Below the pieces are notes generated by a model. That model had not been told where the DNA came from and did no database searches. It was given only the letters and a program-made list of their open reading frames with translations. Positions 1-64,000 of a DNA stretch of 64,000 bases are shown here, one piece after another; positions within the stretch are counted from its first letter, which is position 1, and each line of letters starts with the position of its first letter. The translations under genes were made by a program, and so were the position numbers. The DNA comes from Leptolyngbya sp. FACHB-8 (GTDB lineage: Bacteria; Cyanobacteriota; Cyanobacteriia; Elainellales; Elainellaceae): assembly GCF_014695575.1 (NCBI RefSeq), contig NZ_JACJOO010000095.1:1-64000 (forward strand). Direction: 5' to 3'.

Positions 1-31
1 GCTCATCCCGCAGGCCATAACGGCGCACCAT
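1..31 (-). CDS. IS5-family transposase, N-terminal fragment
   Basis: Only the first ten codons are in the window and read MVRRYGLRDE. That matches the common N-terminus of IS5-family DDE transposases (MVRRYxLxDxQWER). A purine-rich GAGGGAG lies about eight bases upstream as a ribosome binding site. The gene runs off the left edge, so completeness is unknown. With so few residues the call rests on the start motif plus the IS-like end at 95-110. Confidence 0.45.
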   Translation of the reverse strand, partial: MVRRYGLRDE

Positions 32-110
32 AGTAACATCTCCCTCTTTGGCTTCAAAAACTCAGATTTTTGATTCTAAGCCGACAGAGGGGCTAATTGA
101 TGACACGCCC
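1..110 (-). mobile_element. End of an IS5-like insertion sequence (cut by window edge)
   Basis: The transposase start codon lies at 29-31 on the minus strand. Upstream of it the element ends at 110 with GGGCGTGTCATCAATT (minus strand, 95-110), which resembles the terminal repeats of the IS5 superfamily (IS427-like group) as I remember them. The next two bases outward are TA, the usual target of that group. The other end is outside the window, so the inverted repeat and duplication cannot be confirmed here. Confidence 0.5.
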
Positions 111-177
111 TAGAGCTATGGATGATTGTTATGAAAACAGCACAAAACGCCGCTTCTCTAACAACCATCCACCAGCT

Positions 178-774
178 TCAGTCCGGGTCTTCTTTCCCTC
201 GTCGAGGATCATCTTTATAGTCTGGAGCGGCCTGGTGGCGATACCAGCGCTGCCATTCCTTAGAGCTGCGGATCGCCAGCCAGAGGAGTAGGAGAGCAAG
301 TAGACCGCCATGTTCGGGGGCGTCAAAGGCGAAAATTGCCAGAGAAACGCAAAGGACATCCTGCGCAAAGATCACCCAGAGGGGAATATTGTTGATGCGG
401 TAAAACCAGCCAACCTGAACCAGTTGCAGCACCAGGGCCAGGACACCTCCGGTAATCCCGATAAGGGGGGTGATCGAGGCGTCAATGCCCAGGGTGCGAG
501 CGACACCAATGCCCGCGATCGCCCCTGCAATCGGCCCTAACCCTAGCTGAATTGTTTGCAGAAATCGATGCATCAGGCGGTCTTTCGAGAGCATCAACTC
601 TACCAAAGACCAGCTCACCAAAACGCCCACTACGACACTGGGCGGCACCCGTGAAAGGATTGGCATATTCGTCCACAGAATATCGCTCCGAAGTATGCCA
701 ATGAGTAACAATGGCAATGCGACCCGGATTCCTGCTGCCGCTGAGATAGAAAGGGCGGCCAGGATTTCGACCAT
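178..774 (-). CDS. DUF4126 family membrane protein
   Basis: A 198-residue, very hydrophobic protein with five or six predicted membrane spans. It starts MVEILAALSISAAAGIRVALP, the typical opening of DUF4126 proteins, which are inner-membrane proteins of unknown function widespread in bacteria. The last 20 residues form a charged, probably cytoplasmic tail (DYKDDPRRGKEDPD). The length is normal for the family. It stands alone between an IS end and a long spacer, so context gives no clue to its role. The family call is firm; the function is unknown. Confidence 0.8.
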   Translation of the reverse strand: MVEILAALSISAAAGIRVALPLLLIGILRSDILWTNMPILSRVPPSVVVGVLVSWSLVELMLSKDRLMHRFLQTIQLGLGPIAGAIAGIGVARTLGIDASITPLIGITGGVLALVLQLVQVGWFYRINNIPLWVIFAQDVLCVSLAIFAFDAPEHGGLLALLLLWLAIRSSKEWQRWYRHQAAPDYKDDPRRGKEDPD

Positions 775-1264
775 ACTCTGTTCTCACCCTGGTTGAGTAC
801 TGCTTTTACTCTAAGGCACGACCTTAAAAATTTCGCGTGAATTCCCCTTGATCACGATTTTGTTTGTTTATCGTGAGAGGAGAGGCAGCTGACCCCTCAC
901 AAGAAACAAGCCTCGGTTGCTGGGGATGTATCCCACTTTTGTAAGTGAAGCGGGCTTCGTCCGCTTCACTTACAAAAGTGGGTTTCCAAATTTGCAAACG
1001 TGGGATGCACCCGTTGCTAGCAACCGCCAGAAAGAATAACGAACGAAAACAAGACAAATTAGAACACTTGTACTAATATTATTTTACAGGCATGAAGCTT
1101 TTGGGAGCAGAATAGCCCTGATCCCTTGCTAACTATGTCATTGACCCCTTTTCTCTAATGCCAGAACGCATCGAAGGGGTTGCTAGAGCAGATTAGGAAT
1201 GGCTGATGTCCTTGGGTTAGCCCCCTTAACCAATCAGCGTTTCGAACATCTTCTAGAGGATCAA
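775..1264. other. Spacer with one long hairpin
   Basis: I see no convincing gene here. The minus-strand reading frame at 824-1057 is largely built from a hairpin and has no recognisable domain. The only clear structure is the inverted repeat at 932-982. Confidence 0.5.
932..982. repeat. Long intergenic hairpin
   Basis: A near-perfect 22-bp stem (CCCACTTTTGTAAGTGAAGC and its complement) closes a short GCTTCGT-containing loop. There is no T-run in either direction typical of a simple terminator. It is one of many similar hairpins in this window. Confidence 0.8.
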
Positions 1265-1471
1265 ATGATGGAAGCTTACATTTCAAACGAAACGATCGCC
1301 CGGTGCCGTGCTGTGTTGGATGCATTGCCTGCCCGTCCAGAATCAGTCATGCCATGGCTACCTGAAGGCGATCGCCATCAAACGACCCAATTAACCCTGC
1401 TTCCCCCGGATGAGCTGGCTGATTTCAGATCGCGCCTGCAATCATCAGAATTGATGCTTGTAGAGTCTTGA
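1265..1471 (+). CDS. Small hypothetical protein
   Basis: An open frame begins at 1199, but the start at 1265 (MMEAYISNETIARC) has the better ribosome binding site: AGAGGA at 1255-1260, four bases before the ATG. The resulting protein has 68 residues, is soluble and matches no domain I recognise. It contains a HIP1 octamer in frame, as real genes here often do. A hairpin at 1479-1508 follows it. The longer form would have 90 residues. Coding status is plausible but unproven. Confidence 0.45.
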   Translation: MMEAYISNETIARCRAVLDALPARPESVMPWLPEGDRHQTTQLTLLPPDELADFRSRLQSSELMLVES

Positions 1472-1478
1472 AAAGTTT

Positions 1479-1508
1479 AGTTTTTGTGTACCTTGTGCAC
1501 AAAAACTA
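1479..1508 (+). terminator. Hairpin after the small ORF
   Basis: TAGTTTTTGTG pairs with CACAAAAACTA around an eight-base loop, directly downstream of the stop at 1471. It is a likely transcription terminator or mRNA 3' stabiliser. Confidence 0.5.
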
Positions 1509-1568
1509 GATTTTGTCGCACTCCTCAGGGGCATAACTTCTGTACCCCCTATCCCTCGGGTTCTTATT

Positions 1569-2132
1569 ATGACCTCCACGCTTCAAACGCAAGACCTGAC
1601 CAACACTCTGATGCTGGTACTCCGAGAGCAAAACCACCTGCTTCAACAAATTCTGGCCAAACTTGATAAACCCCAGCTTGGGTTGCATGACAGCGCAGGA
1701 GCCATGCGGATTTATGCCAATCGCTCCAACGGATGCCTCTGGTATACCGTTACTGATGGCGCCGTCACACCCGTTACTCAAACGGCTCTAACCGCTTATC
1801 TAACCGATATTTCCTTTCCCAAACTAGAACGGCGAGGGCGGGAAACGGTTAAGTTGCAGGCGTTTTTCCAGGGCGATCGCCCCTATATCGTTGAGGCTGG
1901 TCACGATTCCAACTTTAGCAAAGGGCTGTTGAGTGCAGTCGCCCAACTTACCCCGGCCCAACTACAATATCCTCTCACCATTGCCCCCCAGGCCGGGTCC
2001 GATGAAAGCGTACTGTTCTGTCGGGTCTTTTCTCAGGGAGAACTGGTCAAAGGGGTTTATAGCGATGAAACCGACTGGCGCAATGTGGCTCAGACGGCGA
2101 TCGCTACAGTCCGTCGTGCCCAAGCCGGGTAG
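1569..2132 (+). CDS. Conserved hypothetical protein, 187 aa
   Basis: A soluble protein of 187 residues. The first 35 residues (LTNTLMLVLREQNHLLQQILAKL) look like an amphipathic helix or short coiled coil. A mixed alpha/beta region follows, with no motif I recognise. It has no signal peptide and no membrane span. Codon usage and an in-frame HIP1 site fit a native gene, and the strong hairpin at 2146-2196 closes the transcription unit. The start is the first ATG in the frame; no clear Shine-Dalgarno sequence is visible, which is common in cyanobacteria. I cannot assign a function. Confidence 0.65.
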   Translation: MTSTLQTQDLTNTLMLVLREQNHLLQQILAKLDKPQLGLHDSAGAMRIYANRSNGCLWYTVTDGAVTPVTQTALTAYLTDISFPKLERRGRETVKLQAFFQGDRPYIVEAGHDSNFSKGLLSAVAQLTPAQLQYPLTIAPQAGSDESVLFCRVFSQGELVKGVYSDETDWRNVAQTAIATVRRAQAG

Positions 2133-2145
2133 TCCAGTCTCGTTC

Positions 2146-2196
2146 AAGCCAAAAGGAAAGAGCGGATGCTTCGCATCCGCTCTTTCCTTTTGGCTT
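2146..2196. terminator. 24-bp stem hairpin, probable terminator
   Basis: AAGCCAAAAGGAAAGAGCGG and its complement form an uninterrupted stem capped by GCTTCGC at 2168-2174. It sits 13 bases after the stop of the preceding gene. The stem, not a T-tract, is the striking feature. Confidence 0.7.
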
Positions 2197-2246
2197 AACC
2201 TGATAGCTGTAGCTGTAGACGAGTTAGTACGACCCAGAGGAGCACT

Positions 2247-2357
2247 GTGGAAAACATAGATTGGATGAATATCATTCCAGCAGGGTTTGCGATCGCCTTC
2301 TTCGCAGGTGGCATGCTGATGTTGGTGTCAGGTGTATGGTCTGCCCGCGATAAGTAA
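2247..2357 (+). CDS. 36-residue single-span membrane protein
   Basis: This short gene starts with GTG and reads MENIDWMNIIPAGFAIAFFA, then GGMLMLVSGVWSARDK. It has a strong ribosome binding site (AGAGGAG at 2236-2242). Residues 9-30 form one hydrophobic helix, followed by a short positively charged tail, the form of the tiny subunits of cyanobacterial photosystem, cytochrome b6f and NDH-1 complexes. I compared it with remembered PsbX/PsbY/Psb30/PetL/PetM/PetN/PsaM sequences and it is none of them. The good RBS, in-frame HIP1 site and clean stop support a real gene of unknown role. Confidence 0.6.
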   Translation: MENIDWMNIIPAGFAIAFFAGGMLMLVSGVWSARDK

Positions 2358-2380
2358 TGCCCTATCTGTAGAACCTGCCT

Positions 2381-2485
2381 TACAGCGCTTTTCAAGTGCT
2401 TAAAATCTGGTTGCTTCTGTGAGAACTGCGTTCCGCGCGGCTTTCACAAAGACAGCCATAGCTGATTCAAACGAAAAGCGCTGTA
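2381..2485. repeat. TA-flanked 101-bp element with 11-bp inverted ends
   Basis: The ends CAGCGCTTTTC (2383-2393) and GAAAAGCGCTG (2473-2483) are perfect inverted copies, each flanked outside by TA. A smaller hairpin lies inside (GTGAGAAC to the GCTTTCAC region, about 2419-2447). The organisation resembles a small non-autonomous transposable element. No second copy was found in this window. Confidence 0.5.
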
Positions 2486-2497
2486 GGGACTCAATGA

Positions 2498-2524
2498 AAA
2501 GCGCGGCGCATAACGCCGCGCTTT
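2498..2524 (-). terminator. Terminator of the tRNA-Leu unit
   Basis: AAAGCGCGGCG pairs with CGCCGCGCTTT around a five-base loop, 15 bases past the tRNA 3' end. On the minus strand the stem is followed by TTTTCATT. It fits an intrinsic terminator for the protease-tRNA transcript. Confidence 0.6.
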
Positions 2525-2539
2525 CTATGTAATGTGAAT

Positions 2540-2620
2540 GGGCGGGGCGAGACTCGAACTCGCATGACCGAAGCCGCCACATTTTGAGTGTGGTGCGTCT
2601 ACCAATTCCGCCACCCGCCC
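2540..2620 (-). tRNA. tRNA-Leu (anticodon CAA)
   Basis: Read on the minus strand, the gene has a seven-base acceptor stem GGGCGGG/CCCGCCC. It also has a D-arm with the GGTAGACGC block, an anticodon stem CCACA/TGTGG with loop CTCAAAA (anticodon CAA), a long variable arm CGGCTTCGGTCATG and a T-arm GCGAGTTCGAGTCTCGC. The long variable arm is diagnostic of class II tRNAs and the anticodon gives leucine (UUG codons). Its length is 81 bases and the 3' CCA is not encoded. Its first 22 bases overlap the end of the upstream protease reading frame. Confidence 0.95.
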
Positions 2621-3471
2621 TCGGGCTTGGTTTCCTTATTATATAGGATTGTGCGCCGTTGTAAAAGATTTTCGTAAGTTGGACTGGTTGCCCAGCGATC
2701 GACTTCTTTCGCACGCAGCACTGGAACCGGATGCGTAAGTTGCGCCGTCTGGGCTTGACGCAGTACGCGGCCCATTTCGGAGGTGCTCAAATTTTCATAG
2801 GCTCGGGCCTGCTCTAGAAACGCATCCAGGTTTAGCATGGGGGCCAAGGCGGGAGAACCACCGCACAGCTTCATGAGCAGCGAGGCCACTGTACGAGGAT
2901 TTTGAGTGACCAACAGAGCTGCGCGATCGCAGGTAAACTCGGCACAGCGCACCCACTCCATCATGCGCTCCTGAAGGGTTTGGGCGGCGATCGACCCTAA
3001 AACGGTTGTGCTGGCCGCCAGAATCAACAAATTTGCCAGGGTTAAGTAAACACTATGCTCACACTTCAGGTGGCCTAGCTCATGGGCAATCACCGCCTGA
3101 ATTTCTTCGGGCGTCAGCATGTCAATGAGCGAGGTATGCAGCACAATAAAGGGCTGTTGCCCACGCATAGCAAAGGTGTAAGCGTTGGGAGCTGGATTCT
3201 GCTTAACGAAGAGTTGGGGCGGCTCTAACTCCAGAATTTTGCAGGCGTCCAATAGAAGCTCGTGGAGATGGGGTAACTGCTTCTCGCTTACCTGCACCCC
3301 AGACGCCAGGTTCTCCAACTGAAAGAACTGCTCCCCAACCGACCCCAGCACGCTGCGAATGATGATGTCCAACCCAGGAATCTGCTGAAGTGCTTGAGTT
3401 GCCTCCAGGTCAAGGGGATGGCGAAAATGATGGGCCTTCAAACCCGTTAAAACAATTTTGGAAGAATCCAT
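2599..3471 (-). CDS. M48 family zinc metalloprotease (HtpX-like)
   Basis: A 290-residue peptidase with the zinc motif HELGH at residues 130-134. The hydrophobic stretch LANLLILAASTTVLGSIAA follows shortly after and probably anchors it in a membrane. ECxEFTCDRAALL-type residues (EFTCDRAALL) downstream supply the third metal ligand. The domain order matches M48 proteins, which cleave membrane or misfolded proteins. The last codons (…GGWRNW, stop at 2599-2601) are read from the acceptor and D-arm of tRNA-Leu. The protein end and the tRNA therefore share 22 bases, and RNase P processing would cut the message before its stop codon. Confidence 0.88.
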   Translation of the reverse strand: MDSSKIVLTGLKAHHFRHPLDLEATQALQQIPGLDIIIRSVLGSVGEQFFQLENLASGVQVSEKQLPHLHELLLDACKILELEPPQLFVKQNPAPNAYTFAMRGQQPFIVLHTSLIDMLTPEEIQAVIAHELGHLKCEHSVYLTLANLLILAASTTVLGSIAAQTLQERMMEWVRCAEFTCDRAALLVTQNPRTVASLLMKLCGGSPALAPMLNLDAFLEQARAYENLSTSEMGRVLRQAQTAQLTHPVPVLRAKEVDRWATSPTYENLLQRRTILYNKETKPEGGWRNW

Positions 3472-3655
3472 AAAAATGGCGTAGATGGGCGATCGCCCGT
3501 AGCGCTATGGGCCTATTTTAGCGAAGGCAAGGGACAGACGGTCAGAAGGCGTTTCTGTTAATAGGAAAAGGCAGAAAGCATGCAAGTTTTCCTGCTGCTC
3601 CCTGCCCTTTGATTTCTGCTTATCAAAGCATTCGCGTTTTCTTGTGCTTTCCGTC

Positions 3656-4171
3656 CTAGTTTCTTGGCCCTGCCTGAATCGCCGAGTTGGCGATCTCGAC
3701 AACATCTTCCAAAGAGCCATTCTTCATGTAAACGGTGTAGAGCACCCCTTGCATATCCCATTGCAAGATAGCGGAACAATAGGCACCGCAAAGATTAACA
3801 AACTGACCTGTAACCCCATTGGCCAAGGGGACGGTTTCGAGGCGATCGCCTGCCTCAAGGTCACTTTCGGTATAGCGATAGCCATCCTGCTCAGCGGTCA
3901 GGTTCCCCACGCTACAAGCGGTCGCGCCTTCGCAATTGGGGGTGTAGTCAAGGGTGAGGTAGTACCCATCGGGGCTCGTCAAACCATTCACATAGACGGG
4001 CTCAGAAACAGGATAGACCTCAGGTAGGTAAATCGGTATGGAGGTACCCCCCCGAATATCTGCTAGGGCATCATTCACAGGGAACTGGGTCTGAGCAGAG
4101 GCTGCTACCGGGGCCAGCACCATCCCTAGAAATGCGAGGGCAATATGCCATTGAAAACGGTTAAACGCCAT
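3656..4171 (-). CDS. Secreted hypothetical protein
   Basis: A 171-residue protein that starts MAFNRFQWHIALAFLGMVLA, a clear signal peptide with likely cleavage after ASA (near residue 26). The mature part is acidic and rich in short beta segments. It carries four cysteines in two pairs (NCEGATAC and LCGAYC), consistent with disulfides in the periplasm or outside. A stretch near LEAGDRLETVPLANGVTGQFV resembles small beta-barrel modules, but I recognise no family. It stands alone between the M48 gene and the Lrp-type regulator. Function unknown. Confidence 0.7.
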   Translation of the reverse strand: MAFNRFQWHIALAFLGMVLAPVAASAQTQFPVNDALADIRGGTSIPIYLPEVYPVSEPVYVNGLTSPDGYYLTLDYTPNCEGATACSVGNLTAEQDGYRYTESDLEAGDRLETVPLANGVTGQFVNLCGAYCSAILQWDMQGVLYTVYMKNGSLEDVVEIANSAIQAGPRN

Positions 4172-4331
4172 AGGTCAGAAGCCAATATAGGTGAATCTTA
4201 TAGGTAGACGCTTTGTGTAACGTGTGAGGTTCCCTTCCAGATTGGCATTTCTTTTGAGCGATCGCCATCTACTTAGAAAAAATGTTGTCTATCTAGCTTT
4301 AAAACGCCAATTTACCTTATAAAGTTAAGCC

Positions 4332-4799
4332 ATGAGCCTAGATTCTTTAGATTATAAAGTCGTTGAACAGTTGATGGGGCAGGGGCGGATGACCTGGTCT
4401 GATTTGGCTGGTGTTTTACAGCTTTCGGCTCCAGCCGCGGCGGATCGGGTCCGTCGTCTGGAGGAGCGAGGGGTGATTCAGGGCTATGCTGCTCTGGTTA
4501 ATGCTCCTGCTGTTGGAATGGATTTGTTGGCGTATGTAGCGGTCACCCTGGAGCGGCCTGAGCACCGAGCTGAATTCCTGATGGTGGTGCAACAAATGCC
4601 TGAAATTCAGGAATGCCACCACATGGCTGGCGAGGATGATTACTGGCTTAAAGTACGGTGCCGTCACACGCGCCATCTAGAGCAAATTATTAGTGATCAG
4701 ATTAAGCAGGTTCGTGGGGTTTTACGCACTCGTACCACAATCGCTCTTTCCACAGTTAAGGAAACTCCCCAAATCCCCTTACCCCTTCCCGAATCCTAG
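4332..4799 (+). CDS. Lrp/AsnC family transcriptional regulator
   Basis: A 155-residue DNA-binding protein. Residues 1-55 form the AsnC-type winged helix-turn-helix (LDYKVVEQLMGQGRMTWSDL, then VRRLEERGVIQGY). Residues 65-145 form the RAM ligand-binding domain (VAVTLERPEH, HHMAGEDDYWLKVRC, TRTTIALSTVKE). Such proteins form octamers and usually respond to amino acids. The next gene on the same strand is a LysE-type amino-acid exporter, a frequent partner of Lrp-type regulators, so control of that exporter is a reasonable inference. A hairpin separates the two genes. Confidence 0.9.
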   Translation: MSLDSLDYKVVEQLMGQGRMTWSDLAGVLQLSAPAAADRVRRLEERGVIQGYAALVNAPAVGMDLLAYVAVTLERPEHRAEFLMVVQQMPEIQECHHMAGEDDYWLKVRCRHTRHLEQIISDQIKQVRGVLRTRTTIALSTVKETPQIPLPLPES

Positions 4800-4844
4800 A
4801 GGAGTTGGTTTTTCGTACCTGTCGGGATGAAAAACCAACTCCTC
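4799..4844 (+). terminator. Hairpin between the Lrp-type and LysE genes
   Basis: GAGGAGTTGGTTTTTC pairs with GAAAAACCAACTCCTC around a 14-base loop, straight after the regulator's stop codon. It could terminate the regulator message or act as an attenuator for the exporter. Confidence 0.6.
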
Positions 4845-4882
4845 GAAAACGCCCTGGGTCTGCCAGGAAGATGGAGAAAACC

Positions 4883-5506
4883 ATGGATACTAATTTTTTC
4901 TTGCGGGGTTTCGTTATTGGGTTTTCGATCGCCGTCCCCGTGGGCCCGATTGGTTTGCTGTGTATTCAGCGAACCCTCGCGCGCGGTCAGATTGCCGGGT
5001 TGCTATCGGGATTGGGGGCGGCTACGGCTGACGCTATATATGGTGCGATCGCGGCCTTCGGATTGACTATAATTTCTGCTATCTTGATGCAGCAGGTTTT
5101 CTGGTTTCGTCTGGTGGGCGGGATCTTCCTGATCTACCTGGGGGTTTGCACATTCCGTTCCAAACCAGCGGAGCAAGCGGTCTCTGCTCAAGGCGATACT
5201 CTCTGGAGAGTGTATGGCTCCACCCTGGTGTTAACCTTAACCAACCCGGCAACTATTTTGTCGTTTGTAGCAGTATTTGCAGGGTTGGGGTTGGCGACAG
5301 CGGCGGGCGATCGCACCACGGCGCTTGTCCTTGTGTTTGGGGTGTTTCTGGGGTCAGCCCTCTGGTGGCTGCTTCTTAGTTCAGGGGTTAGTTTGTTCAA
5401 AACTCGGCTTACGGCTCGCCACTTGCAATGGCTCAACAGAGGTTCCGGAATTATCATTACAGCGTTTGGCATCGTTGCCTTGCTCTCATCGGCGTGGGGG
5501 TCGTAG
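4883..5506 (+). CDS. LysE family translocator (amino-acid exporter)
   Basis: The open frame reaches back to 4805, but its first 26 codons run through the hairpin. The start at 4883 (MDTNFFLRGFVIGFSIAVPV) has GGAGA five bases upstream and gives a 207-residue protein, the usual LysE/RhtB length. It has about six membrane spans and the family pattern SIAVPVGPIGLLCIQRTLARG near the N-terminus, with TNPATILSF in the middle. It exports amino acids or related metabolites across the inner membrane. The substrate cannot be read from the sequence. The adjacent Lrp-type gene suggests amino-acid-responsive control. Confidence 0.88.
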   Translation: MDTNFFLRGFVIGFSIAVPVGPIGLLCIQRTLARGQIAGLLSGLGAATADAIYGAIAAFGLTIISAILMQQVFWFRLVGGIFLIYLGVCTFRSKPAEQAVSAQGDTLWRVYGSTLVLTLTNPATILSFVAVFAGLGLATAAGDRTTALVLVFGVFLGSALWWLLLSSGVSLFKTRLTARHLQWLNRGSGIIITAFGIVALLSSAWGS

Positions 5507-6642
5507 TTTGCGGTGTCTGGTTAGGAGCTGTTCCCGCCTTTGCACTCCCTGCCCAAACCATAGAAGTTGCTCAGGCTAACCAATCGATCGATGAGTTACG
5601 GCAACAACGCCAGGAGATTGACCAACAGCGCCAGCGTCTGGAGCGCGAGCGTAACCAGCTCCTGCAACAAGAGAAGTCGGCAAAAAATCGATTGGATGGG
5701 TTGCAAGATCAGATCAAAACGACAGCCGATGAGGTGCGCCGAAACGAGCAACAACTCAAAGCTGCCGAAGCCCGTCTGAAAGCCCTTGAAGCAGAACTGG
5801 CAAAAGCTGAAGACCAGTTCCAGAAGCAACAAACCGCGACGGTCGCCCGGCTACAATTCCTGCAACGACAGCAGGGAAGCCAGGGTTGGGCTGTGCTGTT
5901 AAATAGCCAGAATATTAATGAGTTTTTGGAGCGGCGATCGCAACTGCGACGGGTTTACAAGTCTGACCGGGATTTTCTAGATCATCTCAAAACCATTGCC
6001 GAGGACATCAATCGCCGCCATGCTGCGGTTGAGCAGCAAAAGAATGAAATTGCACTGATTAGTCAGCAACTCCTGGCCCGTAAAGCCGTATTCGAAGCAC
6101 AAGCCAAAACTCAGGAACAGTTGGTGAATCGCTTAAACCAGGATCGCAAGGCCCTGGAGGTTGCCGAGAATCAACTGGAACGCGATTCAAATAACATTGC
6201 GGGTCTGATTCGCCAACGGCTCAGCCTGGCGGCTGGCAGCCGTTTGAGAGTACGGGGTACTGGGATCTTTAGTCTCCCCTGTAGTGCCCCCCTGACCAGT
6301 GGCTTTGGATATCGTGTTCATCCCATCCTGGGTTACCGCCGCTTCCATGCTGGCGTAGACTTTGGAGCGGCCTATGGAAGTACTATCTACTCAGCAGACC
6401 GGGGAACGGTTATTTTTGCTGGGTGGTACGGCGGCTATGGCCGCGCTGTGATTATCGATCATGGTGACAGCCTAACAACACTCTATGGCCATGCCAGTCG
6501 TGTATTTGTGCAGGAGGGGCAATCGGTTGAACGGGGGCAGGCGATCGCCGCTGTGGGCTCCACGGGCCTTTCCACTGGGCCTCACTTACATTTTGAGGTG
6601 CGTCGCAATGGCGAACCCGTGAACCCCCTCGAATATCTGTAG
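5428..6642 (+). CDS. EnvC-like murein hydrolase activator / M23 peptidase
   Basis: A 404-residue exported protein. Residues 10-40 form a signal peptide (CLALIGVGVVVCGVWLGAVP). A long coiled coil rich in Gln, Arg and Glu occupies about 48-255. The C-terminal 125 residues form a LytM/M23 domain with FHAGVDFG, DHGDSLTTLYGHAS and GPHLHFEV, so the zinc ligands H, D and HxH are present and it may be catalytically active. The coiled-coil plus LytM order is that of EnvC-type division proteins acting on septal peptidoglycan. The first ATG lies 79 bases inside the LysE gene; no better start with a full signal peptide is visible. Translational coupling is likely. Confidence 0.85.
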   Translation: MAQQRFRNYHYSVWHRCLALIGVGVVVCGVWLGAVPAFALPAQTIEVAQANQSIDELRQQRQEIDQQRQRLERERNQLLQQEKSAKNRLDGLQDQIKTTADEVRRNEQQLKAAEARLKALEAELAKAEDQFQKQQTATVARLQFLQRQQGSQGWAVLLNSQNINEFLERRSQLRRVYKSDRDFLDHLKTIAEDINRRHAAVEQQKNEIALISQQLLARKAVFEAQAKTQEQLVNRLNQDRKALEVAENQLERDSNNIAGLIRQRLSLAAGSRLRVRGTGIFSLPCSAPLTSGFGYRVHPILGYRRFHAGVDFGAAYGSTIYSADRGTVIFAGWYGGYGRAVIIDHGDSLTTLYGHASRVFVQEGQSVERGQAIAAVGSTGLSTGPHLHFEVRRNGEPVNPLEYL

Positions 6643-6959
6643 TAACCTGCCAAGAAATTTTTTGAAGGATATTTGCCTCTACAAAAGATTTTAAATTTAA
6701 GTGTTGGGGGCACCGCAATTGATCAGGCACTGGCAGTCGTTTTGGGTTAATTCTTGCTAGAGAGCAAATCTCCGCTCAAAGAGTTGCTCAAAATGCCGTT
6801 CCCCCTTAGTATCTCTAGCATTGCGCCTCTGTCGCAGCTCCTGAATCTAGTACCCTGACCCCTGGATGATCAATCATGCGAGGATATCTGGGTTACAGTC
6901 GCTGCATGATAGAGCAATACTGCTCCCCTTATGAATAGCCCTGCGTTTGGAGGTATGTC
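6643..6959. other. Spacer without visible gene
   Basis: The 317 bases between the M23 gene and the MinD-like gene contain no supported ORF and no strong hairpin. Only the downstream ribosome binding site (TGGAGG at 6949-6954) stands out. Confidence 0.5.
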
Positions 6960-7721
6960 ATGGCCAAGATCGTCTCAATCCATTCCTACCGAGGCGGCAC
7001 CGGCAAATCGAATACAACTGCTAATCTGGCAGCCACCATCGCACGGATGGGAAACCGGGTTTGTATTGTGGATACAGACATTCAATCTCCCGGAATCCAT
7101 GTCCTGTTTGGTTTTGACGAGGATAGTATTACCAAGTCTCTCAACGATTACCTGTGGGGGCGGCGGAGCATTGCCGAAGTGGCTTATGACGTCACCCATG
7201 TTTTGGAAGGTCGCGGTACCAATGACAGCAAAGTCTTTCTGGTGCCCTCTAGTGTCAAGGCCGGAGAGATTGCTCGGGTTCTACGGGAAGGCTACGACGT
7301 TGGTCTCCTGAATGAAGGATTTCAGGAACTGATTGAAGAACTTGATCTAGATTACTTGCTCATCGATACCCATCCCGGTCTCAACGAAGAAACCCTCCTT
7401 TCCATCACGATTTCTGACGTACTGGTTCTGATCCTGCGCCCTGACCAGCAAGACTATCAGGGGACTGCAGTAACGGTCGATGTGGCCCGTAAGCTGGAGG
7501 TACCCAAACTGCTGATGGTAGTTAATAAAGCTCCTACGGTGTTTGATTTTGACCAGCTCAAGGTGCGGGTTGAAGAAACCTATGGAAGCCATGTTGCAGG
7601 AATTTTGCCCCACTCCGATGAAATGATGGTGCTAGCCAGCAGTGGCATCTTCTCGCTGAAGTATCCCGAAAACTCTCTTTCTCGGGTGATTGAGGGTATT
7701 GCCCAAGAGGTTATTCATTAA
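6960..7721 (+). CDS. MinD/ParA family ATPase
   Basis: A 253-residue P-loop ATPase. The deviant Walker A motif is YRGGTGKSNTTANLA (residues 9-23), with the switch region DTDIQSPGIHVLF after it and Walker B LDYLLIDTHPGLNEE near 125-140. It lacks MinD's C-terminal amphipathic membrane-targeting helix in obvious form, so it is probably not MinD itself. Relatives position cellular cargo or sense ATP state. It is preceded by GGAGG and has no partner gene in tandem; the downstream hairpin separates it from the HAD gene. The family call is solid but the cargo or partner is unknown. Confidence 0.85.
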   Translation: MAKIVSIHSYRGGTGKSNTTANLAATIARMGNRVCIVDTDIQSPGIHVLFGFDEDSITKSLNDYLWGRRSIAEVAYDVTHVLEGRGTNDSKVFLVPSSVKAGEIARVLREGYDVGLLNEGFQELIEELDLDYLLIDTHPGLNEETLLSITISDVLVLILRPDQQDYQGTAVTVDVARKLEVPKLLMVVNKAPTVFDFDQLKVRVEETYGSHVAGILPHSDEMMVLASSGIFSLKYPENSLSRVIEGIAQEVIH

Positions 7722-7766
7722 ACGGTTGCTGTTTGCGCGTGAAGTGTATCAACAACTCTTCTATCC

Positions 7767-7811
7767 GTGATTTTTTAGCGTGGCGGCGGTGTCGCTACGC
7801 TAAAAAATCAC
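7767..7811. terminator. Hairpin after the MinD-like gene
   Basis: GTGATTTTTTAGCGT pairs with ACGCTAAAAAATCAC. The A/T block in the stem gives a T-run on either strand, the layout of a bidirectional terminator. Confidence 0.65.
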
Positions 7812-7827
7812 AGGCTACTGTTTCACC

Positions 7828-8496
7828 ATGCTGAAAGCTCTCCTCTTTGATCTTGACGGCACCCTGACTCACTCAGATCCGGTGCATTATGTGACCTGGC
7901 AGGCCATTCTGCAAGACCATGGCATTGCCATGGATGAAGGTTTTTATAACACGCACATCAGTGGGCGCTTGAACGATCAGATTTTGCAGGATCTGCTTCC
8001 CCATCTAAATGCAACCGAGCGGCAGAAACTGAGTAACTTGAAAGAAGCAACCTTTCGGGAGCGCGCCCGAAATTTACAACCTTTGGCAGGGTCGTCGCAG
8101 GTGATTGAGTGGATGCAAGCTCAGGATTTAGGGCGGGCGATCGTCACCAATGCTCCCCGTGAAAACGCACACTTTATGCTGCAAGTGCTGGGATGGATAG
8201 ACCTTTTTCCTATCGTGGTGCTTGCGGAGGAATTACCCCGTGGGAAACCTGATCCGCTGCCGTATCAGACTGCCTTGCAACGAGTCGGAGTCGCCCCTGA
8301 GGAAGCACTTGTGTTTGAAGACTCTCCATCGGGAATCAAGTCGGCAGTCGCAGCGGGCATTGCAACAGTGGCGATCGCCAGTGGCCACCCTGCTGACTAT
8401 CTAGAAACCCTTAACCCTACCCTGGTTATTCCTGACTTTACTGACCCACGTCTGGCAGAGTTATTGGAACAACGGTATAGTCTGTTGCTTCGCTAA
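7828..8496 (+). CDS. HAD family hydrolase (beta-phosphoglucomutase-like)
   Basis: A 222-residue HAD-superfamily enzyme with all four motifs. These are LLFDLDGTLTHSD at the N-terminus (nucleophile Asp in DLD), VTNAPREN for motif II Thr, the lysine in PRGKPDPLPY, and VFEDSPSGIKSA for the acidic motif IV. A helical cap at about residues 15-85 makes it subclass I, typical of sugar phosphatases, phosphoglycolate phosphatases and beta-phosphoglucomutases. The substrate cannot be decided. It starts 16 bases after the hairpin, so it is probably its own unit. Confidence 0.88.
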   Translation: MLKALLFDLDGTLTHSDPVHYVTWQAILQDHGIAMDEGFYNTHISGRLNDQILQDLLPHLNATERQKLSNLKEATFRERARNLQPLAGSSQVIEWMQAQDLGRAIVTNAPRENAHFMLQVLGWIDLFPIVVLAEELPRGKPDPLPYQTALQRVGVAPEEALVFEDSPSGIKSAVAAGIATVAIASGHPADYLETLNPTLVIPDFTDPRLAELLEQRYSLLLR

Positions 8497-8539
8497 AACT
8501 TTCATCAACATTGCACAGTGAGACTCAGCCTTACGGTGC

Positions 8540-8636
8540 AACCTGAGTTCAGGTTAAGGGCGTTTTCAAGTGCTGCACGGTACTCGAAAACGCCCATTTT
8601 GGTGCGCGAAGCACACCAAAATGGGCACTTCAACCT
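8540..8636. repeat. Family-1 two-armed repeat, worn copy
   Basis: It begins AACCTGAGTTCAGGTTAAGG and contains both family hairpins: CGTTTTCAAGTGCTGCA…ACTCGAAAACG and CATTTTGGTG…CACCAAAATG. The right terminal repeat is reduced to CTTCAACC. It ends four bases before the cdsA stop, between converging genes, and so may serve as a bidirectional terminator. Confidence 0.7.
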
Positions 8637-8640
8637 TTGT

Positions 8641-9507
8641 TTAAGAGGGCAAAAGTGGCACCAGTAGTGTCACAAAGTAATACACCAGTGGTGCCGTAAA
8701 GACATAGCTATCGGCTCGATCCAAAATTCCACCGTGCCCTGGGATAAGTTGTCCAGAGTCTTTTACCCCAGCATCCCGCTTCATCATGGACTCTGTTAAA
8801 TCTCCCAGTAGGCTAGCAATGCCAATAAGCAGCCCCAGAGCCATGCCTGTGAGAGGAAAACCACCCCAATCTAGCCACCATGAACCAAACGCCCCTACCG
8901 TAACACTGCCCATCACCCCAAAAACTGCTCCCTCGACTGTCTTCTTAGGGCTAATGTTGGAGAGACGGGTACGGCCAAAAAATTTGCCAAACACATAGGC
9001 TCCAATATCAGCCGCCCAAATGCAGCCAAAGGCCAGTAGCGTTGCAGTCAAGCCCATAGGCATATGCCGGAGATCCAGATTGCCAGGCCAATAACCACTG
9101 AGAGGCAGGTTTGCCACATCGTCCTGACCGAGCAATCGCAATCGCACCCAATAGCTCGGCAAGTATCCCCCATAAAACAGCCCCAAAATTGAGGTAGAGA
9201 TGTCTGCAATCGTTGCGAGCTTGGGCTGAAACAGAAGATAAAAGCAGATAAACGTCCCTGCTACAGGAACGACAGCATCTGCCAGGCCAGGGACCGCAGT
9301 GGAAATCACGAGCAACACCTGACTGACAACCAGGGTTGTCTTGGCTGCAGGGACAATGTCTTTTGCCCGGACCAACTGAAAAAACTCCAACTGCCCTAAG
9401 TAGACCAGCAGCGCAATTCCAACGGTGTAATACCAACCCCCCAGGGTCGTCATCCCCACGGCAAGAATAATGGCAACAATGGCACTGAGAACACGGGGGA
9501 GGGGCAT
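8641..9507 (-). CDS. cdsA: Phosphatidate cytidylyltransferase
   Basis: A 288-residue integral membrane enzyme that converts phosphatidate and CTP to CDP-diacylglycerol, the branch point of phosphatidylglycerol synthesis. About eight membrane spans are visible. The family signature lies near the C-terminus: [20 protein letters not shown] followed by ILDRADSY, with the conserved Lys, Asp and DRxDS residues. It starts [19 protein letters not shown] and has normal length. It converges on the HAD gene across a repeat element. Confidence 0.95.
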
Positions 9508-9790
9508 GGCTAGACTGAGCTAAATAAAGTAGATGAAGATGAATTAGATGAGGGTGACGAACGGCTAGAACCCTCTCAAACTATATATTAAAGGCGGGTT
9601 AATCCTTGCGATGTTTTCCGGGTCACTCAAGATTTTTTTGTTTGCCTGAAAAACAAACGATAGAGTTATCAGGAAACAGGCCATCTTGCTTTGAATCATA
9701 GTGTGAAAGAACACTGACCGGGGCGACATCTGGAGAGATTCGTAGGGGATGTGGCTGTGGCCAGATATTTTCAATTTTTAGGGAGATTTT

Positions 9791-10477
9791 ATGACTCGAA
9801 TGATGTTGCCGCTCCGTGCCCTTGGTGTAATGGGGGCGATCGCCACCCTTGCTGGAAGTGCATGCTTTTCCTCAGCGGCCCTAGCTCAAACTCCTATTCT
9901 GGAGCGGGAGGGAAGTCTCCGCTCTCTCCAGGGCGAGCATGTTTACAACGGCACAGCGGGGCAACGAGTTGCTATTAGCCTCACCAGCACCGAGTTTGAC
10001 GGGGCGTTGACCTTGCTGTCTCCTAACGGCACAGAACTGGCCACCAACGAAGACTACGCCCGCAGCCAAAACCCCACCATTATCATCACCTTGCCCAGCA
10101 CGGGAGCTTACAAAATTTTAGCCCGTTCTTCCTACGGTCAAGCGGGTAGCTACACGGTGAATGTGCGTCCCGCTACGGCTTACGATGAGGCGTATGCACG
10201 CGGGGTTAACCTTGTTCAGTCTGGTAATTTCTTGGGGGCGATCGATGCTTTTCGTGAAGCTACCCAGGCAGATCCCAACCAGCCAGTTGCCTATTTAGAT
10301 ATGGCCGATGCGCTCTACACGGAAGCCACCCGACTCCGCCCAGAGGAAGCCCGCAACATTGTCGCCAACTACAACCGTGCTGCTGATCTCTATGCTCAGC
10401 AAGGTAATACAGAAATGGCTCAAATGCTACGGGAACAAGCTTCCTACCTGGAACAATCGGCCGCTGGTGGGCTCTAA
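9791..10477 (+). CDS. Exported PPC-domain and TPR protein
   Basis: A 228-residue secreted protein preceded by AGGGAGA. Residues 1-34 form a signal peptide ending in SAALAQ. Residues 40-118 form a jelly-roll PPC-like domain (GQRVAISLTSTEFDGALTLL, then TGAYKILARS and GSYTVNV). Residues 125-225 form two or three TPR-like helix pairs (NLVQSGNFLGAIDAFREATQ, PNQPVAYLDMADALY). PPC domains are common in cyanobacterial exported and kinase proteins; the kinase at 16.8-18.8 kb carries related domains. A role as a periplasmic interaction or binding protein is an inference. Confidence 0.75.
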   Translation: MTRMMLPLRALGVMGAIATLAGSACFSSAALAQTPILEREGSLRSLQGEHVYNGTAGQRVAISLTSTEFDGALTLLSPNGTELATNEDYARSQNPTIIITLPSTGAYKILARSSYGQAGSYTVNVRPATAYDEAYARGVNLVQSGNFLGAIDAFREATQADPNQPVAYLDMADALYTEATRLRPEEARNIVANYNRAADLYAQQGNTEMAQMLREQASYLEQSAAGGL

Positions 10478-10491
10478 ATTCGCTTAAATTT

Positions 10492-10538
10492 CCTTATGGA
10501 AAGCGGGCGGTGCTCAGCACTGCCCGCTTTCCATAAGG
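10492..10538. terminator. Bidirectional terminator hairpin
   Basis: CCTTATGGAAAGCGGGC pairs with GCCCGCTTTCCATAAGG between two converging genes, 14 bases after one stop and 20 bases after the other. Confidence 0.7.
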
Positions 10539-10557
10539 GGATTAAACAGCTATGCCG

Positions 10558-11151
10558 TTAATTGACCACTTGTGCTCCGTGGCTGCGAGGATCATCCTGA
10601 ACCGGGTTGCGGTTGGACGCTGCCTCCAGCTGGGAAACCTGTCCCTGGCGGGGTACGAAGGGTAAGTCGCTACCGGCTGCCAGAGCATCTAAATTAGCCG
10701 CCAGAATGGGGCGTGGTTGCTCCCCGATAATGCTGGCGATCGCTCCCCCATCCGGCTTCAAAAATACAAAATGAGGAATGCCATCCACCCGATACCGCAT
10801 CAGCTCTGGCAGCCACTTGTCATTGTCTACATTGAGCATGACGAAATTGATGCGTTCGCCATACTCCTGCTTCAAGGCTTCCATGTCGGGAGCCATAGCC
10901 TGGCAGCTGGTACACCAGTTGGCATAGAACTCCATCAAGGTTGGTTTGCCATTACTCAGGGCCATATCAAGAGGGGTGGATGCCTCTGCTTGAGCGGTCA
11001 AGGAAGAGGAGCCCGACTCAGTTTGAAGGCCTAGAAAAATAGCGGCGCTCAGGGCGATCGCCACCAGGGCAATTAAGAAGTTACGCACCCGCCCGGCCAT
11101 TGAGGTCGTGGTGGGTTCAGCAGAGGAAGGATTTGGGGAATTCAGGGTCAT
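10558..11151 (-). CDS. txlA: Thylakoid/membrane thioredoxin-like protein TxlA
   Basis: A 197-residue membrane-anchored thioredoxin. One N-terminal span (FLIALVAIALSAAIFLGLQ, 25-43) is followed by a linker and a thioredoxin fold with active site WCTSC (Cys80, Cys83) in YANWCTSCQAMAPDM. The cis-Pro region is GIPHFVFL. It matches TxlA of cyanobacteria and HCF164 of chloroplasts, which pass reducing power across the thylakoid membrane for cytochrome c maturation and redox control. Its divergent neighbour is the NIL-ferredoxin gene, another redox protein, which may share the short promoter region. Confidence 0.88.
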   Translation of the reverse strand: MTLNSPNPSSAEPTTTSMAGRVRNFLIALVAIALSAAIFLGLQTESGSSSLTAQAEASTPLDMALSNGKPTLMEFYANWCTSCQAMAPDMEALKQEYGERINFVMLNVDNDKWLPELMRYRVDGIPHFVFLKPDGGAIASIIGEQPRPILAANLDALAAGSDLPFVPRQGQVSQLEAASNRNPVQDDPRSHGAQVVN

Positions 11152-11252
11152 ATGCGTCGCAAAGATGCGCCTAAAATTTAGGTAGATTCATCAAGCTGGG
11201 CCACACGGCCCCTCTTTCCCAGTCTAGCGGAACTCACCCCCAAGGCTTTCCT

Positions 11253-11657
11253 GTGAAAAAACGCGTCACTCTCACGTTTCCTAAACGCTCTGTGCACATG
11301 CCCGTCACTTACCGGCTGGCAAAGGATTTTAATGTAGCAGCCAATATTATTCGGGCCCAGGTTGCTCCCAACCAGGTGGGTACCCTGGTGGTTGAGCTGT
11401 CGGGTGATATTGATCAGTTGGACGCGGCCTTGGAGTGGTTGCGATCGCAGGATATCGGCATTTCTACAGCCAGCCGTGAAATCTTAATTGCAGAAGACGT
11501 CTGCGTTCACTGTGGGCTTTGTACGGGAGTCTGTCCAACAGAAGCTCTGAGCCTGGACCCCACAACCTTTAAGCTGATGTTTACGCGATCGCGATGCATT
11601 GTCTGTGAACAGTGCATCCCTACCTGCCCAGTTGATGCCATTTCTACCAACTTGTAA
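11253..11657 (+). CDS. NIL-domain ferredoxin, 2[4Fe-4S]
   Basis: A 134-residue protein starting with GTG. Residues 1-85 form a NIL domain (KRVTLTFPKRSVHMPVTYRL, VGTLVVELSGDIDQLDAALEWL), a ligand-binding fold known from methionine transporters. The C-terminal part has two cluster motifs, CVHCGLCTGVCP and CIVCEQCIPTCP, for two [4Fe-4S] clusters. This fusion is common in cyanobacteria, but its redox partner is not established as far as I know. The next gene, nine bases downstream, is probably co-transcribed. Confidence 0.88.
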   Translation: MKKRVTLTFPKRSVHMPVTYRLAKDFNVAANIIRAQVAPNQVGTLVVELSGDIDQLDAALEWLRSQDIGISTASREILIAEDVCVHCGLCTGVCPTEALSLDPTTFKLMFTRSRCIVCEQCIPTCPVDAISTNL

Positions 11658-11666
11658 CGAGAAACT

Positions 11667-12137
11667 ATGGCTTCCTCTCGCCCCTCTCCAGTGCGTTCTC
11701 TCCTGACCTCAATGGTTCTTTTGATGTCAGCCTATAGCGTCTTGAGCTGGTTTTTATACCGAATTACGGCACCCCGATTTGTGTGGATTCTCGTAGCCGT
11801 ATTCGCGCTGTTTCAGGCCTTGTTGCTGACGACATTCTCTCGCGGATTTCGCACCTTCTTAAAGAATTGGCTGGAGTCTGACCTGGGATATTTTTCGGTT
11901 GTCATGGTTGCGGCTTTCTCCGTGACATTGGCGTTGATGTGGTACCACGTCTTTGAGTACTTTGTACTTGTAGCCGCCGCCGAAGTCCTGGCCCGGCTTG
12001 ACCTTCAGAATGCTGGCTTAAACCAGTGGCAGGCGTTGCTATTCATGACTCTTACCTCGGCACTGGGACTGGCTGTAGGATGGTCAGCTCGCCAGGCTAT
12101 CGAGGAAGCTATCCTTCACCTGGGTTGGTTTGCATAA
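11667..12137 (+). CDS. Membrane protein of unknown function, 156 aa
   Basis: A hydrophobic protein with four predicted spans (SLLTSMVLLMSAYSVLSWFL, FVWILVAVFALFQALLLTTF, YFSVVMVAAFSVTLALMWYH and ALLFMTLTSALGLAVGWSA). It starts nine bases after the NIL-ferredoxin and forms an operon with it. I recognise no motif with a known activity. The co-transcription suggests, but does not show, a shared function at a membrane. Confidence 0.7.
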   Translation: MASSRPSPVRSLLTSMVLLMSAYSVLSWFLYRITAPRFVWILVAVFALFQALLLTTFSRGFRTFLKNWLESDLGYFSVVMVAAFSVTLALMWYHVFEYFVLVAAAEVLARLDLQNAGLNQWQALLFMTLTSALGLAVGWSARQAIEEAILHLGWFA

Positions 12138-12266
12138 AAATCGCAGCCCCCGGAGGAGCTGCGCGGCGCATAAGGAGTGATGTTTAAAGCTTAGGGCGAT
12201 CGCCCTTTCTTCCACTCCGGGTTACGTTTTTTGATACACCAACTGCTCATGAGTTCGAGCAAGTGA

Positions 12267-12342
12267 ATAAGCTGAAGTGCCATTTCGGAGTGCCGCACGT
12301 TGCGCGGCACTCAAAAACGCCCGTAATCCGAATTCGGGTTAC
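12267..12342. repeat. Family-1 repeat, degenerate reversed copy
   Basis: ATAAGCTGAAGTGCCATTTCG runs into one family arm (GAGTGCCGCACGTTGCGCGGCACTC) and ends CCGAATTCGGGTTA, like the right terminus of family 1 in reverse. One arm is lost. Confidence 0.55.
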
Positions 12343-12395
12343 GCATTTATGTTGTAGTTAAGGTGCTCCGCGCCTCAACTACAACATAAATGCGT
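12341..12395. repeat. 22-bp stem hairpin
   Basis: ACGCATTTATGTTGTAGTT pairs with AACTACAACATAAATGCGT around GAGGCGCGG-like loop bases. It abuts the degenerate family-1 repeat. Confidence 0.75.
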
Positions 12396-12403
12396 AAATC
12401 CTG

Positions 12404-12432
12404 TTGAGTAAAACACAGGAAAGGGGTATATG
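12404..12432 (+). promoter_or_regulatory. Predicted promoter of the small RNA candidate
   Basis: TTGAGT at 12404-12409 and TATATG at 12427-12432 are separated by 17 bases, the ideal spacing for a group-1 sigma promoter. Each hexamer matches consensus at four of six positions. Initiation is expected near 12439. Confidence 0.45.
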
Positions 12433-12438
12433 GACGTT

Positions 12439-12543
12439 TGAGAAAGCGTCACATCTATCGGGATGACGGGAGATAGATATTTCACACTGAAATCGGTGTT
12501 TAACTGTCCGTGTCCCGCCGTCGCAGGCAGCGGGACACTTTTT
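12439..12543 (+). ncRNA. Candidate small RNA of about 105 nt
   Basis: A predicted promoter, about 70 bases without a start codon and RBS, and then a strong intrinsic terminator (GTGTCCCGC, loop, GCGGGACAC, TTTTT) form a complete unit. The next gene downstream is on the opposite strand, so this is not a leader. I do not recognise it as Yfr1, 6S, tmRNA or RNase P RNA. No conserved motif identifies a family. Confidence 0.5.
12510..12543 (+). terminator. Intrinsic terminator of the small RNA candidate
   Basis: A nine-pair G/C-rich stem (GTGTCCCGC/GCGGGACAC) is followed directly by five T residues on the plus strand. There is no T-run on the minus side, so it is directional. Confidence 0.8.
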
Positions 12544-12564
12544 GCATTTAATGCACATACATAT

Positions 12565-12645
12565 TAGACATCCTGCGTGAATCGTTGCGCGGCTGCGCGG
12601 CGCAACGATTCACGCTCTCACAAATCGATTCATGCAGGAGGTCTA
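12565..12645. repeat. Family-3 TA-flanked repeat, long copy
   Basis: Inverted ends GACATCCTGCGTGAATCG and CGATTCATGCAGGAGGTC (two mismatches) are flanked by TA on both sides and enclose 77 bp. The left end runs into an internal hairpin GCGTGAATCGTTGCGC…GCGCAACGATTCACGC. A shorter relative lies at 16034-16087. Confidence 0.65.
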
Positions 12646-12706
12646 TTGAAAGAGGTTGATTTTTCGTCTTTAGAAGACTCAAAACGTCAACCTCTTTAAC
12701 TGTTTT

Positions 12707-12817
12707 TTATCGACTGCGGGTTGTAAAGATCGTTGTGAACATCATCAGAAATCCACACAGAAGGATGGCGATCGCCACTCCGCCCAGAATTAAGTTTGAG
12801 GTTTCAGTCGGTTCCAT
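12707..12817 (-). CDS. 36-residue single-span membrane protein
   Basis: The start at 12817 gives MEPTETSNLILGGVAIAILL, then CGFLMMFTTIFTTRSR. Residues 8-30 form one hydrophobic helix, with a basic tail. A longer frame extends upstream to 12913, but that part is the antisense-shifted reading of the neighbouring gene. The ATG lies 28 bases inside the end of the upstream membrane gene, which suggests translational coupling. I do not recognise it as a known photosystem, b6f or NDH small subunit. Coding status is inferred from composition and context only. Confidence 0.45.
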   Translation of the reverse strand: MEPTETSNLILGGVAIAILLCGFLMMFTTIFTTRSR

Positions 12818-13170
12818 TGGCGTACTCGGTGGGAAATAAACAGCACCAGTGAACGGAGGAAGGCTTCTAGACTCTGGGGACGGGCGATCGCCCATCCATT
12901 CACGGTGATACAAAACAGCCCTAACCCCATCAAGATGAAGGTCGGAGCCATCACTACCCCAATCACATACCAGGTCATGACATGCAGCAGCATCAAGAGG
13001 GCATAGGTGCTAGCGGCCAGAGTAATCCAATGGCGGCTGCTGGCAGGACGATGAAGCCCCGTAAAAAGGAGGGTTTGAAAAGTCGCGAGCAAATTTGCTG
13101 GCACCAGAACCGCACAGATCGCTACACAATGCTGCCGGGAAAAATCGAACAAGCTGGCAAAATCAATCAT
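12790..13170 (-). CDS. Small membrane protein, three spans
   Basis: A 126-residue protein with three hydrophobic segments: AICAVLVPANLLATFQTLLF, WITLAASTYALLMLLHVMTW with its extension, and APTFILMGLGLFCITVNGW. The C-terminus is basic. I recognise no family. Its last codons overlap the start of the 36-residue membrane protein gene, so the two are probably one unit and might form a complex. Confidence 0.6.
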   Translation of the reverse strand: MIDFASLFDFSRQHCVAICAVLVPANLLATFQTLLFTGLHRPASSRHWITLAASTYALLMLLHVMTWYVIGVVMAPTFILMGLGLFCITVNGWAIARPQSLEAFLRSLVLFISHRVRQWNRLKPQT

Positions 13171-13206
13171 GTGAAAAGGGATTTGGGAACTACGCCTTAA
13201 GGCTTA

Positions 13207-13548
13207 TCACTTCCCCCCATAATAGAATGCGATTTCTTTATCTTTGAGGGGTGCGAACCCCGCATTCTGTAACATTTGATTGAGCTCATCTTGAGCAATG
13301 TGCTTGGCCCCAATGCGGACAATGCGTGAGCGCATTGTATTGCTCACCCCGCTGCGTTGCCGTCCGGCCTCCAGACCCATAACTTTGTTATATAAGTTCA
13401 ACTTTTCGGCAGGGATGGGGGTGCCATCAAAATCGATTCCCTGGGCGATCGCTGTATCCACCGCATCCGCACCCACCAAATCATTTGCATTCGTTACATC
13501 AGACATGCCCGCGATACCAACCTGATCAATCAAAAGTACGCCCCTCAT
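13207..13548 (-). CDS. Hypothetical protein, 113 aa
   Basis: The open frame reaches 13605, but its first ATG lies inside the terminal repeat of the mobile element at 13593-13724 and cannot be ancestral. The ATG at 13548 (MRGVLLIDQVGIAGMSDVTN) is the more likely start and gives 113 residues. The protein is soluble, with a basic middle (RQRSGVSNTMRSRIVRIG) and a helical C-terminal part (IAQDELNQMLQNAGFAPL). No family was recognised. The insertion sits only 45 bases upstream, so it may have altered this gene's promoter. Confidence 0.55.
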   Translation of the reverse strand: MRGVLLIDQVGIAGMSDVTNANDLVGADAVDTAIAQGIDFDGTPIPAEKLNLYNKVMGLEAGRQRSGVSNTMRSRIVRIGAKHIAQDELNQMLQNAGFAPLKDKEIAFYYGGK

Positions 13549-13583
13549 TATATTGTGCGATCGCTCCCAACCTTCTCTCGTCG

Positions 13584-13592
13584 GGATCAAGC
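13584..13592. repeat. Target-site duplication, left (family 2 copy 1)
   Basis: GGATCAAGC occurs here and again at 13725-13733, exactly bordering the 132-bp element. The nine-base direct repeat marks insertion. Confidence 0.8.
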
Positions 13593-13724
13593 CAGCAATT
13601 CTCATTTTGAAATCAGGCCCGAAAACCGCGCGCCTTTGGCGCGCGGTTTTCGGGCATCAAAGCCAAGAGTTCACGCCCTACGGGCGTGAACTCTTGGCTT
13701 TGATGCCCATACTGAGAATTGCTG
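13593..13724. mobile_element. Family-2 132-bp two-armed element, copy 1
   Basis: The perfect 12-bp ends CAGCAATTCTCA and TGAGAATTGCTG enclose two strong hairpins. Arm one is GGCCCGAAAACCGCGCGCC…GGCGCGCGGTTTTCGGGC and arm two is CATCAAAGCCAAGAGTTCACGCC with its complement. Nine-base target duplications flank it. It has no coding capacity, so it fits a non-autonomous element moved by a transposase elsewhere in the genome. Confidence 0.85.
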
Positions 13725-14487
13725 GGATCAAGCCGAATTGAAGTGAATTGCCCTGGAAGGCAGTTTGCAAAAGGCTCTGTATGTTCTCTCAAGCAATTCA
13801 CAGTTTCTTGGGTATATAAGGGGGAGGAGGGCGATCGCCCTCCTCCCCCTTATTTGCTCCTAATACTCAGCACTATGAGCTTGCCTATGTTGAGATAGGC
13901 GTACTCGGTGATTTAACCTGCACCTCTATACCCGCTGGGGAGATTGAATTTGTGATTAAACCTTCTACCCCATAAGGCATAAATTTTTTGGTCATATTGT
14001 ATTAGTGAACTCAGCCCCCAATCAGACCAGGCAGGTTGCCATGCATCTCAAGCTGTATTTTCATTGTCTGGAGCTGTCGCTTAATTTTTCCTCTATCCAG
14101 CGTGTCCTAAGTTTCGGACCAGGAGCGCTGGAAGAATTACGGAGAGCCCTTTCGCCTCACTCTTGGCCAGAGAGAGGACGTGTATGAAGCCTCGCCTCCT
14201 TTCCTCAACGTCACTTTCACTACATAACGGTGACAATATTACGGATTGTAAAGGTGATCCCCGGAAGCTCTTGACCAAAATCGCGGTCAGGCATAAAGAA
14301 AATCTTTGGGTAGACGAGTTTATCGAGAAAAGTTGTCTACTCTGATAAAGACAACCCTGAGGATTGCAGCCGCGCCATTGGCCAGGGTTGACCTGGATAA
14401 GCAGGGATTGTTTGTCATCCTAGACAGAATGCTCTCAGCCCCGGTGTTGTTCAGAATTGCTCAGCCATAGACACACAGGCAGGTCTT
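13725..14487. other. Long spacer before gnd
   Basis: About 760 bases without a convincing gene. Short frames at 14005-14187 (plus) and 14093-14278 (minus) lack RBS and domain signal. The notable structure is the HIP1-centred palindrome at 13816-13853. The gnd promoter must lie in the last 150 bases. Confidence 0.5.
13816..13853. repeat. Perfect 38-bp palindrome centred on HIP1
   Basis: ATAAGGGGGAGGAGGGCGAT is followed directly by its exact complement, with no loop. The centre is GCGATCGC. Confidence 0.85.
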
Positions 14488-15939
14488 ATGACATACAGTT
14501 TTGGTCTGATTGGTTTGGCCGTGATGGGCGAAAACCTGGCCCTCAACATTGAACGCAATGGTTTTCCCATCGCTGTCTATAACCGGACGGCAAGTGTTAC
14601 CGAAAAGTTTGCCGCGACCCGTGCACAGGGTAAAAACGTTAAAGCCGCTTATTCCCTTGAAGAATTTGTCCAGTCGTTGGAACGTCCCCGAAAAATTCTG
14701 GTGATGGTGAAAGCGGGTGGTCCCGTTGATGCGGTGATTGACCAGCTCAAACCGATGCTGGACGAAGGTGACATGATCATCGATGGAGGCAACTCCCTCT
14801 ATACAGACACCGAACGACGAGTGCAACAGTTGGAATCCACTGGCCTGCGCTTTATGGGCATGGGGGTTAGTGGTGGTGAGACCGGTGCGTTGAATGGCCC
14901 CAGTCTGATGCCCGGTGGCACAGCTGCGGCTTATGAAGCGGTTGAACCCATTGTCACCAAGATTGCGGCCCAGGTCGACGATGGCCCTTGCGTCACCTAC
15001 ATCGGCCCTGGTGGCTCTGGTCACTACGTCAAAATGGTGCACAACGGCATTGAGTATGGCGACATGCAGTTGATTGCTGAAGCGTACGATCTGCTGAAAA
15101 ACGTCGGTGGGCTCTCAGCCGCCCAACTTCATGATGTCTTCTCCGAGTGGAACACCACCGATGAGTTGGACTCTTACCTGATTGAAATTACCGCTGATAT
15201 TTTCCGCAAGTACGATCCTCAGACTGGGGCTCCCCTGGTGGATATGATCGTAGACGCTGCCGGTCAGAAGGGTACCGGACGATGGACGGTAGAAACAGCT
15301 TTGGATTTAGGGGTTGGAATTCCTACCATCATTGCAGCGGTGAATGGCCGCATCATGTCTTCTATCAAGGAAGAGCGGGTGATGGCATCGAAGCAGCTCA
15401 CCGGGCCATCGGGCCGGTTGGACAGTGACATCCAGACCTTTGTGGACCAGGTACGGGATGCCCTCTATTGTTCGAAGATCTGCTCTTACGCCCAGGGAAT
15501 GGCGCTGCTCAGTCGGGCTTCCAAAGAGTTCAACTACAACCTCAACCTGAGCGAAATTTCTCGCATCTGGAAAGGGGGTTGTATTATCCGAGCTCGCTTC
15601 TTGAACAAGATTAAGGATGCGTTCCAGCAAGACCCGAATCTACCCAACCTGCTGCTGGCTCCCGAGTTTAAACAGACCATTCTGGATCGGCAAGGAGCAT
15701 GGCGCGAGGTTATTACCTACGCGGCCCGTTACGGTATCCCCGTTCCCGCCTTTAGTGCGTCATTGGATTACTTCGACAGCTACCGTCGTGCAGTTCTACC
15801 GCAAAACCTGACCCAGGCGCAGCGCGATTACTTCGGGGCTCACACCTATGAGCGTGTGGATCAGCCTCGAGGCCAGTTCTTCCACACGGATTGGGATGCC
15901 CCTGAGGTGCCCACTCCTCCCGAGCCCTCCAGAGTTTAG
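14488..15939 (+). CDS. gnd: 6-phosphogluconate dehydrogenase (decarboxylating)
   Basis: A 483-residue enzyme of the oxidative pentose phosphate pathway; it oxidises 6-phosphogluconate to ribulose 5-phosphate, making NADPH. The Rossmann motif is GLAVMGENLALNIERNGF at the N-terminus, followed by YNRT. The substrate loop is IIDGGNSLY, MGVSGGETGALNGPSLMPGG comes next, and the catalytic lysine and asparagine are in HYVKMVHNGIEYGDMQ. The C-terminal helical domain includes GTGRWTVETALDLGVGIPTI. Length and motifs are normal. In cyanobacteria this path dominates sugar breakdown in the dark. Confidence 0.97.
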   Translation: MTYSFGLIGLAVMGENLALNIERNGFPIAVYNRTASVTEKFAATRAQGKNVKAAYSLEEFVQSLERPRKILVMVKAGGPVDAVIDQLKPMLDEGDMIIDGGNSLYTDTERRVQQLESTGLRFMGMGVSGGETGALNGPSLMPGGTAAAYEAVEPIVTKIAAQVDDGPCVTYIGPGGSGHYVKMVHNGIEYGDMQLIAEAYDLLKNVGGLSAAQLHDVFSEWNTTDELDSYLIEITADIFRKYDPQTGAPLVDMIVDAAGQKGTGRWTVETALDLGVGIPTIIAAVNGRIMSSIKEERVMASKQLTGPSGRLDSDIQTFVDQVRDALYCSKICSYAQGMALLSRASKEFNYNLNLSEISRIWKGGCIIRARFLNKIKDAFQQDPNLPNLLLAPEFKQTILDRQGAWREVITYAARYGIPVPAFSASLDYFDSYRRAVLPQNLTQAQRDYFGAHTYERVDQPRGQFFHTDWDAPEVPTPPEPSRV

Positions 15940-15970
15940 TTGAAGCTCTAGCTGGGGATTATGTCGTGAA

Positions 15971-16001
15971 AAGCGCCCGGTGCTCTAGGCATCGGGCGCT
16001 T
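15971..16001 (+). terminator. Terminator of gnd
   Basis: AAGCGCCCGGTGC pairs with GCATCGGGCGCTT (one G-T/A mismatch) around TCTAG, about 30 bases after the gnd stop. Confidence 0.7.
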
Positions 16002-16033
16002 CTGCATGTTTGGAAACAACGGTTCGAAAACAA

Positions 16034-16087
16034 TAGACCTCCTGCATGAATTATTGCCCTCAAGAACCGATTTATGTAGGAGGTGTA
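16034..16087. repeat. Family-3 TA-flanked repeat, short copy
   Basis: GACCTCCTGCATGAAT at the left and ATTTATGTAGGAGGTG at the right are near-complementary ends flanked by TA on both sides, 50 bp apart outer to outer. It lacks the internal hairpin of the copy at 12565-12645. It lies between gnd and bioD. Confidence 0.6.
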
Positions 16088-16105
16088 ATGGCTCGAAACC
16101 AACGG

Positions 16106-16798
16106 TTACTGCCAGAGACTCAGAGGAATCAGCCGCTCCAACTCAAGGTTAGAAGCCACATGGGCTAACTTGTTGAGGTTGGTAGTGTCTTCTAGATGCG
16201 GAATGGTTCCCAAAATGGGTACCCCGCTGAGTTTCTGAATTAACCGGATGGGGGCCCATTGCTCTGCTTCTTCGGGGCTACAGGGTTCAACGCAATTGAG
16301 CACAATGCCCTTCAGGTGAATGCGACATTCACGAGCCAGGGCTGCATGGGCGATCGCCTGTCCAATACACCCCACTCGCACCGGCACCACTAACACCGTG
16401 GGTAAGCGCCAATCCCAGGCCAAGTCAGCAACGGTACTATCGTCCGTCAGGGGGGAGCCCAATCCACCGAAGGCTTCGATCAGCACCCAATCCTTTTGAC
16501 TGGCTAAGTTCTCAAACGTATTCCAAATCAGAGCCAGATCTACGCGTTGCCCGACCTGATGGGCAGCCAGCGGTGGGGCAATGGGGGCATCAAAGTATGC
16601 AGGGCTAATTTCCTGAAGGGTTTGAGGTAGGGAAAAGAGCCGTTGATAGAGGTCGCGATCGCCTCCACCTGCCTGCACTGGCTTAAAAATGCCGAGCGAT
16701 CGCCCAGCATAGTAACTCTGCCAGTAAGCAGCGAGAGCGGATGTCAAAACGGTCTTGCCGACCTGGCAATCGGTTCCTGCGATCAACAGCGCGTTCAA
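16106..16798 (-). CDS. bioD: ATP-dependent dethiobiotin synthetase
   Basis: A 230-residue P-loop enzyme that closes the ureido ring of dethiobiotin from diaminopelargonate, CO2 and ATP. The Walker A loop is GTDCQVGKTVLTSAL (residues 8-22). IFKPVQAG carries the conserved Lys, IEAFGGLGSPL is the acid/glycine loop usually EGAGG, and VLNC is near the nucleobase site. The usual GTDTxVGKT appears as GTDCQVGKT, a mild variation. It is an isolated biotin gene, as is common in cyanobacteria. Only 36 bases separate it from the upstream kinase gene on the same strand. Confidence 0.9.
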   Translation of the reverse strand: MNALLIAGTDCQVGKTVLTSALAAYWQSYYAGRSLGIFKPVQAGGGDRDLYQRLFSLPQTLQEISPAYFDAPIAPPLAAHQVGQRVDLALIWNTFENLASQKDWVLIEAFGGLGSPLTDDSTVADLAWDWRLPTVLVVPVRVGCIGQAIAHAALARECRIHLKGIVLNCVEPCSPEEAEQWAPIRLIQKLSGVPILGTIPHLEDTTNLNKLAHVASNLELERLIPLSLWQ

Positions 16799-16834
16799 GT
16801 CAAAGCTCCTGGATTAAAACGACATCCTCTAACC

Positions 16835-18832
16835 TTATTGAACCTCAACCCGCAGCGCGAAGTTAACAACTTGGTTGCCAGACACATCAATTTGATAATA
16901 GCCACGGGTTGCTGCTTCAACCTGCCCACTGCTACCGCTCACCTGCCCGGTAGACTGCCCGGCTGGTTCTCGCAGGTTAATCGATACGTCGCCTTGAAGC
17001 ACATCCACTTTCAGGACCTGCCCAGGAGAGAGGGCTACTAAGTAGCGTTGGATGCGATCGCTCTGCACCTGCCCTGTCACCTCCGTGCTACTACCCGGGC
17101 TCACGCTAATCGTTTCCTGACTAACATCCGGGTCGGGAGAAGGACTGGGATCGTCGGGCTCATCGGGTTCATCCGGTTCATCAGGGGGTGGGTTGGGAAT
17201 CGTGGCTTCACGCCGCAGGTTCAGGGCATAATCTACGCGATCGGCATTCCCCGTTGGCCTTAGTTGAAGAATGTAGTCCCCGGCTTCATTGACCGTGTCC
17301 TGCCACCGGGTTACATCTACCGTGGGGCCATCTAAAGGATCCTGGTTGGCATCCAGCACACTCATCACCATGTTGTCTGCCTCCAGAAGAGCTGCGAGGG
17401 AGTCCCCTGCATCCAGAGAAACGATGTAGTTGATCGCCTGGTTGGCTCGTAAGGTGCCCCGTAGGGTTGAACGGGAATCCGCTTCCAGATTAACCCGTTG
17501 GTCAAATACCACAGGCTCGTCGTCTGGGGAGGGGCTATCCGTTGGGCTGGGAGAGGGGGTCGCAGAAGCGGTGGGAATGACTGTGGGAGTCGCTGTCACG
17601 GTGGGTGTAGGGTCTGGCCTGGAAGCCTGCAAATTCATCAATGCACTGACCACAGCCCAGGAGGCAATGCCTGTAATGAGGGCCAGCCCTAACCCCATCC
17701 CAATCACCGATAGGGGGTTGTCCCACATACTCCGTTGTGTTTGGACCCCTGGCACTTGAGCCGTTTGTGGATAAGCCGCGCGACGGGAGCGGGATGCGTT
17801 TGGGTCCATGCCCGTTGGGGACGGAACAGCCCGACGGCCTACGGCCACTGTCTGCATGTGCGATAGATCAGGAGCTTGGGCGGCTGGGTTGGGTAGGGGA
17901 GGCAGGGTGTGCTGGGGCACGGCTGCCGGATAAGTGGCTGGGGCCGTAGGAGGCGCTGCGGTCTGCCCTATAGGAGAAGCGCCAATGTCTTGTAAAGCTT
18001 TGGCCACTTCGGCAACGGATTGATAGCGATCGCCCGGCCGATAGCTCAGCATTTTATTCAGAATCCCCGCAAAGTTGGGGTTGACCTGGACGTAGCGCTG
18101 CCAGTGCCAGGTCAAACTGATGTCATCGTAGAGATCCTGGGGCTCATGCCCGGTCATTAAGACCACAACGGTCACGGCTAAAGCATACAGGTCGCTGTTG
18201 GGGTAAGCCCGCCCAGTCTGCATTTGCTCGCTGGGGGCATAACCCAGCTTGCCAACGGTAGTGACGTTAGACTGCCCGGTGCTGCCCTGGAGTTGAATTT
18301 GAGTGGCGATCGCCTTCACCACCCCAAAGTCAATCAACACCGGCTGATAATCAGATTGCCGCAGAATAATATTGTCCGGCGCAATATCGCGATGGATAAT
18401 GCCTCGAGCATGAATGTGAGCCAGTACAGGCAAGAGTTGCCGCAGCAGTTGCAACCCTTCCGATTCGGAGAAGGCCATGCCCTGTGATTGCCGCTCGTTC
18501 AACAATTCTCGGTAGGTTTTTCCGGCCACATAGTCCTGCACGATAAACAGGCGCTGGTTTTCCTCAAAGGTGGCGCGAAACTGAGGAATCTGGGGATGGG
18601 AAATTTGGTAAAGAATTTCGGCTTCTCGGCGAAACAGCTCCCGAGACTTCGCCATCGCGCTATCCCCCGTCTGGAGAGGAATAAATTCTTTAATGGCACA
18701 TCGCTCATTGAAGCGGCCTAAGTCCTCCCCAAGATAGGTACGGCCAAACCCGCCCTGCCCCAAAATGCCTAGAAGGCGATAACGATTTTGAAGAGTTACT
18801 CCAGCCGACAGGGAAGGTTGCATAAGGCCCAT
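16835..18832 (-). CDS. Serine/threonine protein kinase with extracytoplasmic PPC-like domains
   Basis: A 665-residue receptor-type kinase. Residues 16-285 form a Hanks-type kinase domain: GQGGFGRTYLGED, AIKEFIP, catalytic loop IIHRDIAPDNIILRQ, DFGVVK and GYAPSEQ. The usual HRDxK lysine is Ala here, as in many cyanobacterial kinases of this group. A Pro/Ala/Gln-rich linker leads to one membrane span near 375-397. Thr/Pro/Ser-rich linkers then separate two PPC-like beta domains (about 440-550 and 575-665). It probably senses something outside the membrane and phosphorylates cytoplasmic targets. The ligand and targets are unknown. Confidence 0.9.
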   Translation of the reverse strand: MGLMQPSLSAGVTLQNRYRLLGILGQGGFGRTYLGEDLGRFNERCAIKEFIPLQTGDSAMAKSRELFRREAEILYQISHPQIPQFRATFEENQRLFIVQDYVAGKTYRELLNERQSQGMAFSESEGLQLLRQLLPVLAHIHARGIIHRDIAPDNIILRQSDYQPVLIDFGVVKAIATQIQLQGSTGQSNVTTVGKLGYAPSEQMQTGRAYPNSDLYALAVTVVVLMTGHEPQDLYDDISLTWHWQRYVQVNPNFAGILNKMLSYRPGDRYQSVAEVAKALQDIGASPIGQTAAPPTAPATYPAAVPQHTLPPLPNPAAQAPDLSHMQTVAVGRRAVPSPTGMDPNASRSRRAAYPQTAQVPGVQTQRSMWDNPLSVIGMGLGLALITGIASWAVVSALMNLQASRPDPTPTVTATPTVIPTASATPSPSPTDSPSPDDEPVVFDQRVNLEADSRSTLRGTLRANQAINYIVSLDAGDSLAALLEADNMVMSVLDANQDPLDGPTVDVTRWQDTVNEAGDYILQLRPTGNADRVDYALNLRREATIPNPPPDEPDEPDEPDDPSPSPDPDVSQETISVSPGSSTEVTGQVQSDRIQRYLVALSPGQVLKVDVLQGDVSINLREPAGQSTGQVSGSSGQVEAATRGYYQIDVSGNQVVNFALRVEVQ

Positions 18833-19292
18833 CCGAAAACACTGCTCGCCACTAAACCTCAGTAACTACAGCACCCCATCCCACCGTTACGGACGTTTGA
18901 TGTTGATTTCTGCCGTTGTACCTGAACGCTTAGAAGACAATAGTCCACAGTTTAGCGCCTTGAAGCGGCCCCTGGGACACCGTCAGAGCCAGTCAAGATT
19001 TTGGCTAACAGCCTCCATTTACTCTCCTCAAAGCTCCCGCCATGAAGTTGCGTTGACTGGATTGGAGTCAGCTGGCACAGCTCTAATGCGCCCTATAGGG
19101 ATTAACGAAAATGGCCCGTACCCCCAAAAGAAGCACAGGCAAAAATCTTTGAAACGTCCTTGGAAAACAGTCTTTCACCGATGCCAGGGGATGACGGTTT
19201 TAGACACAAACCTGTCCTACTCCCAACAAAAGCGATTGGATGCTGGTTGGCTTTACCCTTTCGAAGAGAGTTGCTCAACCTCACCCAGTGGT
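18833..19292. other. Spacer without supported gene
   Basis: The 460 bases lie upstream of the kinase and downstream of pstB. A plus-strand frame runs from 18897 into the antisense of pstB, but it has no RBS, domain or codon signal. No strong hairpin was seen. Confidence 0.5.
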
Positions 19293-20132
19293 TTAGCCGA
19301 AACGGCCGCTCACATAATCCTTCGTGGCCTGCTGTGCCGGGTGGTTAAAGATTGTTTCGGTAGGAGCATACTCGACCAGGTAGCCTTGCTTGCCACCCTT
19401 ATCATTCTGCTGAGCGTTAAAGAAGGCCGTCATATCGGATACCCGTGCGGCCTGCTGCATGTTGTGGGTCACGATGATGATGGTGTAGTTGGTCTTCAAC
19501 TCCTGCATCAAGTCTTCAATTTGCAGGGTGGAGATCGGGTCGAGGGCCGAGCAGGGTTCGTCCATCAGAAGAACTTCGGGTTCGATGGCGATCGCCCGCG
19601 CAATACACAAGCGCTGCTGTTGACCACCCGACAAAGACAGACCACTGGCCTTCAGCTTATCCTTCACTTCGTCCCACAGAGCAGCTCCCCGCAGAGCCCG
19701 CTCTACCAAGTCGTCCATGTTGCCCTTGTAGCCATTAATGCGGGCACCAAAGGCAATATTTTCGTAGATCGACTTAGGGAAGGGGTTTGACTTCTGAAAC
19801 ACCATTCCAACCCGGCGACGCAACTCTGTTGCATCCACTCTCGAGTCATAAATGTTGGTACCCCGGAACGAGATCTTGCCCTCGACTCGAGCACCGGGAA
19901 TCAAATCGTTGAGGCGGTTAAAGCAGCGAAGTACCGTACTTTTGCCACAGCCCGAGGGGCCAATGAACGCCGTAATTTTTCGTTCGGGAACCTCTAAGAA
20001 TACGTCCTTGACTGCCAGGACCGGGCCATAGTAGTAATTTGCCCGCTCAACACGAAATGTCAGATCCGTACCAATCATAGTATTTGACTGCATGAGGGAT
20101 AACCCTTGGTCAGGTGAAACTTGATAAACCAT
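19293..20132 (-). CDS. pstB: Phosphate ABC transporter ATP-binding protein
   Basis: The ATPase of the high-affinity phosphate importer. Walker A is [12 protein letters not shown], the signature is [16 protein letters not shown], Walker B is [13 protein letters not shown] and the switch His is in [13 protein letters not shown], all in a 279-residue frame. Conserved sequence begins at [13 protein letters not shown], so the true start may be the ATG at 20093 or 20078 rather than 20132. It is the last gene of pstS-pstC-pstA-pstB, 27 bases after pstA. No phoU follows. Confidence 0.95.
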
Positions 20133-20159
20133 AAACCGTCGTATTGTATTCGTCGGCCA

Positions 20160-21083
20160 CTAACGCTCTTTCTGGAAGCGATTCCGCAGGTAGATCGCAG
20201 TGGCATTCATTAACAACAGCACTACTAGCAAAACAATACTGCCAGCAGCAGCGTTTGCATGGAAAGCCTCTTGGGGTCGAGAGGTCCAGTTAAAGATTTG
20301 AATGGGAAGAGCAGAGAAGGACGAAAAAGGCCCATTGGGTAAGAATGCTACAAAGGTTTGTGCACCTATCACAATGAGGGGAGCGGTCTCACCGATGGCT
20401 CGAGACAGAGCCAGAATCGTTCCTGTCAAAATTCCGGGGAAAGCCAGGGGGAGGATATGATGCCAAACGGTTTGCCAGCGAGTAGAACCCAGGGCCATGC
20501 CTGCCAACCGTAACCCATCTGGCACTGCCTTCAAGGCTTCCCGTGTCGCCACAATAATAACTGGAAGAATCAACAGAGCGAGGGTTAAACCAGCAGCCAG
20601 AAGACTACGACCGTTAGTGATAGGGCGCAACGCCTGAACAAAGACTGTAAGACCCAGCAATCCATAAATGATAGACGGAACTGCTGCCAGGTTGCTAATG
20701 TTGATTTCCACCATGCGGGTGAACCAGTTATCTTTAGCAAACTCTTGCAGGTAAATTCCAGTCCCAACACCAATGGGAAACGCAAAGGCTGCTGTAATTA
20801 GCAATAACCAGACCGTACCTGCCAGTGCCGAGGCAACTCCAGCGCGTTCAGCTCGGCGGGAAGGGAAACTCGTCAGAAAGTCTAGGTTGAGACGAGGTAG
20901 TGCATCAATGCAGGTATCAATGATTAGAATAGCCAGCACAATCAACCCAATTGACGTCGCTATCCACGTCAGGGCCCTGAAAATAGCATCAAGGCGGTAG
21001 CGCTGCTTCAGATTAGAGTCAAACAGACTATCGTTGGCCGCAGAACCACCTGAGGAAAAGGATTTAGGATTCGTAGTTGCCAT
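20160..21083 (-). CDS. pstA: Phosphate ABC transporter permease PstA
   Basis: A 307-residue inner-membrane permease with six spans. The ATP-coupling (EAA) loop is [20 protein letters not shown] followed by [11 protein letters not shown]. Its start codon overlaps the pstC stop (TAATG), a sign of translational coupling. PstA and PstC form the transmembrane channel of the phosphate importer. Length and order are typical. Confidence 0.95.
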
Positions 21084-22024
21084 TATTCGTATTTCTCCTG
21101 GTACTTCCGCACAAACCAGAAGCTAAATGTGTTCAGGGCCAGGGTAATTACAAATAACGTCATACCCACGGCGAAAAGCGTGTCATACTTCAGCGAACCA
21201 ACGGGAATGTCGCCCCCGGAGACCTGCACAATAAAGGAGGTCATAGTCTGGATCGCAACCCGTGGATCGAGCGTCAAGGTTGGGTTTTGGCCCGCAGCTA
21301 GGGCCACAATCATGGTTTCCCCAACAGCGCGGGCAACTGCCAGCACAACTGAGGCGACAATACCGGAGAGTGCAGCTCGTAGCACAACTCCTGTGATGAC
21401 CTCTCGCTTTGTCGCTCCTACTGCGTAGGCTGCCTGGCGCAAGCTTCCAGGGACGGCATAGATTGCGTCTTCACTTAAGGAGGCAATTGTGGGTAGCAAC
21501 GCAACACCGAGAACCAACCCTGCACTGAGGCCGTTAAAGGTCTGAAGACCAGGTACCAGGCTTTTCAGAATAGGGGTAACAAACAGCAATGCAAAATAGC
21601 CAAAAACGACAGTTGGCACCCCTGCCAGAATTTCCAGAGCGGGCTTCAGCCAAGCACGCACTTTTCGGGGGGCATATTCACTTAAACAAATAGCTGCCAG
21701 CAAACCCAGGGGCACTGCCACCAGGAGCGCGATGAAAGAGGTCAGAAAGGTCGCGCTAATGAGCACAAAAATCCCGTACTTGGGATTGGTGAATAACGGT
21801 GTCCATTGGGTGTCTGTCAAAAAGTTCCACAGAGGCACCTGTCTAAAAAATTTGATCGTTTCGGTAATCAGGGAAAGAACAATCCCCAGGGTGGTGAGAA
21901 CCGAAATGAGGGCAAACGACCCAAAGACGAGCTTAACCAATCCTTCTTCTCGTTTGCTCTTGGCCCGATTGGGTTGCCATAGCTCGGAATTTTGCCGAGC
22001 AGGTGGCAGGGCACTCTCTGTCAT
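21083..22024 (-). CDS. pstC: Phosphate ABC transporter permease PstC
   Basis: A 313-residue permease with six spans and the coupling loop [20 protein letters not shown] followed by [15 protein letters not shown] short hydrophilic N-terminus ([20 protein letters not shown]) precedes the first span. The gene lies 155 bases downstream of pstS across a hairpin at 22094-22122 and overlaps pstA by one base at its stop codon. Confidence 0.95.
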
Positions 22025-22093
22025 GGATAAATCCTCGACTTGCTCTCTAGCCGTCTCATAGATTTAGAAAATTCAATGCACTGGTTCTGGAAA

Positions 22094-22122
22094 GGTCAGA
22101 CTTGCAAAAAGCAAATCTGACC
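22094..22122 (-). terminator. Hairpin between pstS and pstC
   Basis: GGTCAGATTTGC and GCAAGTCTGACC (one mismatch on the minus strand) form a stem followed by TTTCC. Such partial terminators in pst operons raise the level of the binding protein over the permeases. Confidence 0.55.
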
Positions 22123-22179
22123 CAACTACGGTCTGCACAGAGAACCTAAAGCAGACCTAGACATTATTGCAATTGCTGG

Positions 22180-23172
22180 TTACTGGCTAACCAGACCCTT
22201 CGCTTCCGTGTATTGCTCATCGGAAAGGGGTACGTATCCAGTTTCGCTCACAAATTGCTTATTAGCAGGATCTGTGATGAAGTCAACAAATGCTTTAAAT
22301 TCTGGTTTTGCCAGAGCTGCCTTGTTCACATAAACAAACAGTGGACGAGACAGGGGCTTGTACGTGCCATTCAGTACGTCTTCTTCGTTAGGTGCAACGC
22401 AACCTTCTCCACCATCGATCTCAACTGCCTTCAGCTTATCCTGATTCTCAGCATAATAGGCATAGCCGAAGTAGCCCAATGCATTCTTGTCGCCTTCAAC
22501 GCCCTGTACCAGAACGTTGTCGTCTTCACTAGCGGTATAGTCACCCCGGCTGGCTCCCTCTTCACCATTGACCGTATCGGTGAAGTAGTCAAAGGTACCG
22601 GAGTCGGTGCCTGGGCCATACAAAGCTAGAGGTGCATCGGGGAAGCTAGAGCGAACCTGGTTCCAGTTGCTAACTTTACCCTGAGCATCAGGACCCCAGA
22701 TTGTGGCCAATTCTTCAATGGTGAGGCAGCTTGCCCAGTCATTCTCGGGGTTGACCACAACAGTCAGAGCGTCAGTAGCAACGGGAATTTCAACGAATTC
22801 AACACCAGCCGCTGCGCACTTTTCTTTTTCTTCGTCTTTGATGCCGCGCGACGCGTTAGAGATCTGAGTTTCGTTGTTGCAGAATTTCTCAAAGCCGCCA
22901 CCCGTACCAGAGGTCCCTACCGTAACCTGAACACCGGGATTCTTCGCCATGAATTCTTCCGCCATGGCTTCAGTAATGGGGAAGACGGTGCTGGAACCAT
23001 CGGCCAGAATACTTCCGCTGAGGTTACCCGCAGCAGGAGATTCTGCCGTTGCACCCGCTTCTGGTGACTCAGCCGTTGTACTGGTACCACTGCCACAGGC
23101 AGCCAGAGAGAGCGTAACAGCCGTCAACACAGCCAGTGAAGCCGTGCGCTTAGAAAAAAGATTGAATGCCAT
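22180..23172 (-). CDS. pstS: Phosphate-binding lipoprotein PstS
   Basis: A 330-residue periplasmic binding protein. The lipoprotein signal ends in LSLAAC with the acylated Cys26. A Ser/Thr/Ala/Pro/Glu linker follows, then the phosphate-binding PBP fold: [28 protein letters not shown] and [25 protein letters not shown] holds the typical SGT loop. It is the first gene of the pst operon and is preceded by a Pho-box-like array, so induction by phosphate starvation through the PhoB/SphR-type regulator is expected. Confidence 0.95.
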
Positions 23173-23228
23173 AGTTCTGGTGGATCCTAATCGTTCGAAT
23201 AGCCAAACGTTGGCATTGTAATGTCCGG

Positions 23229-23269
23229 ACGTAAAGGTCAGGTTAAGTTATGCAGGATACATTTTTAAG
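23229..23269 (-). promoter_or_regulatory. Pho-box-like repeat array upstream of pstS
   Basis: On the minus strand four 11-base units run in phase: CTTAAAAATGT, ATCCTGCATAA, CTTAACCTGAC and CTTTACGTCCG. The first, third and fourth resemble the cyanobacterial Pho-box half-site CTTAACCW with three-base spacers. The array ends 57 bases before the pstS start. Confidence 0.65.
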
Positions 23270-23355
23270 CTTTGCAGGACATATGCATTTTTGTTGGATG
23301 TAGTGTGTTTGACCCATCACACCAATCAAAATCACCTGATATGGCAGACTTACGT

Positions 23356-23479
23356 AACCTGAGTTCGGGTTAAGGGCGTTTTCGAGTGCCGCGCGACGCA
23401 CGGCACTCGAAAACGCTCATTTTGGCGTGCGCTTTGCGCACGCCAAAATAAGCACTTCAGCTTATCCCGAACCGAGGTT
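23356..23479. repeat. Family-1 two-armed repeat, copy C
   Basis: The ends AACCTGAGTTCGGGTTAAG and CTTATCCCGAACCGAGGTT are inverted repeats. TA borders both sides (23355-23356 and 23479-23480) around 122 bp. Two arms lie inside: GCGTTTTCGAGTGCCGCGCG with its partner, and TTTTGGCGTGCGC with GCGCACGCCAAAA. It is the first of two direct tandem copies between pstS and the RDD gene. Confidence 0.85.
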
Positions 23480-23510
23480 ATTCAGGGCGGATTCATATAA
23501 AAACGGTATT

Positions 23511-23635
23511 AACCTGAGTTCGGGTTAAGGGTGTTTTCGAGTGCCGCGCGTTGCGCGGCACTCGAAAACGCTCATTTTGGCGTGCGCTTTGCGCACGCCA
23601 AAATGAGCACTTCAGCTTATCCCGAACTGAAGTGT
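23511..23635. repeat. Family-1 two-armed repeat, copy D
   Basis: It has the same order and orientation as the copy 32 bases upstream, with TA at 23510-23511 and 23635-23636 around 123 bp. It stops one or two bases before the stop codon of the RDD gene, so it lies at that gene's 3' end. Confidence 0.85.
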
Positions 23636-23636
23636 A

Positions 23637-24452
23637 TTAATAGCCTGTTGATTCCCCAGGAAGAGGGGAAGACGATCGCCCCTGATAAGCCAGATATACG
23701 GCCTCCAGAAAATCATCGGATGTCAGTTCAGGCGGTATGGTTTCTAACTGAATTAGGGTTTTAATCTGGTGAGCCAGTTTCATACTGAGTTCACCACGAG
23801 AGCGTTTGGTAAGGGTTGGACGGCGTCGCAAATACTCCCGAATAACTGCAAAATCATCCGGCTGTAACTGCTCTAATTGGGTGAGTTCGGGCAGTTTCAC
23901 GGCTAAAGTTTGGGCTGTTTCAGAACAGTGCAAGTCGTTTTTAAGAATGGGCCGATTTTCTTGAACGACGAGCGTGCCTGCAACGCGATCGCCAATCCGT
24001 TTCTCCTGTTTGCCAATCACAATCAGCAGTGCCCCCAGAAAAAACAGATCATCAATGGGCCGCAGCAAGGTGCGCAAGATTGCCTGGGAAAGGCCAACTG
24101 GACGGCCATCATCTCGAATGACCCGGATTTTTGCAAACCGCTTACCCGGAGTTTGCCCCTGCCAGCTGACCTCGAAAAAGACAAAGTAGCCCGTGTAGAG
24201 GGCAAAGGTTACTAGCAAATAAATGGCCAACAGCCACAGGGGTACTGAGCTGTAGTCTGTCTGTAGTTGCGACAGGTAGTCCATTAGCTGTAGTGAGACT
24301 GTAAACCACAGCAGGGTGACCAGAACCCATGCCAGAGCGAGAACATGATAGTCAATCAGCAGAGCCAGAGCGCGATTGCCAATCCCGGCTAAGGCGAACT
24401 CCAGTTCAACGCTTTCGGGGGTAGCCAGGGTAAAACGGTTGAAGTACTTCAT
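23637..24452 (-). CDS. RDD family membrane protein
   Basis: A 271-residue protein. The RDD domain (about 10-165) has three spans and the typical features LALLIDYHVLALAWVL, GQTPGKRFAKIRVI and LRTLLRPIDDLFFLGALLIV. The C-terminal 100 residues are soluble and helical (VIREYLRRRPTLTKRSRGEL). RDD proteins are often unassigned transport or sensor components. It is five bases downstream of another membrane protein gene and both are next to a SpoIIM-type gene, a grouping seen in many bacteria. The function is not known. Confidence 0.88.
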   Translation of the reverse strand: MKYFNRFTLATPESVELEFALAGIGNRALALLIDYHVLALAWVLVTLLWFTVSLQLMDYLSQLQTDYSSVPLWLLAIYLLVTFALYTGYFVFFEVSWQGQTPGKRFAKIRVIRDDGRPVGLSQAILRTLLRPIDDLFFLGALLIVIGKQEKRIGDRVAGTLVVQENRPILKNDLHCSETAQTLAVKLPELTQLEQLQPDDFAVIREYLRRRPTLTKRSRGELSMKLAHQIKTLIQLETIPPELTSDDFLEAVYLAYQGRSSSPLPGESTGY

Positions 24453-24457
24453 AAGGC

Positions 24458-25447
24458 TCAGGCAGGGGGGAGGCGATCGCCCCAGTCACGTAATTCGAGA
24501 TCGAGCCCTTCCCGCCGGCTTCGCAAGTCGTAGTAGATAACGGCTTTGATTGCCTGCCATAAAGGCAGCAGAAAAATACTCGATATCGACCCCAGAATGA
24601 ATCCGATCAGAGAGGTGATCGCGGCAAAACTTGCAGAATCTTCCGGCATCAGCAGAGCTGTTGCCTCCTGCACCAGACCTACAAGGAGCTGTACCACCAC
24701 TTGAAGCGGAAACGTAATGAGAAGCGTTACGAACAGAATCAGCATTAACCGCCAAAAATTGCTTCCAGTTAATTCCCAGCTCCGACTAATTCCTTCAGTA
24801 ACTTTGATACCCGGTTCCATTGCCAGCGGTAAATCAGCGATGGAAAGCCTTACTCCTAGAAATAGCCAGGCTAGAAGAACGATCAAAACAACGCCAAAAA
24901 AGATGAGGACCGTTAGCACGATGAGGGTTGGATTCACCAGGGCGGCAGAGGCCGGGTTACGCAGGAAATCGGCCCCACCCATAGCCGCAAAAATAACGGA
25001 AGTGCAAATGAGGGCGATAATGCCCATCACGGCAAACGTGCCAAGCAAGATCAGGTTAATCAAAACCCCTAACTGTAAAAAGCTCCAGCGGCGGGATCGG
25101 GTATAGCGCCGGGCTTGTTTAGAATCTTCAGCCTGGTTAATCAACTCGGTAAACGCGAGGCGAGCGATCGCCGCTGAGTCTGCCAAGGAGTAGGACAGAG
25201 AGATGAACAGGAGTACAAGCCAGGCAGGTATCAGCAAACCCAGAAAGCTGTAGTACTGCTGCACCGTTGTGTAGAACAGCACAATGGGCACCAGCGTAAC
25301 CCAGGGAATCACCGTCCAACCCGTGGCGATCGCCGCCACCCTCAAGTATGGCTTCAGGTTAGAGCTATAGAGCCGAATTCCCGTGTTCACGACGTTCCCC
25401 ACGGTCATGGGTTGTAGAGGACTGTGGGTATCCGAAGTGGAATCCAT
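24458..25447 (-). CDS. Multi-span membrane protein of unknown function
   Basis: The frame opens at 25474, but the ATG at 25447 (MDSTSDTHSPLQPMTVGNVV) is the more natural start and gives 329 residues. About six long hydrophobic spans lie between residues 35 and 290, and a charged C-terminus (YYDLRSRREGLDLELRDWGD) follows. The overall form, VGNVVNTGIRLYSSNLKPYL before the first span, recalls the membrane domain found with glycerophosphodiesterase-like proteins, but I cannot confirm that. It is co-transcribed with the RDD gene and divergent from the SpoIIM gene. Confidence 0.7.
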   Translation of the reverse strand: MDSTSDTHSPLQPMTVGNVVNTGIRLYSSNLKPYLRVAAIATGWTVIPWVTLVPIVLFYTTVQQYYSFLGLLIPAWLVLLFISLSYSLADSAAIARLAFTELINQAEDSKQARRYTRSRRWSFLQLGVLINLILLGTFAVMGIIALICTSVIFAAMGGADFLRNPASAALVNPTLIVLTVLIFFGVVLIVLLAWLFLGVRLSIADLPLAMEPGIKVTEGISRSWELTGSNFWRLMLILFVTLLITFPLQVVVQLLVGLVQEATALLMPEDSASFAAITSLIGFILGSISSIFLLPLWQAIKAVIYYDLRSRREGLDLELRDWGDRLPPA

Positions 25448-25556
25448 AAATATCTGGTACCAAAAAGGATGCAAATCTGAGGCTATCCTAGTCTACGGGA
25501 GGAGCAGTCTTCCAGCCTTTCGTCACAAAACATGAATATACGAGTCACTTGCTCCT

Positions 25557-26510
25557 ATGAACATTCAGCGGTGGGTAGCCCGGCGAGAACCCAATTGGAA
25601 GCAATTGGCAGAACTACTCAACCGGGCTGAAAAACGGGGTTTGAACACGCTCTCTGCTTCAGATATCCAGCGTCTTGCCAGCCTTTATCGCTCGGTATCG
25701 GCTGACCTCGCTCGGGCTCGCACCCACCGTGTCGGCAACCTGATCGTGCAAGATCTTCAGAGCTTGACCACCCGTAGTTACAACCAGGTCTATCAGGGGT
25801 CACGCAAACAGGAGTGGCAGGCCGTGCTGGACTTTTACCGCTGGGGTTTGCCTGAGGTGGTGCAAGCGTCGGCGGGGTACATTGCGGTGGCGATCGCCCT
25901 CTTTCTGATTGGGGCATTGGTCGCCTGGTGGTTTGCCTGGACTGATCCAGCCTTTCTGCCTCTGGTGGTGCCGGCCAATATTATTAGCCAGGTTCGCGAC
26001 GAGCAGCAGTTATGGATGGGCTCAATTGTTGGTGTTGAGCCTTTCGCCTCCAGCAGCATCATGATTAACAATATTCGTGTTTGCTTCTCGGCGATCGCCG
26101 GGGGCATCGTCGCAGGGCTTGGCACGACCTACATCATGCTGCTGAATGGAGCCCTGTTGGGGGCGATCGGTACGCTTGTTGCCCAGGGTAATCTGGCATT
26201 TCCCTTCTGGGCCTTTGTGTTTCCCCATGGTTCCCTGGAGTTGCCTGCCATTTTTATGGCTGGGGGAAGTGGCTTACTTCTGGGACGAGCGCTGTTGTTT
26301 CCGGGCCGCTACCGCCGTATGGATGCCCTGAAGATCTACGGGCAGCAGGCCGCTCGTCTTGTCTATGGGGTTGTGCCCATGCTGGTGATTGCAGGGTTGA
26401 TTGAAGGTTTTTTCTCCCCTAACCCGGCTATTCCTGACGCGGCAAAATATTTAGTGGGGATTGGTTTGTTAATTGGGTTGGTGGTTTATTTAGGCCAACG
26501 ACGTCCTTAG
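25557..26510 (+). CDS. Stage II sporulation protein M family (SpoIIM-like)
   Basis: A 317-residue protein that starts MNIQRWVARREPNWKQLAEL. A helical N-terminal region with SASDIQRLASLYRSVSADLA is typical of the DUF95/SpoIIM family. Five or six spans follow, and the family core NNIRVCFSAIAGGIVAGLGT, NGALLGAIG and FPHGSLELPAIFMAGGSGLL is present. In Bacillus the relative works in engulfment; in cyanobacteria it has no sporulation role. It is divergent from the RDD-linked pair, and the three may act together at the membrane. Confidence 0.88.
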   Translation: MNIQRWVARREPNWKQLAELLNRAEKRGLNTLSASDIQRLASLYRSVSADLARARTHRVGNLIVQDLQSLTTRSYNQVYQGSRKQEWQAVLDFYRWGLPEVVQASAGYIAVAIALFLIGALVAWWFAWTDPAFLPLVVPANIISQVRDEQQLWMGSIVGVEPFASSSIMINNIRVCFSAIAGGIVAGLGTTYIMLLNGALLGAIGTLVAQGNLAFPFWAFVFPHGSLELPAIFMAGGSGLLLGRALLFPGRYRRMDALKIYGQQAARLVYGVVPMLVIAGLIEGFFSPNPAIPDAAKYLVGIGLLIGLVVYLGQRRP

Positions 26511-26515
26511 CATCT

Positions 26516-26590
26516 ACCCGAGCTTGGAAGAGCTTTTTAAGGGGCGCTTTACGCGCCCCTTAAAAAGCCTTTAACCCGAATTGAGGTTAA
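26516..26590. repeat. Family-1-related single-arm repeat / terminator
   Basis: A GCTTTTTAAGGGGCGC hairpin (26532-26568) is followed by TTAACCCGAATTGAGGTTAA, a good match to the family-1 terminus. The left end is degenerate. It lies between converging genes. Confidence 0.55.
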
Positions 26591-26660
26591 CATCTGGTCG
26601 TAAAGAAGAGGGGAGGCGCGCAGCACCTCCCCTCTTTAGATTTGAGCAATCAGCCCTTGC

Positions 26661-27548
26661 TTAGAGCAGTGGACTAATGCGGGTGCGATAAGCCTGGTTA
26701 TCCAATCCTCCGCCGCTGTCTGCGGTGCCAGCAGGAATCATACGCTGTAGTCGCTCGACGCGATCGCCCGCGCCGGGGTGGGTACTGAGGATCGAGGGAA
26801 GCGATCTTTGACCCCGTAGTTTTTCCATAAAGTCCACCATGCCTCGGGGAGCATAGCCCGCTCGGGTCATAGTCGCCAGGCCCCGCTCATCGGCTTCGTA
26901 TTCTGCTTCGCGGCTATTGGGTCGGTTCACAGCCAGTTCGATCCCAAGGGCCACAGCCGTGCTTCGATCCAAACCGGCAGCGGAGGCAACTCCCGCCTGT
27001 ATGGCCCGTTCTCGCATGTTTTCGACTACATGACGGGAAGCAATGTGGCCAATTTCATGGCCTAGAACCCCAGCAACTTGAGCCTCGTTGTCTGCAGCTC
27101 GGAGAAGCCCGGTAGTGACATAGACGTAACCGCCCATTGTGGCGAATGCATTAATTTGTCTGTCTTCTACCACCTTGAACGTATAGGGAATATCGGGGCG
27201 ATCGCTAACGGGTACCAACCGCTGCCCAATCTCGTTAACGTAGTCATTCACCTGAGAGTTGCGGTAAGGCCGAAACTGCTGACTCATCAACTGATCGTCC
27301 ATCTGCCGTCCCAATGCAACTTCTTGGCGGCTCGATAAGTTGGAAAGTTGAATGACTTGAATTCCCCGAAAAATCAAATCCAATAACCGCCCCTGGGCGT
27401 GGGAGGGGGTTGGGGTCATGACAATGACGCTAACTGCCATCAAGGCAGAGACCATCCCATACAACCAGCGGCGGCGAATGAAGCGGGATACGCCCGTGAG
27501 TAGAAGAGACATGGCTAATTCGAGTGAGGGTAATGAGAGCGTAAACAA
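26661..27548 (-). CDS. Exported M48 family metalloprotease (BepA/LoiP-like)
   Basis: A 295-residue peptidase. A basic start and hydrophobic segment (WLYGMVSALMAVSVIVMTPT) end in PSHA-Q, a likely signal-peptide cleavage. An ATG at 27512 could be the true start. The zinc motif is HEIGH in VLGHEIGHIASRHV, and the third ligand is in SREAEYEADERGL. THPGAGDRVERL near the C-terminus is typical of BepA/Oma1/LoiP-type M48C proteases, which handle periplasmic quality control. It differs from the cytoplasm-facing M48 protein at 2.6 kb. Confidence 0.88.
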   Translation of the reverse strand: MFTLSLPSLELAMSLLLTGVSRFIRRRWLYGMVSALMAVSVIVMTPTPSHAQGRLLDLIFRGIQVIQLSNLSSRQEVALGRQMDDQLMSQQFRPYRNSQVNDYVNEIGQRLVPVSDRPDIPYTFKVVEDRQINAFATMGGYVYVTTGLLRAADNEAQVAGVLGHEIGHIASRHVVENMRERAIQAGVASAAGLDRSTAVALGIELAVNRPNSREAEYEADERGLATMTRAGYAPRGMVDFMEKLRGQRSLPSILSTHPGAGDRVERLQRMIPAGTADSGGGLDNQAYRTRISPLL

Positions 27549-27759
27549 ACAATTAAATCAGCTTTTTCGATCCGGAAGGATGGGTGAAACCTCCGGGAAC
27601 TATTGAGGATCCTGACGCAAGTTTTCCCAAATAGGTTGCCGAAACTAATGTCCTTACGTCAGTTCCAAAAAAATGGGGGATCGGAAGACGTGATAGGCTG
27701 CTAAAGTTATCCCTGTTTGGATATGAAACTCTTCGCCCATTGGCGGCAACGGTTGAATT

Positions 27760-28293
27760 ATGGCTATTTTGGACTCTAAGGGTCGGTTGTTTGGCAAGAT
27801 TAATATCCTCGATCTCGCGGCCGGCGTGGTGATGCTGATGGTGGTTGCCGGAATTTTTCTGTTCCCGGGTGGCTCTGGTTCCTCGGTGGCTCAGATCGGG
27901 GCAACCAGCAAACCCGTAGAAGTAGATTGCATCGTGCGCGGTTTGACCGCTAGCAATCCACAACAGCTATTGACGGACGTTGGCCAGTCAGAAACCGTCA
28001 ATGTAATTATCCGAAATCAACCCTATGGTCAGCTCAGCGTCGTTGGCGTGAAATCGTTGCCTCGCACTGTCGCCGTACCTCAACCCGATGGTGGTGTCAA
28101 AGCCGAAAATGATCCTCGCCCCGAGCTAGAATACACCGTCGATATGCTGATTACCCTGGGTGGCAACGCGCAGATTACTGACGATGGCCCCGTGCTGGGT
28201 AATAACAAAGTGAAAGTCGGCACACCGCTAGAATTGGAAGGAGAAACCTTCCGGTTCAATGCTCCGGTTGTTGGCGTTCGGGTTAAAGAATAA
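27760..28293 (+). CDS. DUF4330 domain-containing protein
   Basis: A 177-residue protein that starts MAILDSKGRLFGKINILDLA, followed by one membrane span (AAGVVMLMVVAGIFLF). The rest is a mainly beta-stranded domain outside the membrane (VEVDCIVRGLTASNPQQLL, TVNVIIRNQPYGQLSVVGVK, YTVDMLITLGGNAQITDDG). The length and order match the cyanobacterial DUF4330 family, whose function is not known. The glycosyltransferase gene starts five bases after its stop, so they share an mRNA, which hints at envelope polysaccharide work. Confidence 0.85.
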   Translation: MAILDSKGRLFGKINILDLAAGVVMLMVVAGIFLFPGGSGSSVAQIGATSKPVEVDCIVRGLTASNPQQLLTDVGQSETVNVIIRNQPYGQLSVVGVKSLPRTVAVPQPDGGVKAENDPRPELEYTVDMLITLGGNAQITDDGPVLGNNKVKVGTPLELEGETFRFNAPVVGVRVKE

Positions 28294-28298
28294 CAACT

Positions 28299-29243
28299 GT
28301 GTTTATTAGCGTCGTCATTCCTACCTACAATCGCAAGCCGATTTTGGAGAAGTGCCTCAAAGCACTGGAACAGCAGCACATCCCCAAATCGAGCCCAATT
28401 CAAAGCTATGAAGTGGTTGTAGTAGATGACGGCTCAACCGATGGCACGGTGCAATGGTTACAACAGCAGGCGGCTGATTACCCTCATGTGCGGCTCGTTG
28501 AGCAAAATCATCGGGGGCCAGCCGCTGCTCGCAACCTGGGGGTGGATTCTGCCTGGGGAGACGTAATTATTTTCATTGACAGCGATCTGGTCGTGTTGGA
28601 TGGCTTTTTGCAAGCTCATGCTGCCACGCTGTTGCAGGAACAGCAGCGGTTGGGGAGCGATCGCGTCTTCACCTATGGCCGTGTCATCAACACCTGCAAT
28701 TTTGACGACCCCACTGCTGAACCTTACAAGCTGACAGATTTTTCGGCGGCGTACTTTGCCACAGGGAATGTGGCGATCGCCCGTCACTGGCTTGAAGATG
28801 TGGGTTTGTTTGACACCCGTTTCCAACTCTATGGCTGGGAGGATTTGGAACTGGGGGTTCGTCTTAAACAACAAGGGCTGAAGCTGGTGAAGTGCCCTGA
28901 AGCGGTGGGCTACCACTGGCATCCTCCCTTTTCCCTGGCCCAAATTCCCAAACTGATCGATCAAGAAATTCAGCGGGGTCGCATGGGCGTTCTGTTCTAT
29001 CAGAAGCACCCCACATGGGATGTACGCCTAATGATTCAGATGACCTGGCTGCACCGTATTCTCTGGGGTGTACTCTCTTTGGGTGGCCTTCTGAATGAGC
29101 GTACTCTTGCTCCTCTTTTGCAATGGCTCATTGACCAGGGCAAGCCTCAATTGGCTCTGGAGTTAGCCCGGGTTTTTCTCAACTGGTATAACGTTCAAGG
29201 TGTGTACGCCGCCCAGGCCGAGCTGCTCCGCGCAGAACAATAA
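28299..29243 (+). CDS. Family 2 glycosyltransferase
   Basis: A 314-residue inverting glycosyltransferase with a GTG start. The GT-A fold is shown by ISVVIPTYNRKPILEKCLKA, VVDDGSTDGTVQWL, the metal-binding FIDSDLVVL (SDSD/DxD position) and the C-terminal acceptor-site motif GWEDLELGVRLKQQG. It transfers a sugar from a nucleotide donor; donor and acceptor cannot be told. It has no membrane span and is coupled to the DUF4330 gene. A hairpin at 29270-29309 ends the unit. Confidence 0.9.
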   Translation: MFISVVIPTYNRKPILEKCLKALEQQHIPKSSPIQSYEVVVVDDGSTDGTVQWLQQQAADYPHVRLVEQNHRGPAAARNLGVDSAWGDVIIFIDSDLVVLDGFLQAHAATLLQEQQRLGSDRVFTYGRVINTCNFDDPTAEPYKLTDFSAAYFATGNVAIARHWLEDVGLFDTRFQLYGWEDLELGVRLKQQGLKLVKCPEAVGYHWHPPFSLAQIPKLIDQEIQRGRMGVLFYQKHPTWDVRLMIQMTWLHRILWGVLSLGGLLNERTLAPLLQWLIDQGKPQLALELARVFLNWYNVQGVYAAQAELLRAEQ

Positions 29244-29269
29244 GGATCCTGACAAATTTAATACCCGTA

Positions 29270-29309
29270 CTTTTTTAGGAGAGTGCGGCACCGCACTCTC
29301 CTAAAAAAG
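29270..29309. terminator. Bidirectional terminator hairpin
   Basis: CTTTTTTAGGAGAGTGCGG pairs with CCGCACTCTCCTAAAAAAG between two converging genes. Each strand reads a T-run from the stem. Confidence 0.8.
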
Positions 29310-29378
29310 CTATGCACACTATTTTGTAAGAACCCTCAGCATAAAATGCGGGGGCTAATATTGCCCATTCATCCAGTT

Positions 29379-30545
29379 CTAAAGGCTTTGCGATCGCCGG
29401 GCTAAAGCTGCTTCGACAGCCTGCTGCTGGTCGCGACGGCCAATCCAGCGGTGATATGTGCGGTTGTGGATGGCGACGGAGTGGCCCATCATGCGAGCGG
29501 CGACGGTGTCGGGAATGCCCAGATGGATGGTGCGAACTGCCCAGGCATGGCGCAGATCGTAGGGAGCAAAGGGTAGGCCGTAGCGCTGAAACTGAAGCGA
29601 CACCTGCTGACCGATACGCTGAAGGGTCGTTTCTGTCAGATCTGTTTTGAGTGAAGGGAGCGTGACCTCCCACAGGTTGAACTGCTCCACCCAATCCGGC
29701 GGGAAAGGCCACACCTGATGCTCTCCAGTTTTGGTGGTTTCCAACACTTCGATGACGGGAGAGCGATCGCCCCGTTCCAATGCAGAAAAATCACAAAAGA
29801 AAACTTCGTGGTTCCGTAAGCCGTAGGTTGCCATCAGGCCATAGACAAAGCGCCAGGCCGGGTTGGGAATGCGCTCATAGGCCGCCAGTATATCGGCATC
29901 CGAGGGAAGGTGGCGTAATTGTGTGCGGCTAGTACCATAACTACCCCAGTGATCCTTGAAGTCTTCTGGCAATTCAATTTCTAAAAAATCGGCCAGGGCT
30001 TTCAGAGCGGTGCAGCAGATTTGACGACTGCGAGTATTGGGACGGGTTTGTTGTACCGTGAGCACGATCGCTTCGGCCAGTTGAAGGTTGGGGCGTTCCT
30101 GGGCGATCGCTTCCAGCTTCCGCATATAAGGCGCGTAAGCCTTGCTCCAAGTTGTTTTGGCAGAGGCTAGCTCATGGGCTTCCTGGGATTGCCTTAGAAG
30201 ATGTTCACGAAGGGCCGCGATTTTTTGCGGTAACTCCATTTGATACAGGCGACCTCCCCCTGCAACAGGCAAATAGGTACGCCATTCAAAGGTTTTCTGA
30301 ATGAGTTGAGCCGCAATCACCTTGGCGGTTTGCTCGGCTTCCTTCAGCCCAGTGGGAGTGGCAGGCAGTTCGAGGGGAATGCGCTGCTGATGCGGGTTGA
30401 GGCGGTGGCTTCCGGGCCGGGGAGGAAGGGTCCCCCGCAGGGCTAACTGCTGCCCTCGTCGCTCAATTTTCAAGCCCAAGCGGGCGGCCTTAAGACGCTG
30501 GTTCGTTTGAGCAATGCGATTATCAATAGCCTCAAAATCGGTCAT
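29379..30545 (-). CDS. Tyrosine-type site-specific recombinase
   Basis: A 388-residue integrase-like protein. A helical N-terminal half (residues 1-190) is followed by the catalytic domain. There R is in TYGLRNHEVF, H-x-x-R is in YDLRHAWAVRTI, the second His is in MMGHSVAIHN and the nucleophile Tyr is in NRTYHRWIG. All catalytic residues are present, so it may be active. No tRNA, duplicated att core, excisionase or cargo genes flank it. Its HIP1 content resembles its neighbours, so it may be a long-resident gene rather than a recent phage integrase. Confidence 0.88.
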   Translation of the reverse strand: MTDFEAIDNRIAQTNQRLKAARLGLKIERRGQQLALRGTLPPRPGSHRLNPHQQRIPLELPATPTGLKEAEQTAKVIAAQLIQKTFEWRTYLPVAGGGRLYQMELPQKIAALREHLLRQSQEAHELASAKTTWSKAYAPYMRKLEAIAQERPNLQLAEAIVLTVQQTRPNTRSRQICCTALKALADFLEIELPEDFKDHWGSYGTSRTQLRHLPSDADILAAYERIPNPAWRFVYGLMATYGLRNHEVFFCDFSALERGDRSPVIEVLETTKTGEHQVWPFPPDWVEQFNLWEVTLPSLKTDLTETTLQRIGQQVSLQFQRYGLPFAPYDLRHAWAVRTIHLGIPDTVAARMMGHSVAIHNRTYHRWIGRRDQQQAVEAALARRSQSL

Positions 30546-30997
30546 TGGGAAACGAGATTGGCTAACCGGCTACCACAATTACCTACTCAGGATAAATCAA
30601 TCTAGCGCACCCGATCATCTGTTCTAGATAATTCCAGCAATTCTCAGTATGGGCCTCAAAGCCAAGAGTTCACGCCCTACGGGCGTGAACTCTTGGCTTT
30701 GAGGCCCGAAAACCGCGCGCCGAAGGCGCGCGGTTTTCGGGCCTGATTTCAAAATGAGAATTGCTGAGATAATTCTGATATAGCCATTGCAATCCACTTG
30801 GAACAGTATATTTTTGAAAAGCCGCGCGGTGTGGGCTTTCCAAAAATACACTGTCTGGTTAAACGCGTAGCGTTATAGAACAGGCCCTGTCAACATTGCT
30901 GCGGTGAAACCTCAGTCGGTTGATGCGATTTCAGGCGAGGAACGGGTGGACTTAGCCCGCGCATTCCTTGCCTGAAATCCTACGAGTTGACTAAGGG
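30546..30997. other. Spacer with a mobile element and hairpins
   Basis: About 450 bases without a supported gene. It contains the second family-2 element (30635-30766). The rest shows a loose hairpin around TATTTTTGAAAAGCC…GGGCTTTCCAAAAATA (about 30809-30849). Confidence 0.6.
30635..30766. mobile_element. Family-2 132-bp two-armed element, copy 2
   Basis: It has the same 12-bp ends as the copy at 13593-13724 but lies in the opposite orientation. The nine-base target duplication AGATAATTC occurs at 30626-30634 and 30767-30775. The CATC/GATG pair of copy 1 reads CCTC/GAGG here, a compensating change that keeps the stem. Loop bases also differ (CTTTGG versus CGAAGG). Confidence 0.85.
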
Positions 30998-31237
30998 TTA
31001 TTGAATGGGAGCGTCTGGCGGAGCTAACCGATATTGATCCTGTGCCTCGACACTTTCCACCCCATCGATTTGGGCTATCTTTTCAACCTCACAGGTTTCA
31101 CAAGAACCTGTAATGACCCCAACCGCATCCATAATATGCTCAACTTTCAGGCCCGCTTCTTGCAGAAGATGGGCGACTTCCAGGATGTTGTCGAGATGGT
31201 TATCGGCTACCGCTATGGTGATCGCTGTTTTTTTCAT
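30998..31237 (-). CDS. Small protein with ferredoxin-like (I9-type) fold, 79 aa
   Basis: The 79-residue sequence (MKKTAITIAVADNHLDNILE start) alternates short strands and helices. It ends IDGVESVEAQDQYRLAPPDA, which resembles the last strand of subtilisin-propeptide-like (inhibitor I9) domains. Cyanobacterial genomes often list such short proteins under uncertain names. Cys46 and Cys49 (GSCETCE) could bind a metal or form a disulfide. It stands alone, with a spacer on each side. The fold call is tentative and the function unknown. Confidence 0.6.
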   Translation of the reverse strand: MKKTAITIAVADNHLDNILEVAHLLQEAGLKVEHIMDAVGVITGSCETCEVEKIAQIDGVESVEAQDQYRLAPPDAPIQ

Positions 31238-31669
31238 AGAACTAGCCTTCTTTCGAAGATTTGTGTGAGATGGAGTTAGAAATACAACCCAGGGGCTAAT
31301 GCCAATAGCTCGACTTTGTTGTAAAGAATATCTTCCCTAATTTGACTCTAACTCTCAATCCCCTGATTGAACGATTTTAGTAACAGGAAAGTTATGTTTC
31401 AGATCAATAAATAACTAAGTAACCTCAGTTCGGGATAAGCTGAAGTGCTCATTTTGGCATGCGCAAAGCGCACGCCAAAATGAGCGTTTTCGAGTGCCGC
31501 GCAACGCGCGGCACTCGAAAACGCCCTTAACCCGAACTCAGGTTAACTACACAATCCTAAGGCACTTATACCTTATGCCAATTAACCCCCTTTGTAGTCG
31601 CTGTAAAGCGACTACAAAGGGGGAGCTTTAGTTCTCAATGGCTTGATGTGGCTGTGCTAACACTGCACA
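31238..31669. other. Spacer before malQ end
   Basis: It has no gene. It holds the family-1 copy at 31421-31544 and a hairpin CCCCCTTTGTAGTCGCT…AGCGACTACAAAGGGGG (about 31588-31622) that probably terminates the minus-strand malQ transcript. Confidence 0.6.
31421..31544. repeat. Family-1 two-armed repeat, copy E (reversed)
   Basis: It begins AACCTCAGTTCGGGATAAG and ends CTTAACCCGAACTCAGGTT. TA flanks both sides around 122 bp, in the opposite orientation to the copies near 23.4 kb. Both arms are intact. Confidence 0.85.
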
Positions 31670-33178
31670 CTATCGGCTATAGAGCCGGGTGAGCGTGAGG
31701 AGGCGATCGCTCACGTCCTTCGTCAGCAAATCAGAGCTACGATAACGCCACCGCCAGTTTCCTGCATTGGTGCTGGGGTCATTCATGCGGGCACGGCCAT
31801 CCAGGCTCAGGATATCTTGCAGCGGAATAATGGCTAAATCCGCCACAGAGGCTAGAGCGGCGCGGATCAGAACCCAGTTGACTTCCTCAATTGCATCAAC
31901 ATTGGGATAGCCAAAATAGGTAGCCAGGAATTCTTTCTCGTGAGCGCTTGCGTTAGCCCACCATCCAAGGGCCGTATCGTTATCGTGGGTACCCGAATAA
32001 ACAACGCAGTTTTGAATGTAGTGATGGGGCAAGTGAGTACTCTTAGAGTCTTCGCTAAACGCAAACATGAGAATGCGCATCCCTGGGAATTCGAAGCGAT
32101 CGCGCATCTCCTCCACTTCAGGCGTGATAATTCCAAGGTCTTCGGCTAAGACTGGCAGTTTTCCTAATCGGCTTCCTAGCGTTTCAAAGAACTCATAGCC
32201 GGGAGCCGGAATCCATTCGCCATTAATGGCTGTTTCTTCGCCAGCGGGAACCTGCCAGTAGGCTTCAAAGCCCCGGAAGTGATCCACTCGCACAATATCG
32301 ACGTACTGGAGGGTTGCTTTAAAGCGTTTGATCCACCAATCGAACTGGGTTTCTTGCGATCGCTCCCAGGCGTATACCGGGTTGCCCCACAACTGCCCCG
32401 TCTCGCTAAAGTAGTCGGGTGGGACTCCAGCAATGTAAGCCGGTTCTAAAGTTTGGGGATCAAGTTTAAATAGCTCTGGATCGGCCCAAACGTCTGAACT
32501 GTTGTGGCACACATAGATGGAAATATCGCCAATGATCTTGATGTTGCGAGAATTGGCGTACTCCCGTAATTTCGACCACTGCTCAAAGAATTTGAATTGC
32601 AGGAATTGTTGAAATTGAATGCGTTCTTTTAGCGCCTGGCGCTGAGCATTAAGGGCATCAGGCTCTCGACGGGCGATCGCCTTCTCCCATTGGCTCCACG
32701 GCTTGCCATCATTGGCTTCCAACAACGCCATGAACAGTACAAAATCATCTAACCACCAGGATTGTTCCTGGCAAAACTGCTCAAATTGGGTCTTTTGATG
32801 ACCTGTCAGACTTTTTTGAAAGTGCTTAAAGGCTAACTCTAAATAGTTGAATTTATAAGGAATAACTTGATCAAATTCCACCCGGTCAGCATTGGCATTG
32901 GGTAGGGGGGACAGCTCATCCGCTTGCAGCAAACCCTCGTCAGCCAACTGCTCCAGGCTGATCAGCAACGGGTTTCCCGCAAACGTACTGAAGTTCATGA
33001 TGTAAGGGGAATGCTCATAACCTGTCGGACCCAGAGGGAGCACTTGCCACAAGGTTTGACCACTCCGCTCCAGAAAATCCACAAACTCATAAGCTGATTT
33101 TCCCAGGTCGCCAATTCCGAATGGGCTGGGTAAACAGGTTGGATGTAGCAGGATTCCGCTGGCTCGTTGAAAACGCAT
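31670..33178 (-). CDS. malQ: 4-alpha-glucanotransferase (amylomaltase), copy 1
   Basis: A GH77 enzyme that moves maltodextrin segments and releases glucose. The frame extends to 33292, but the start at 33178 (MRFQRASGILLHPTCLPSPF) matches the family N-terminus and gives 502 residues. The catalytic nucleophile is in DIVRVDHFRGFEAYW, the acid/base in LPVLAEDLGIITPEVE and the third carboxylate in YSGTHDNDTALGW. It is divergent from treS. A second, distinct malQ lies at 45.3 kb, so the trehalose cluster is bracketed by paralogues. A hairpin at 33235-33262 lies in its leader. Confidence 0.95.
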   Translation of the reverse strand: MRFQRASGILLHPTCLPSPFGIGDLGKSAYEFVDFLERSGQTLWQVLPLGPTGYEHSPYIMNFSTFAGNPLLISLEQLADEGLLQADELSPLPNANADRVEFDQVIPYKFNYLELAFKHFQKSLTGHQKTQFEQFCQEQSWWLDDFVLFMALLEANDGKPWSQWEKAIARREPDALNAQRQALKERIQFQQFLQFKFFEQWSKLREYANSRNIKIIGDISIYVCHNSSDVWADPELFKLDPQTLEPAYIAGVPPDYFSETGQLWGNPVYAWERSQETQFDWWIKRFKATLQYVDIVRVDHFRGFEAYWQVPAGEETAINGEWIPAPGYEFFETLGSRLGKLPVLAEDLGIITPEVEEMRDRFEFPGMRILMFAFSEDSKSTHLPHHYIQNCVVYSGTHDNDTALGWWANASAHEKEFLATYFGYPNVDAIEEVNWVLIRAALASVADLAIIPLQDILSLDGRARMNDPSTNAGNWRWRYRSSDLLTKDVSDRLLTLTRLYSR

Positions 33179-33234
33179 AGTGTTAGGAAATGCCCCAGGT
33201 TGACTTCGTGTTAAAACTACGGATTTACAGGTAG

Positions 33235-33262
33235 AAGTCGGAGTTCTAAAGAACTCCGACTT
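33235..33262. promoter_or_regulatory. Hairpin in the malQ/treS divergent region
   Basis: AAGTCGGAGTTC and GAACTCCGACTT form a perfect 12-bp stem with TAAA loop, 57-84 bases upstream of the malQ start. It could affect the malQ leader; no regulator site is recognised. Confidence 0.45.
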
Positions 33263-33484
33263 ATGAGAGCACGAGGCTTCTCGCGATCGCAACGCCCAAG
33301 CGATCGCTCACGTCTTGCAATCCACGATTATTGATTCTGCTTCAGCTTAATGACAGGGTGGGGATCTGCGCGATTGTCCATAGATATAATTTCACGCCTC
33401 TTTGCTAAAAAACTTCTCTTACTTTTGCTGGATGGGTAGTTCGAAAATCTCAGCTATTGTTCTACCAGAAATTTTTTTGTCGCA

Positions 33485-36400
33485 TTGGTAGGCTTAATCT
33501 TGAAAGATAACTCCCTCTGGTTCAAGGATGCCGTTATTTATGAAATCTCCGTTCGAGCTTTTGCTGATAGTAATGGGGACGGTATTGGAGATTTCCGCGG
33601 CCTCACTGAAAGACTAGATTATCTGCAAGAGTTAGGAGTTACCGCGCTCTGGATCTTGCCATTCTTCCCTTCGCCACTGCGAGACGATGGCTATGATATT
33701 GCTGATTACACCAGTATTAATCCGATCTACGGCACCCTGGAAGATTTCAAAGAACTTTTAGATGCTGCTCATCAGCGAGATATTCGCATCATTATCGAGC
33801 TGATTATTAATCATACTTCCGATCAGCATCCCTGGTTTCAACGTGCCCGTCGAGCACCAAAAGGAAGCCCCGAAAGAGACTTTTATGTATGGAGTGATAC
33901 TCCCGAAAAGTATTCAGAAGCCCGAATTATTTTTCAGGATTTCGAATCATCGAATTGGGCCTGGGATCCTATTGCGAAAGCCTATTACTGGCACCGTTTC
34001 TATTCTCACCAACCCGACTTAAATTATGATAATTTAGCGGTTCACCAGGCTGTGTTTGACACTCTGGACTTCTGGTTGGATTTGGGGGTGGATGGCTTAC
34101 GAATGGATGCGGTGCCCTACCTCTATGAACGAGAGGGTACAAACTGTGAAAACCTGCCAGAAACCCATGCGTTTCTGAAGAAACTTCGCAAGCATGTTGA
34201 TGAGAAATTTCCCAGCCGGATGCTATTGGCGGAAGCCAATCAATGGCCAGAAGATGCCGCTTATTACTACGGTAATGGCGATGAGTGCCATATGAATTTC
34301 CATTTTCCGTTGATGCCACGGTTATTCATGGCATTGCGGATGGAAGATAACTTCCCAATCGTGGATATTTTGCAGCAAACGCCTGAAATTCCTGATAATT
34401 GTCAGTGGGGTTTGTTTCTGCGAAATCACGACGAATTAACGCTAGAAATGGTCACCGATGAAGATCGGGATTACATGTATCGCGTCTATGCCCAGGATCC
34501 CGAGATGCGGTTGAACCAGGGGATTCGTCGAAGACTCGCACCTTTGCTAGGGAACGATCGCCGTCAAATCGAATTGTTGAACAGTTTGCTGCTCTCATTA
34601 CCCGGAACCCCCGTGTTGTATTACGGGGATGAGATTGGCATGGGCGACAACATTTATTTGGGCGATCGCAACGGTGTTCGCACTCCCATGCAATGGACTC
34701 CTGACCGCAACGCAGGCTTTAGCCGTGCGAATCCTCATCGTCTTTTCCTGCCCTTAATTGTGGAGTCGGAGTATCACTACAACACCGTCAATGTCGAGGC
34801 TCAGCGGGCTAATCCAAACTCGCTTTTGAATTCCATGAAACGCTTGCTTGCGACGCGCAAACGTCTTCAAGCATTTACCCGAGGCGATTTTCAGCTATTA
34901 CATTCAGACAACCGTAAAGTCTTTGCCTTTACGCGAACCTTTGAAGACGAACAAATCCTTGTAGTCGCTAATCTTTCGCGATTTGTTCAAACTGCAGAAC
35001 TGGATCTAACGGCTTTTCAAGGGCGAATTCCCATCGAAGTATTTGGGCGAACAGAGTTTCCGCCCATTCACGACGCGCCTTACTTCCTGAGTGTTGGTCC
35101 TTATGCAATTTACTGGTTCACGTTGAAGCTGACACCGGCCGCATTAACCGCCAAACCCCAAACAGAAATTCCTACCTGGGTAATCGCAGGCCAGTGGCAA
35201 TCGGTATTCTTGAAAGCGGACTTGAAGAATCGCTTAGAAACATACTTACCCGAATATTTGTCTGGTTTTCGCTGGTTTAATACGGCAAATCAGGCCGTGC
35301 AAGCTGCCCATATCAACGAGGCGATCGCCCTTCCCTATAAGGATAGTGCGGCCTATATGGTCTCATTACAGATTGACTATATCAAGGGCGATTCAAAAAC
35401 TTATTTGCTGTTTTTGGGATACGCCGAGGATGAACAGGCAATTCATTTATTAGCGGAAAGCCCAGAGTCGGTTGTTGCAAGGTTGCGAACTTCCGATAGT
35501 GAAGGAGTTGCCGTGTTGTTCAATGCGATCGCCGACAAACTCTTCCTCACATCCTTACTCAGCAGCATTACCCAAAATCACACCTTTAAGGGAATGGCTG
35601 GAGGCCTGACCGCAAAGGCCACAGAATTACTTGAACCGTTAAGTCAAGGTCATGAAAATGGAGATGCATTTCTCCTTAAAGGAGAGCATTGCAATACCTC
35701 CATAATTTACTGCGACTCTGTTGGAGGCAGTGCTTCCTCTTACTTAATTTTGAAATTATTCCGCAAGGTCGAGGAAGGCATTAATCCAGATTTGGAGATT
35801 CGCCGCTTCCTGGACAAACACAATTTTGAAAACATCACATCTATTGCTGGCTATCTAGAGTACCGTCGACCCAGCGGCCCGGTATCAACCATCGGTATTT
35901 TGCAACAGTATATTCCTGATGCACGGAATACTTGGGACTATACTCTAGACAGCCTACGCGATTACTTTGAACAGATTATTGTACATCAAGCCGATCTTGA
36001 TATCTTTCCTATTTTGCCGACGAATCTCCTGGAATTACAAGCGATATTTGAGCGAGACCCGGCTGAAATCATTGCGGAATTTCCGGCATCTCGAATAATT
36101 GGTGCTTATCTAGCAAATGTCCAATTATTAGGGCAACGGACGGCAGAGTTGCATGTTGCACTGGCATCTGATGTTAATGATCCAGACTTTGCGCCTGAGC
36201 CATTCAGCGGATTTTATCAACGCTCTATTTATCAGTATTCTCGGAATCTAGTCGGCCAGGTTTTTTGGCAACTTAAGGAACAATTACCCGCACTACCTGA
36301 GCATGGTCAGACCTTAGCTCAAAAGATTTTGGGGCAGCACCAGAACTACCTGGATCGCTTTCGGCTAATCCTCGATCAAAAGATTAGTGCGATGCGAACC

Positions 36401-36850
36401 CGTTATCACGGTGAATATCATTTAGGTCAGGTTCTCTACACAGGAAAAGACTTTTTTATTATTGATTTCGAGGGAGACCCAAGCCGAAATGTGAGTGAGC
36501 GGCGTATGAAGCGATCGCCCCTCCGAGACGTCGCGAGTATGCTGCAATCCTTCTATTATGCTGCTAGCGTCGCGTTCCAAAGTGAGTTAGAAAGTGGCAT
36601 CATTCATTCCGAGCAATCTGCTCAAATGCAGCAGTGGGTACAATTCTGGATTTCGTGGGTTAGTGCTGCATTTCTCCATTCCTATCTGACAACAGCTCGT
36701 AATGGAACATTCTTGCCAAAGACTCAGCAGGAGTTGAAAGCTTTGTTGGATAACTATCTCTTGGAGAAAGCAATTTATGATCTGGGATATGAACTGAATC
36801 GCCCTTCGGAAAGTACAACAATCCTGTTGCAACGAATTCTAGAACTCTAG
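33485..36850 (+). CDS. treS: Trehalose synthase / maltokinase fusion (TreS-Mak)
   Basis: An 1121-residue bifunctional enzyme. Residues 8-560 form a GH13 TreS domain (AVIYEISVRAFADSNGDGIG, ELIINHTSDQHPWF, DGLRMDAVPYLY, LLAEANQWPED, LRNHDELTLEMVTDEDRDYM) that interconverts maltose and trehalose. Residues 580-1121 form a maltokinase domain with HGEYHLGQVL and IIDFEGDPSRNVSERRMKRS, which makes maltose 1-phosphate. The usual HGD catalytic Asp reads Glu here. The start appears to be TTG at 33485, though TTG at 33500 is also possible. No glgE, the usual user of maltose 1-phosphate, is in the window. Confidence 0.93.
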   Translation: MVGLILKDNSLWFKDAVIYEISVRAFADSNGDGIGDFRGLTERLDYLQELGVTALWILPFFPSPLRDDGYDIADYTSINPIYGTLEDFKELLDAAHQRDIRIIIELIINHTSDQHPWFQRARRAPKGSPERDFYVWSDTPEKYSEARIIFQDFESSNWAWDPIAKAYYWHRFYSHQPDLNYDNLAVHQAVFDTLDFWLDLGVDGLRMDAVPYLYEREGTNCENLPETHAFLKKLRKHVDEKFPSRMLLAEANQWPEDAAYYYGNGDECHMNFHFPLMPRLFMALRMEDNFPIVDILQQTPEIPDNCQWGLFLRNHDELTLEMVTDEDRDYMYRVYAQDPEMRLNQGIRRRLAPLLGNDRRQIELLNSLLLSLPGTPVLYYGDEIGMGDNIYLGDRNGVRTPMQWTPDRNAGFSRANPHRLFLPLIVESEYHYNTVNVEAQRANPNSLLNSMKRLLATRKRLQAFTRGDFQLLHSDNRKVFAFTRTFEDEQILVVANLSRFVQTAELDLTAFQGRIPIEVFGRTEFPPIHDAPYFLSVGPYAIYWFTLKLTPAALTAKPQTEIPTWVIAGQWQSVFLKADLKNRLETYLPEYLSGFRWFNTANQAVQAAHINEAIALPYKDSAAYMVSLQIDYIKGDSKTYLLFLGYAEDEQAIHLLAESPESVVARLRTSDSEGVAVLFNAIADKLFLTSLLSSITQNHTFKGMAGGLTAKATELLEPLSQGHENGDAFLLKGEHCNTSIIYCDSVGGSASSYLILKLFRKVEEGINPDLEIRRFLDKHNFENITSIAGYLEYRRPSGPVSTIGILQQYIPDARNTWDYTLDSLRDYFEQIIVHQADLDIFPILPTNLLELQAIFERDPAEIIAEFPASRIIGAYLANVQLLGQRTAELHVALASDVNDPDFAPEPFSGFYQRSIYQYSRNLVGQVFWQLKEQLPALPEHGQTLAQKILGQHQNYLDRFRLILDQKISAMRTRYHGEYHLGQVLYTGKDFFIIDFEGDPSRNVSERRMKRSPLRDVASMLQSFYYAASVAFQSELESGIIHSEQSAQMQQWVQFWISWVSAAFLHSYLTTARNGTFLPKTQQELKALLDNYLLEKAIYDLGYELNRPSESTTILLQRILEL

Positions 36851-37407
36851 TACTTCATGATGTAAATCAACTTAGGAGATTTACAGTAATGAAATTACCC
36901 CCAGAATGTTGGTGCTTTGCCCGCGAAGCGGGCAAAGCACCAACATTCTGGGTAAATTCTTATGCAGAAACCTCCTTACGTTTAGTGGTCTGGGGGTAAA
37001 GCCCTCACACCACTAAACACGGGTAAACTTAAGCTGCCGAGTACTACTGTGTATTTTGAATCTGGCTGGAGGAGGTGTCTTTTCGTGCGCTTCGTGCACA
37101 AAAAAAATCTTTAAAACCTCGGGCATAGACCTAAAGGTACAGGTCGCAACCTTCATCTTAATGGGTCATTCGATAAGTCTTAGATACATATAAAGAAGTA
37201 GTCAGAACTTCTAATAGAAATCTTATTACAACTGTAGACGGATAGGCATTTCGAGCGGGGATCGCTATTGTTCTAGGGTAGGTTTTCCGTGATGTTAGAA
37301 GCGCTCTAGTTAATGTGAATGCTACCTAGAAGCATTCGCTCTTTAGCTCTTTATCTACCTCGTTGTATTACTTTTAACACTTCAAATTCTTGCCGGAAAG
37401 TATCCCT
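36851..37407. other. Spacer between treS and glgX with hairpins
   Basis: About 550 bases without a gene. It has a 23-bp hairpin at 36901-36950, a looser one GTTTAGTGGT…ACCACTAAAC (about 36979-37018), and CGTGCGCTTCGTGCAC near 37085. The glgX operon promoter should lie in the AT-rich second half. Confidence 0.6.
36901..36950. terminator. Terminator hairpin after treS
   Basis: CCAGAATGTTGGTGCTTTGC and its complement form a stem capped by GCGAAGC (36923-36929), 50 bases past the treS stop. Confidence 0.7.
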
Positions 37408-39531
37408 ATGTATGTACCTCTGTGGCCTGGTAATGTCTATCCTTTAGGGGCCTATTGGGATGGTAAAGGAACAAATTTTGCTCTTTTTTCTGAAAATGCT
37501 ACTGGAGTTGAATTGTGCTTGTTTGATCGGAATGATCAAGAAACTCGAATTCACCTAACAGAAGTTAATACATTTGTTTGGCATGGTTATTTGCCAGGAA
37601 TAGGGCCTGGGCAACGTTATGGCTATCGGGTTCATGGCCCTTATGATCCCGCTAGAGGCTTCCGTTTTAATCCCAATAAACTTTTAATTGATCCCTATGC
37701 TAAAGCCATTGATGGGGATGTAAAAAATGGGCCAGAAATTTTTGGATATGATTGGAACCATCCAGATAGAGACCTATCTTTCTCTGACTTAGATAGCGCT
37801 CCTCTTGTTCCCAAATCGGTTGTTGTTGATCAATCATTTGATTGGGAAGGCGATAAACTTTTGCGTACTCCCTGGCATGAAACAATTATCTACGAAGTTC
37901 ATGTCAAAGGTTTTACAAAGCTGCATCCAGATATTCCTGAAGAACTACGGGGAACTTATGCAGGCATGGCCCATCCGGCTACGATTGAACACCTGCAAAA
38001 GTTGGGAGTTAGTGCTGTTGAATTACTACCCATTCACCACTTCTTATCCTACCCAGGTCACCTAGCAGATAAGGGATTGAAAAATTACTGGGGCTACGAT
38101 TCCCTTAACTTTTTCTCGCCTCATGCAGCCTATAGTGCAAGTGGCACGTTAGGGGAGCAGGTAACAGAATTTAAGGAGATGGTTAAGGCCCTGCATCGTG
38201 CAGGTATCGAAGTCATTCTCGACGTTGTTTACAACCATACAGGGGAAGGAAATCATAACGGCCCGACCCTTTCATTCCGGGGTATTGATAACAGCCATTA
38301 TTACCGTCTGGTGCCAGGTGATGAGCGCTATTACATGGACTTTACCGGCTGTGGTAATTCCTTCTATATGCGCCATCCTCAGGTGTTGAAACTCATTACC
38401 GACAGCTTGCGGTATTGGGTGACGGAAATGCATGTGGATGGTTTCCGCTTTGACCTGGCATCTGCCCTTGCTCGAGAGTTGTACGAAGTCAATAGTCTGG
38501 CTGCCTTCTTTGACATCATCCATCAAGACCCAATATTGGCCGATGTGAAACTGATTGCCGAGCCGTGGGATGTGGGAGATGGTGGTTATCAAGTTGGAAA
38601 CTTCCCGGTTCTTTGGTCTGAATGGAATGGTAAATATCGTGATACCGTACGAGACTTTTGGCGCGGTGAAGATGAAACATTGGGAGAATTTGCCTATCGT
38701 TTGACGGGCAGCCCTGACCTCTATTTCCAACAGAATGGTCGGCGTCCCAATGCCAGCATTAACTTCATTACGGCCCACGATGGTTTCACGTTGAATGATT
38801 TGGTTAGTTATAACCAAAAGTACAACGAAGCCAATGGTGAAAATAGCCAGGATGGAGAGGATCATAATCGTTCCTGGAACTGTGGGGTTGAAGGGGAAAC
38901 GGATGACCTGGAAGTGCTGCAACTGCGGGAACGACAGCGGCGGAATTTTCTCACAACGTTGATGTTGTCGCAGGGGATTCCTATGTTGCTGGGAGGCGAT
39001 GAGCTAGGGCGATCGCAAAAGGGCAACAACAATGGTTACTGCCAGGACAATGAAGTTTCCTGGTTCAATTGGGAGTTAGCAACCGGCAATGAAGAATTAG
39101 TTAACTTCTGTCGTGAACTCATTCACTTCCGCCGTCAGCATCCTGTTTTTCGCCGCCGCAAATGGTTCCAGGGACAAGCGATTCGTGGAGTATCCGATAT
39201 TGGTTGGTATGACCCTGATGGAACCGAGCACACCGAAGAGGAATGGCAGGAAGGATATACCAAGATCATTGCCGTTTTTCTGAATGGCGATCGCATTCCT
39301 AGCCCTGGCCCACAGGGACAAAAAATTAGGGACGACAGCTTTTTGCTGCTGTTCAATGCTTACTGGGAGACGATCGAATTTACCCTTCCCCATGCCATGC
39401 CGGATAAACATTGGCAGATGGTTATTGATACAAAAGAGCCTCGTTTCATCCGAGAAGAGCGAATTTTCAGTGCCGATCAAGCGGTTCCTCTAACGGGGCG
39501 ATCGATTGTTGTTTTGCAGCAGTTAATTTAG
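37408..39531 (+). CDS. glgX: Glycogen debranching enzyme GlgX (isoamylase type)
   Basis: A 707-residue GH13 enzyme that removes alpha-1,6 branches from glycogen. The frame opens with TTG at 37390, but ATG at 37408 (MYVPLWPGNVYPLGAYWDGK) with GGAAAG upstream is a better start. Residues 10-110 form a CBM48 domain (GTNFALFSENATGVELCLFD). Catalytic motifs are DVVYNHTGEG, DGFRFDLASALARE (nucleophile), LIAEPWDVGDGGYQ (acid/base) and ITAHDGFTLNDLVSYN. It heads the glgX-treZ-treY-LLM-malQ operon and supplies linear maltodextrin for TreY. Confidence 0.95.
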   Translation: MYVPLWPGNVYPLGAYWDGKGTNFALFSENATGVELCLFDRNDQETRIHLTEVNTFVWHGYLPGIGPGQRYGYRVHGPYDPARGFRFNPNKLLIDPYAKAIDGDVKNGPEIFGYDWNHPDRDLSFSDLDSAPLVPKSVVVDQSFDWEGDKLLRTPWHETIIYEVHVKGFTKLHPDIPEELRGTYAGMAHPATIEHLQKLGVSAVELLPIHHFLSYPGHLADKGLKNYWGYDSLNFFSPHAAYSASGTLGEQVTEFKEMVKALHRAGIEVILDVVYNHTGEGNHNGPTLSFRGIDNSHYYRLVPGDERYYMDFTGCGNSFYMRHPQVLKLITDSLRYWVTEMHVDGFRFDLASALARELYEVNSLAAFFDIIHQDPILADVKLIAEPWDVGDGGYQVGNFPVLWSEWNGKYRDTVRDFWRGEDETLGEFAYRLTGSPDLYFQQNGRRPNASINFITAHDGFTLNDLVSYNQKYNEANGENSQDGEDHNRSWNCGVEGETDDLEVLQLRERQRRNFLTTLMLSQGIPMLLGGDELGRSQKGNNNGYCQDNEVSWFNWELATGNEELVNFCRELIHFRRQHPVFRRRKWFQGQAIRGVSDIGWYDPDGTEHTEEEWQEGYTKIIAVFLNGDRIPSPGPQGQKIRDDSFLLLFNAYWETIEFTLPHAMPDKHWQMVIDTKEPRFIREERIFSADQAVPLTGRSIVVLQQLI

Positions 39532-39598
39532 GTGATTGGCTAAGCCATCTCAACGGAAATCACCCCTATATCTCATTCACCAAGGAACACTATTCACC

Positions 39599-41458
39599 AT
39601 GCAAGTTGGAGCTAATTATTTAGGTCAAGGCCAGTGCGAATTTACCCTTTGGGGGCCCAATTTAGACTCCGTTGCGGTGCAACTGGTTTCTGACAATAAT
39701 CGCTTGATTCCCATGGAGCGGCAGGAGGGAGGATATTGGAAGGCGATCGCCTCCATCCAACCGGGCACCAACTATTTCTATCAACTCAATGGTGGAGATG
39801 GAAGACCCGACCCGGCATCCCACTACCAGCCCGAAGGCGTCCATGGCCCTTCCCAGGTTGTTGATCACCAATTTGATTGGACAGATCAGAACTGGAAAGG
39901 TGTTCCTCTGGAATCCATGATTGTCTACGAACTTCATGTGGGCACTTTCACGCCCGAAGGCACCTTCGAAGCCATTATCCCCCGGCTCAAAGACCTGAAG
40001 GAACTGGGTGTAACGGCGATCGAAATCATGCCCATTTCCCAGTTTCCGGGCGACCATCCCCCCAATGAAGCGAACCAGGGGCATGACTACCGCAACTGGG
40101 GCTATGACGGTACCTATCTGTATTCGTCCCAAAATTCCTATGGTGGCCCTGAAGGGCTGAAACGCCTGGTTGATGCCTGCCACCAGGAAGGAATTGCGTT
40201 GATTCTGGATGTGGTTTACAACCACTTTGGTCCTGAAGGAAATTACATCAGTTTGTATGGGCCTTACTTTACTGAAGTCTACCTAACGCCCTGGGGAAGT
40301 GCGGTTAATTTCGACGACAAACATAGTCCGGATGTTCGTAATTTCTTCATTCAGAATGCATTGCATTGGTTGCGGCATTATCACATTGACGGGCTGCGGT
40401 TAGATGCCGTTCATGCCATCTACGATTTGGGCGCATTTCATATTCTGGAGGAGCTTTCTGAGAATGTTGCAGCGCTTTCAAAAGAGATGGGGCGTGAGCT
40501 GTACTTAATCGCTGAGAGTGATTTAAACGACCCTCAAATTGTCCGCCCCGCTGATGCAGGGGGATATGGAATGCATGCCCAGTGGAGCGATGATTTGCAC
40601 CACTCGTTGTATTCATTGCTGACGGGCGATCGCTCCGGTTACTACCAGGACTACGGCAAGTGCGAACATCTAGCAAAAGCTATTCAGAACAACTTCGTTT
40701 ATGACTGGCAATATTCGCCATTCCGCCAACGAAATCATGGGCGATCGTCCAGGGGTTGCTCACCCTCACAATTTATAGTTTGTATTCAGAACCATGACCA
40801 GGTTGGGAACCAGATGATGGGCGATCGCCTATCCAAGCTCGTTTCCTACGAAGCTTTAAAGCTGGCAGCCGGAACGATTCTTCTATCTCCCTATACTCCC
40901 ATGCTCTTCATGGGCGAGGAATATGGTGAGGAACTGCCCTTTACCTATTTCGTGAGCCATTCCGACCCAGACCTCATCAAAGCTGTTCGGGAAGGCCGAA
41001 AGCGGGAGTTTGCTGACTTTCATGCCGAAGGAGAACCGCTAGATCCAGAAGCGGTAGAAACTTATCTTCTATGCAAACTAAATTGGGAAAAACGCAAGGA
41101 GGGTAAGCATCAAACCCTGTGGTCTTTCTATCAACATCTGATTCAGCTTCGTAACTCTCTTCCGCCGCTTCTCCAACGCGATTTTGACAGTATTGAAGCG
41201 GGCTGTGATGAAGACAAGAAACTGGTCTGGTGGCGTCGTTGGAATGGAACTCGCCAGCTCGTTGCTTTACTGAACTTCAATCAGGAAGCCATTACCTTTG
41301 AGCCCTTGCTAACTGTCTTGAGGGGACACAAAATTTTGGATTCAGCCGAGCAGAAATGGGCAGGCCCGGGATCGTCGGCTCCTGAGCAGTTGGAGCCTGG
41401 AAAACAAGCTAATTTACCCCCTCTGAGTTTTGTGTTGTACGAGTCCGAGAAGGTTTAA
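39599..41458 (+). CDS. treZ: Malto-oligosyltrehalose trehalohydrolase
   Basis: A GH13 enzyme that cuts trehalose from malto-oligosyltrehalose. The frame begins with TTG at 39536, but similarity to the family starts at ATG 39599 (MQVGANYLGQGQCEFTLWGP), which gives 619 residues. A CBM48-like N-terminal domain precedes the catalytic barrel. LDVVYNHFGPEGNYISLYGP, DGLRLDAVHAIYD (nucleophile), LYLIAESDLNDPQIV (acid/base) and IQNHDQVGNQMMGDR are all present. It follows glgX by 67 bases (or four, if TTG is used) and precedes treY by 34. Confidence 0.94.
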   Translation: MQVGANYLGQGQCEFTLWGPNLDSVAVQLVSDNNRLIPMERQEGGYWKAIASIQPGTNYFYQLNGGDGRPDPASHYQPEGVHGPSQVVDHQFDWTDQNWKGVPLESMIVYELHVGTFTPEGTFEAIIPRLKDLKELGVTAIEIMPISQFPGDHPPNEANQGHDYRNWGYDGTYLYSSQNSYGGPEGLKRLVDACHQEGIALILDVVYNHFGPEGNYISLYGPYFTEVYLTPWGSAVNFDDKHSPDVRNFFIQNALHWLRHYHIDGLRLDAVHAIYDLGAFHILEELSENVAALSKEMGRELYLIAESDLNDPQIVRPADAGGYGMHAQWSDDLHHSLYSLLTGDRSGYYQDYGKCEHLAKAIQNNFVYDWQYSPFRQRNHGRSSRGCSPSQFIVCIQNHDQVGNQMMGDRLSKLVSYEALKLAAGTILLSPYTPMLFMGEEYGEELPFTYFVSHSDPDLIKAVREGRKREFADFHAEGEPLDPEAVETYLLCKLNWEKRKEGKHQTLWSFYQHLIQLRNSLPPLLQRDFDSIEAGCDEDKKLVWWRRWNGTRQLVALLNFNQEAITFEPLLTVLRGHKILDSAEQKWAGPGSSAPEQLEPGKQANLPPLSFVLYESEKV

Positions 41459-41492
41459 AGCAACTACCCATTCCTATACTCTCTAACCTCCT

Positions 41493-44297
41493 ATGCGTAT
41501 TCCTACAGCCACTTATCGCATTCAATTCAACTCTGAATTTACCTTTGAAGACGCTCAAAAAATTGTTGATTATCTGGCGGATTTGGGTATTTCGGATCTC
41601 TATGCTTCCCCTATCTTTCAGTCGACAAAAGGCAGTACCCATGGCTATGACGTAACCAATCCAACTCAACTGAATCCTGAGCTAGGAACTTCAGAGGATT
41701 TCGATACGTTGGTTGGGCAACTGCAGCAACATGAGATGGGTTGGTTGCAGGATATTGTTCCCAATCACATGGCCTACAACAGCCAGAACCAGTGGTTGAT
41801 GGACGTACTGGAAAATGGCCCAAGTTCCCGTTATGTTGAGTACTTCGACATTGCCTGGAATTCTCCATTTGAGGCGACGCAGGAACCGATTCTGGTTCCT
41901 TTGTTAGGGAATTTCTATGGGGATTGTTTGGAGAATGGCGAAATTCAACTGCAATATGACGAGAATGGGTTAAGTGCTAATTACTATAGCCTCAAGATCC
42001 CACTCAGGCTGGAGTCCTATAGTATTTTCTTGACCCAAAACCTGGGGCATTTAGTGAGGGTTCTAGGCAGAAAGCATCCCTACTTTATCCGGCTGTTAGG
42101 GATACTTTACCTACTTAAAAACCTTTCCTCAGACGACATTGTAGGTAAGCAGCGAGAAGACCAGGCTGACTTTGTCAAAGGAATGCTCTGGGAGCTGTAT
42201 AACGACTGTTCAGAAATTAGAGAATTTCTGGATAACAATCTAGAAACTTTTAACGGCGAGGTTGGTAAACCAGAAAGCTTTAATTTACTGGATGCTCTCC
42301 TGACGGATCAGTTCTTCCGCCTATCCTATTGGAAGGTAGGAGCTGAAGAAATTAATTACCGTCGATTCTTCACGGTTAATGAATTGATTTCAGTCAAAGT
42401 TGAAGAGTTAAAGGTTTTCAATCAAACCCATGATTTAATCGCCAAGTTAGTTCAAGAAGGGAAGTTTACAGGTTTACGTATTGACCATATTGATGGGCTG
42501 TATAACCCGACGCAGTATTTAGAACGCCTGCGAGAGAAGATAGGCGATGTCTACATTTCAGTTGAGAAGATTCTGCAGCCGGGCGAGAGCCTCCCTTCAG
42601 TTTGGCCGATTGAAGGAACCTCTGGTTACGACTATCTAACCTTTGTGAACAGTATCTTCTGCAAAGCAGACAATGAAGAGAAATTTAATCAAATTTACTC
42701 TGAATTAACGGGCTTTAATTCCACCTTTGAAGACTTAGCGATTCAGAAAAAGCATCTCATCATCGATAAGAACCTGGCGGGGGATATTGATAACCTGGCC
42801 CAGTTGATGAAAAAGATTGCGGGTAAATATCGCTATGGCAACGACTTCACGGTGAATGGTTTGAAGCGTGCCCTAGCTGAAGTGTTGTCACGCTTCCCCA
42901 TTTACCGGACATATACGACGGCGGATGGGGTGTTGGAGAGCGATCGCCCCTACATCCAAGACGTCATCCAGGCGGCTAAAGACAATGCTTCGATGCTGAT
43001 TAATGAGCTGAATTTCATTGAGAAGCTGATGGAGTTGCGCTTCGAAGATACGCTGACCCAGGCCGAAAAAGATCAATGGCTTTATCTGGTGATGCGGATT
43101 CAGCAGTATACCGGGCCATTGATGGCAAAGGGTGTGGAAGACACGGCGCTGTATATCTACAACCGTCTCATTTCCCTCAACGAGGTGGGCGGTAACCCGG
43201 AGCGCTTTGGCATTTCCCTGGCCGAATTCCATGAATTTAACAGGGTGCGCCAGGAGAAGTGGGCCAACGCTCAGAGTACCACTTCGACCCACGACACGAA
43301 GCGCGGGGAAGACACACGAGCCCGCATTCATGTGCTTTCTGAGATGCCCGACGAATGGCTTCAGCAGGTGCGCCGCTGGAGTGACATCAATCGTCGCCAT
43401 AAGAAGAAACTGCGGGGTGCGTTCATGCCCGATCGCAACGACGAATATGCTTTCTATCAAACGCTTGTCGGCGCGTTTCCTTTCAACGAACGTGAGTATG
43501 GAAGTTTTAGCGATCGCGTCAAAGATTACATGCTCAAAGCCATTCGCGAGTCCAAAGTTTACACCGCATGGCTGCGACAGAATAGCGCTTACGAAGAAGC
43601 CTGTATCAACTTCGTGCAGGCTGTTTTGGAGAATCCCGAACAGAACGAGTTTCTCAAGGAATTCATTCCGTTTCAGAAGCGTGTTGCGTACTACGGCATC
43701 TTCAATTCACTATCCCAAGCCCTGATTAAACTGACGTCTCCCGGCATCCCTGACATTTATCAGGGTACTGAACTGTGGGATTTGAGCCTGGTTGATCCAG
43801 ATAATCGCCGTCCCGTTGATTTTGAACAGCGACAGGCGTTTCTCACAGAGGTTCAAGAGCGTCTGCAATCTGATCCGTTGCCGTTCATCGAAGAACTGTT
43901 GGCTAACAAAGAGGATGGTCGAATCAAGCTGTTTCTCGTTGCTCAGACGTTGAAGGCGCGTAAGGAGCACCTTCCTGTATTCCAGAAGGGTTCCTATCAA
44001 GCATTAGAGGCAAGTGGCAAGTTTCAAGACCACATTATTGCCTTCATGAAACAGCATGGGAATACCACTCTTCTAGTCGTTGTGCCCCGTTTTCTTACGG
44101 GAGTCATTCAACTTGATGAATTGCCCCTGGGTGAGCCCGCCTGGGCCGATACGCACCTGAAATTACCGTCTCAAGCGCCATCCCGTTGGACCAATTTGAT
44201 GACGAATCAAACTGTAGAAATGGATGGTAGTGAGCTGGCGATCGCCCAAACCTTCCAGCACTTCCCGGTGGCCCTTCTGGTTCACTCGGGTACCTAA
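41493..44297 (+). CDS. treY: Malto-oligosyltrehalose synthase
   Basis: A 934-residue GH13 enzyme that turns the reducing end of maltodextrin into a trehalosyl end. Its start is MRIPTATYRIQFNSEFTFED. Family motifs include SPIFQSTKGSTHGYDVTNPT, DIVPNHMAYNSQNQWLMDVL, FTGLRIDHIDGLYNP (nucleophile), ISVEKILQPGESLP (acid/base) and TSTHDTKRGEDTRARIHVLS. The middle region (about 41.9-42.7 kb) is poorer in G+C and lacks HIP1 sites. With TreZ it makes trehalose from glycogen-derived chains, often in salt or drying stress. Confidence 0.95.
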   Translation: MRIPTATYRIQFNSEFTFEDAQKIVDYLADLGISDLYASPIFQSTKGSTHGYDVTNPTQLNPELGTSEDFDTLVGQLQQHEMGWLQDIVPNHMAYNSQNQWLMDVLENGPSSRYVEYFDIAWNSPFEATQEPILVPLLGNFYGDCLENGEIQLQYDENGLSANYYSLKIPLRLESYSIFLTQNLGHLVRVLGRKHPYFIRLLGILYLLKNLSSDDIVGKQREDQADFVKGMLWELYNDCSEIREFLDNNLETFNGEVGKPESFNLLDALLTDQFFRLSYWKVGAEEINYRRFFTVNELISVKVEELKVFNQTHDLIAKLVQEGKFTGLRIDHIDGLYNPTQYLERLREKIGDVYISVEKILQPGESLPSVWPIEGTSGYDYLTFVNSIFCKADNEEKFNQIYSELTGFNSTFEDLAIQKKHLIIDKNLAGDIDNLAQLMKKIAGKYRYGNDFTVNGLKRALAEVLSRFPIYRTYTTADGVLESDRPYIQDVIQAAKDNASMLINELNFIEKLMELRFEDTLTQAEKDQWLYLVMRIQQYTGPLMAKGVEDTALYIYNRLISLNEVGGNPERFGISLAEFHEFNRVRQEKWANAQSTTSTHDTKRGEDTRARIHVLSEMPDEWLQQVRRWSDINRRHKKKLRGAFMPDRNDEYAFYQTLVGAFPFNEREYGSFSDRVKDYMLKAIRESKVYTAWLRQNSAYEEACINFVQAVLENPEQNEFLKEFIPFQKRVAYYGIFNSLSQALIKLTSPGIPDIYQGTELWDLSLVDPDNRRPVDFEQRQAFLTEVQERLQSDPLPFIEELLANKEDGRIKLFLVAQTLKARKEHLPVFQKGSYQALEASGKFQDHIIAFMKQHGNTTLLVVVPRFLTGVIQLDELPLGEPAWADTHLKLPSQAPSRWTNLMTNQTVEMDGSELAIAQTFQHFPVALLVHSGT

Positions 44298-44315
44298 CAC
44301 AAGGAGGGTTCTCCC

Positions 44316-45299
44316 ATGCCAAAAATTGGTTATCACGCATCCCACGAACAATTTAAGCCCAGTGAGTTGCTCACCTATGTGCAACGGGCCGAACAGGCGG
44401 GCTTTACGGCCTCCCTCTCCTCTGATCACTTCCATCCCTGGAGTGAGCGACAGGGGCAGAGCGGCTTTGCCTGGGCCTGGCTGGGGGCGGCGATGCAGGC
44501 GACTCAACTTCCTTTCCGTGTGGTGTGTGCGCCTGGGCAACGCTACCATCCCGCCATTATTGCCCAGGCATCGGCAACGCTGGCAGAAATGTTTCCGGGG
44601 CGCTTTTGGCTGACGGTGGGGAGTGGTCAGTTGATGAATGAGGGAATTACCGGGCAAAAGTGGCCGGTGAAGGGCGATCGCAATGCCCGCCTCAAAGAGT
44701 GCGTAGACATCATTCGCGCCCTTTGGGCAGGTGAAACCGTTACTCATCACGGCATTATCACTATCGAAGAGGCAAAACTCTACACCCGTCCAGAAACGCC
44801 ACCGTTGCTCATTGGGGCTGCTGTTACAGCAAAAACCGCTGAATGGCTCGGCAGTTGGGCCGATGGATTAATCACCATTTCCCAGCCTCCCGAAAAACTG
44901 CAGCAGGTGGTGGATGCCTTTCGACGGGGCGGTGGCGAAGGCAAACCCATGATTCTCAAAGTGCAGCTTTCCTACGATCGCGACGAAGCGACGGCTCGCG
45001 AGGGAGCCTACGATCAGTGGCGCAACAATATTTTTGACAGTCACTTACTGACCGAGTTGCAAACCCCGGCCATGTTTGATGCTGCCGGAAAGTTTGTCCA
45101 GCCTGACGAATTAGACGAATCTGTCCGAATCTCCGCAGAGCCTCAGCAGCATGTGGAGTGGTTACAGCGGGATTTGGAGATGGGTTTCGACGAACTGATA
45201 CTTCACAACGTGAATCGCAATCAGTCGCTATTTATCGACGTGTTTGGTGAACAGGTCGTCCCCTTTCTCAAGCAGACAAAAATCCCCGCACAGGTATAA
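44316..45299 (+). CDS. LLM-class flavin oxidoreductase (TIGR03885-like)
   Basis: A 327-residue luciferase-like TIM-barrel protein with an excellent RBS (AAGGAGG, 44301-44307). It reads MPKIGYHASHEQFKPSELLT, then SLSSDHFHPWSERQGQSGFA and LTVGSGQLMNEGITG. This pattern fits the F420-type fold but belongs, from memory, to a subfamily (TIGR03885) thought to use a flavin rather than F420. It lies between treY (18 bases) and malQ (3 bases), so it is fixed in the trehalose operon, yet no step in trehalose metabolism needs such an oxidoreductase. Substrate unknown. Confidence 0.85.
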   Translation: MPKIGYHASHEQFKPSELLTYVQRAEQAGFTASLSSDHFHPWSERQGQSGFAWAWLGAAMQATQLPFRVVCAPGQRYHPAIIAQASATLAEMFPGRFWLTVGSGQLMNEGITGQKWPVKGDRNARLKECVDIIRALWAGETVTHHGIITIEEAKLYTRPETPPLLIGAAVTAKTAEWLGSWADGLITISQPPEKLQQVVDAFRRGGGEGKPMILKVQLSYDRDEATAREGAYDQWRNNIFDSHLLTELQTPAMFDAAGKFVQPDELDESVRISAEPQQHVEWLQRDLEMGFDELILHNVNRNQSLFIDVFGEQVVPFLKQTKIPAQV

Positions 45300-45302
45300 G
45301 CT

Positions 45303-46835
45303 ATGACCGCAAAACCTACTACCTTGAAAATGCGCCGCAGTGGAATTCTGCTGCATCCCACATCCTTCCCCGGACGTTTTGGCATTGGCGATCTTGGCAC
45401 TGAAGCCTATCGATTTATCGATTTCCTGGCTGAGACGGGACAGCAACTCTGGCAAATTCTTCCCTTGGGGCCAACAGGGTCGGGGAATTCCCCCTACATG
45501 TGTTACTCTGCGATGGCCGGAAATCCTCTGCTGATCAGCCCTGAGCGGCTGCAACAGGATGGTTTACTAAGCGATCATGATTTTGAGGGATTGCCGGAAT
45601 TCGACCTCGATCGCGTGCGTTACGACGCTGTTATCCAGAGCAAACTAGCGCTGCTCAGAAAAGCCAGCGACAACTTCAAACACCACGCAACCCCAGAACA
45701 AAAAGATAAATTCCACCAATTCTGTGAGAGCAAGGCTTACTGGCTGGACGATTTTGCCTTGTTCATAGCACTCAAAAATGAGCACAATGGCACAGCCTGG
45801 CACACCTGGGACCATGCGATCGCCAGCCGCCATCCTGAGGCATTAGAAGCCGCGAAAGAGCGCTTATCTGACGGAGTTTTCTTTGAAAAATTCCTCCAGT
45901 TCGAGTTCTTCCGTCAGTGGTCTGATGTCAGAAACTACGCCAATTCAAGGGGCGTTCAAATCATTGGAGACATCCCCATTTATGTGGCCCAGGATAGCGC
46001 TGACGTCTGGGGACATCCCCAAAATTTCCATCTAGATGAGGAAACCAATGAACCTGCGCTAATGGCCGGAGCGCCACCCGATTACTTTAGCGAAACAGGC
46101 CAGTTGTGGGGCAATCCCATTTACAACTGGGAGTACATGCAGCAATCCAATTTCAAATGGTGGATTCAGCGCTTCCACGCCATGTTGGATTATGTGGACT
46201 TAATTCGCGTGGATCACTTCATTGGGTTTGAGTCTTTCTGGGCCATTCCCAAAGGATCTAGCGATGCCAGAAGTGGACAATGGACCAAGGCTCCCGGAGA
46301 CGCCTTATTCACCACACTTCAGCAAGAGTTAGGTGTGCTACCCATCCTGGCCGAAGATTTAGGAAGCGTCACCCCCGAAGTGGAAGCCCTGCGCGATAAG
46401 TTTGAATTCCCTGGCATGAAAATTTTGCAGTTTGCCTTCGGGGATAGTCCCAAAAATCCTTACTTGCCATTCAACTACGATCGCAACTTCCTGGTCTACA
46501 CGGGCACCCACGACAACGACACCACCATCGGTTGGTACACCACCCTCAGCGACAAAGAACGCCAGGATGTGCTGACCTACCTGGGCTGTGCCAGTCAGGA
46601 CGGCATTCATTGGGACATGATTCGTCTGGCTTTCAGCTCGATCGCCAACTTCGCCATCGTTCCTCTGCAAGACGTCCTTGGTTTGGGAACCGAAGCCCGC
46701 ATGAACTTTCCTGGCAAACAGGACGGCAACTGGGAATGGCGGTATCGGGAGCATGATTTGAGTCAGGATGTACGCGATCGCCTCAAACACATTACCCACT
46801 TTTTCGATCGCGCTCCCTCCCATCACCACCACTAA
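45303..46835 (+). CDS. malQ: 4-alpha-glucanotransferase (amylomaltase), copy 2
   Basis: A 510-residue GH77 enzyme, three bases after the LLM gene and last in the operon. Family residues are LIRVDHFIGFESFW (nucleophile), LPILAEDLGSVTPEVE (acid/base) and YTGTHDNDTTIGWY. It starts MTAKPTTLKMRRSGILLHPT. It differs clearly from copy 1 at 31.7 kb along most of its length, so the pair is not a recent duplication. It ends with the unusual His-rich tail APSHHHH. Within the operon it can lengthen or shorten maltodextrin for TreY. Confidence 0.95.
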   Translation: MTAKPTTLKMRRSGILLHPTSFPGRFGIGDLGTEAYRFIDFLAETGQQLWQILPLGPTGSGNSPYMCYSAMAGNPLLISPERLQQDGLLSDHDFEGLPEFDLDRVRYDAVIQSKLALLRKASDNFKHHATPEQKDKFHQFCESKAYWLDDFALFIALKNEHNGTAWHTWDHAIASRHPEALEAAKERLSDGVFFEKFLQFEFFRQWSDVRNYANSRGVQIIGDIPIYVAQDSADVWGHPQNFHLDEETNEPALMAGAPPDYFSETGQLWGNPIYNWEYMQQSNFKWWIQRFHAMLDYVDLIRVDHFIGFESFWAIPKGSSDARSGQWTKAPGDALFTTLQQELGVLPILAEDLGSVTPEVEALRDKFEFPGMKILQFAFGDSPKNPYLPFNYDRNFLVYTGTHDNDTTIGWYTTLSDKERQDVLTYLGCASQDGIHWDMIRLAFSSIANFAIVPLQDVLGLGTEARMNFPGKQDGNWEWRYREHDLSQDVRDRLKHITHFFDRAPSHHHH

Positions 46836-46839
46836 AACT

Positions 46840-46871
46840 GTTGTGAGGAGTGTGGCGATCGCTCTCCTCAC
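46840..46871 (+). terminator. Terminator of the trehalose operon
   Basis: TGTGAGGAG pairs with CTCCTCACA, with GCGATCGC in the loop region, followed by GGGTTTTG. It lies just after the malQ stop. Confidence 0.6.
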
Positions 46872-46906
46872 AGGGTTTTGAGCTTACACAAGACTTACGT
46901 ATTTTT

Positions 46907-46935
46907 GTTTGTGGTGTGCGAAGCACACCACAAAC
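46907..46935. terminator. Hairpin between converging malQ and cyclase genes
   Basis: GTTTGTGGTGTGC pairs with GCACACCACAAAC around the GCGAAGC mini-hairpin core (46918-46924). Confidence 0.7.
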
Positions 46936-46949
46936 ATTCCTGTTGCAAT

Positions 46950-48821
46950 CTAATGATCAGATGAGCTTGTTGAATCTGGCGAATGAGACATCACGCGATC
47001 GCGCCCCAGAGCTTTGGCGCGATACAACTGTTGGTCAGTGCTCTCAATGAGCGCAGAAGGTGAAGACCCGGGTGCAGGAAACCCAGTGGCCACACCCAGA
47101 CTCAAGGTTACATAGGGGCTGGCTGGGGAATTGGCGTGGGGAATTTGCAGAGATTTAACGGCTTGGCGAATGGTTTCTGCAAGATGGATGGCTCCCTCAA
47201 GCTCGGTATTGGGTAAAACGACAATAAATTCCTCACCGCCATAACGGGCGGCTAAATCGTGCGATCGCTGAACCTGGCTACTCAAAACTCTGGCAATCCG
47301 CTGCAAGCAATGGTCACCAGCCAGATGACCGTAGAAATCGTTATAGCGCTTGAAATAATCCACATCCAGAAGAATCAGCGACAGCGGTAATTGCTCCCGT
47401 ATCGAACGCTGCCACTCCTGCACCAGGTGTTGATCAACGTGGCGACGATTAGCCATTCCCGTTAGACCATCAACTATTGTCAGCCGATGTAGTTCCTGAT
47501 TGGCTTGCTGCAATGCGACTTCTGCCTGTTTGCGATCGCTGATCTCTGCCATCAACTGTTCATTGAGAGAGTTCAACCGGGCAGTTCGTTCCTTCACCTT
47601 TTGGTCTAACTCTGCATTAAATGCCATCAAGAGCTGTTTCTGCTCTTCTAAGCTTATGAATAATGAATTGACGGCTCTGGACAGCTTGGCGACTTCATCT
47701 CTACCGGAGAAAACAGGAATCCGCGCGGTTGTATCTCCCTGGCGAATGCTATCCGCTGCCGCCGCAATTTGCAGTACCGGGTTTATCAACCATCCTGCAA
47801 TCCACCAGACCAGGGCACCGCTAGTGACACCAAGCGCAATTCCCCAGATGATAATTTGTTCTTGCAACGCTACAGCTTCGGCAAAAGCTTCCTTTGCAGA
47901 CTGGCGTACCAGAACTATCCAGCCCAAACCTGGATACTGGTCACACCCTTTAGTCGCGGCAAATCCTGTTAGGTAAGAAGTGCCATCGAACCATTGCTCG
48001 ACTAGAGAACCGCTCTTCCCTTGCTGCGCTGACTGCACACTGATCAACGGCTGAGAGCCAAGAGTGGGTGAAGGTGGACCTGTCAGGGGTTCGTCACTAT
48101 CAGGGGCACTGGCCGGGGCCAGCAACATCTCTCCAGATTTAGAGAGAACCATCACGTCGACGTTGTAATGATCGTGCAGGGGATTCAACAAATCATCCCG
48201 TACATGTTTTGCCCACTCCCAATAAAGATGGGCCCCCAGTACCCCTTCAAATTTGTTTGGATCTTGTGCATTAAATACAGGGGTGGCAATATCTACAAAA
48301 CGAGTGGGTTCGGCACTGGAGTTGGGGTTAGGAAGGAGCTGAGCCAACAACTTGGCATCATGAACATCTTCAACAACCGCCCCCCATCTGCCTCGAATGA
48401 ACCAGGGACGCTGTGAAACATTTTTTCCTTCTAATACGCGGTTTGTGCTGGCCAGAACGATACCATCAGAATTCGTTAAACCAATCCAGGCATAGTCTTT
48501 GTAGGCGTTCTGTAGGGTCTGGAGGAGCGATCGCTTACTCTCAGGAGATTGACGAGAATCTTGAATAGCGTTCAGTGTCGCGAGAGTTTGAATTTCCTGG
48601 TAGTAAACAAACATCCCCCGGTCCAAATTCCTGGCCATCTGATAAGCCAGCTCTTCCATAAATTGACCATTACCGGCTTTAATTTGAGCTTTACTGGTAT
48701 TGCCAACAATCCATGACAACAACAGAGAAAAGCAGAGAATTGTTGTGGCAATAATTAATCCCAATCGCTGCTTAAAATTCTGCCGTGGATTGAGCCTTCT
48801 AATCCATTTTCCAAATACCAT
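46950..48821 (-). CDS. Cache-HAMP-GGDEF sensor diguanylate cyclase
   Basis: A 623-residue membrane receptor. Span one is LIIATTILCFSLLLSWIV (about 22-39). A periplasmic dCache-type region (40-315) follows, then span two (IIWGIALGVTSGALVWWIAG), a HAMP domain (NPVLQIAAAADSIRQGDTTA) and a coiled coil. The C-terminal GGDEF domain has LTIVDGLTGMANRRHVDQHL and the active-site signature RYGGEEFIVVLP. The intact GGEEF site predicts synthesis of cyclic di-GMP in response to an external small molecule. No EAL domain is present. The ligand cannot be told from the sequence. Confidence 0.92.
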   Translation of the reverse strand: MVFGKWIRRLNPRQNFKQRLGLIIATTILCFSLLLSWIVGNTSKAQIKAGNGQFMEELAYQMARNLDRGMFVYYQEIQTLATLNAIQDSRQSPESKRSLLQTLQNAYKDYAWIGLTNSDGIVLASTNRVLEGKNVSQRPWFIRGRWGAVVEDVHDAKLLAQLLPNPNSSAEPTRFVDIATPVFNAQDPNKFEGVLGAHLYWEWAKHVRDDLLNPLHDHYNVDVMVLSKSGEMLLAPASAPDSDEPLTGPPSPTLGSQPLISVQSAQQGKSGSLVEQWFDGTSYLTGFAATKGCDQYPGLGWIVLVRQSAKEAFAEAVALQEQIIIWGIALGVTSGALVWWIAGWLINPVLQIAAAADSIRQGDTTARIPVFSGRDEVAKLSRAVNSLFISLEEQKQLLMAFNAELDQKVKERTARLNSLNEQLMAEISDRKQAEVALQQANQELHRLTIVDGLTGMANRRHVDQHLVQEWQRSIREQLPLSLILLDVDYFKRYNDFYGHLAGDHCLQRIARVLSSQVQRSHDLAARYGGEEFIVVLPNTELEGAIHLAETIRQAVKSLQIPHANSPASPYVTLSLGVATGFPAPGSSPSALIESTDQQLYRAKALGRDRVMSHSPDSTSSSDH

Positions 48822-49286
48822 ACATCACACAGCTATCTAACCTTGAGTTGAATAGCATCAAGCCAGCATTCTAATGAGAGGATTATTTTTTCAAGCTTCA
48901 ATTGTATCCTGCACGATCCACCCAGACTGTGAGTTTTAATAATCTCGAATCTTGAACCAAACAACAGGCGAAATATTTGTCTGGGCTAGGTCTGTAAACC
49001 AGTTTTTGACCAATACATAATAGTTTCTCTATCTATCGGTATTTTCAAATCTTATGCCAAAATTTAGAATCCTCTTTTCACGGCTGCAAAGCGTCAGTAA
49101 AAAGAGGATTCTAAGGCTTGTTTTAAAAGCCATTTTTTTGTGCGCTTTGTATAGAAGAAATAGCCCTTTCAGCCGATCTTTCTGTACTGACTCAAGCTGT
49201 AAAGGTTGCCACAATCTAAAAAAATATTGTTGGATGCCCCCTTGTTTTTTCGTGCGCTAAGCGCACGAAAAAACAATTTCAGTGGA
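48822..49286. other. Spacer upstream of the cyclase
   Basis: It has no supported gene. Two hairpins are present: AATCCTCTTTT…AAAAGAGGATT (about 49070-49111) and the terminator at 49242-49276. The cyclase promoter must lie near 48.85 kb. Confidence 0.55.
49242..49276 (-). terminator. Terminator of the S8 protease gene
   Basis: TTGTTTTTTCGTGCGCT and AGCGCACGAAAAAACAA form a perfect 17-bp stem. On the minus strand the stem reads into a T-run, ten bases past the protease stop. Confidence 0.75.
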
Positions 49287-50651
49287 TTAGCCCACACTCT
49301 GCTGAATGGCTTGAACTAAACCACTGCCCACATCTCGTGAAGGGCCAGGAAGCCGCTTAGCACCCTGTATCAGCCTTGCCCATAGCTCATTACCCTGGGC
49401 TCCCGTTGCCTGGGCATAGAGGGCTGCAACGCCTGCTACGTGGGGAGTTGCCATGCTGGTACCGCTAATGATGCTGTACCGGGTCGGCATGGGCCAGGAC
49501 GAGTAAATATCCACCCCTGGTGCTGCCACATCAACTTGTCCACCCCGGGGATTTAAACCGCCATTGGAGAAGGGGGCGATCGCTAACCTCGAATCTACAG
49601 CCGCCACCGCCATAATGGAGGGGCAGTTCGCCGGATGGCTGACGGGTTGCACTAAGCCATACTGACGAAAACTATCATTCCCGGCGGCGGCTATAATCAG
49701 CGTGCCCCGGCGCAGGCTACGTTTACCGACCTGCTCGTATACACGGGAGAAGTTTTGTCCGGGTTGAATAGGGGCACCCAGGGACATGGAGATGATCTGA
49801 CAATCGCTGGCGACCGCCCAGTTAATTCCCGCCAGAATGCCGCCATCAACCCCGCCGCCATCATCGCTCAGCACTTTGCCTGCGAAAATTTCGGCTTCGT
49901 AGGCCACACCATAACGAGGATAGGTTGGCAACTTCGAGCCACAGGCCGTTCCAATGCAATGGGTGCCGTGGCCGTTGCCATCCTGCACCTCTTCTCCCTC
50001 AACGAAAGATTTGCTGGTGATCTTGCGTCCAGCGAAGTCAGGATGGCTTAAATCGAGCCCTGTATCTAGCACAGCAACACGAATTCCGGCACCACTGTAG
50101 GGCGATGTATTGACATGGGTTGCCATTAAACCCCAGGTGAGTTCATCTGTAGCGGCTCCTACCCCGGGTGGCGCGCCGACTAAACTACTGTTGACGTCTC
50201 CATTCGTGAGGTGGTCAATGAGTTGTTGGATGGCATCCCGATAACCCCTCAGATAATCCAGAGAAACATTCACGCTGTCGCTTACTGCCGGTGGGGGCGT
50301 AGGGATCGTGGGCCGAAACTGCTCAGCATCGGGCAACGCATAAACGACTCGCTCGGGCTCCATGATCATGGGAGGGTTGGGGCTGGCGGCGACAGTGCTG
50401 AGCGATCGCACCTGATCACTATCCAGAGCCACCACTGCGACCCCTAATTCGTCAAACACGACCGACGTGGATTCCTCCACCTCGTCAATAATGACGGCAT
50501 GGTCTTCAAAATCACCGGAGTGGGCAAATGCGGTGACGCCCGCATTATTGCCAAGGGCCTGGATGCCAGCACCAATATCTTCATCATCCAGCAGCACCAG
50601 ATACCGACCCGTGGTCTGTGGGCCAGTTGGGATCCGGGGGAAGCTAGTCAT
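49287..50651 (-). CDS. Subtilisin-like S8 family serine protease
   Basis: A 454-residue protease. Residues 10-85 resemble an I9-type propeptide and are followed by a Pro-rich linker. The catalytic triad is complete: Asp196 in VAVLDTGLDLSHPDF, His228 in DGNGHGTHCIGT and Ser399 in ISGTSMATPHVAGV. The oxyanion Asn325 lies in AAAGNDS. No signal peptide is evident, so it is intracellular or exported by another route. Cyanobacterial homologues sometimes serve in peptide maturation, but no precursor peptide or modification gene is nearby. The substrate is unknown. Confidence 0.92.
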   Translation of the reverse strand: MTSFPRIPTGPQTTGRYLVLLDDEDIGAGIQALGNNAGVTAFAHSGDFEDHAVIIDEVEESTSVVFDELGVAVVALDSDQVRSLSTVAASPNPPMIMEPERVVYALPDAEQFRPTIPTPPPAVSDSVNVSLDYLRGYRDAIQQLIDHLTNGDVNSSLVGAPPGVGAATDELTWGLMATHVNTSPYSGAGIRVAVLDTGLDLSHPDFAGRKITSKSFVEGEEVQDGNGHGTHCIGTACGSKLPTYPRYGVAYEAEIFAGKVLSDDGGGVDGGILAGINWAVASDCQIISMSLGAPIQPGQNFSRVYEQVGKRSLRRGTLIIAAAGNDSFRQYGLVQPVSHPANCPSIMAVAAVDSRLAIAPFSNGGLNPRGGQVDVAAPGVDIYSSWPMPTRYSIISGTSMATPHVAGVAALYAQATGAQGNELWARLIQGAKRLPGPSRDVGSGLVQAIQQSVG

Positions 50652-50849
50652 AGACGGGACTTTTCCTTGATTGCATTCATCCTGAGTCTACGGCTGTATT
50701 TGAAGGATTTCCGCAAAATCTAAGGATTTCATCCGATGGGCAGACTTTAATTCCCTCAAGACTTACGCAGCCAGCCCTGCCCTTACGCAAGGAGGGGGAA
50801 TGCAACGCACTCCCCCCTCTGAGTCATGGTAATAACGGAAGCTATGGCG
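50650..50849. other. Spacer with hairpin upstream of the S8 gene
   Basis: GGAGGGGGAATGC and GCACTCCCCCCTC-like bases (about 50790-50819) form an imperfect hairpin that probably terminates the hslO transcript. Confidence 0.45.
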
Positions 50850-51752
50850 TTATTTAACTCCCTCGGTCTGCAATTCAGAAATCAACTGCTCTAGATGGCC
50901 GCTCTCTGCCTGGTACACTTCGTTGCAGAAATGACAGGTCGCTTCAGCCCCGTTGTCTTTCTCGATCATGTCTCGCAGTTCGTCTTCCCCTAGCAGCTTC
51001 AGTGCTCCCAGCATCCGGTCGAACGAACAACCGCAGTGGAACCGCAACAGTTGCGTTTCTGGGAAAATATTGAGATCCATATCTCCCAGCAGATCGGTCA
51101 AAATCTGGGGCAACGATTTCCCAGCCTGGAGCAGCGGAGTAAAGCCTGCCAGGGTACTCAGACGAGATTCGAGAGTTTGAATCAACGATTCGCCCCGAGC
51201 TGCCTTGGGAAGAATTTGCACCAACAGGCCTCCGGCGGCTGTCACACCCTCAGGTTCAACAAAAACACCCACCATCAAAGCTGAAGGTGTTTGCTCAGAC
51301 GTGACCAGGTAATAGGCCACATCCTCACCAATCTCCCCCGAAACCAGTTCTACCGTGCTGGAGTAAGGGTAGCCGTAACCAATATCTCGTAATACATGGA
51401 GTCGTCCTTCCCGGCCGATCGCTCCACCCACATCCAATTTCCCTTGAGGGTTAGGAGGCAGTTCCACAGAGGGATTTTGCACATAGCCCCGCACGGTTCC
51501 ATCCAATCCCGCATCTGCAAAAACAATCCCCATTGGACCGTTCCCCCGAAAGTGTAAGTTCACCCGGGAGCCTTCCTTTTTCATGCTGGAAGCAAGAAGC
51601 AAGCCTGAACACATTGCCCTACCGAGGGCAGCGGTGGCGACATAGGAGAGTGAGTGACGTTGACGAGCTTCTTCCGTGAGGCGTGTCGTCACAGCACCGA
51701 CCACCCGGATTCCCCCACCTGCCGCCGTTGCGCGAATCAATTGATCGGCCAT
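50850..51752 (-). CDS. hslO: Redox-regulated chaperone Hsp33
   Basis: A 300-residue chaperone that is switched on by oxidative unfolding. It starts MADQLIRATAAGGGIRVVGA, typical of the family. The zinc-binding C-terminal switch holds all four cysteines: Cys240 and Cys242 (FHCGCSFDRM) and Cys273 and Cys276 (ATCHFCNEVY), the CxC and CxxC pattern. It acts in the cytoplasm on aggregation-prone proteins. It stands alone, with a long hairpin spacer upstream. Confidence 0.96.
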   Translation of the reverse strand: MADQLIRATAAGGGIRVVGAVTTRLTEEARQRHSLSYVATAALGRAMCSGLLLASSMKKEGSRVNLHFRGNGPMGIVFADAGLDGTVRGYVQNPSVELPPNPQGKLDVGGAIGREGRLHVLRDIGYGYPYSSTVELVSGEIGEDVAYYLVTSEQTPSALMVGVFVEPEGVTAAGGLLVQILPKAARGESLIQTLESRLSTLAGFTPLLQAGKSLPQILTDLLGDMDLNIFPETQLLRFHCGCSFDRMLGALKLLGEDELRDMIEKDNGAEATCHFCNEVYQAESGHLEQLISELQTEGVK

Positions 51753-51882
51753 AACCTAAACAGTTCTTCATAAATCCTCACTCCATTCTATATATTGCAG
51801 TTCCTGCTTGGGTGAAGTCAGCTCAAACCAATAACCAGCCCCATCTGTATGTTTTTTGTGGGTCTTAATCTTGCAATACTCT

Positions 51883-51959
51883 GGACCGTTTTTCTGAAAC
51901 CCTTAATTTTTGCGTGCGCTTTGCGCATACAAAAATTAAGGGTTTCAGAAAAACGGTCC
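51883..51959. repeat. Family-4 long hairpin, copy 1
   Basis: GGACCGTTTTTCTGAAACCC followed by TTAATTTTTG pairs with its complement across GCGTGCGCTTTGCGC, giving a stem of over 30 bp. CAATACTCTG precedes it, as at the copy at 61370-61444. Confidence 0.8.
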
Positions 51960-52060
51960 GAATTAATGATTCTGTATGAAGTAGGTAGCTAGCCGACCTC
52001 TGCGAGAAAAGCTGGGCAGCCACGGTATCGAAGCTCTTGTAAAATCCCTGCAAAACAACC

Positions 52061-52076
52061 TGTGATCTAAATCACA
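52061..52076. promoter_or_regulatory. CRP/SyCRP1-type binding site
   Basis: TGTGATCTAAATCACA is a full palindromic TGTGA-N6-TCACA site, one base from the ideal CRP consensus core. A -10-like TAAAAT lies at 52094-52099, which places the site near -38 of a start around 52106, close to a class II activator position. The likely target is the ppx transcript. Confidence 0.65.
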
Positions 52077-52425
52077 AAAACTACACTGCAAGATAAAATC
52101 ATTGTGAAATTTACTAGGCTCAAGCCTTAGGTTGCAAGGGAGAACGGGATAGGTTAGGGAATGGTTGACCCCTGAGCCGGTTGGGCAGATTAGGTCATAG
52201 TCCGCTCGAAAAGCCCGGTGGCTTGGCAACTCTGGCATTTGACCCGGATCGAGTATTTGGCTGAACGGAATTTTTTCCAGGAGTGCCGTGCTCTACAGAG
52301 TCCTTGAATTTCTCACTTCTCTGAATTTTTCGGATGTATTTCTCTGGCCTGCGGTTCTCTAACATACACTGACTACACAGGGCTTCTGGATGACTGGCTT
52401 AATGTTTGACCTACGCAGGGAAAAT

Positions 52426-54039
52426 ATGCTCAGCGTTCCCGCATTGACGCACGATCGCATTCTGGCGGCGATTGATGTGGGGACGAACTCGATCCACATG
52501 GTGATTGTCCACATTCAACCGTCCCTGCCTACCTTTACGGTGATTTCTAAAGAGAAGGCAACTGTACGCTTGGGCGATCGCGACCCTAAAACTGGCTGCC
52601 TCACCCCCGTTGCGATGGATCGTGCGACCCAGGCGCTCCGTCGCTGCCAGGAACTAGCCAATCGTCTTCATGCCGAGGATATTGTCGCTGTTGCGACGAG
52701 TGCTGTCCGAGAAGCCCCGAACGGTCGTGACTTCTTGCAACAAATCGAAGAAGAGTTGGGGCTCACCATTAACCTCATCGCTGGGCAGGAAGAAGCCCGA
52801 CGCATCTACCTGGGCGTGCTCTCGGGGATGTCCTTCAACAACCAGCCTCACGCCATCATCGACATTGGCGGTGGCTCAACGGAGCTGATTTTGGGCGATG
52901 GACACGAACCCCGCAGCCTGAGCAGCACGAAAATTGGAGCCGTTCGTCTAACCGCCGAATTTGTTACTACAGACCCCATCAGTTCTACTGAGTTTGGTTA
53001 CCTTCAAGCTTATGTGCGTGGGATGCTGGAGCGGCCCGTTGAGGAGTTATTAGCTCAATTGCAACCGGGAGAAACCTGCCAACTAGTTGGCACATCGGGC
53101 ACCATTGAAGCGGTTGCGATGCTCCATGCCCGTGAGAAGCTGGGCATGATTCCCGACCCCATGCATGGCTACAGCCTCACCCTGGAAGATCTACGGGAGT
53201 TAGTCAATCGCCTGCGCCGTATGCCCTATGCTGAGCGCACGAAACTTCCGGGCATGAACGAGCGCCGTGCTGAAATCATTGTTGCAGGAGCGGTCATTCT
53301 GCAAGAAGCGATGACCCTGCTGGGCATGAACTCCATCTTTATCTGTGAACGGGCGCTGCGGGAAGGGGTGGTCGTCGACTGGATGTTGACCCACGGCCTG
53401 ATTGAAGATCGGCTACGCTTTCAAAGCTCGATTCGAGAACGCAGTGTACTGCGTACCGCCCAGAAGTTTGAAACCAAGATGCCTTACTCCGAGTGCATCG
53501 CCCGCCATGCCATCAACCTGTTCGACCAGACCCAGGGAGTCTTGCACCCCTGGGGTGTTGAAGAACGGGATCTGCTCTGGGCAGCGGCCATGCTTCATAA
53601 CTGCGGCCACTTTGTCAGCCACTCATCCCACCATAAGCATTCCTATTACTTAATCCGCAACAGCGATTTGCTGGGGTTCACCGAGGTCGAAATTGAGACG
53701 ATCGCAAACCTGGCCCGCTACCATCGCAAGAGTTGTCCTAAGAAGAAACACGAGAGCTATCGTAATATCAGCAGCAAGAAGTACCGACGGGTTGTAGATC
53801 AGCTCAGCCCGCTGCTACGGCTGGCGGTCGCAATGGATCGACGGCAGATTGGAGCGATCGCTCAATTCACCTGTGAGCCCCGTCCCGAAGCCGGAGAACT
53901 GCGGCTGCACCTCTACCCCCGTCATGCAGGGGATGACTGTGCCCTGGAACTGTGGAGCCTCGATTATAAGAAGGGATGCTTTGAAGAGGTGTACGGCTTA
54001 AAACTGGTTCCTATTCTTCACCCGGATGCAAAGGGTTAA
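52426..54039 (+). CDS. ppx: Exopolyphosphatase / guanosine pentaphosphatase (Ppx/GppA)
   Basis: The frame opens at 52390, but ATG at 52426 (MLSVPALTHDRILAAIDVGT) is closer to the family start and gives 537 residues. The acetate-kinase-like fold has AAIDVGTNSIHMVIV, VATSAVREAPNGRDFL and the phosphate loop IDIGGGSTELILG. VGTSGTIEAVAML lies further on. The C-terminal half is an HD-type domain (HNCGHFVSHSSHHKHSYYLI). It degrades polyphosphate and perhaps pppGpp. A CRP-type site about 350 bases upstream may tie it to cAMP. Confidence 0.93.
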   Translation: MLSVPALTHDRILAAIDVGTNSIHMVIVHIQPSLPTFTVISKEKATVRLGDRDPKTGCLTPVAMDRATQALRRCQELANRLHAEDIVAVATSAVREAPNGRDFLQQIEEELGLTINLIAGQEEARRIYLGVLSGMSFNNQPHAIIDIGGGSTELILGDGHEPRSLSSTKIGAVRLTAEFVTTDPISSTEFGYLQAYVRGMLERPVEELLAQLQPGETCQLVGTSGTIEAVAMLHAREKLGMIPDPMHGYSLTLEDLRELVNRLRRMPYAERTKLPGMNERRAEIIVAGAVILQEAMTLLGMNSIFICERALREGVVVDWMLTHGLIEDRLRFQSSIRERSVLRTAQKFETKMPYSECIARHAINLFDQTQGVLHPWGVEERDLLWAAAMLHNCGHFVSHSSHHKHSYYLIRNSDLLGFTEVEIETIANLARYHRKSCPKKKHESYRNISSKKYRRVVDQLSPLLRLAVAMDRRQIGAIAQFTCEPRPEAGELRLHLYPRHAGDDCALELWSLDYKKGCFEEVYGLKLVPILHPDAKG

Positions 54040-54410
54040 CGTCACGCGCTCATTAATGTAACAAAACGGAAACATAACAAAACCGAGGAATCCGATTTTC
54101 GATGGCAACTCAGTCGTGGAATCGGGTTCTTCCATTTTGCTGGGGTGGAGGGCGATCGCATAACAACCGCAGCAACAATTGCAACCTGGAAATCAGCGAT
54201 CCCCGTTGCGAGATCAACCGTTTGTTGATACTTTAGTGGCTTGTTTTACAAGAAGTGTCTAAAAGCTCAAATTTTTTGAATATCGCTGGTTTTTAAGCAT
54301 ATATCTCACCCGCAGAACGAATCTCTTTGATTGGCACCTGGAGCGACAAGTACCTCCGATTTAAGCCTGGACGGTTTTGTGGGCCACTGACGGACAACCG
54401 CTGAGACATC
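54040..54410. other. Spacer between ppx and the M23 gene
   Basis: The 371 bases hold no supported gene and no strong hairpin. One HIP1 octamer lies near 54.15 kb. The promoter of the M23-bactofilin pair should be here. Confidence 0.5.
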
Positions 54411-55247
54411 ATGCATCGCCGTATCCCCCAACGCTTTACGATTTTCATCGCTTGTACAGGTAAGACCCCGCTGACTATCTCCATTCACCCCCTGATTTTG
54501 GTAGCGATTCTATTGGGCTCTATTTCCTTCCCGGTGGTGTCGGTTGCCAAAGCCTTTCAGACGATGACCAACCGCAACTCGCAGTTGACTCACGAGAACC
54601 GCAACCTGAATAAGCAGGCTCAGGAAATTCTGGAAGGCATGGAGCAATTGGAATCCGAAATTGACGCCCTGCAACGGCGGGCTGGGATGCCCGAAACTGG
54701 CTCGGAGAACCAATCCCGGCTACCTCAGGGGGGCGTACCCTTGGCTGTAGAAGGCAAATTCTTTTTATCTGTTGCTGAGGAACAGTTACCTCAGCTGATG
54801 GAGGATCTAGAGGGAACTCAACCGGCTCTGGAAGCTACTCTAAAACGAGAAAATGCAAGGCCTCAGGGCCTTCCGCTCAAGGCCAGTTATCGGGAGACTT
54901 CAGGTTTTGGGTTTCGGCGTAATCCCTTCGGTGGTGGCTCAGAGTTCCATGGTGGTCTTGATTTTGTGGCCGCTTTCCGCAGTCCGATTTATCCTACGGC
55001 TCCTGGGAAAGTGATTCGAGCAGAAATGTCTCGTGGGTACGGCTATCATGTGGTCATTGACCATGGTTATGGATATAAAACCCTCTATGGTCATATGTCA
55101 GGGCTAGCCGTAACTTCGGGTATGACGGTCGATCGCGATCGCATCATTGGCTATCTGGGCAATACAGGCCGCTCGACAGGTCCGCATCTACACTACGAGG
55201 TTTTCCGGAATGATCAGCCGGTGGATCCCAAGTATTATTTGGACTGA
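54411..55247 (+). CDS. Membrane-anchored M23 peptidase
   Basis: A 278-residue protein. One span (HPLILVAILLGSISFPVVSV, about 26-45) is followed by a coiled coil (TNRNSQLTHENRNLNKQAQE, to about 95) and a spacer. The C-terminal LytM domain (150-278) has GFGFRRNPFGGGSEFHGGLD, DHGYGYKTLYGHMSG and GPHLHYEVF, with all zinc ligands. It should cut peptidoglycan cross-links in the periplasm. The bactofilin gene follows 39 bases downstream, a pairing found in many bacteria where bactofilin positions a LytM enzyme to shape the cell. Confidence 0.9.
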   Translation: MHRRIPQRFTIFIACTGKTPLTISIHPLILVAILLGSISFPVVSVAKAFQTMTNRNSQLTHENRNLNKQAQEILEGMEQLESEIDALQRRAGMPETGSENQSRLPQGGVPLAVEGKFFLSVAEEQLPQLMEDLEGTQPALEATLKRENARPQGLPLKASYRETSGFGFRRNPFGGGSEFHGGLDFVAAFRSPIYPTAPGKVIRAEMSRGYGYHVVIDHGYGYKTLYGHMSGLAVTSGMTVDRDRIIGYLGNTGRSTGPHLHYEVFRNDQPVDPKYYLD

Positions 55248-55286
55248 GCGATCGCATTTCACCTATTCATCGCTAGGGAGCGAGGT

Positions 55287-55691
55287 ATGTTCGGCCGAAA
55301 GCAAAGCAACAATTCACTCACCTATCTGAGCGAGAAAAGTGAGTTTCAAGGGGCATTGCATATTGAAGGAAATCTACGGGTTGATGGCGTCATCCATGGC
55401 ACCGTAGAAGTTCGAGGCGACATGGAAGTATCACATACAGGTTTGGTGGAAGGGCCAGAAATTCATACCCGTAACCTGATCATTCATGGGGTTGTTAAAT
55501 CCCGTATTGTTGCAGAAGGTCGCCTCAGCCTGAGCCGCACCGCTCGTTTAGAGGGGGATGTTACTGCCCACTCCATTGATATTGAAGCGGGTGCCTTCTA
55601 TCTAGGCCATATGACGACCTCTGATACTGAGGATAAGGTGCTCCCTGGCACTGGCAAGTATCCCGAATTAATCGGCGGCGAGCCGCAGTAA
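55287..55691 (+). CDS. Bactofilin family cytoskeletal protein
   Basis: A 134-residue protein. The central DUF583 region (20-110) shows a regular right-handed beta-helix pattern: GALHIEGNLRVDGVIHGTVE, VRGDMEVSHTGLVEGPEIHT, RNLIIHGVVKSRIVAEGRLS. The short polar N- and C-terminal tails are typical. Bactofilins polymerise without nucleotide at the inner membrane and recruit cell-wall enzymes. The adjacent membrane-bound M23 peptidase is the obvious partner. A hairpin at 55728-55763 ends the unit. Confidence 0.92.
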   Translation: MFGRKQSNNSLTYLSEKSEFQGALHIEGNLRVDGVIHGTVEVRGDMEVSHTGLVEGPEIHTRNLIIHGVVKSRIVAEGRLSLSRTARLEGDVTAHSIDIEAGAFYLGHMTTSDTEDKVLPGTGKYPELIGGEPQ

Positions 55692-55727
55692 AATTTTCGC
55701 TTAGCCATCGTTGAGTGAGTGCTAGGC

Positions 55728-55763
55728 CAGAGTAGCGGCGTTACAGGTAACGCCGCTACTCTG
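55728..55763 (+). terminator. Terminator after the bactofilin gene
   Basis: CAGAGTAGCGGCGTTAC pairs with GTAACGCCGCTACTCTG with a two-base loop, 37 bases after the stop. Confidence 0.7.
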
Positions 55764-55790
55764 CTCTGCCATTCATTTCAGAAACGAACG

Positions 55791-55850
55791 TTACCTGACA
55801 GGATAAGTCGAAGCACTATTGGGTGCTTCGACTTATCCTGAACTGCTGTT
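55791..55850. repeat. Family-1-related single-arm repeat
   Basis: TTACCTGACAGGATAAGTC and GACTTATCCTGAACTGCTGT resemble family-1 termini with small deletions and enclose one arm, CAGGATAAGTCGAAGCA and its complement (55799-55840). Confidence 0.55.
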
Positions 55851-56056
55851 GACGAAGGCTAGATCCTGAAAAACACCGACTCAAATTGCATGGTTTGTTT
55901 AGGGGAAATAAAGTGCTTTTCTCGAACCGTAAATCTGCCATAAACCGGGGGGGATAGAGTAGTGCCGTTGGTGAAAGGAACAGGTTAGGATTCTGACAGG
56001 CGATCGCACAGGCATTCTGTCGTTTGCCATGTCAACATTTATGGAACTTACGGTTC

Positions 56057-57145
56057 ATGGGTAGCACTTTTGGGCATTTATTTCGCATTACGACCTTTGG
56101 CGAGTCCCACGGTGGGGGCGTCGGTGTTGTGATTGATGGGTGCCCTCCTCGTTTGCCCATCACACCTGAAGAAATTCAGTTTGAGCTGGATCGGCGGCGA
56201 CCGGGCCAAAGTAAAATCACGACTCCCCGTAAAGAAGCTGATCAGTGCGAAATTCTCTCCGGGGTGCTCGACGGGCAAACCCTGGGTACACCCATCGCTA
56301 TCCTGGTGCGCAACAAAGACCAACGCTCTCAGGATTACGACGAGATGTCGGTGAAGTACCGCCCTTCCCATGCAGACGCGACCTATGACGCGAAGTATGG
56401 GATTCGCGCCTGGCAGGGGGGTGGGCGCTCTTCGGCACGGGAAACCATTGGGCGTGTAGCCGCAGGGGCGATCGCCAAAAAAATCCTGCAACAAGTTGCC
56501 GGGGTGGAAATCGTCGGCTATGTGAAGCGTATTAAGGATCTGGAAGGGGTCATTGATCCGGAGACCGTCACCCTGGGCCAGGTGGAAAGCAACATCGTTC
56601 GTTGTCCTGATAGCGAAGCGGCCCAACGCATGCTGGATCTGGTGGAGAAGTACCGCGACCAGGGGGATTCCCTGGGCGGAGTGGTGGAATGTGTAGCGCG
56701 TCGCGTTCCCAGAGGTTTGGGGGAACCTGTGTTTGACAAGCTGGAAGCCGATCTGGCAAAGGCGATGATGTCGCTCCCTGCTACCAAGGGTTTTGAAATT
56801 GGCTCTGGTTTTGCAGGTACCCTGATGAGCGGGAGCGAACATAATGATGCCTTCATTACGGATGCCGAGGGAAATGTGCGAACGGAAACCAACCGTTCCG
56901 GCGGCGTGCAGGGAGGCATTTCTAACGGCGAAAACATCATTATTCGCATTGCCTTTAAACCCACGGCTACCATCCGCAAAGAGCAGCGGACGGTGACCAA
57001 GGAAGGTGAGGAAACCCTGCTGGTTGGAAAAGGCCGGCATGACCCCTGCGTGCTGCCCCGTGCGGTGCCCATGGTGGAGGCGATGATGGCCCTCGTGCTA
57101 TGTGACCATCTCATGCGGCAACATGGACAGTGTGAACTGTTCTAG
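56057..57145 (+). CDS. aroC: Chorismate synthase
   Basis: The last shikimate-pathway enzyme, which turns EPSP into chorismate with reduced FMN. The start at 56057 ([20 protein letters not shown]) fits the family and gives 362 residues; the frame itself opens at 56024. Signatures are [40 protein letters not shown] and [36 protein letters not shown] and [14 protein letters not shown] follow. Length is normal. The fibrillin-like gene follows after nine bases and is probably co-transcribed. Confidence 0.96.
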
Positions 57146-57154
57146 AGCTTGTTT

Positions 57155-57769
57155 ATGACTGCTGATCTGTCCCCCGATCGCCCTACGGATTTTGCCCAAA
57201 CCCTCGACCAGGCTGTGCAGATTTTCCGCACAGGACAGGGTAGCCGACCGGGGGCGGTCGCCATGGTTGAAGCCCTCCTCCAGGCCGAAACGACCGCCAA
57301 ACGTGACCACATCACCTATCCCTTCTCAGCTCTAGAGGGACAGTGGCGGCTTTGTTTCACGACAGGGGTTCAGAAGCGCAAGGGGGGCGGCGTGCGGCTG
57401 ACCCGAGGTTTTTATATGCCAGGGTTTACGCCTGCCTACATCAGCTTTTATCCGGAGGGCGAGACGCTGTTGGGGGAAATTCGCAATCAGATTTCCCTGG
57501 CAGGTTTATCGCTTACCCTTACTGGGCCTTGCCGCTACCCTGGCAAGAAAAATTTGCTGGTGTTTGATTTTACGCAGATGGAGATAAGGGTGGGCGATCG
57601 CTCCCTCTATCAAGGCGGTATTCGTGGAGGCTCAACCAAAGCTCAGGAATTTGCTCAGAAACCCGTTGCCAAGCTGCCCTTCTTTGCCTTCTTTCGCATC
57701 ACTGAGGACTACATCGCAGCTCGAGGGCGAGGCGGTGGCTTAGCCGTTTGGGTTCGAGCTCAGGCTTAA
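57155..57769 (+). CDS. PAP/fibrillin-like lipid-associated protein
   Basis: The frame opens with TTG at 57149, but ATG at 57155 (MTADLSPDRPTDFAQTLDQA) is preferred and gives 204 residues. The pattern ALEGQWRLCFTTGVQKRKGG, near residue 60, and LLVFDFTQMEIRVGDRSLYQ, with a basic Arg-Gly-rich segment (RGRGGGLAVWV) at the end, resembles the plastid lipid-associated (fibrillin) family of beta-barrel proteins in cyanobacteria and chloroplasts. Those proteins associate with thylakoid lipids. The family call is moderate; it lies nine bases after aroC. Confidence 0.6.
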   Translation: MTADLSPDRPTDFAQTLDQAVQIFRTGQGSRPGAVAMVEALLQAETTAKRDHITYPFSALEGQWRLCFTTGVQKRKGGGVRLTRGFYMPGFTPAYISFYPEGETLLGEIRNQISLAGLSLTLTGPCRYPGKKNLLVFDFTQMEIRVGDRSLYQGGIRGGSTKAQEFAQKPVAKLPFFAFFRITEDYIAARGRGGGLAVWVRAQA

Positions 57770-57806
57770 AAAAGAAGTGTGTTGCTCTGCAACACACTTC
57801 TTTTTT
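57768..57806. terminator. Bidirectional terminator
   Basis: AAAAAAGAAGTGTGTTGC pairs with GCAACACACTTCTTTTTT around TCT. It begins inside the stop codon of the upstream gene and ends eight bases before the stop of the converging one. Confidence 0.85.
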
Positions 57807-57813
57807 AGGCTCA

Positions 57814-58314
57814 CTACCACCAGCGAACTTGTAAAGCACTCCGTTCAGGTTCGGTGGGATCTATGCTAGTTTCCCAATCAGTAGGTTTGTAGGTGCCGAA
57901 GATTCGATCCCACCAATCAACCCCTAATCCAAAATTGTGATGCCATTGTCCGTAGGTGTGATGGACATAGTGAACGGGCATCGGCATCCAGAAGCACTTA
58001 GTGGGATTGTCATGCTGAAGCTGGTGAGCGTAGGCCGAAAAGATCGCGTATGTTACCGCTCCGAGGAAAAAAGCTAAGGAAACTTTCCAGGAAAATAGCA
58101 GGAGAATGAGTGGAATTGGCACCACGACTTTCATGTATTCCAGAAATTCTTTAAAGACCCCCTGGCCTGTATTTTCGGCATGGTGGTCGACATGGAATTG
58201 GCATTTGTCGGGCCGCACATGCATCAAACGATGTAACCAATACTCTACCAGGCTGCTGAACAAGAACGTTCCCACAAATACCAGGCCCAGACCCAACATT
58301 CCTCCGATACCCAT
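57814..58314 (-). CDS. Sterol desaturase / fatty acid hydroxylase family protein
   Basis: A 166-residue diiron membrane enzyme. The histidine boxes are HRLMH, HVDHH, HYVHH and QWHHN, the pattern of the fatty acid hydroxylase superfamily. Three or four spans are visible (MLGLGLVFVGTFLFSSLVEY, VVVPIPLILLLFSW, LAFFLGAVTYAIFSAY). It may hydroxylate or desaturate a fatty acyl or carotenoid-type substrate. It is shorter than the typical family member (over 200 residues), but all metal boxes are present. The substrate is not determined. Confidence 0.85.
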   Translation of the reverse strand: MGIGGMLGLGLVFVGTFLFSSLVEYWLHRLMHVRPDKCQFHVDHHAENTGQGVFKEFLEYMKVVVPIPLILLLFSWKVSLAFFLGAVTYAIFSAYAHQLQHDNPTKCFWMPMPVHYVHHTYGQWHHNFGLGVDWWDRIFGTYKPTDWETSIDPTEPERSALQVRWW

Positions 58315-58358
58315 TCTGTCTCTGACACCTCACATCACTCTATTCAGATCTTGCACTA

Positions 58359-58463
58359 AAACCTGGATTTTGCCGCCACTAAGCTGTCGCAGAATCCAGG
58401 TTTATTTTCTACAGGGCTTACGCCTTCTGTGGAGTGTGCAAAACACATCGCACAAGAAGGCGT
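58359..58463. terminator. Two hairpins between AIM24 and hydroxylase genes
   Basis: AAACCTGGATTTTGC…GCAGAATCCAGGTTT (58359-58403, one mismatch) and ACGCCTTCTGTG…CACAAGAAGGCGT (58420-58463) lie in tandem. They probably terminate the AIM24 message. Confidence 0.6.
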
Positions 58464-58495
58464 TAGTCCTATTTCAACCGGGTGGGGGCTATAGA

Positions 58496-59188
58496 TCAAC
58501 TTCCGGCTTGGAAGTAAACTTCCTCGTAAGGTTGCAACAGCACCCAGCCATTACCCTGAAACTTGAGTTGGATGGACTCACCGCTGCCGCGTCCAAACAA
58601 AGTGCCCACGGTAAAATTGGTCGCTAGTTCTGGGGAGAGTGAACCCGACCAGGCAACCGTAGCGTTGGGGTCGCAAAACACGGGCATGTTGGGTTTGACG
58701 GGTAGGGCTAAAGGTTCGTGGTGGGTGGTGATGGCGACCATGCCGCTACCCGATAGGCGGATGTTGAAAAGCCCTCCGGCCATCATCCCCGCCACTCGGC
58801 GCATGAGTTTAATGTCCCATTTAATCGAGTCTTCCATCGCCAGAATGTCGTTGCCATTGACAAAAATCGTTTCGTTGTTAAGGTTCAAGATGTGAATCCG
58901 CTTGCCGTGATCGGCCAGGTAAACGCGGCCTGCTCCATCCATTTTCATGAGGGACATGCCTTCGCCGGAAACCATCTTTTTCATCAGGTTTTCTAAACCA
59001 TGTTCGAGGATACCTTCTCGCTTAAAGTTGATATTCCCCAGGTATCCAATCATGGCCCCAACTTTAGCCCAAACTCTTCCATTGAGCTTCACTTCTAATA
59101 AGTGAGGGCTTTCTAACTCAAAGGTGTCCTGGCCATGTTCCTTTTGAGATGTAGCTTGTAGAAACTCATTCAGTGAGTAGCGAGACAT
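58496..59188 (-). CDS. AIM24 family protein
   Basis: A 230-residue beta-rich protein of the AIM24/TIGR00266 type. Typical blocks are MMAGGLFNIRLSGSGMVAIT, GYLGNINFKREG and GRVYLADHGKRIHILNLNNE. TWIN-like beta repeats make a double-barrel fold. Mitochondrial AIM24 helps inner-membrane organisation; bacterial members are uncharacterised. It has no signal peptide. It stands alone with repeats on both sides. Confidence 0.88.
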   Translation of the reverse strand: MSRYSLNEFLQATSQKEHGQDTFELESPHLLEVKLNGRVWAKVGAMIGYLGNINFKREGILEHGLENLMKKMVSGEGMSLMKMDGAGRVYLADHGKRIHILNLNNETIFVNGNDILAMEDSIKWDIKLMRRVAGMMAGGLFNIRLSGSGMVAITTHHEPLALPVKPNMPVFCDPNATVAWSGSLSPELATNFTVGTLFGRGSGESIQLKFQGNGWVLLQPYEEVYFQAGS

Positions 59189-59308
59189 CGTATTTTGTAA
59201 TTGTTTAGTGTCATGGGATGTTGCTTAACCCCTTCACGTCATATGCTTCAAAGTGCGAGGCTTAAATTCCGGATTAGGTGTGATGGCCTATCCCTTGCCC
59301 AGCTCCAG

Positions 59309-59357
59309 CCCCAAAATATTGAGCCGCCCGTTTCGCAGGCGGCTCAATATTTTGGGG
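59309..59357. repeat. 20-bp stem hairpin
   Basis: CCCCAAAATATTGAGCCGCC pairs with its exact complement around CGTTTCGCA. It lies upstream of AIM24, beside the family-1 copy. Confidence 0.8.
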
Positions 59358-59374
59358 TTTCACCCACCTACTTT

Positions 59375-59498
59375 AACCTCAGTTCGGGTTAAGGGCTTTT
59401 TCGAGTGCCGCGCTTCGCGCGGCACTCGAAAAAGCCCATTATTGCGTGCGCGTCGCGCACGCAATAATGGGCGGTTCGGCTTATCCCGAACTGACGTT
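59375..59498. repeat. Family-1 two-armed repeat, copy F
   Basis: The ends AACCTCAGTTCGGGTTAAG and CTTATCCCGAACTGACGTT lie within TA flanks (59374-59375, 59498-59499) around 122 bp. The second arm reads CATTATTGCGTGCGC/GCGCACGCAATAATG rather than CATTTTGGCGTGCGC, so both stem strands have changed together. It ends three bases from the ABC gene stop. Confidence 0.85.
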
Positions 59499-59501
59499 AC
59501 T

Positions 59502-61271
59502 TTAGCCACGCATGCCCATCTGGACACGCCAGAGAGATGCGTAGAGACCATCTCGTTCGAGCAGTTCCTCGTGAGTGCCCCGTTCTACCAGTTGGCCTTG
59601 CTCCATGACATAAATGCAGTGGGCATTACGAATGGTAGAGAGGCGGTGGGCGATCGCCACTGTCGTTCGGTTCTGCGTAATGCGCTCCAGGGAATGCTGA
59701 ATGGCTGCTTCCGTTTCGTTATCAACCGCTGAGGTCGCCTCATCGAGAATCAGAATGGGAGGATTCTTGAGAACGGCGCGGGCGATCGCAATCCGCTGTC
59801 GTTGCCCACCTGAGAGCTTCTGACCGCGCTCCCCCACAATAGTGTCGTAGCCCTGGGGCAACTGCTCAATAAAATCGTGGGCTTCGGCAATCTTGGCAGC
59901 TTCCACCACTTCACGGAATGTTGCGTCAGGGGTGCCGTAGGTGATGTTTTCCCAAACAGTACCGTGGAACAGGAACACATCCTGACTCACCAACCCCATT
60001 GCCTTTCGCAAATCTCGTTGCTGCAAATCGCGGATGTCATGACCATCGAGGGTAATCTCGCCCGACTCAATTTCATAGAGCCGCAGCAGCAACTTCACCA
60101 AAGTGCTCTTACCCGAACCCGTGGAACCAACGATCGCTGTCGTTTTCCCAGCAGGCATATGCAGAGTCAGGTTTTCAATGATAGGAGTGCGATCGCGATA
60201 CGCAAACGTCACATCCTTCAACCAGATATCACCTTGAACACGATTGGTAGGTAGTGGTGTACGACCAGAGTGAATGGCAAGAGGCGTATCTAACAAATCC
60301 AATACCCGATTTGTAGACGCCATTGCCCGTTGATATTGATCCAAAGTTTCACCCAGACGCGTTAACGGCCAAAGTAATCGCTGAATCAGGTAAACCATGA
60401 CGCTGTAGTTACCAACGGAAAGATTGCCGTTAACAACCGCTAATCCACCAAAGAACAACGTTGCTGTGAAACCTAACAGAATGAGAATGCGAATCAGCGG
60501 AACAAAGGCAGAACTCAGAGCGATCGCATGCTGGTTACTCTTGCTATACCCATCACTTTCCCGGCGAATGCGTTCAATTTCATAGGCTTCAGTGGTGAAG
60601 CTTTTGATGGTCATAATGCCGCCCAGGTTGTTAGACAGGCGGCTATTGAGCAAGCTAGCTTTCTCTCGCACGTCAGCATAGCGGGGAGCCAGGAGTTTTT
60701 GAAAGGCGATCGCTCCCCACAAAATAAAGGGCATGGGCAACATCGCCAATCCTGCCACGCCCGGAGCCAGGTAAAAGAAGATGCCACCAATGATCACCAC
60801 GGTGGCGCTCACCTGCAAAACCTCATTCGCCCCATAATCCAAAAACCGCTCCAACTGATTAATGTCATCGTTGAGAATCGACATTAACCGCCCTGTGCTG
60901 CGGCTCTCAAAGTATTCCAACTCCAACTCTTGGATGTGAGCGTAAGCATCCAACCGCAAGTCGTGCTGAATATGCTGGGCCAGATTACGCCACAATCGCG
61001 CATAGGCATACTCAAACAGCGACTCTAAACTCCAGATGACAAAGCTGACGAGGACGATCGCCACCAACTGGCTCCGTACGCTCTCCAACCCAAACTGCGT
61101 CAACCAGGAATCTTGCTGCTGTACCACCACATCCACAGCCATACCAATCAATAGCGGTGGAGCCAAATCAAAAATCTTGTTCAAAATAGAACAGACGGTG
61201 GCTTGCCAGAAGCGACGACGATAAGCCTGGGCGTAGCCAAAGAGGCGACGGAGTGGGTGCGGACGATGCAC
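59502..61271 (-). CDS. ABC exporter, fused permease and ATPase
   Basis: A 589-residue type I exporter half-transporter. Six spans occupy residues 15-310, including [20 protein letters not shown] and [18 protein letters not shown]. The ATPase domain has Walker [19 protein letters not shown], signature [16 protein letters not shown], Walker [17 protein letters not shown] and switch His [11 protein letters not shown]. It works as a homodimer, probably moving a lipid or hydrophobic compound. No accessory gene is linked. The substrate is undetermined. Confidence 0.93.
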
Positions 61272-61369
61272 GATTCGAAATACCTAGACTAAACAATATT
61301 CCGACTATAGCGGAAAGGCTATAGATCGTGGGCTGGGGAATAAATGCAAGTCATCTATGACAATACTCT

Positions 61370-61444
61370 GGAGAGTTTTTCTAAAGCCCTTGATTTGGTG
61401 TGCGCGAAGCGCACACCAAATCAAGGGCTTTAGAAAAACTCTCC
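61370..61444. repeat. Family-4 long hairpin, copy 2
   Basis: GGAGAGTTTTTCTAAAGCCC, then TTGATTTGGTGTGC, pairs with its full complement around GCGAAGC (61404-61410). CAATACTCTG precedes it as at copy 1. The stem differs from copy 1 on both strands in step. Confidence 0.85.
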
Positions 61445-61453
61445 GAACTAAGG

Positions 61454-61499
61454 CTGTGAGAAAAAGCTCGGCACTTTGTGCCGAGCTTTTTCTCACAGA
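61454..61499 (-). terminator. Terminator of the M15-type peptidase gene
   Basis: GCTGTGAGAAAAAGCTCGGC and its complement form a stem of more than 20 bp around CTTTG, about 20 bases past the gene's stop on the minus strand. Confidence 0.75.
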
Positions 61500-61519
61500 T
61501 GACTTGCTAACGTTGCGAC

Positions 61520-62563
61520 TTAGAAGCCCCACTTCCGTTTGGGGCCGACGTCCAGGTGCAGAATGTGGCGACGGTTGCCTGGGTAGATGCCCAAACCACC
61601 GGGCCACCATGAGACAAACTGTCTCGCTAGGTCAGCTCCCATAAAACCCTGTACAACAATATCAACGCCCTTTCCTTCCAGGTGCTGGCTGCGTTTTGCG
61701 CCCCCAGCCCTTGCATTCCAGGGGTTGGGACGATACCAGGAAGTTACTCGGAACGGTTTACCAATTTGGTTGCGTGCCTTCTGAAGTTGAGTCGCCAGTG
61801 CGACCATATTGTTAGCGTGTTGAGCGCTTTGGGGAACGCGAACCCCACCGTGGGTTGCATCACCCCACGTGAAACTGCCACCGGAAATAATGGGTTGATC
61901 CGTATAGACCGTTCCTTTACCAGGAACTGAAATAGCTTTGCCCTTGTATTGTGTTGAAGATGACGTTGTGGTCTTGGCTGGCGCTGGAGAATCGGCCGGT
62001 GCATTGGGAACGGGGTACACAACAGTGTCATCAAATTTGACTTGGGCATGCTGTTCATAGGCATACCAGGTACTTAAACCTCGGATGTACTGCTCCTGGT
62101 TATTAATGGCAAACCGAATATGGTTATTGAACTCACCCTTTGCATCTGCATAGGCATAAGAATGTAGCTCAAAGGTCATTCCTTTCGTAGCTTTATACAT
62201 TTCCTCTTCAGCGAGTTCAGAAGATGCTACGGGCCGGCGCTTCAGTATCGTATCCTGAGTGATTTCCAATATCTGCGCAGCCGTTTGTTCTTCCATGGGA
62301 TAAACGACTTGCCCATCAAATTCAACCTCGGCAAATCGGTTGAAAATAAACCAGGTGTTAAACCCTTTAAGGTTTCCGTCTTTGAGTGTGAATTTGATGT
62401 GTTCGTCGAAATCACCGAAGGAGTCGGCATAAGCATACGATTGAATTTCGTATTGGGTAAGTTGGTTAATCGGGAATTTATCCGCCTCGGGAAGTTCACC
62501 AACATAGACAGGACGGCGCTTGAGAACAGCGCGCTGGTCGGTAATCTTCAGGATGTGTGCCAT
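61520..62563 (-). CDS. M15A-type peptidase with duplicated N-terminal module
   Basis: A 347-residue protein. Two related modules of about 88 residues occupy 1-90 and 91-185: ILKITDQRAVLKRRPVYVGE, then YEIQSYAYADSFGDFDEHIK; and ILEITQDTILKRRPVASSEL, then FELHSYAYADAKGEFNNHIR. A Ser/Thr/Pro linker leads to a peptidase M15-type domain (about 225-347). FRVTSWYRPNPWN, SQHLEGKGVDIVV (His and Asp ligands) and HILHLDVG (second His) are present there. Such domains cut D-Ala-containing peptide stems. No signal peptide is visible, which is odd for a wall enzyme. Confidence 0.8.
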   Translation of the reverse strand: MAHILKITDQRAVLKRRPVYVGELPEADKFPINQLTQYEIQSYAYADSFGDFDEHIKFTLKDGNLKGFNTWFIFNRFAEVEFDGQVVYPMEEQTAAQILEITQDTILKRRPVASSELAEEEMYKATKGMTFELHSYAYADAKGEFNNHIRFAINNQEQYIRGLSTWYAYEQHAQVKFDDTVVYPVPNAPADSPAPAKTTTSSSTQYKGKAISVPGKGTVYTDQPIISGGSFTWGDATHGGVRVPQSAQHANNMVALATQLQKARNQIGKPFRVTSWYRPNPWNARAGGAKRSQHLEGKGVDIVVQGFMGADLARQFVSWWPGGLGIYPGNRRHILHLDVGPKRKWGF

Positions 62564-63078
62564 GGAGAGATGCTCCGTGATTGAACGAGATAGTTGTTTA
62601 TTGAATCAAGAGTCGAACTTAGAATTCCCTGAAGCAAAGGAAGTTCATGTGCCGACCTTGACGTTTAGATTTGCAACACTCCGGCTTGCTAAAAACCTTT
62701 TAGGTAATGTCAGTTTGAAAAGACCTTTATGTAAGTTTGAGTTGTACTCAAAAATGGTTTTTTCGAGGGCTACCTATACCCCTTTCCAATCTGATGAGCT
62801 ACGAGAAGGATGTGGGATTTTATCCCAGTCGCTCTCTCGTACCTCGCCAAATTGGAGACCGTCATACGATACATGGCCCTCGAAAAGACCCTGATTTGAA
62901 CCCAGGTTTAACAAACGCCAGAGCATGAAACTTTTGGCTAAGAATGAATATCGTTCAGCGTACCTCTGCCAAAAGAAAGAATCCAGTGAAAAATAATAAT
63001 CTTACAAATCTGTAACCGTTCCTAAGTCTGGTGATGTATGCGGGATCGGCGTGTGACAGAGCCCTGTATAGCTTTTGT

Positions 63079-63138
63079 CGCGTTAGTTAGGACATTCGGA
63101 GCGAGTGGGAGCCCGCTCTGGATGTCCTAACTAACGCG
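63079..63138. repeat. 17-bp stem hairpin with inner arm
   Basis: CGCGTTAGTTAGGACAT pairs with ATGTCCTAACTAACGCG. The loop holds its own AGCGAGTGGGAGCCCGCT hairpin. Confidence 0.75.
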
Positions 63139-63167
63139 GCACTAGTAGGCTGCGGCCTAAGTTCGCA

Positions 63168-63216
63168 ACCTATGTTTTTGTGTAGGGTGCGAAGCACCCT
63201 ACACAAAAACATAGGT
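63168..63216. repeat. 23-bp stem hairpin
   Basis: ACCTATGTTTTTGTGTAGGG and its complement enclose the GCGAAGC core (63189-63195). Confidence 0.8.
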
Positions 63217-63269
63217 GATGGATTTCCGCCTCAGCGTACTAGCAATCGTAACCGCTTGTTAGCAAAGCC

Positions 63270-63305
63270 AAAAAAAGAGAGCGTGGGGATATGTCCCCAC
63301 GCTCT
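63270..63305 (-). terminator. Intrinsic terminator of secG
   Basis: On the minus strand AGAGCGTGGGGA pairs with TCCCCACGCTCT around CATA and is followed by CTTTTTTGG. It begins about 20 bases past the secG stop. Confidence 0.85.
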
Positions 63306-63326
63306 TCTCATAGCACTGTCAAAACT

Positions 63327-63641
63327 CTACTGAGCAGGATTTGCCGGAGCATCAGGAGCCGGAGCTGTTAGAGGCGCGGAAGTTGCCGGAGCGCCGGGTG
63401 CCGCTTCTACCGGGGACAACCACTGGGCACTCAGCACCACGGTTAGGGCCAAAAACAGAGCTGTCAGAGTCCAGGTCATACGGTTCAGGGTTAACTCAGC
63501 ACTCTTCGTGCTAGTAAACAGTTGAGCTTGGCCGCCCAATCCGCCTAGACCATCACCCTTGGGGCTGTGTAGCAATACCAGGACGATCAGACCAAAGGCG
63601 GTAAGACCCCAGAGAATATGAGCGATCGTTTCGAGTGTCAT
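63327..63641 (-). CDS. secG: Preprotein translocase subunit SecG
   Basis: A 104-residue subunit of the SecYEG channel. Two spans (IAHILWGLTAFGLIVLVLLH and TWTLTALFLALTVVLSAQWL) flank the signature cytoplasmic loop HSPKGDGLGGLGGQAQLFTS, with TKSAELTLNRMTW after it. The C-terminal 25 residues form a Pro/Ala-rich tail, a common feature in cyanobacteria. It follows gpmI on the same strand across a hairpin, as seen in other cyanobacteria. Confidence 0.94.
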   Translation of the reverse strand: MTLETIAHILWGLTAFGLIVLVLLHSPKGDGLGGLGGQAQLFTSTKSAELTLNRMTWTLTALFLALTVVLSAQWLSPVEAAPGAPATSAPLTAPAPDAPANPAQ

Positions 63642-63717
63642 AGATAAACCAGCGGAGATGTCATGGGAGCGGCGAACGTCCCTTAATTATTGTACTAAAA
63701 GGCTTTGTCCCAAGAGG

Positions 63718-63750
63718 GTTGTTTTTGTGCGCATTGCGCACAAAAACAAC
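63718..63750 (-). terminator. Terminator of gpmI
   Basis: GTTGTTTTTGTGCGC pairs with GCGCACAAAAACAAC around ATT, directly after the gpmI stop. Confidence 0.75.
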
Positions 63751-63751
63751 T

Positions 63752-64000
63752 TTATAGGGAAACTCGTACCGGCGTGCGGTTTGCTCGGGTTTCGATTTCA
63801 GCGGTATCGATCAGGGAGGTACCCGTCATTTCAGTGGGTTGGGAAATTTGCAGAATTTGCAAAATAGTTGGTGCGATATCGGCTAGGGTACCGCCTGCCC
63901 GTAAACGAACCTCGGCCCCATGGCCGGGGATCTTACGCTTTTCTCCTTCTACCAGAATGAATGGCACGGGATTGGTGGTGTGGGCTGTCCAAGGGTTGCC
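63752..64000 (-). CDS. gpmI: 2,3-bisphosphoglycerate-independent phosphoglycerate mutase, C-terminal part
   Basis: The final 82 residues of the glycolytic mutase, with the rest beyond the right edge. It reads [20 protein letters not shown] from the edge, where AHTTNPVPF is the end of the phosphatase-domain core. It closes with [20 protein letters not shown] and EMTGTSLI, the usual C-terminal helix. The fragment is clear and its length past the motif is normal. It interconverts 3- and 2-phosphoglycerate. Confidence 0.9.

Follow-up and report, generated by a model that had tools for sequence, protein, structure and literature searches.

A 132-bp hairpin-bearing MITE family in Leptolyngbya sp. 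FACHB-8 and its probable ISNCY-annotated partner transposase

Results

Two copies in the window

Analysis of a 64,000-nucleotide stretch of Leptolyngbya sp. FACHB-8 (contig NZ_JACJOO010000095.1, positions 1 to 64,000; the window) revealed two copies of a 132-bp element, referred to below as the MITE. Copy 1 (13593..13724, plus strand) is bounded by CAGCAATTCTCA...TGAGAATTGCTG and has perfect 12-bp ends. Its left terminal inverted repeat, CAGCAATTCTCA (13593..13604, plus strand), is followed by TTTTG, and the right one (13713..13724), which reads CAGCAATTCTCA on the minus strand, is followed by GTATGG. Two hairpins are positioned between these ends on the plus strand, namely, hairpin A (13621..13651; 14 pairs, 3-nt loop TTT at 13635-13637) and hairpin B (13653..13707; 26 pairs, 3-nt loop TAC at 13679-13681). 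The target duplication GGATCAAGC is located on the left (13584..13592) and on the right (13725..13733) of the element. Copy 2 occupies 30635..30766 on the minus strand, with hairpin B at 30652..30706 and hairpin A at 30708..30738, and is flanked by AGATAATTC at 30626..30634 and 30767..30775. The two copies, on opposite strands, are 95% identical across the full 132 bases. Rereading of the coordinates confirmed the original prediction of a 132-bp unit with perfect 12-bp ends and a 9-bp target duplication, as well as of a second, inverted copy of equal length with a private duplication. Exact 12-mer ends were found at only four places in the window, all of them ends of copies 1 and 2; with up to two mismatches allowed, 14 matches were obtained versus 6.85 expected.

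Hairpin A resembles a terminator by eye. A terminator scan of positions 12600-14700, which covered copy 1 only, predicted no site inside this copy.

Another interspersed structured repeat family (AACCTCAGTTCGGGATAAGC...) is present in the window at 23355-23479, 23506-23633, 31421-31546, and 59372-59504. This family is invaded by the MITE, and in a 260-bp MITE copy (L146, 1501-1760) it is itself inserted into the MITE. The octamer GCGATCGC, which is linked to cyanobacteria, occurs 86 times in the window versus 1.05 expected, a frequency that points to a cyanobacterial host.

Family size and forms

Across all 95 contigs of the assembly (6,925,831 bases), counts of the exact end 12-mer were 134 + 129, and a reversed control motif gave no occurrence in the same sequence. 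Loose matching of the ends over spans of 60-260 bp gave 417 pairs in the fetched stretches of this genome, and 124 of these, all distinct, are flanked by a target duplication. The duplication is 9 bp long in 122 of the 124 cases, of which 94 are perfect and 28 contain a single mismatch; of the two others, one has 10 bp and the other 8 bp. No duplication was detected at the other 293 pairs; 19 of 130-133 bp and 54 of 80-90 bp were inspected, and the latter were mostly sub-pairs within longer elements.

Exactly 132 bp was measured for 108 copies, which are split 55 to 53 between the two orientations and represent 103 distinct sequences. The duplication was present in 95 of them and absent from 13. 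Nine have an identical partner, and the nearest partner of 66 more is one to four bases away. The other duplicated forms comprise seven elements of 82-83 bp with a single hairpin each, one of 89 bp whose only hairpin, B, is a near-perfect palindrome, as well as a 260-bp element that contains another repeat. When longer versions of the end pattern were used, one tolerating up to two and the other up to three mismatches, 143 and 147 places matched, which indicates a family of approximately 150 copies; for sequence outside the fetched stretches, the numbers come from pattern counts. The genome-wide search for further copies therefore placed both window copies in a large MITE family, with duplications at 124 members.

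Contigs C14, C32, C48, and C51 (L039, L040, L041, and L042) start inside an element, approximately 112 bases from its end, and thus the MITE family breaks the assembly. On contig C65 (L188, 9214-9504), two elements of different subfamilies adjoin, and the same 9-bp sequence (ACACTACAA) is present on both outer sides as well as between them; in the second element, the hairpin B arms are of two subfamilies. Adjoining copies were likewise observed on C74 and C90.

Evidence for transposition

A clean empty site was identified for the copy at C95:146987 (L014), which is sited in another interspersed repeat. When the flanks of this copy were joined minus one duplication, they were identical to an uninterrupted copy of the host repeat at 81 of 91 positions, without a gap. 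Two further candidate empty sites gave alignments that were gapped across the junction. A search for the end motif (CAGCAATTCTCANNNTG) in the one congeneric genome examined (G035) gave no match. The surroundings of window copy 1 are syntenic in that genome at 67-77% identity, with approximately 460 bp near copy 1 versus approximately 1000 bp in the window, a difference that is not base-resolved. Of the 122 elements, 108 have a 1-kb flank on each side, and an open reading frame of at least 150 amino acids crosses the restored site in 4 of these 108, versus 269 of 500 random points.

With 12-bp terminal inverted repeats on a 132-bp unit, a target duplication of uniform length (9 bp at 122 of the 124 duplicated copies), and a sequence too short to encode a transposase, the element has the features of a MITE. 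Autonomous elements with the same ends were found in other genomes, and MITE and insertion sequence co-occur in Pseudanabaena. The proposal that a noncoding structured unit has transposed is thus supported by the 124 copies with duplications, the empty site, the absence of the end motif from the congeneric genome, and the complete insertion sequences of other genomes, which share the ends and have 9-bp duplications. Both window copies are members of this MITE family.

No match to the 132-bp element was found in plasmid records, and the end pattern was not found in viral contigs. A full-text literature search for the 12-mer ends returned three papers, none of them apparently on this element.

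The copy in L014 (1501-1632) interrupts an additional palindromic repeat (ACAGGACTTACGCAAG...CGTAAGTCCT), and a number of MITE copies sit in other hairpin repeats, perhaps reflecting a target preference.

Insertion sequences with the same ends

The end pattern with its inner bases was detected in at least 28 stretches of many bacteria, some of them perhaps by chance. In Methylobacter, a truncated element with these ends carries part of a transposase. Family scans assigned this fragment to no family. Relatives were found in ten plasmid records, one of them annotated as "ISNCY family transposase." Analysis of six plasmid loci revealed both ends and exact 9-bp duplications in three, corresponding to insertion sequences of 1865 bp in Calothrix, 1876 bp in Anabaena cylindrica, and 1890 bp in Nostoc edaphicum. 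The Gloeothece locus has both ends and no matching duplication, and the remaining two loci have one recognizable end each.

A family relative (G026) revealed nine transposase matches. Four of the five loci examined have both ends, a length of 1420 bp, and exact 9-bp duplications, and one lacks a matching duplication. The ends of this insertion sequence, CAGCAATTCTCATTTTGG and CAGCAATTCTCAGTATGG, continue into the same unlike pair as the MITE ends, TTTTG at one and GTATGG at the other. An insertion sequence of 1418 bp with the exact duplication GAGATTTAT was found in Pseudanabaena. Elements with intact ends and no matching duplication were found in three further genomes (G016, G017, and G018).

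Seven aligned transposases (an alignment without the G029 protein) share the blocks ALDGTEY, LGDDLY (GDDLY), and WK.ENE (ENE), which are consistent with a DDE enzyme. The Pfam DDE_Tnp_1 score is near the cutoff, above it in one protein and below it in the other. Judged by the insertion sequences with these ends, the mobilizing enzyme is probably an ISNCY-annotated DDE transposase.

Among the 36 genomes of the order set, the transposase was detected in 15 and the end motif in 23. Ends without a transposase match occur in FACHB-8, G004, G007, Phormidium tenue, and several others. Insertion sequences of the kind that the original prediction proposed to search for were found in other genomes; in FACHB-8 itself, none with these ends was present in the 1,563,719 bases scanned (overlaps included; part of the genome), and no transposase match was obtained. 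This absence is not proof, because two short contigs were not covered and repeats collapse in such assemblies.

The seven DDE_Tnp_1 matches of FACHB-8 were checked as possible partners, and none has these ends in the fetched flanks at up to one mismatch. The MITE does not appear to be a simple deletion derivative of the insertion sequence, since a long hairpin near position 44 was absent from the ends of the seven insertion sequences examined, where the best stems are short (9 pairs, in Gloeothece).

In the uncultured proteobacterium bin-05821, the end and inner sequence lie close to contig ends on several contigs (L227, L230, L235, L236, and L244), as would be expected had the assembly been broken by an insertion sequence that carries these ends.

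Matched arm changes and loop flips

Comparison of the 103 distinct 132-bp copies over 40 pairs revealed 96.5% Watson-Crick cells, versus 16-35% in a control in which the partner was slid by one to three columns. Two or more pair types were observed at 20 of the 40 pairs, versus 1-4 in the slid control. Between nearest neighbors, 47 double changes led from one Watson-Crick pair to another, and 122 changes were one-sided. The broken pairs in this comparison (46 G-T and 58 A-C) revealed no strand bias.

The loops occur in both orientations at close to even frequency. In hairpin A, CCTTTGG was counted 20 times and CCAAAGG 18 times, and CCTTCGG 24 times and CCGAAGG 18 times; the corresponding numbers in hairpin B were 31 for CCGTAGG and 23 for CCTACGG and 13 for CCGTCGG and 6 for CCGACGG. 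Seven clusters (21 copies) are identical across all 126 bases outside the loops. Loop A was found in both orientations in four of these clusters, and three of the four also have both orientations of loop B. Loop flipping therefore appears to be faster than point mutation of the rest of the element. The orientations of loops A and B are independent (28, 24, 21, and 18 among the 91 of 108 copies with classifiable loops; Fisher P = 1.0).

These counts are to be read with the caution that the FACHB-8 genome is a fragmented assembly in which some contigs start inside a MITE copy; the copies on a 3.97-Mb Pseudanabaena scaffold behave alike. There, 25 copies of 131 bp were 96.2% paired, versus 28-50% when slid by one or two columns, with two or more pair types at 12 of 38 pairs and loops of TAA (12) or TTA (8) and of GTA (11) or TAC (6). 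Matched changes, loop flips, and the lack of strand bias together point to template switching during DNA replication.

A shared geometry in other cyanobacteria

Elements that share the MITE ends, measure 131-133 bp, and carry two hairpins were found in Pseudanabaena biceps, Phormidium tenue, and the genomes G004 (where hairpin A has a long loop), G005, and G007. Elements in other genomes were picked for both ends lying close together. In seven reference sequences, two of which represent subfamilies of FACHB-8, the hairpin centers are located at 44-45 and 87-88; these sequences had been preselected as two-hairpin elements of 131-133 bp. Interior similarity was expressed as z values against shuffles that preserve base composition only. 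The two FACHB-8 subfamilies were at chance level versus Phormidium (z, 0.5-0.6), near chance versus Pseudanabaena (0.9-2.2) and G004 (1.1-1.8), and weakly similar to G007 (3.5-3.8) and G005 (5.3-6.7). Pseudanabaena and Phormidium are related to each other (z, 13.9), as are G007 and G005 (z, 13.9). The former pair is weakly linked to G004 (3.0-3.2) and not linked to the latter pair (-1.7 to -0.1). These values indicate at least two groups of the same geometry without detectable relation.

Of the 35 Pseudanabaena end pairs of 110-145 bp, 25 are 131 bp long, and a duplication (up to one mismatch) flanks 18. The same ends also delimit elements of 89, 96, 109, 111, 141, 143, 147, 165, 194, 200 bp, and more among those listed, and the G026 and G011 elements of 131-133 bp are without the two hairpins.

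Discussion

We estimate a probability of roughly 0.8 that the element is a non-autonomous DNA transposon (MITE) that is moved by an ISNCY-annotated DDE transposase and whose hairpins are kept mainly by template switching. The transposase, whose genes lie elsewhere in insertion sequences that measure 1.42-1.89 kb and have CAGCAATTCTCA ends, would bind the MITE ends in trans, move the element, and make the 9-bp target duplication; its action on the MITE, in this lineage as in general, is deduced from sequence. Template switching between the palindrome arms during replication would transfer a change in either arm to its partner and turn the 3-nt loop round. The ends would be held by the transposase while the arm sequence drifts in pairs. 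Related elements retain length and hairpin position and lose hairpin sequence; their common descent is presumed.

The 131-133-bp length and the hairpin positions might instead have arisen independently in several genera as a requirement of the transposase, which we regard as doubtful. The coincidence of centers in all seven reference sequences, when the FACHB-8 family has no detectable similarity to those of Phormidium or Pseudanabaena, speaks for such an origin, as does the existence of 131-133-bp elements without these hairpins. However, same-ended elements have many other lengths, the seven sequences were chosen for the very features compared, and the weak similarity to G005 and G007 (z, 3.5-6.7) favors common descent for part of them.

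We tentatively add a bolder possibility, namely, that the geometry itself is selected by transposition and that palindromes at about one-third and two-thirds of a 131-133-bp element form a device. Cruciforms or a folded single strand, for example, might join the ends, the sequence being free and rewritten and flipped by template switching. Architecture rather than sequence might then specify the element across genera without detectable hairpin similarity. If the fixed geometry is indeed selected, the hairpins would be a working part of transposition and not ballast.

Hairpins could also be turned and repaired not at replication but in the act of transposition or by enzymes that cut cruciforms. 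The differing loop orientations of copies that are identical elsewhere look as if moves could turn hairpins, and loops A and B turn independently; yet the data fit flips before or after insertion equally, and we consider this origin unlikely. Selection on a transcript (small RNA, mRNA stabilizer, or terminator), with mutations compensated singly, seems improbable. It would account for the high pairing and the compensatory changes, and the count over all cells on the strand of the element shows more G-T than A-C (92 versus 56), although this count includes shared ancestry repeatedly and one stray helix A pair. Against it, broken pairs between nearest neighbors are unbiased, free turning of the loops is not predicted, and copy 1 contains no terminator-like site. 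An assembly artifact or plain duplication of a genomic segment, to which the contigs starting inside an element (C14, C32, C48, and C51) and the adjoining copies on C65, C74, and C90 might point, can be dismissed in view of site-specific 9-bp duplications at more than 120 places, the empty site, and the same kind of element on the 3.97-Mb Pseudanabaena scaffold.

Template switching as the main keeper of the hairpins has described counterparts. In the parts of two reports available to us (PMC8794818; PMC8604942), its footprints comprise arm repair, compensatory changes, and loop inversion, as in the MITE; those systems are RNA genes and yeast coding sequence, whereas the MITE is mobile and present in many near-identical copies. 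Such copies offer a natural experiment on the evolution of perfect palindromes, in which each copy can be scored for its matched arm changes and loop flips.

The MITE is an ordinary kind of element, and its partner is of a probable known type; new are its hairpins, which evolve in matched pairs and flip their loops while the geometry stays fixed. ISNCY-annotated insertion sequences (e.g., that of WP_013335080.1 from Gloeothece verrucosa PCC 7822) have the same CAGCAATTCTCA ends and, wherever both ends and a duplication were found, a 9-bp duplication like that of the MITE. They differ in their length of 1.42-1.89 kb, their transposase gene, and the lack of a long hairpin near position 44. The ISMae2 subgroup of ISNCY in ISfinder is marked by its ends and a 9-bp duplication. 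With both of its unlike ends matched and the same exact duplication length, a large bacterial MITE family is hereby tied to one particular type of transposase.

Abundant intergenic hairpins are also typical of REP/REPIN-type palindromes. The MITE differs from these in having 12-bp ends, duplications of 9 bp, and a probable DDE-type partner, whereas the enzymes that act with REP sequences belong to the HUH class. REP/REPIN elements are not known to have a target duplication, and the 9-bp duplications place the MITE outside that group. According to the accessible part of PMC11448079, which also names ISMae2, a 187-bp Microcystis MITE is likewise short, noncoding, and mostly intergenic, with inverted repeats, a target duplication, and a stem-loop, but its ends are 9 nt long and imperfect, its duplications measure 8 nt, and its partner is of the ISL3 type. 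Nezha (Zhou et al. 2008), as cited in the passages seen of PMC3733652 and PMC10969869, is a further MITE described from cyanobacteria.

A second MITE type of 131-143 bp with the same ends was observed in G026 (L320, L321, and L322), G011 (L297), and G012 (L324). It is without the two long hairpins and has a short palindrome resembling the terminal inverted repeat near one end.
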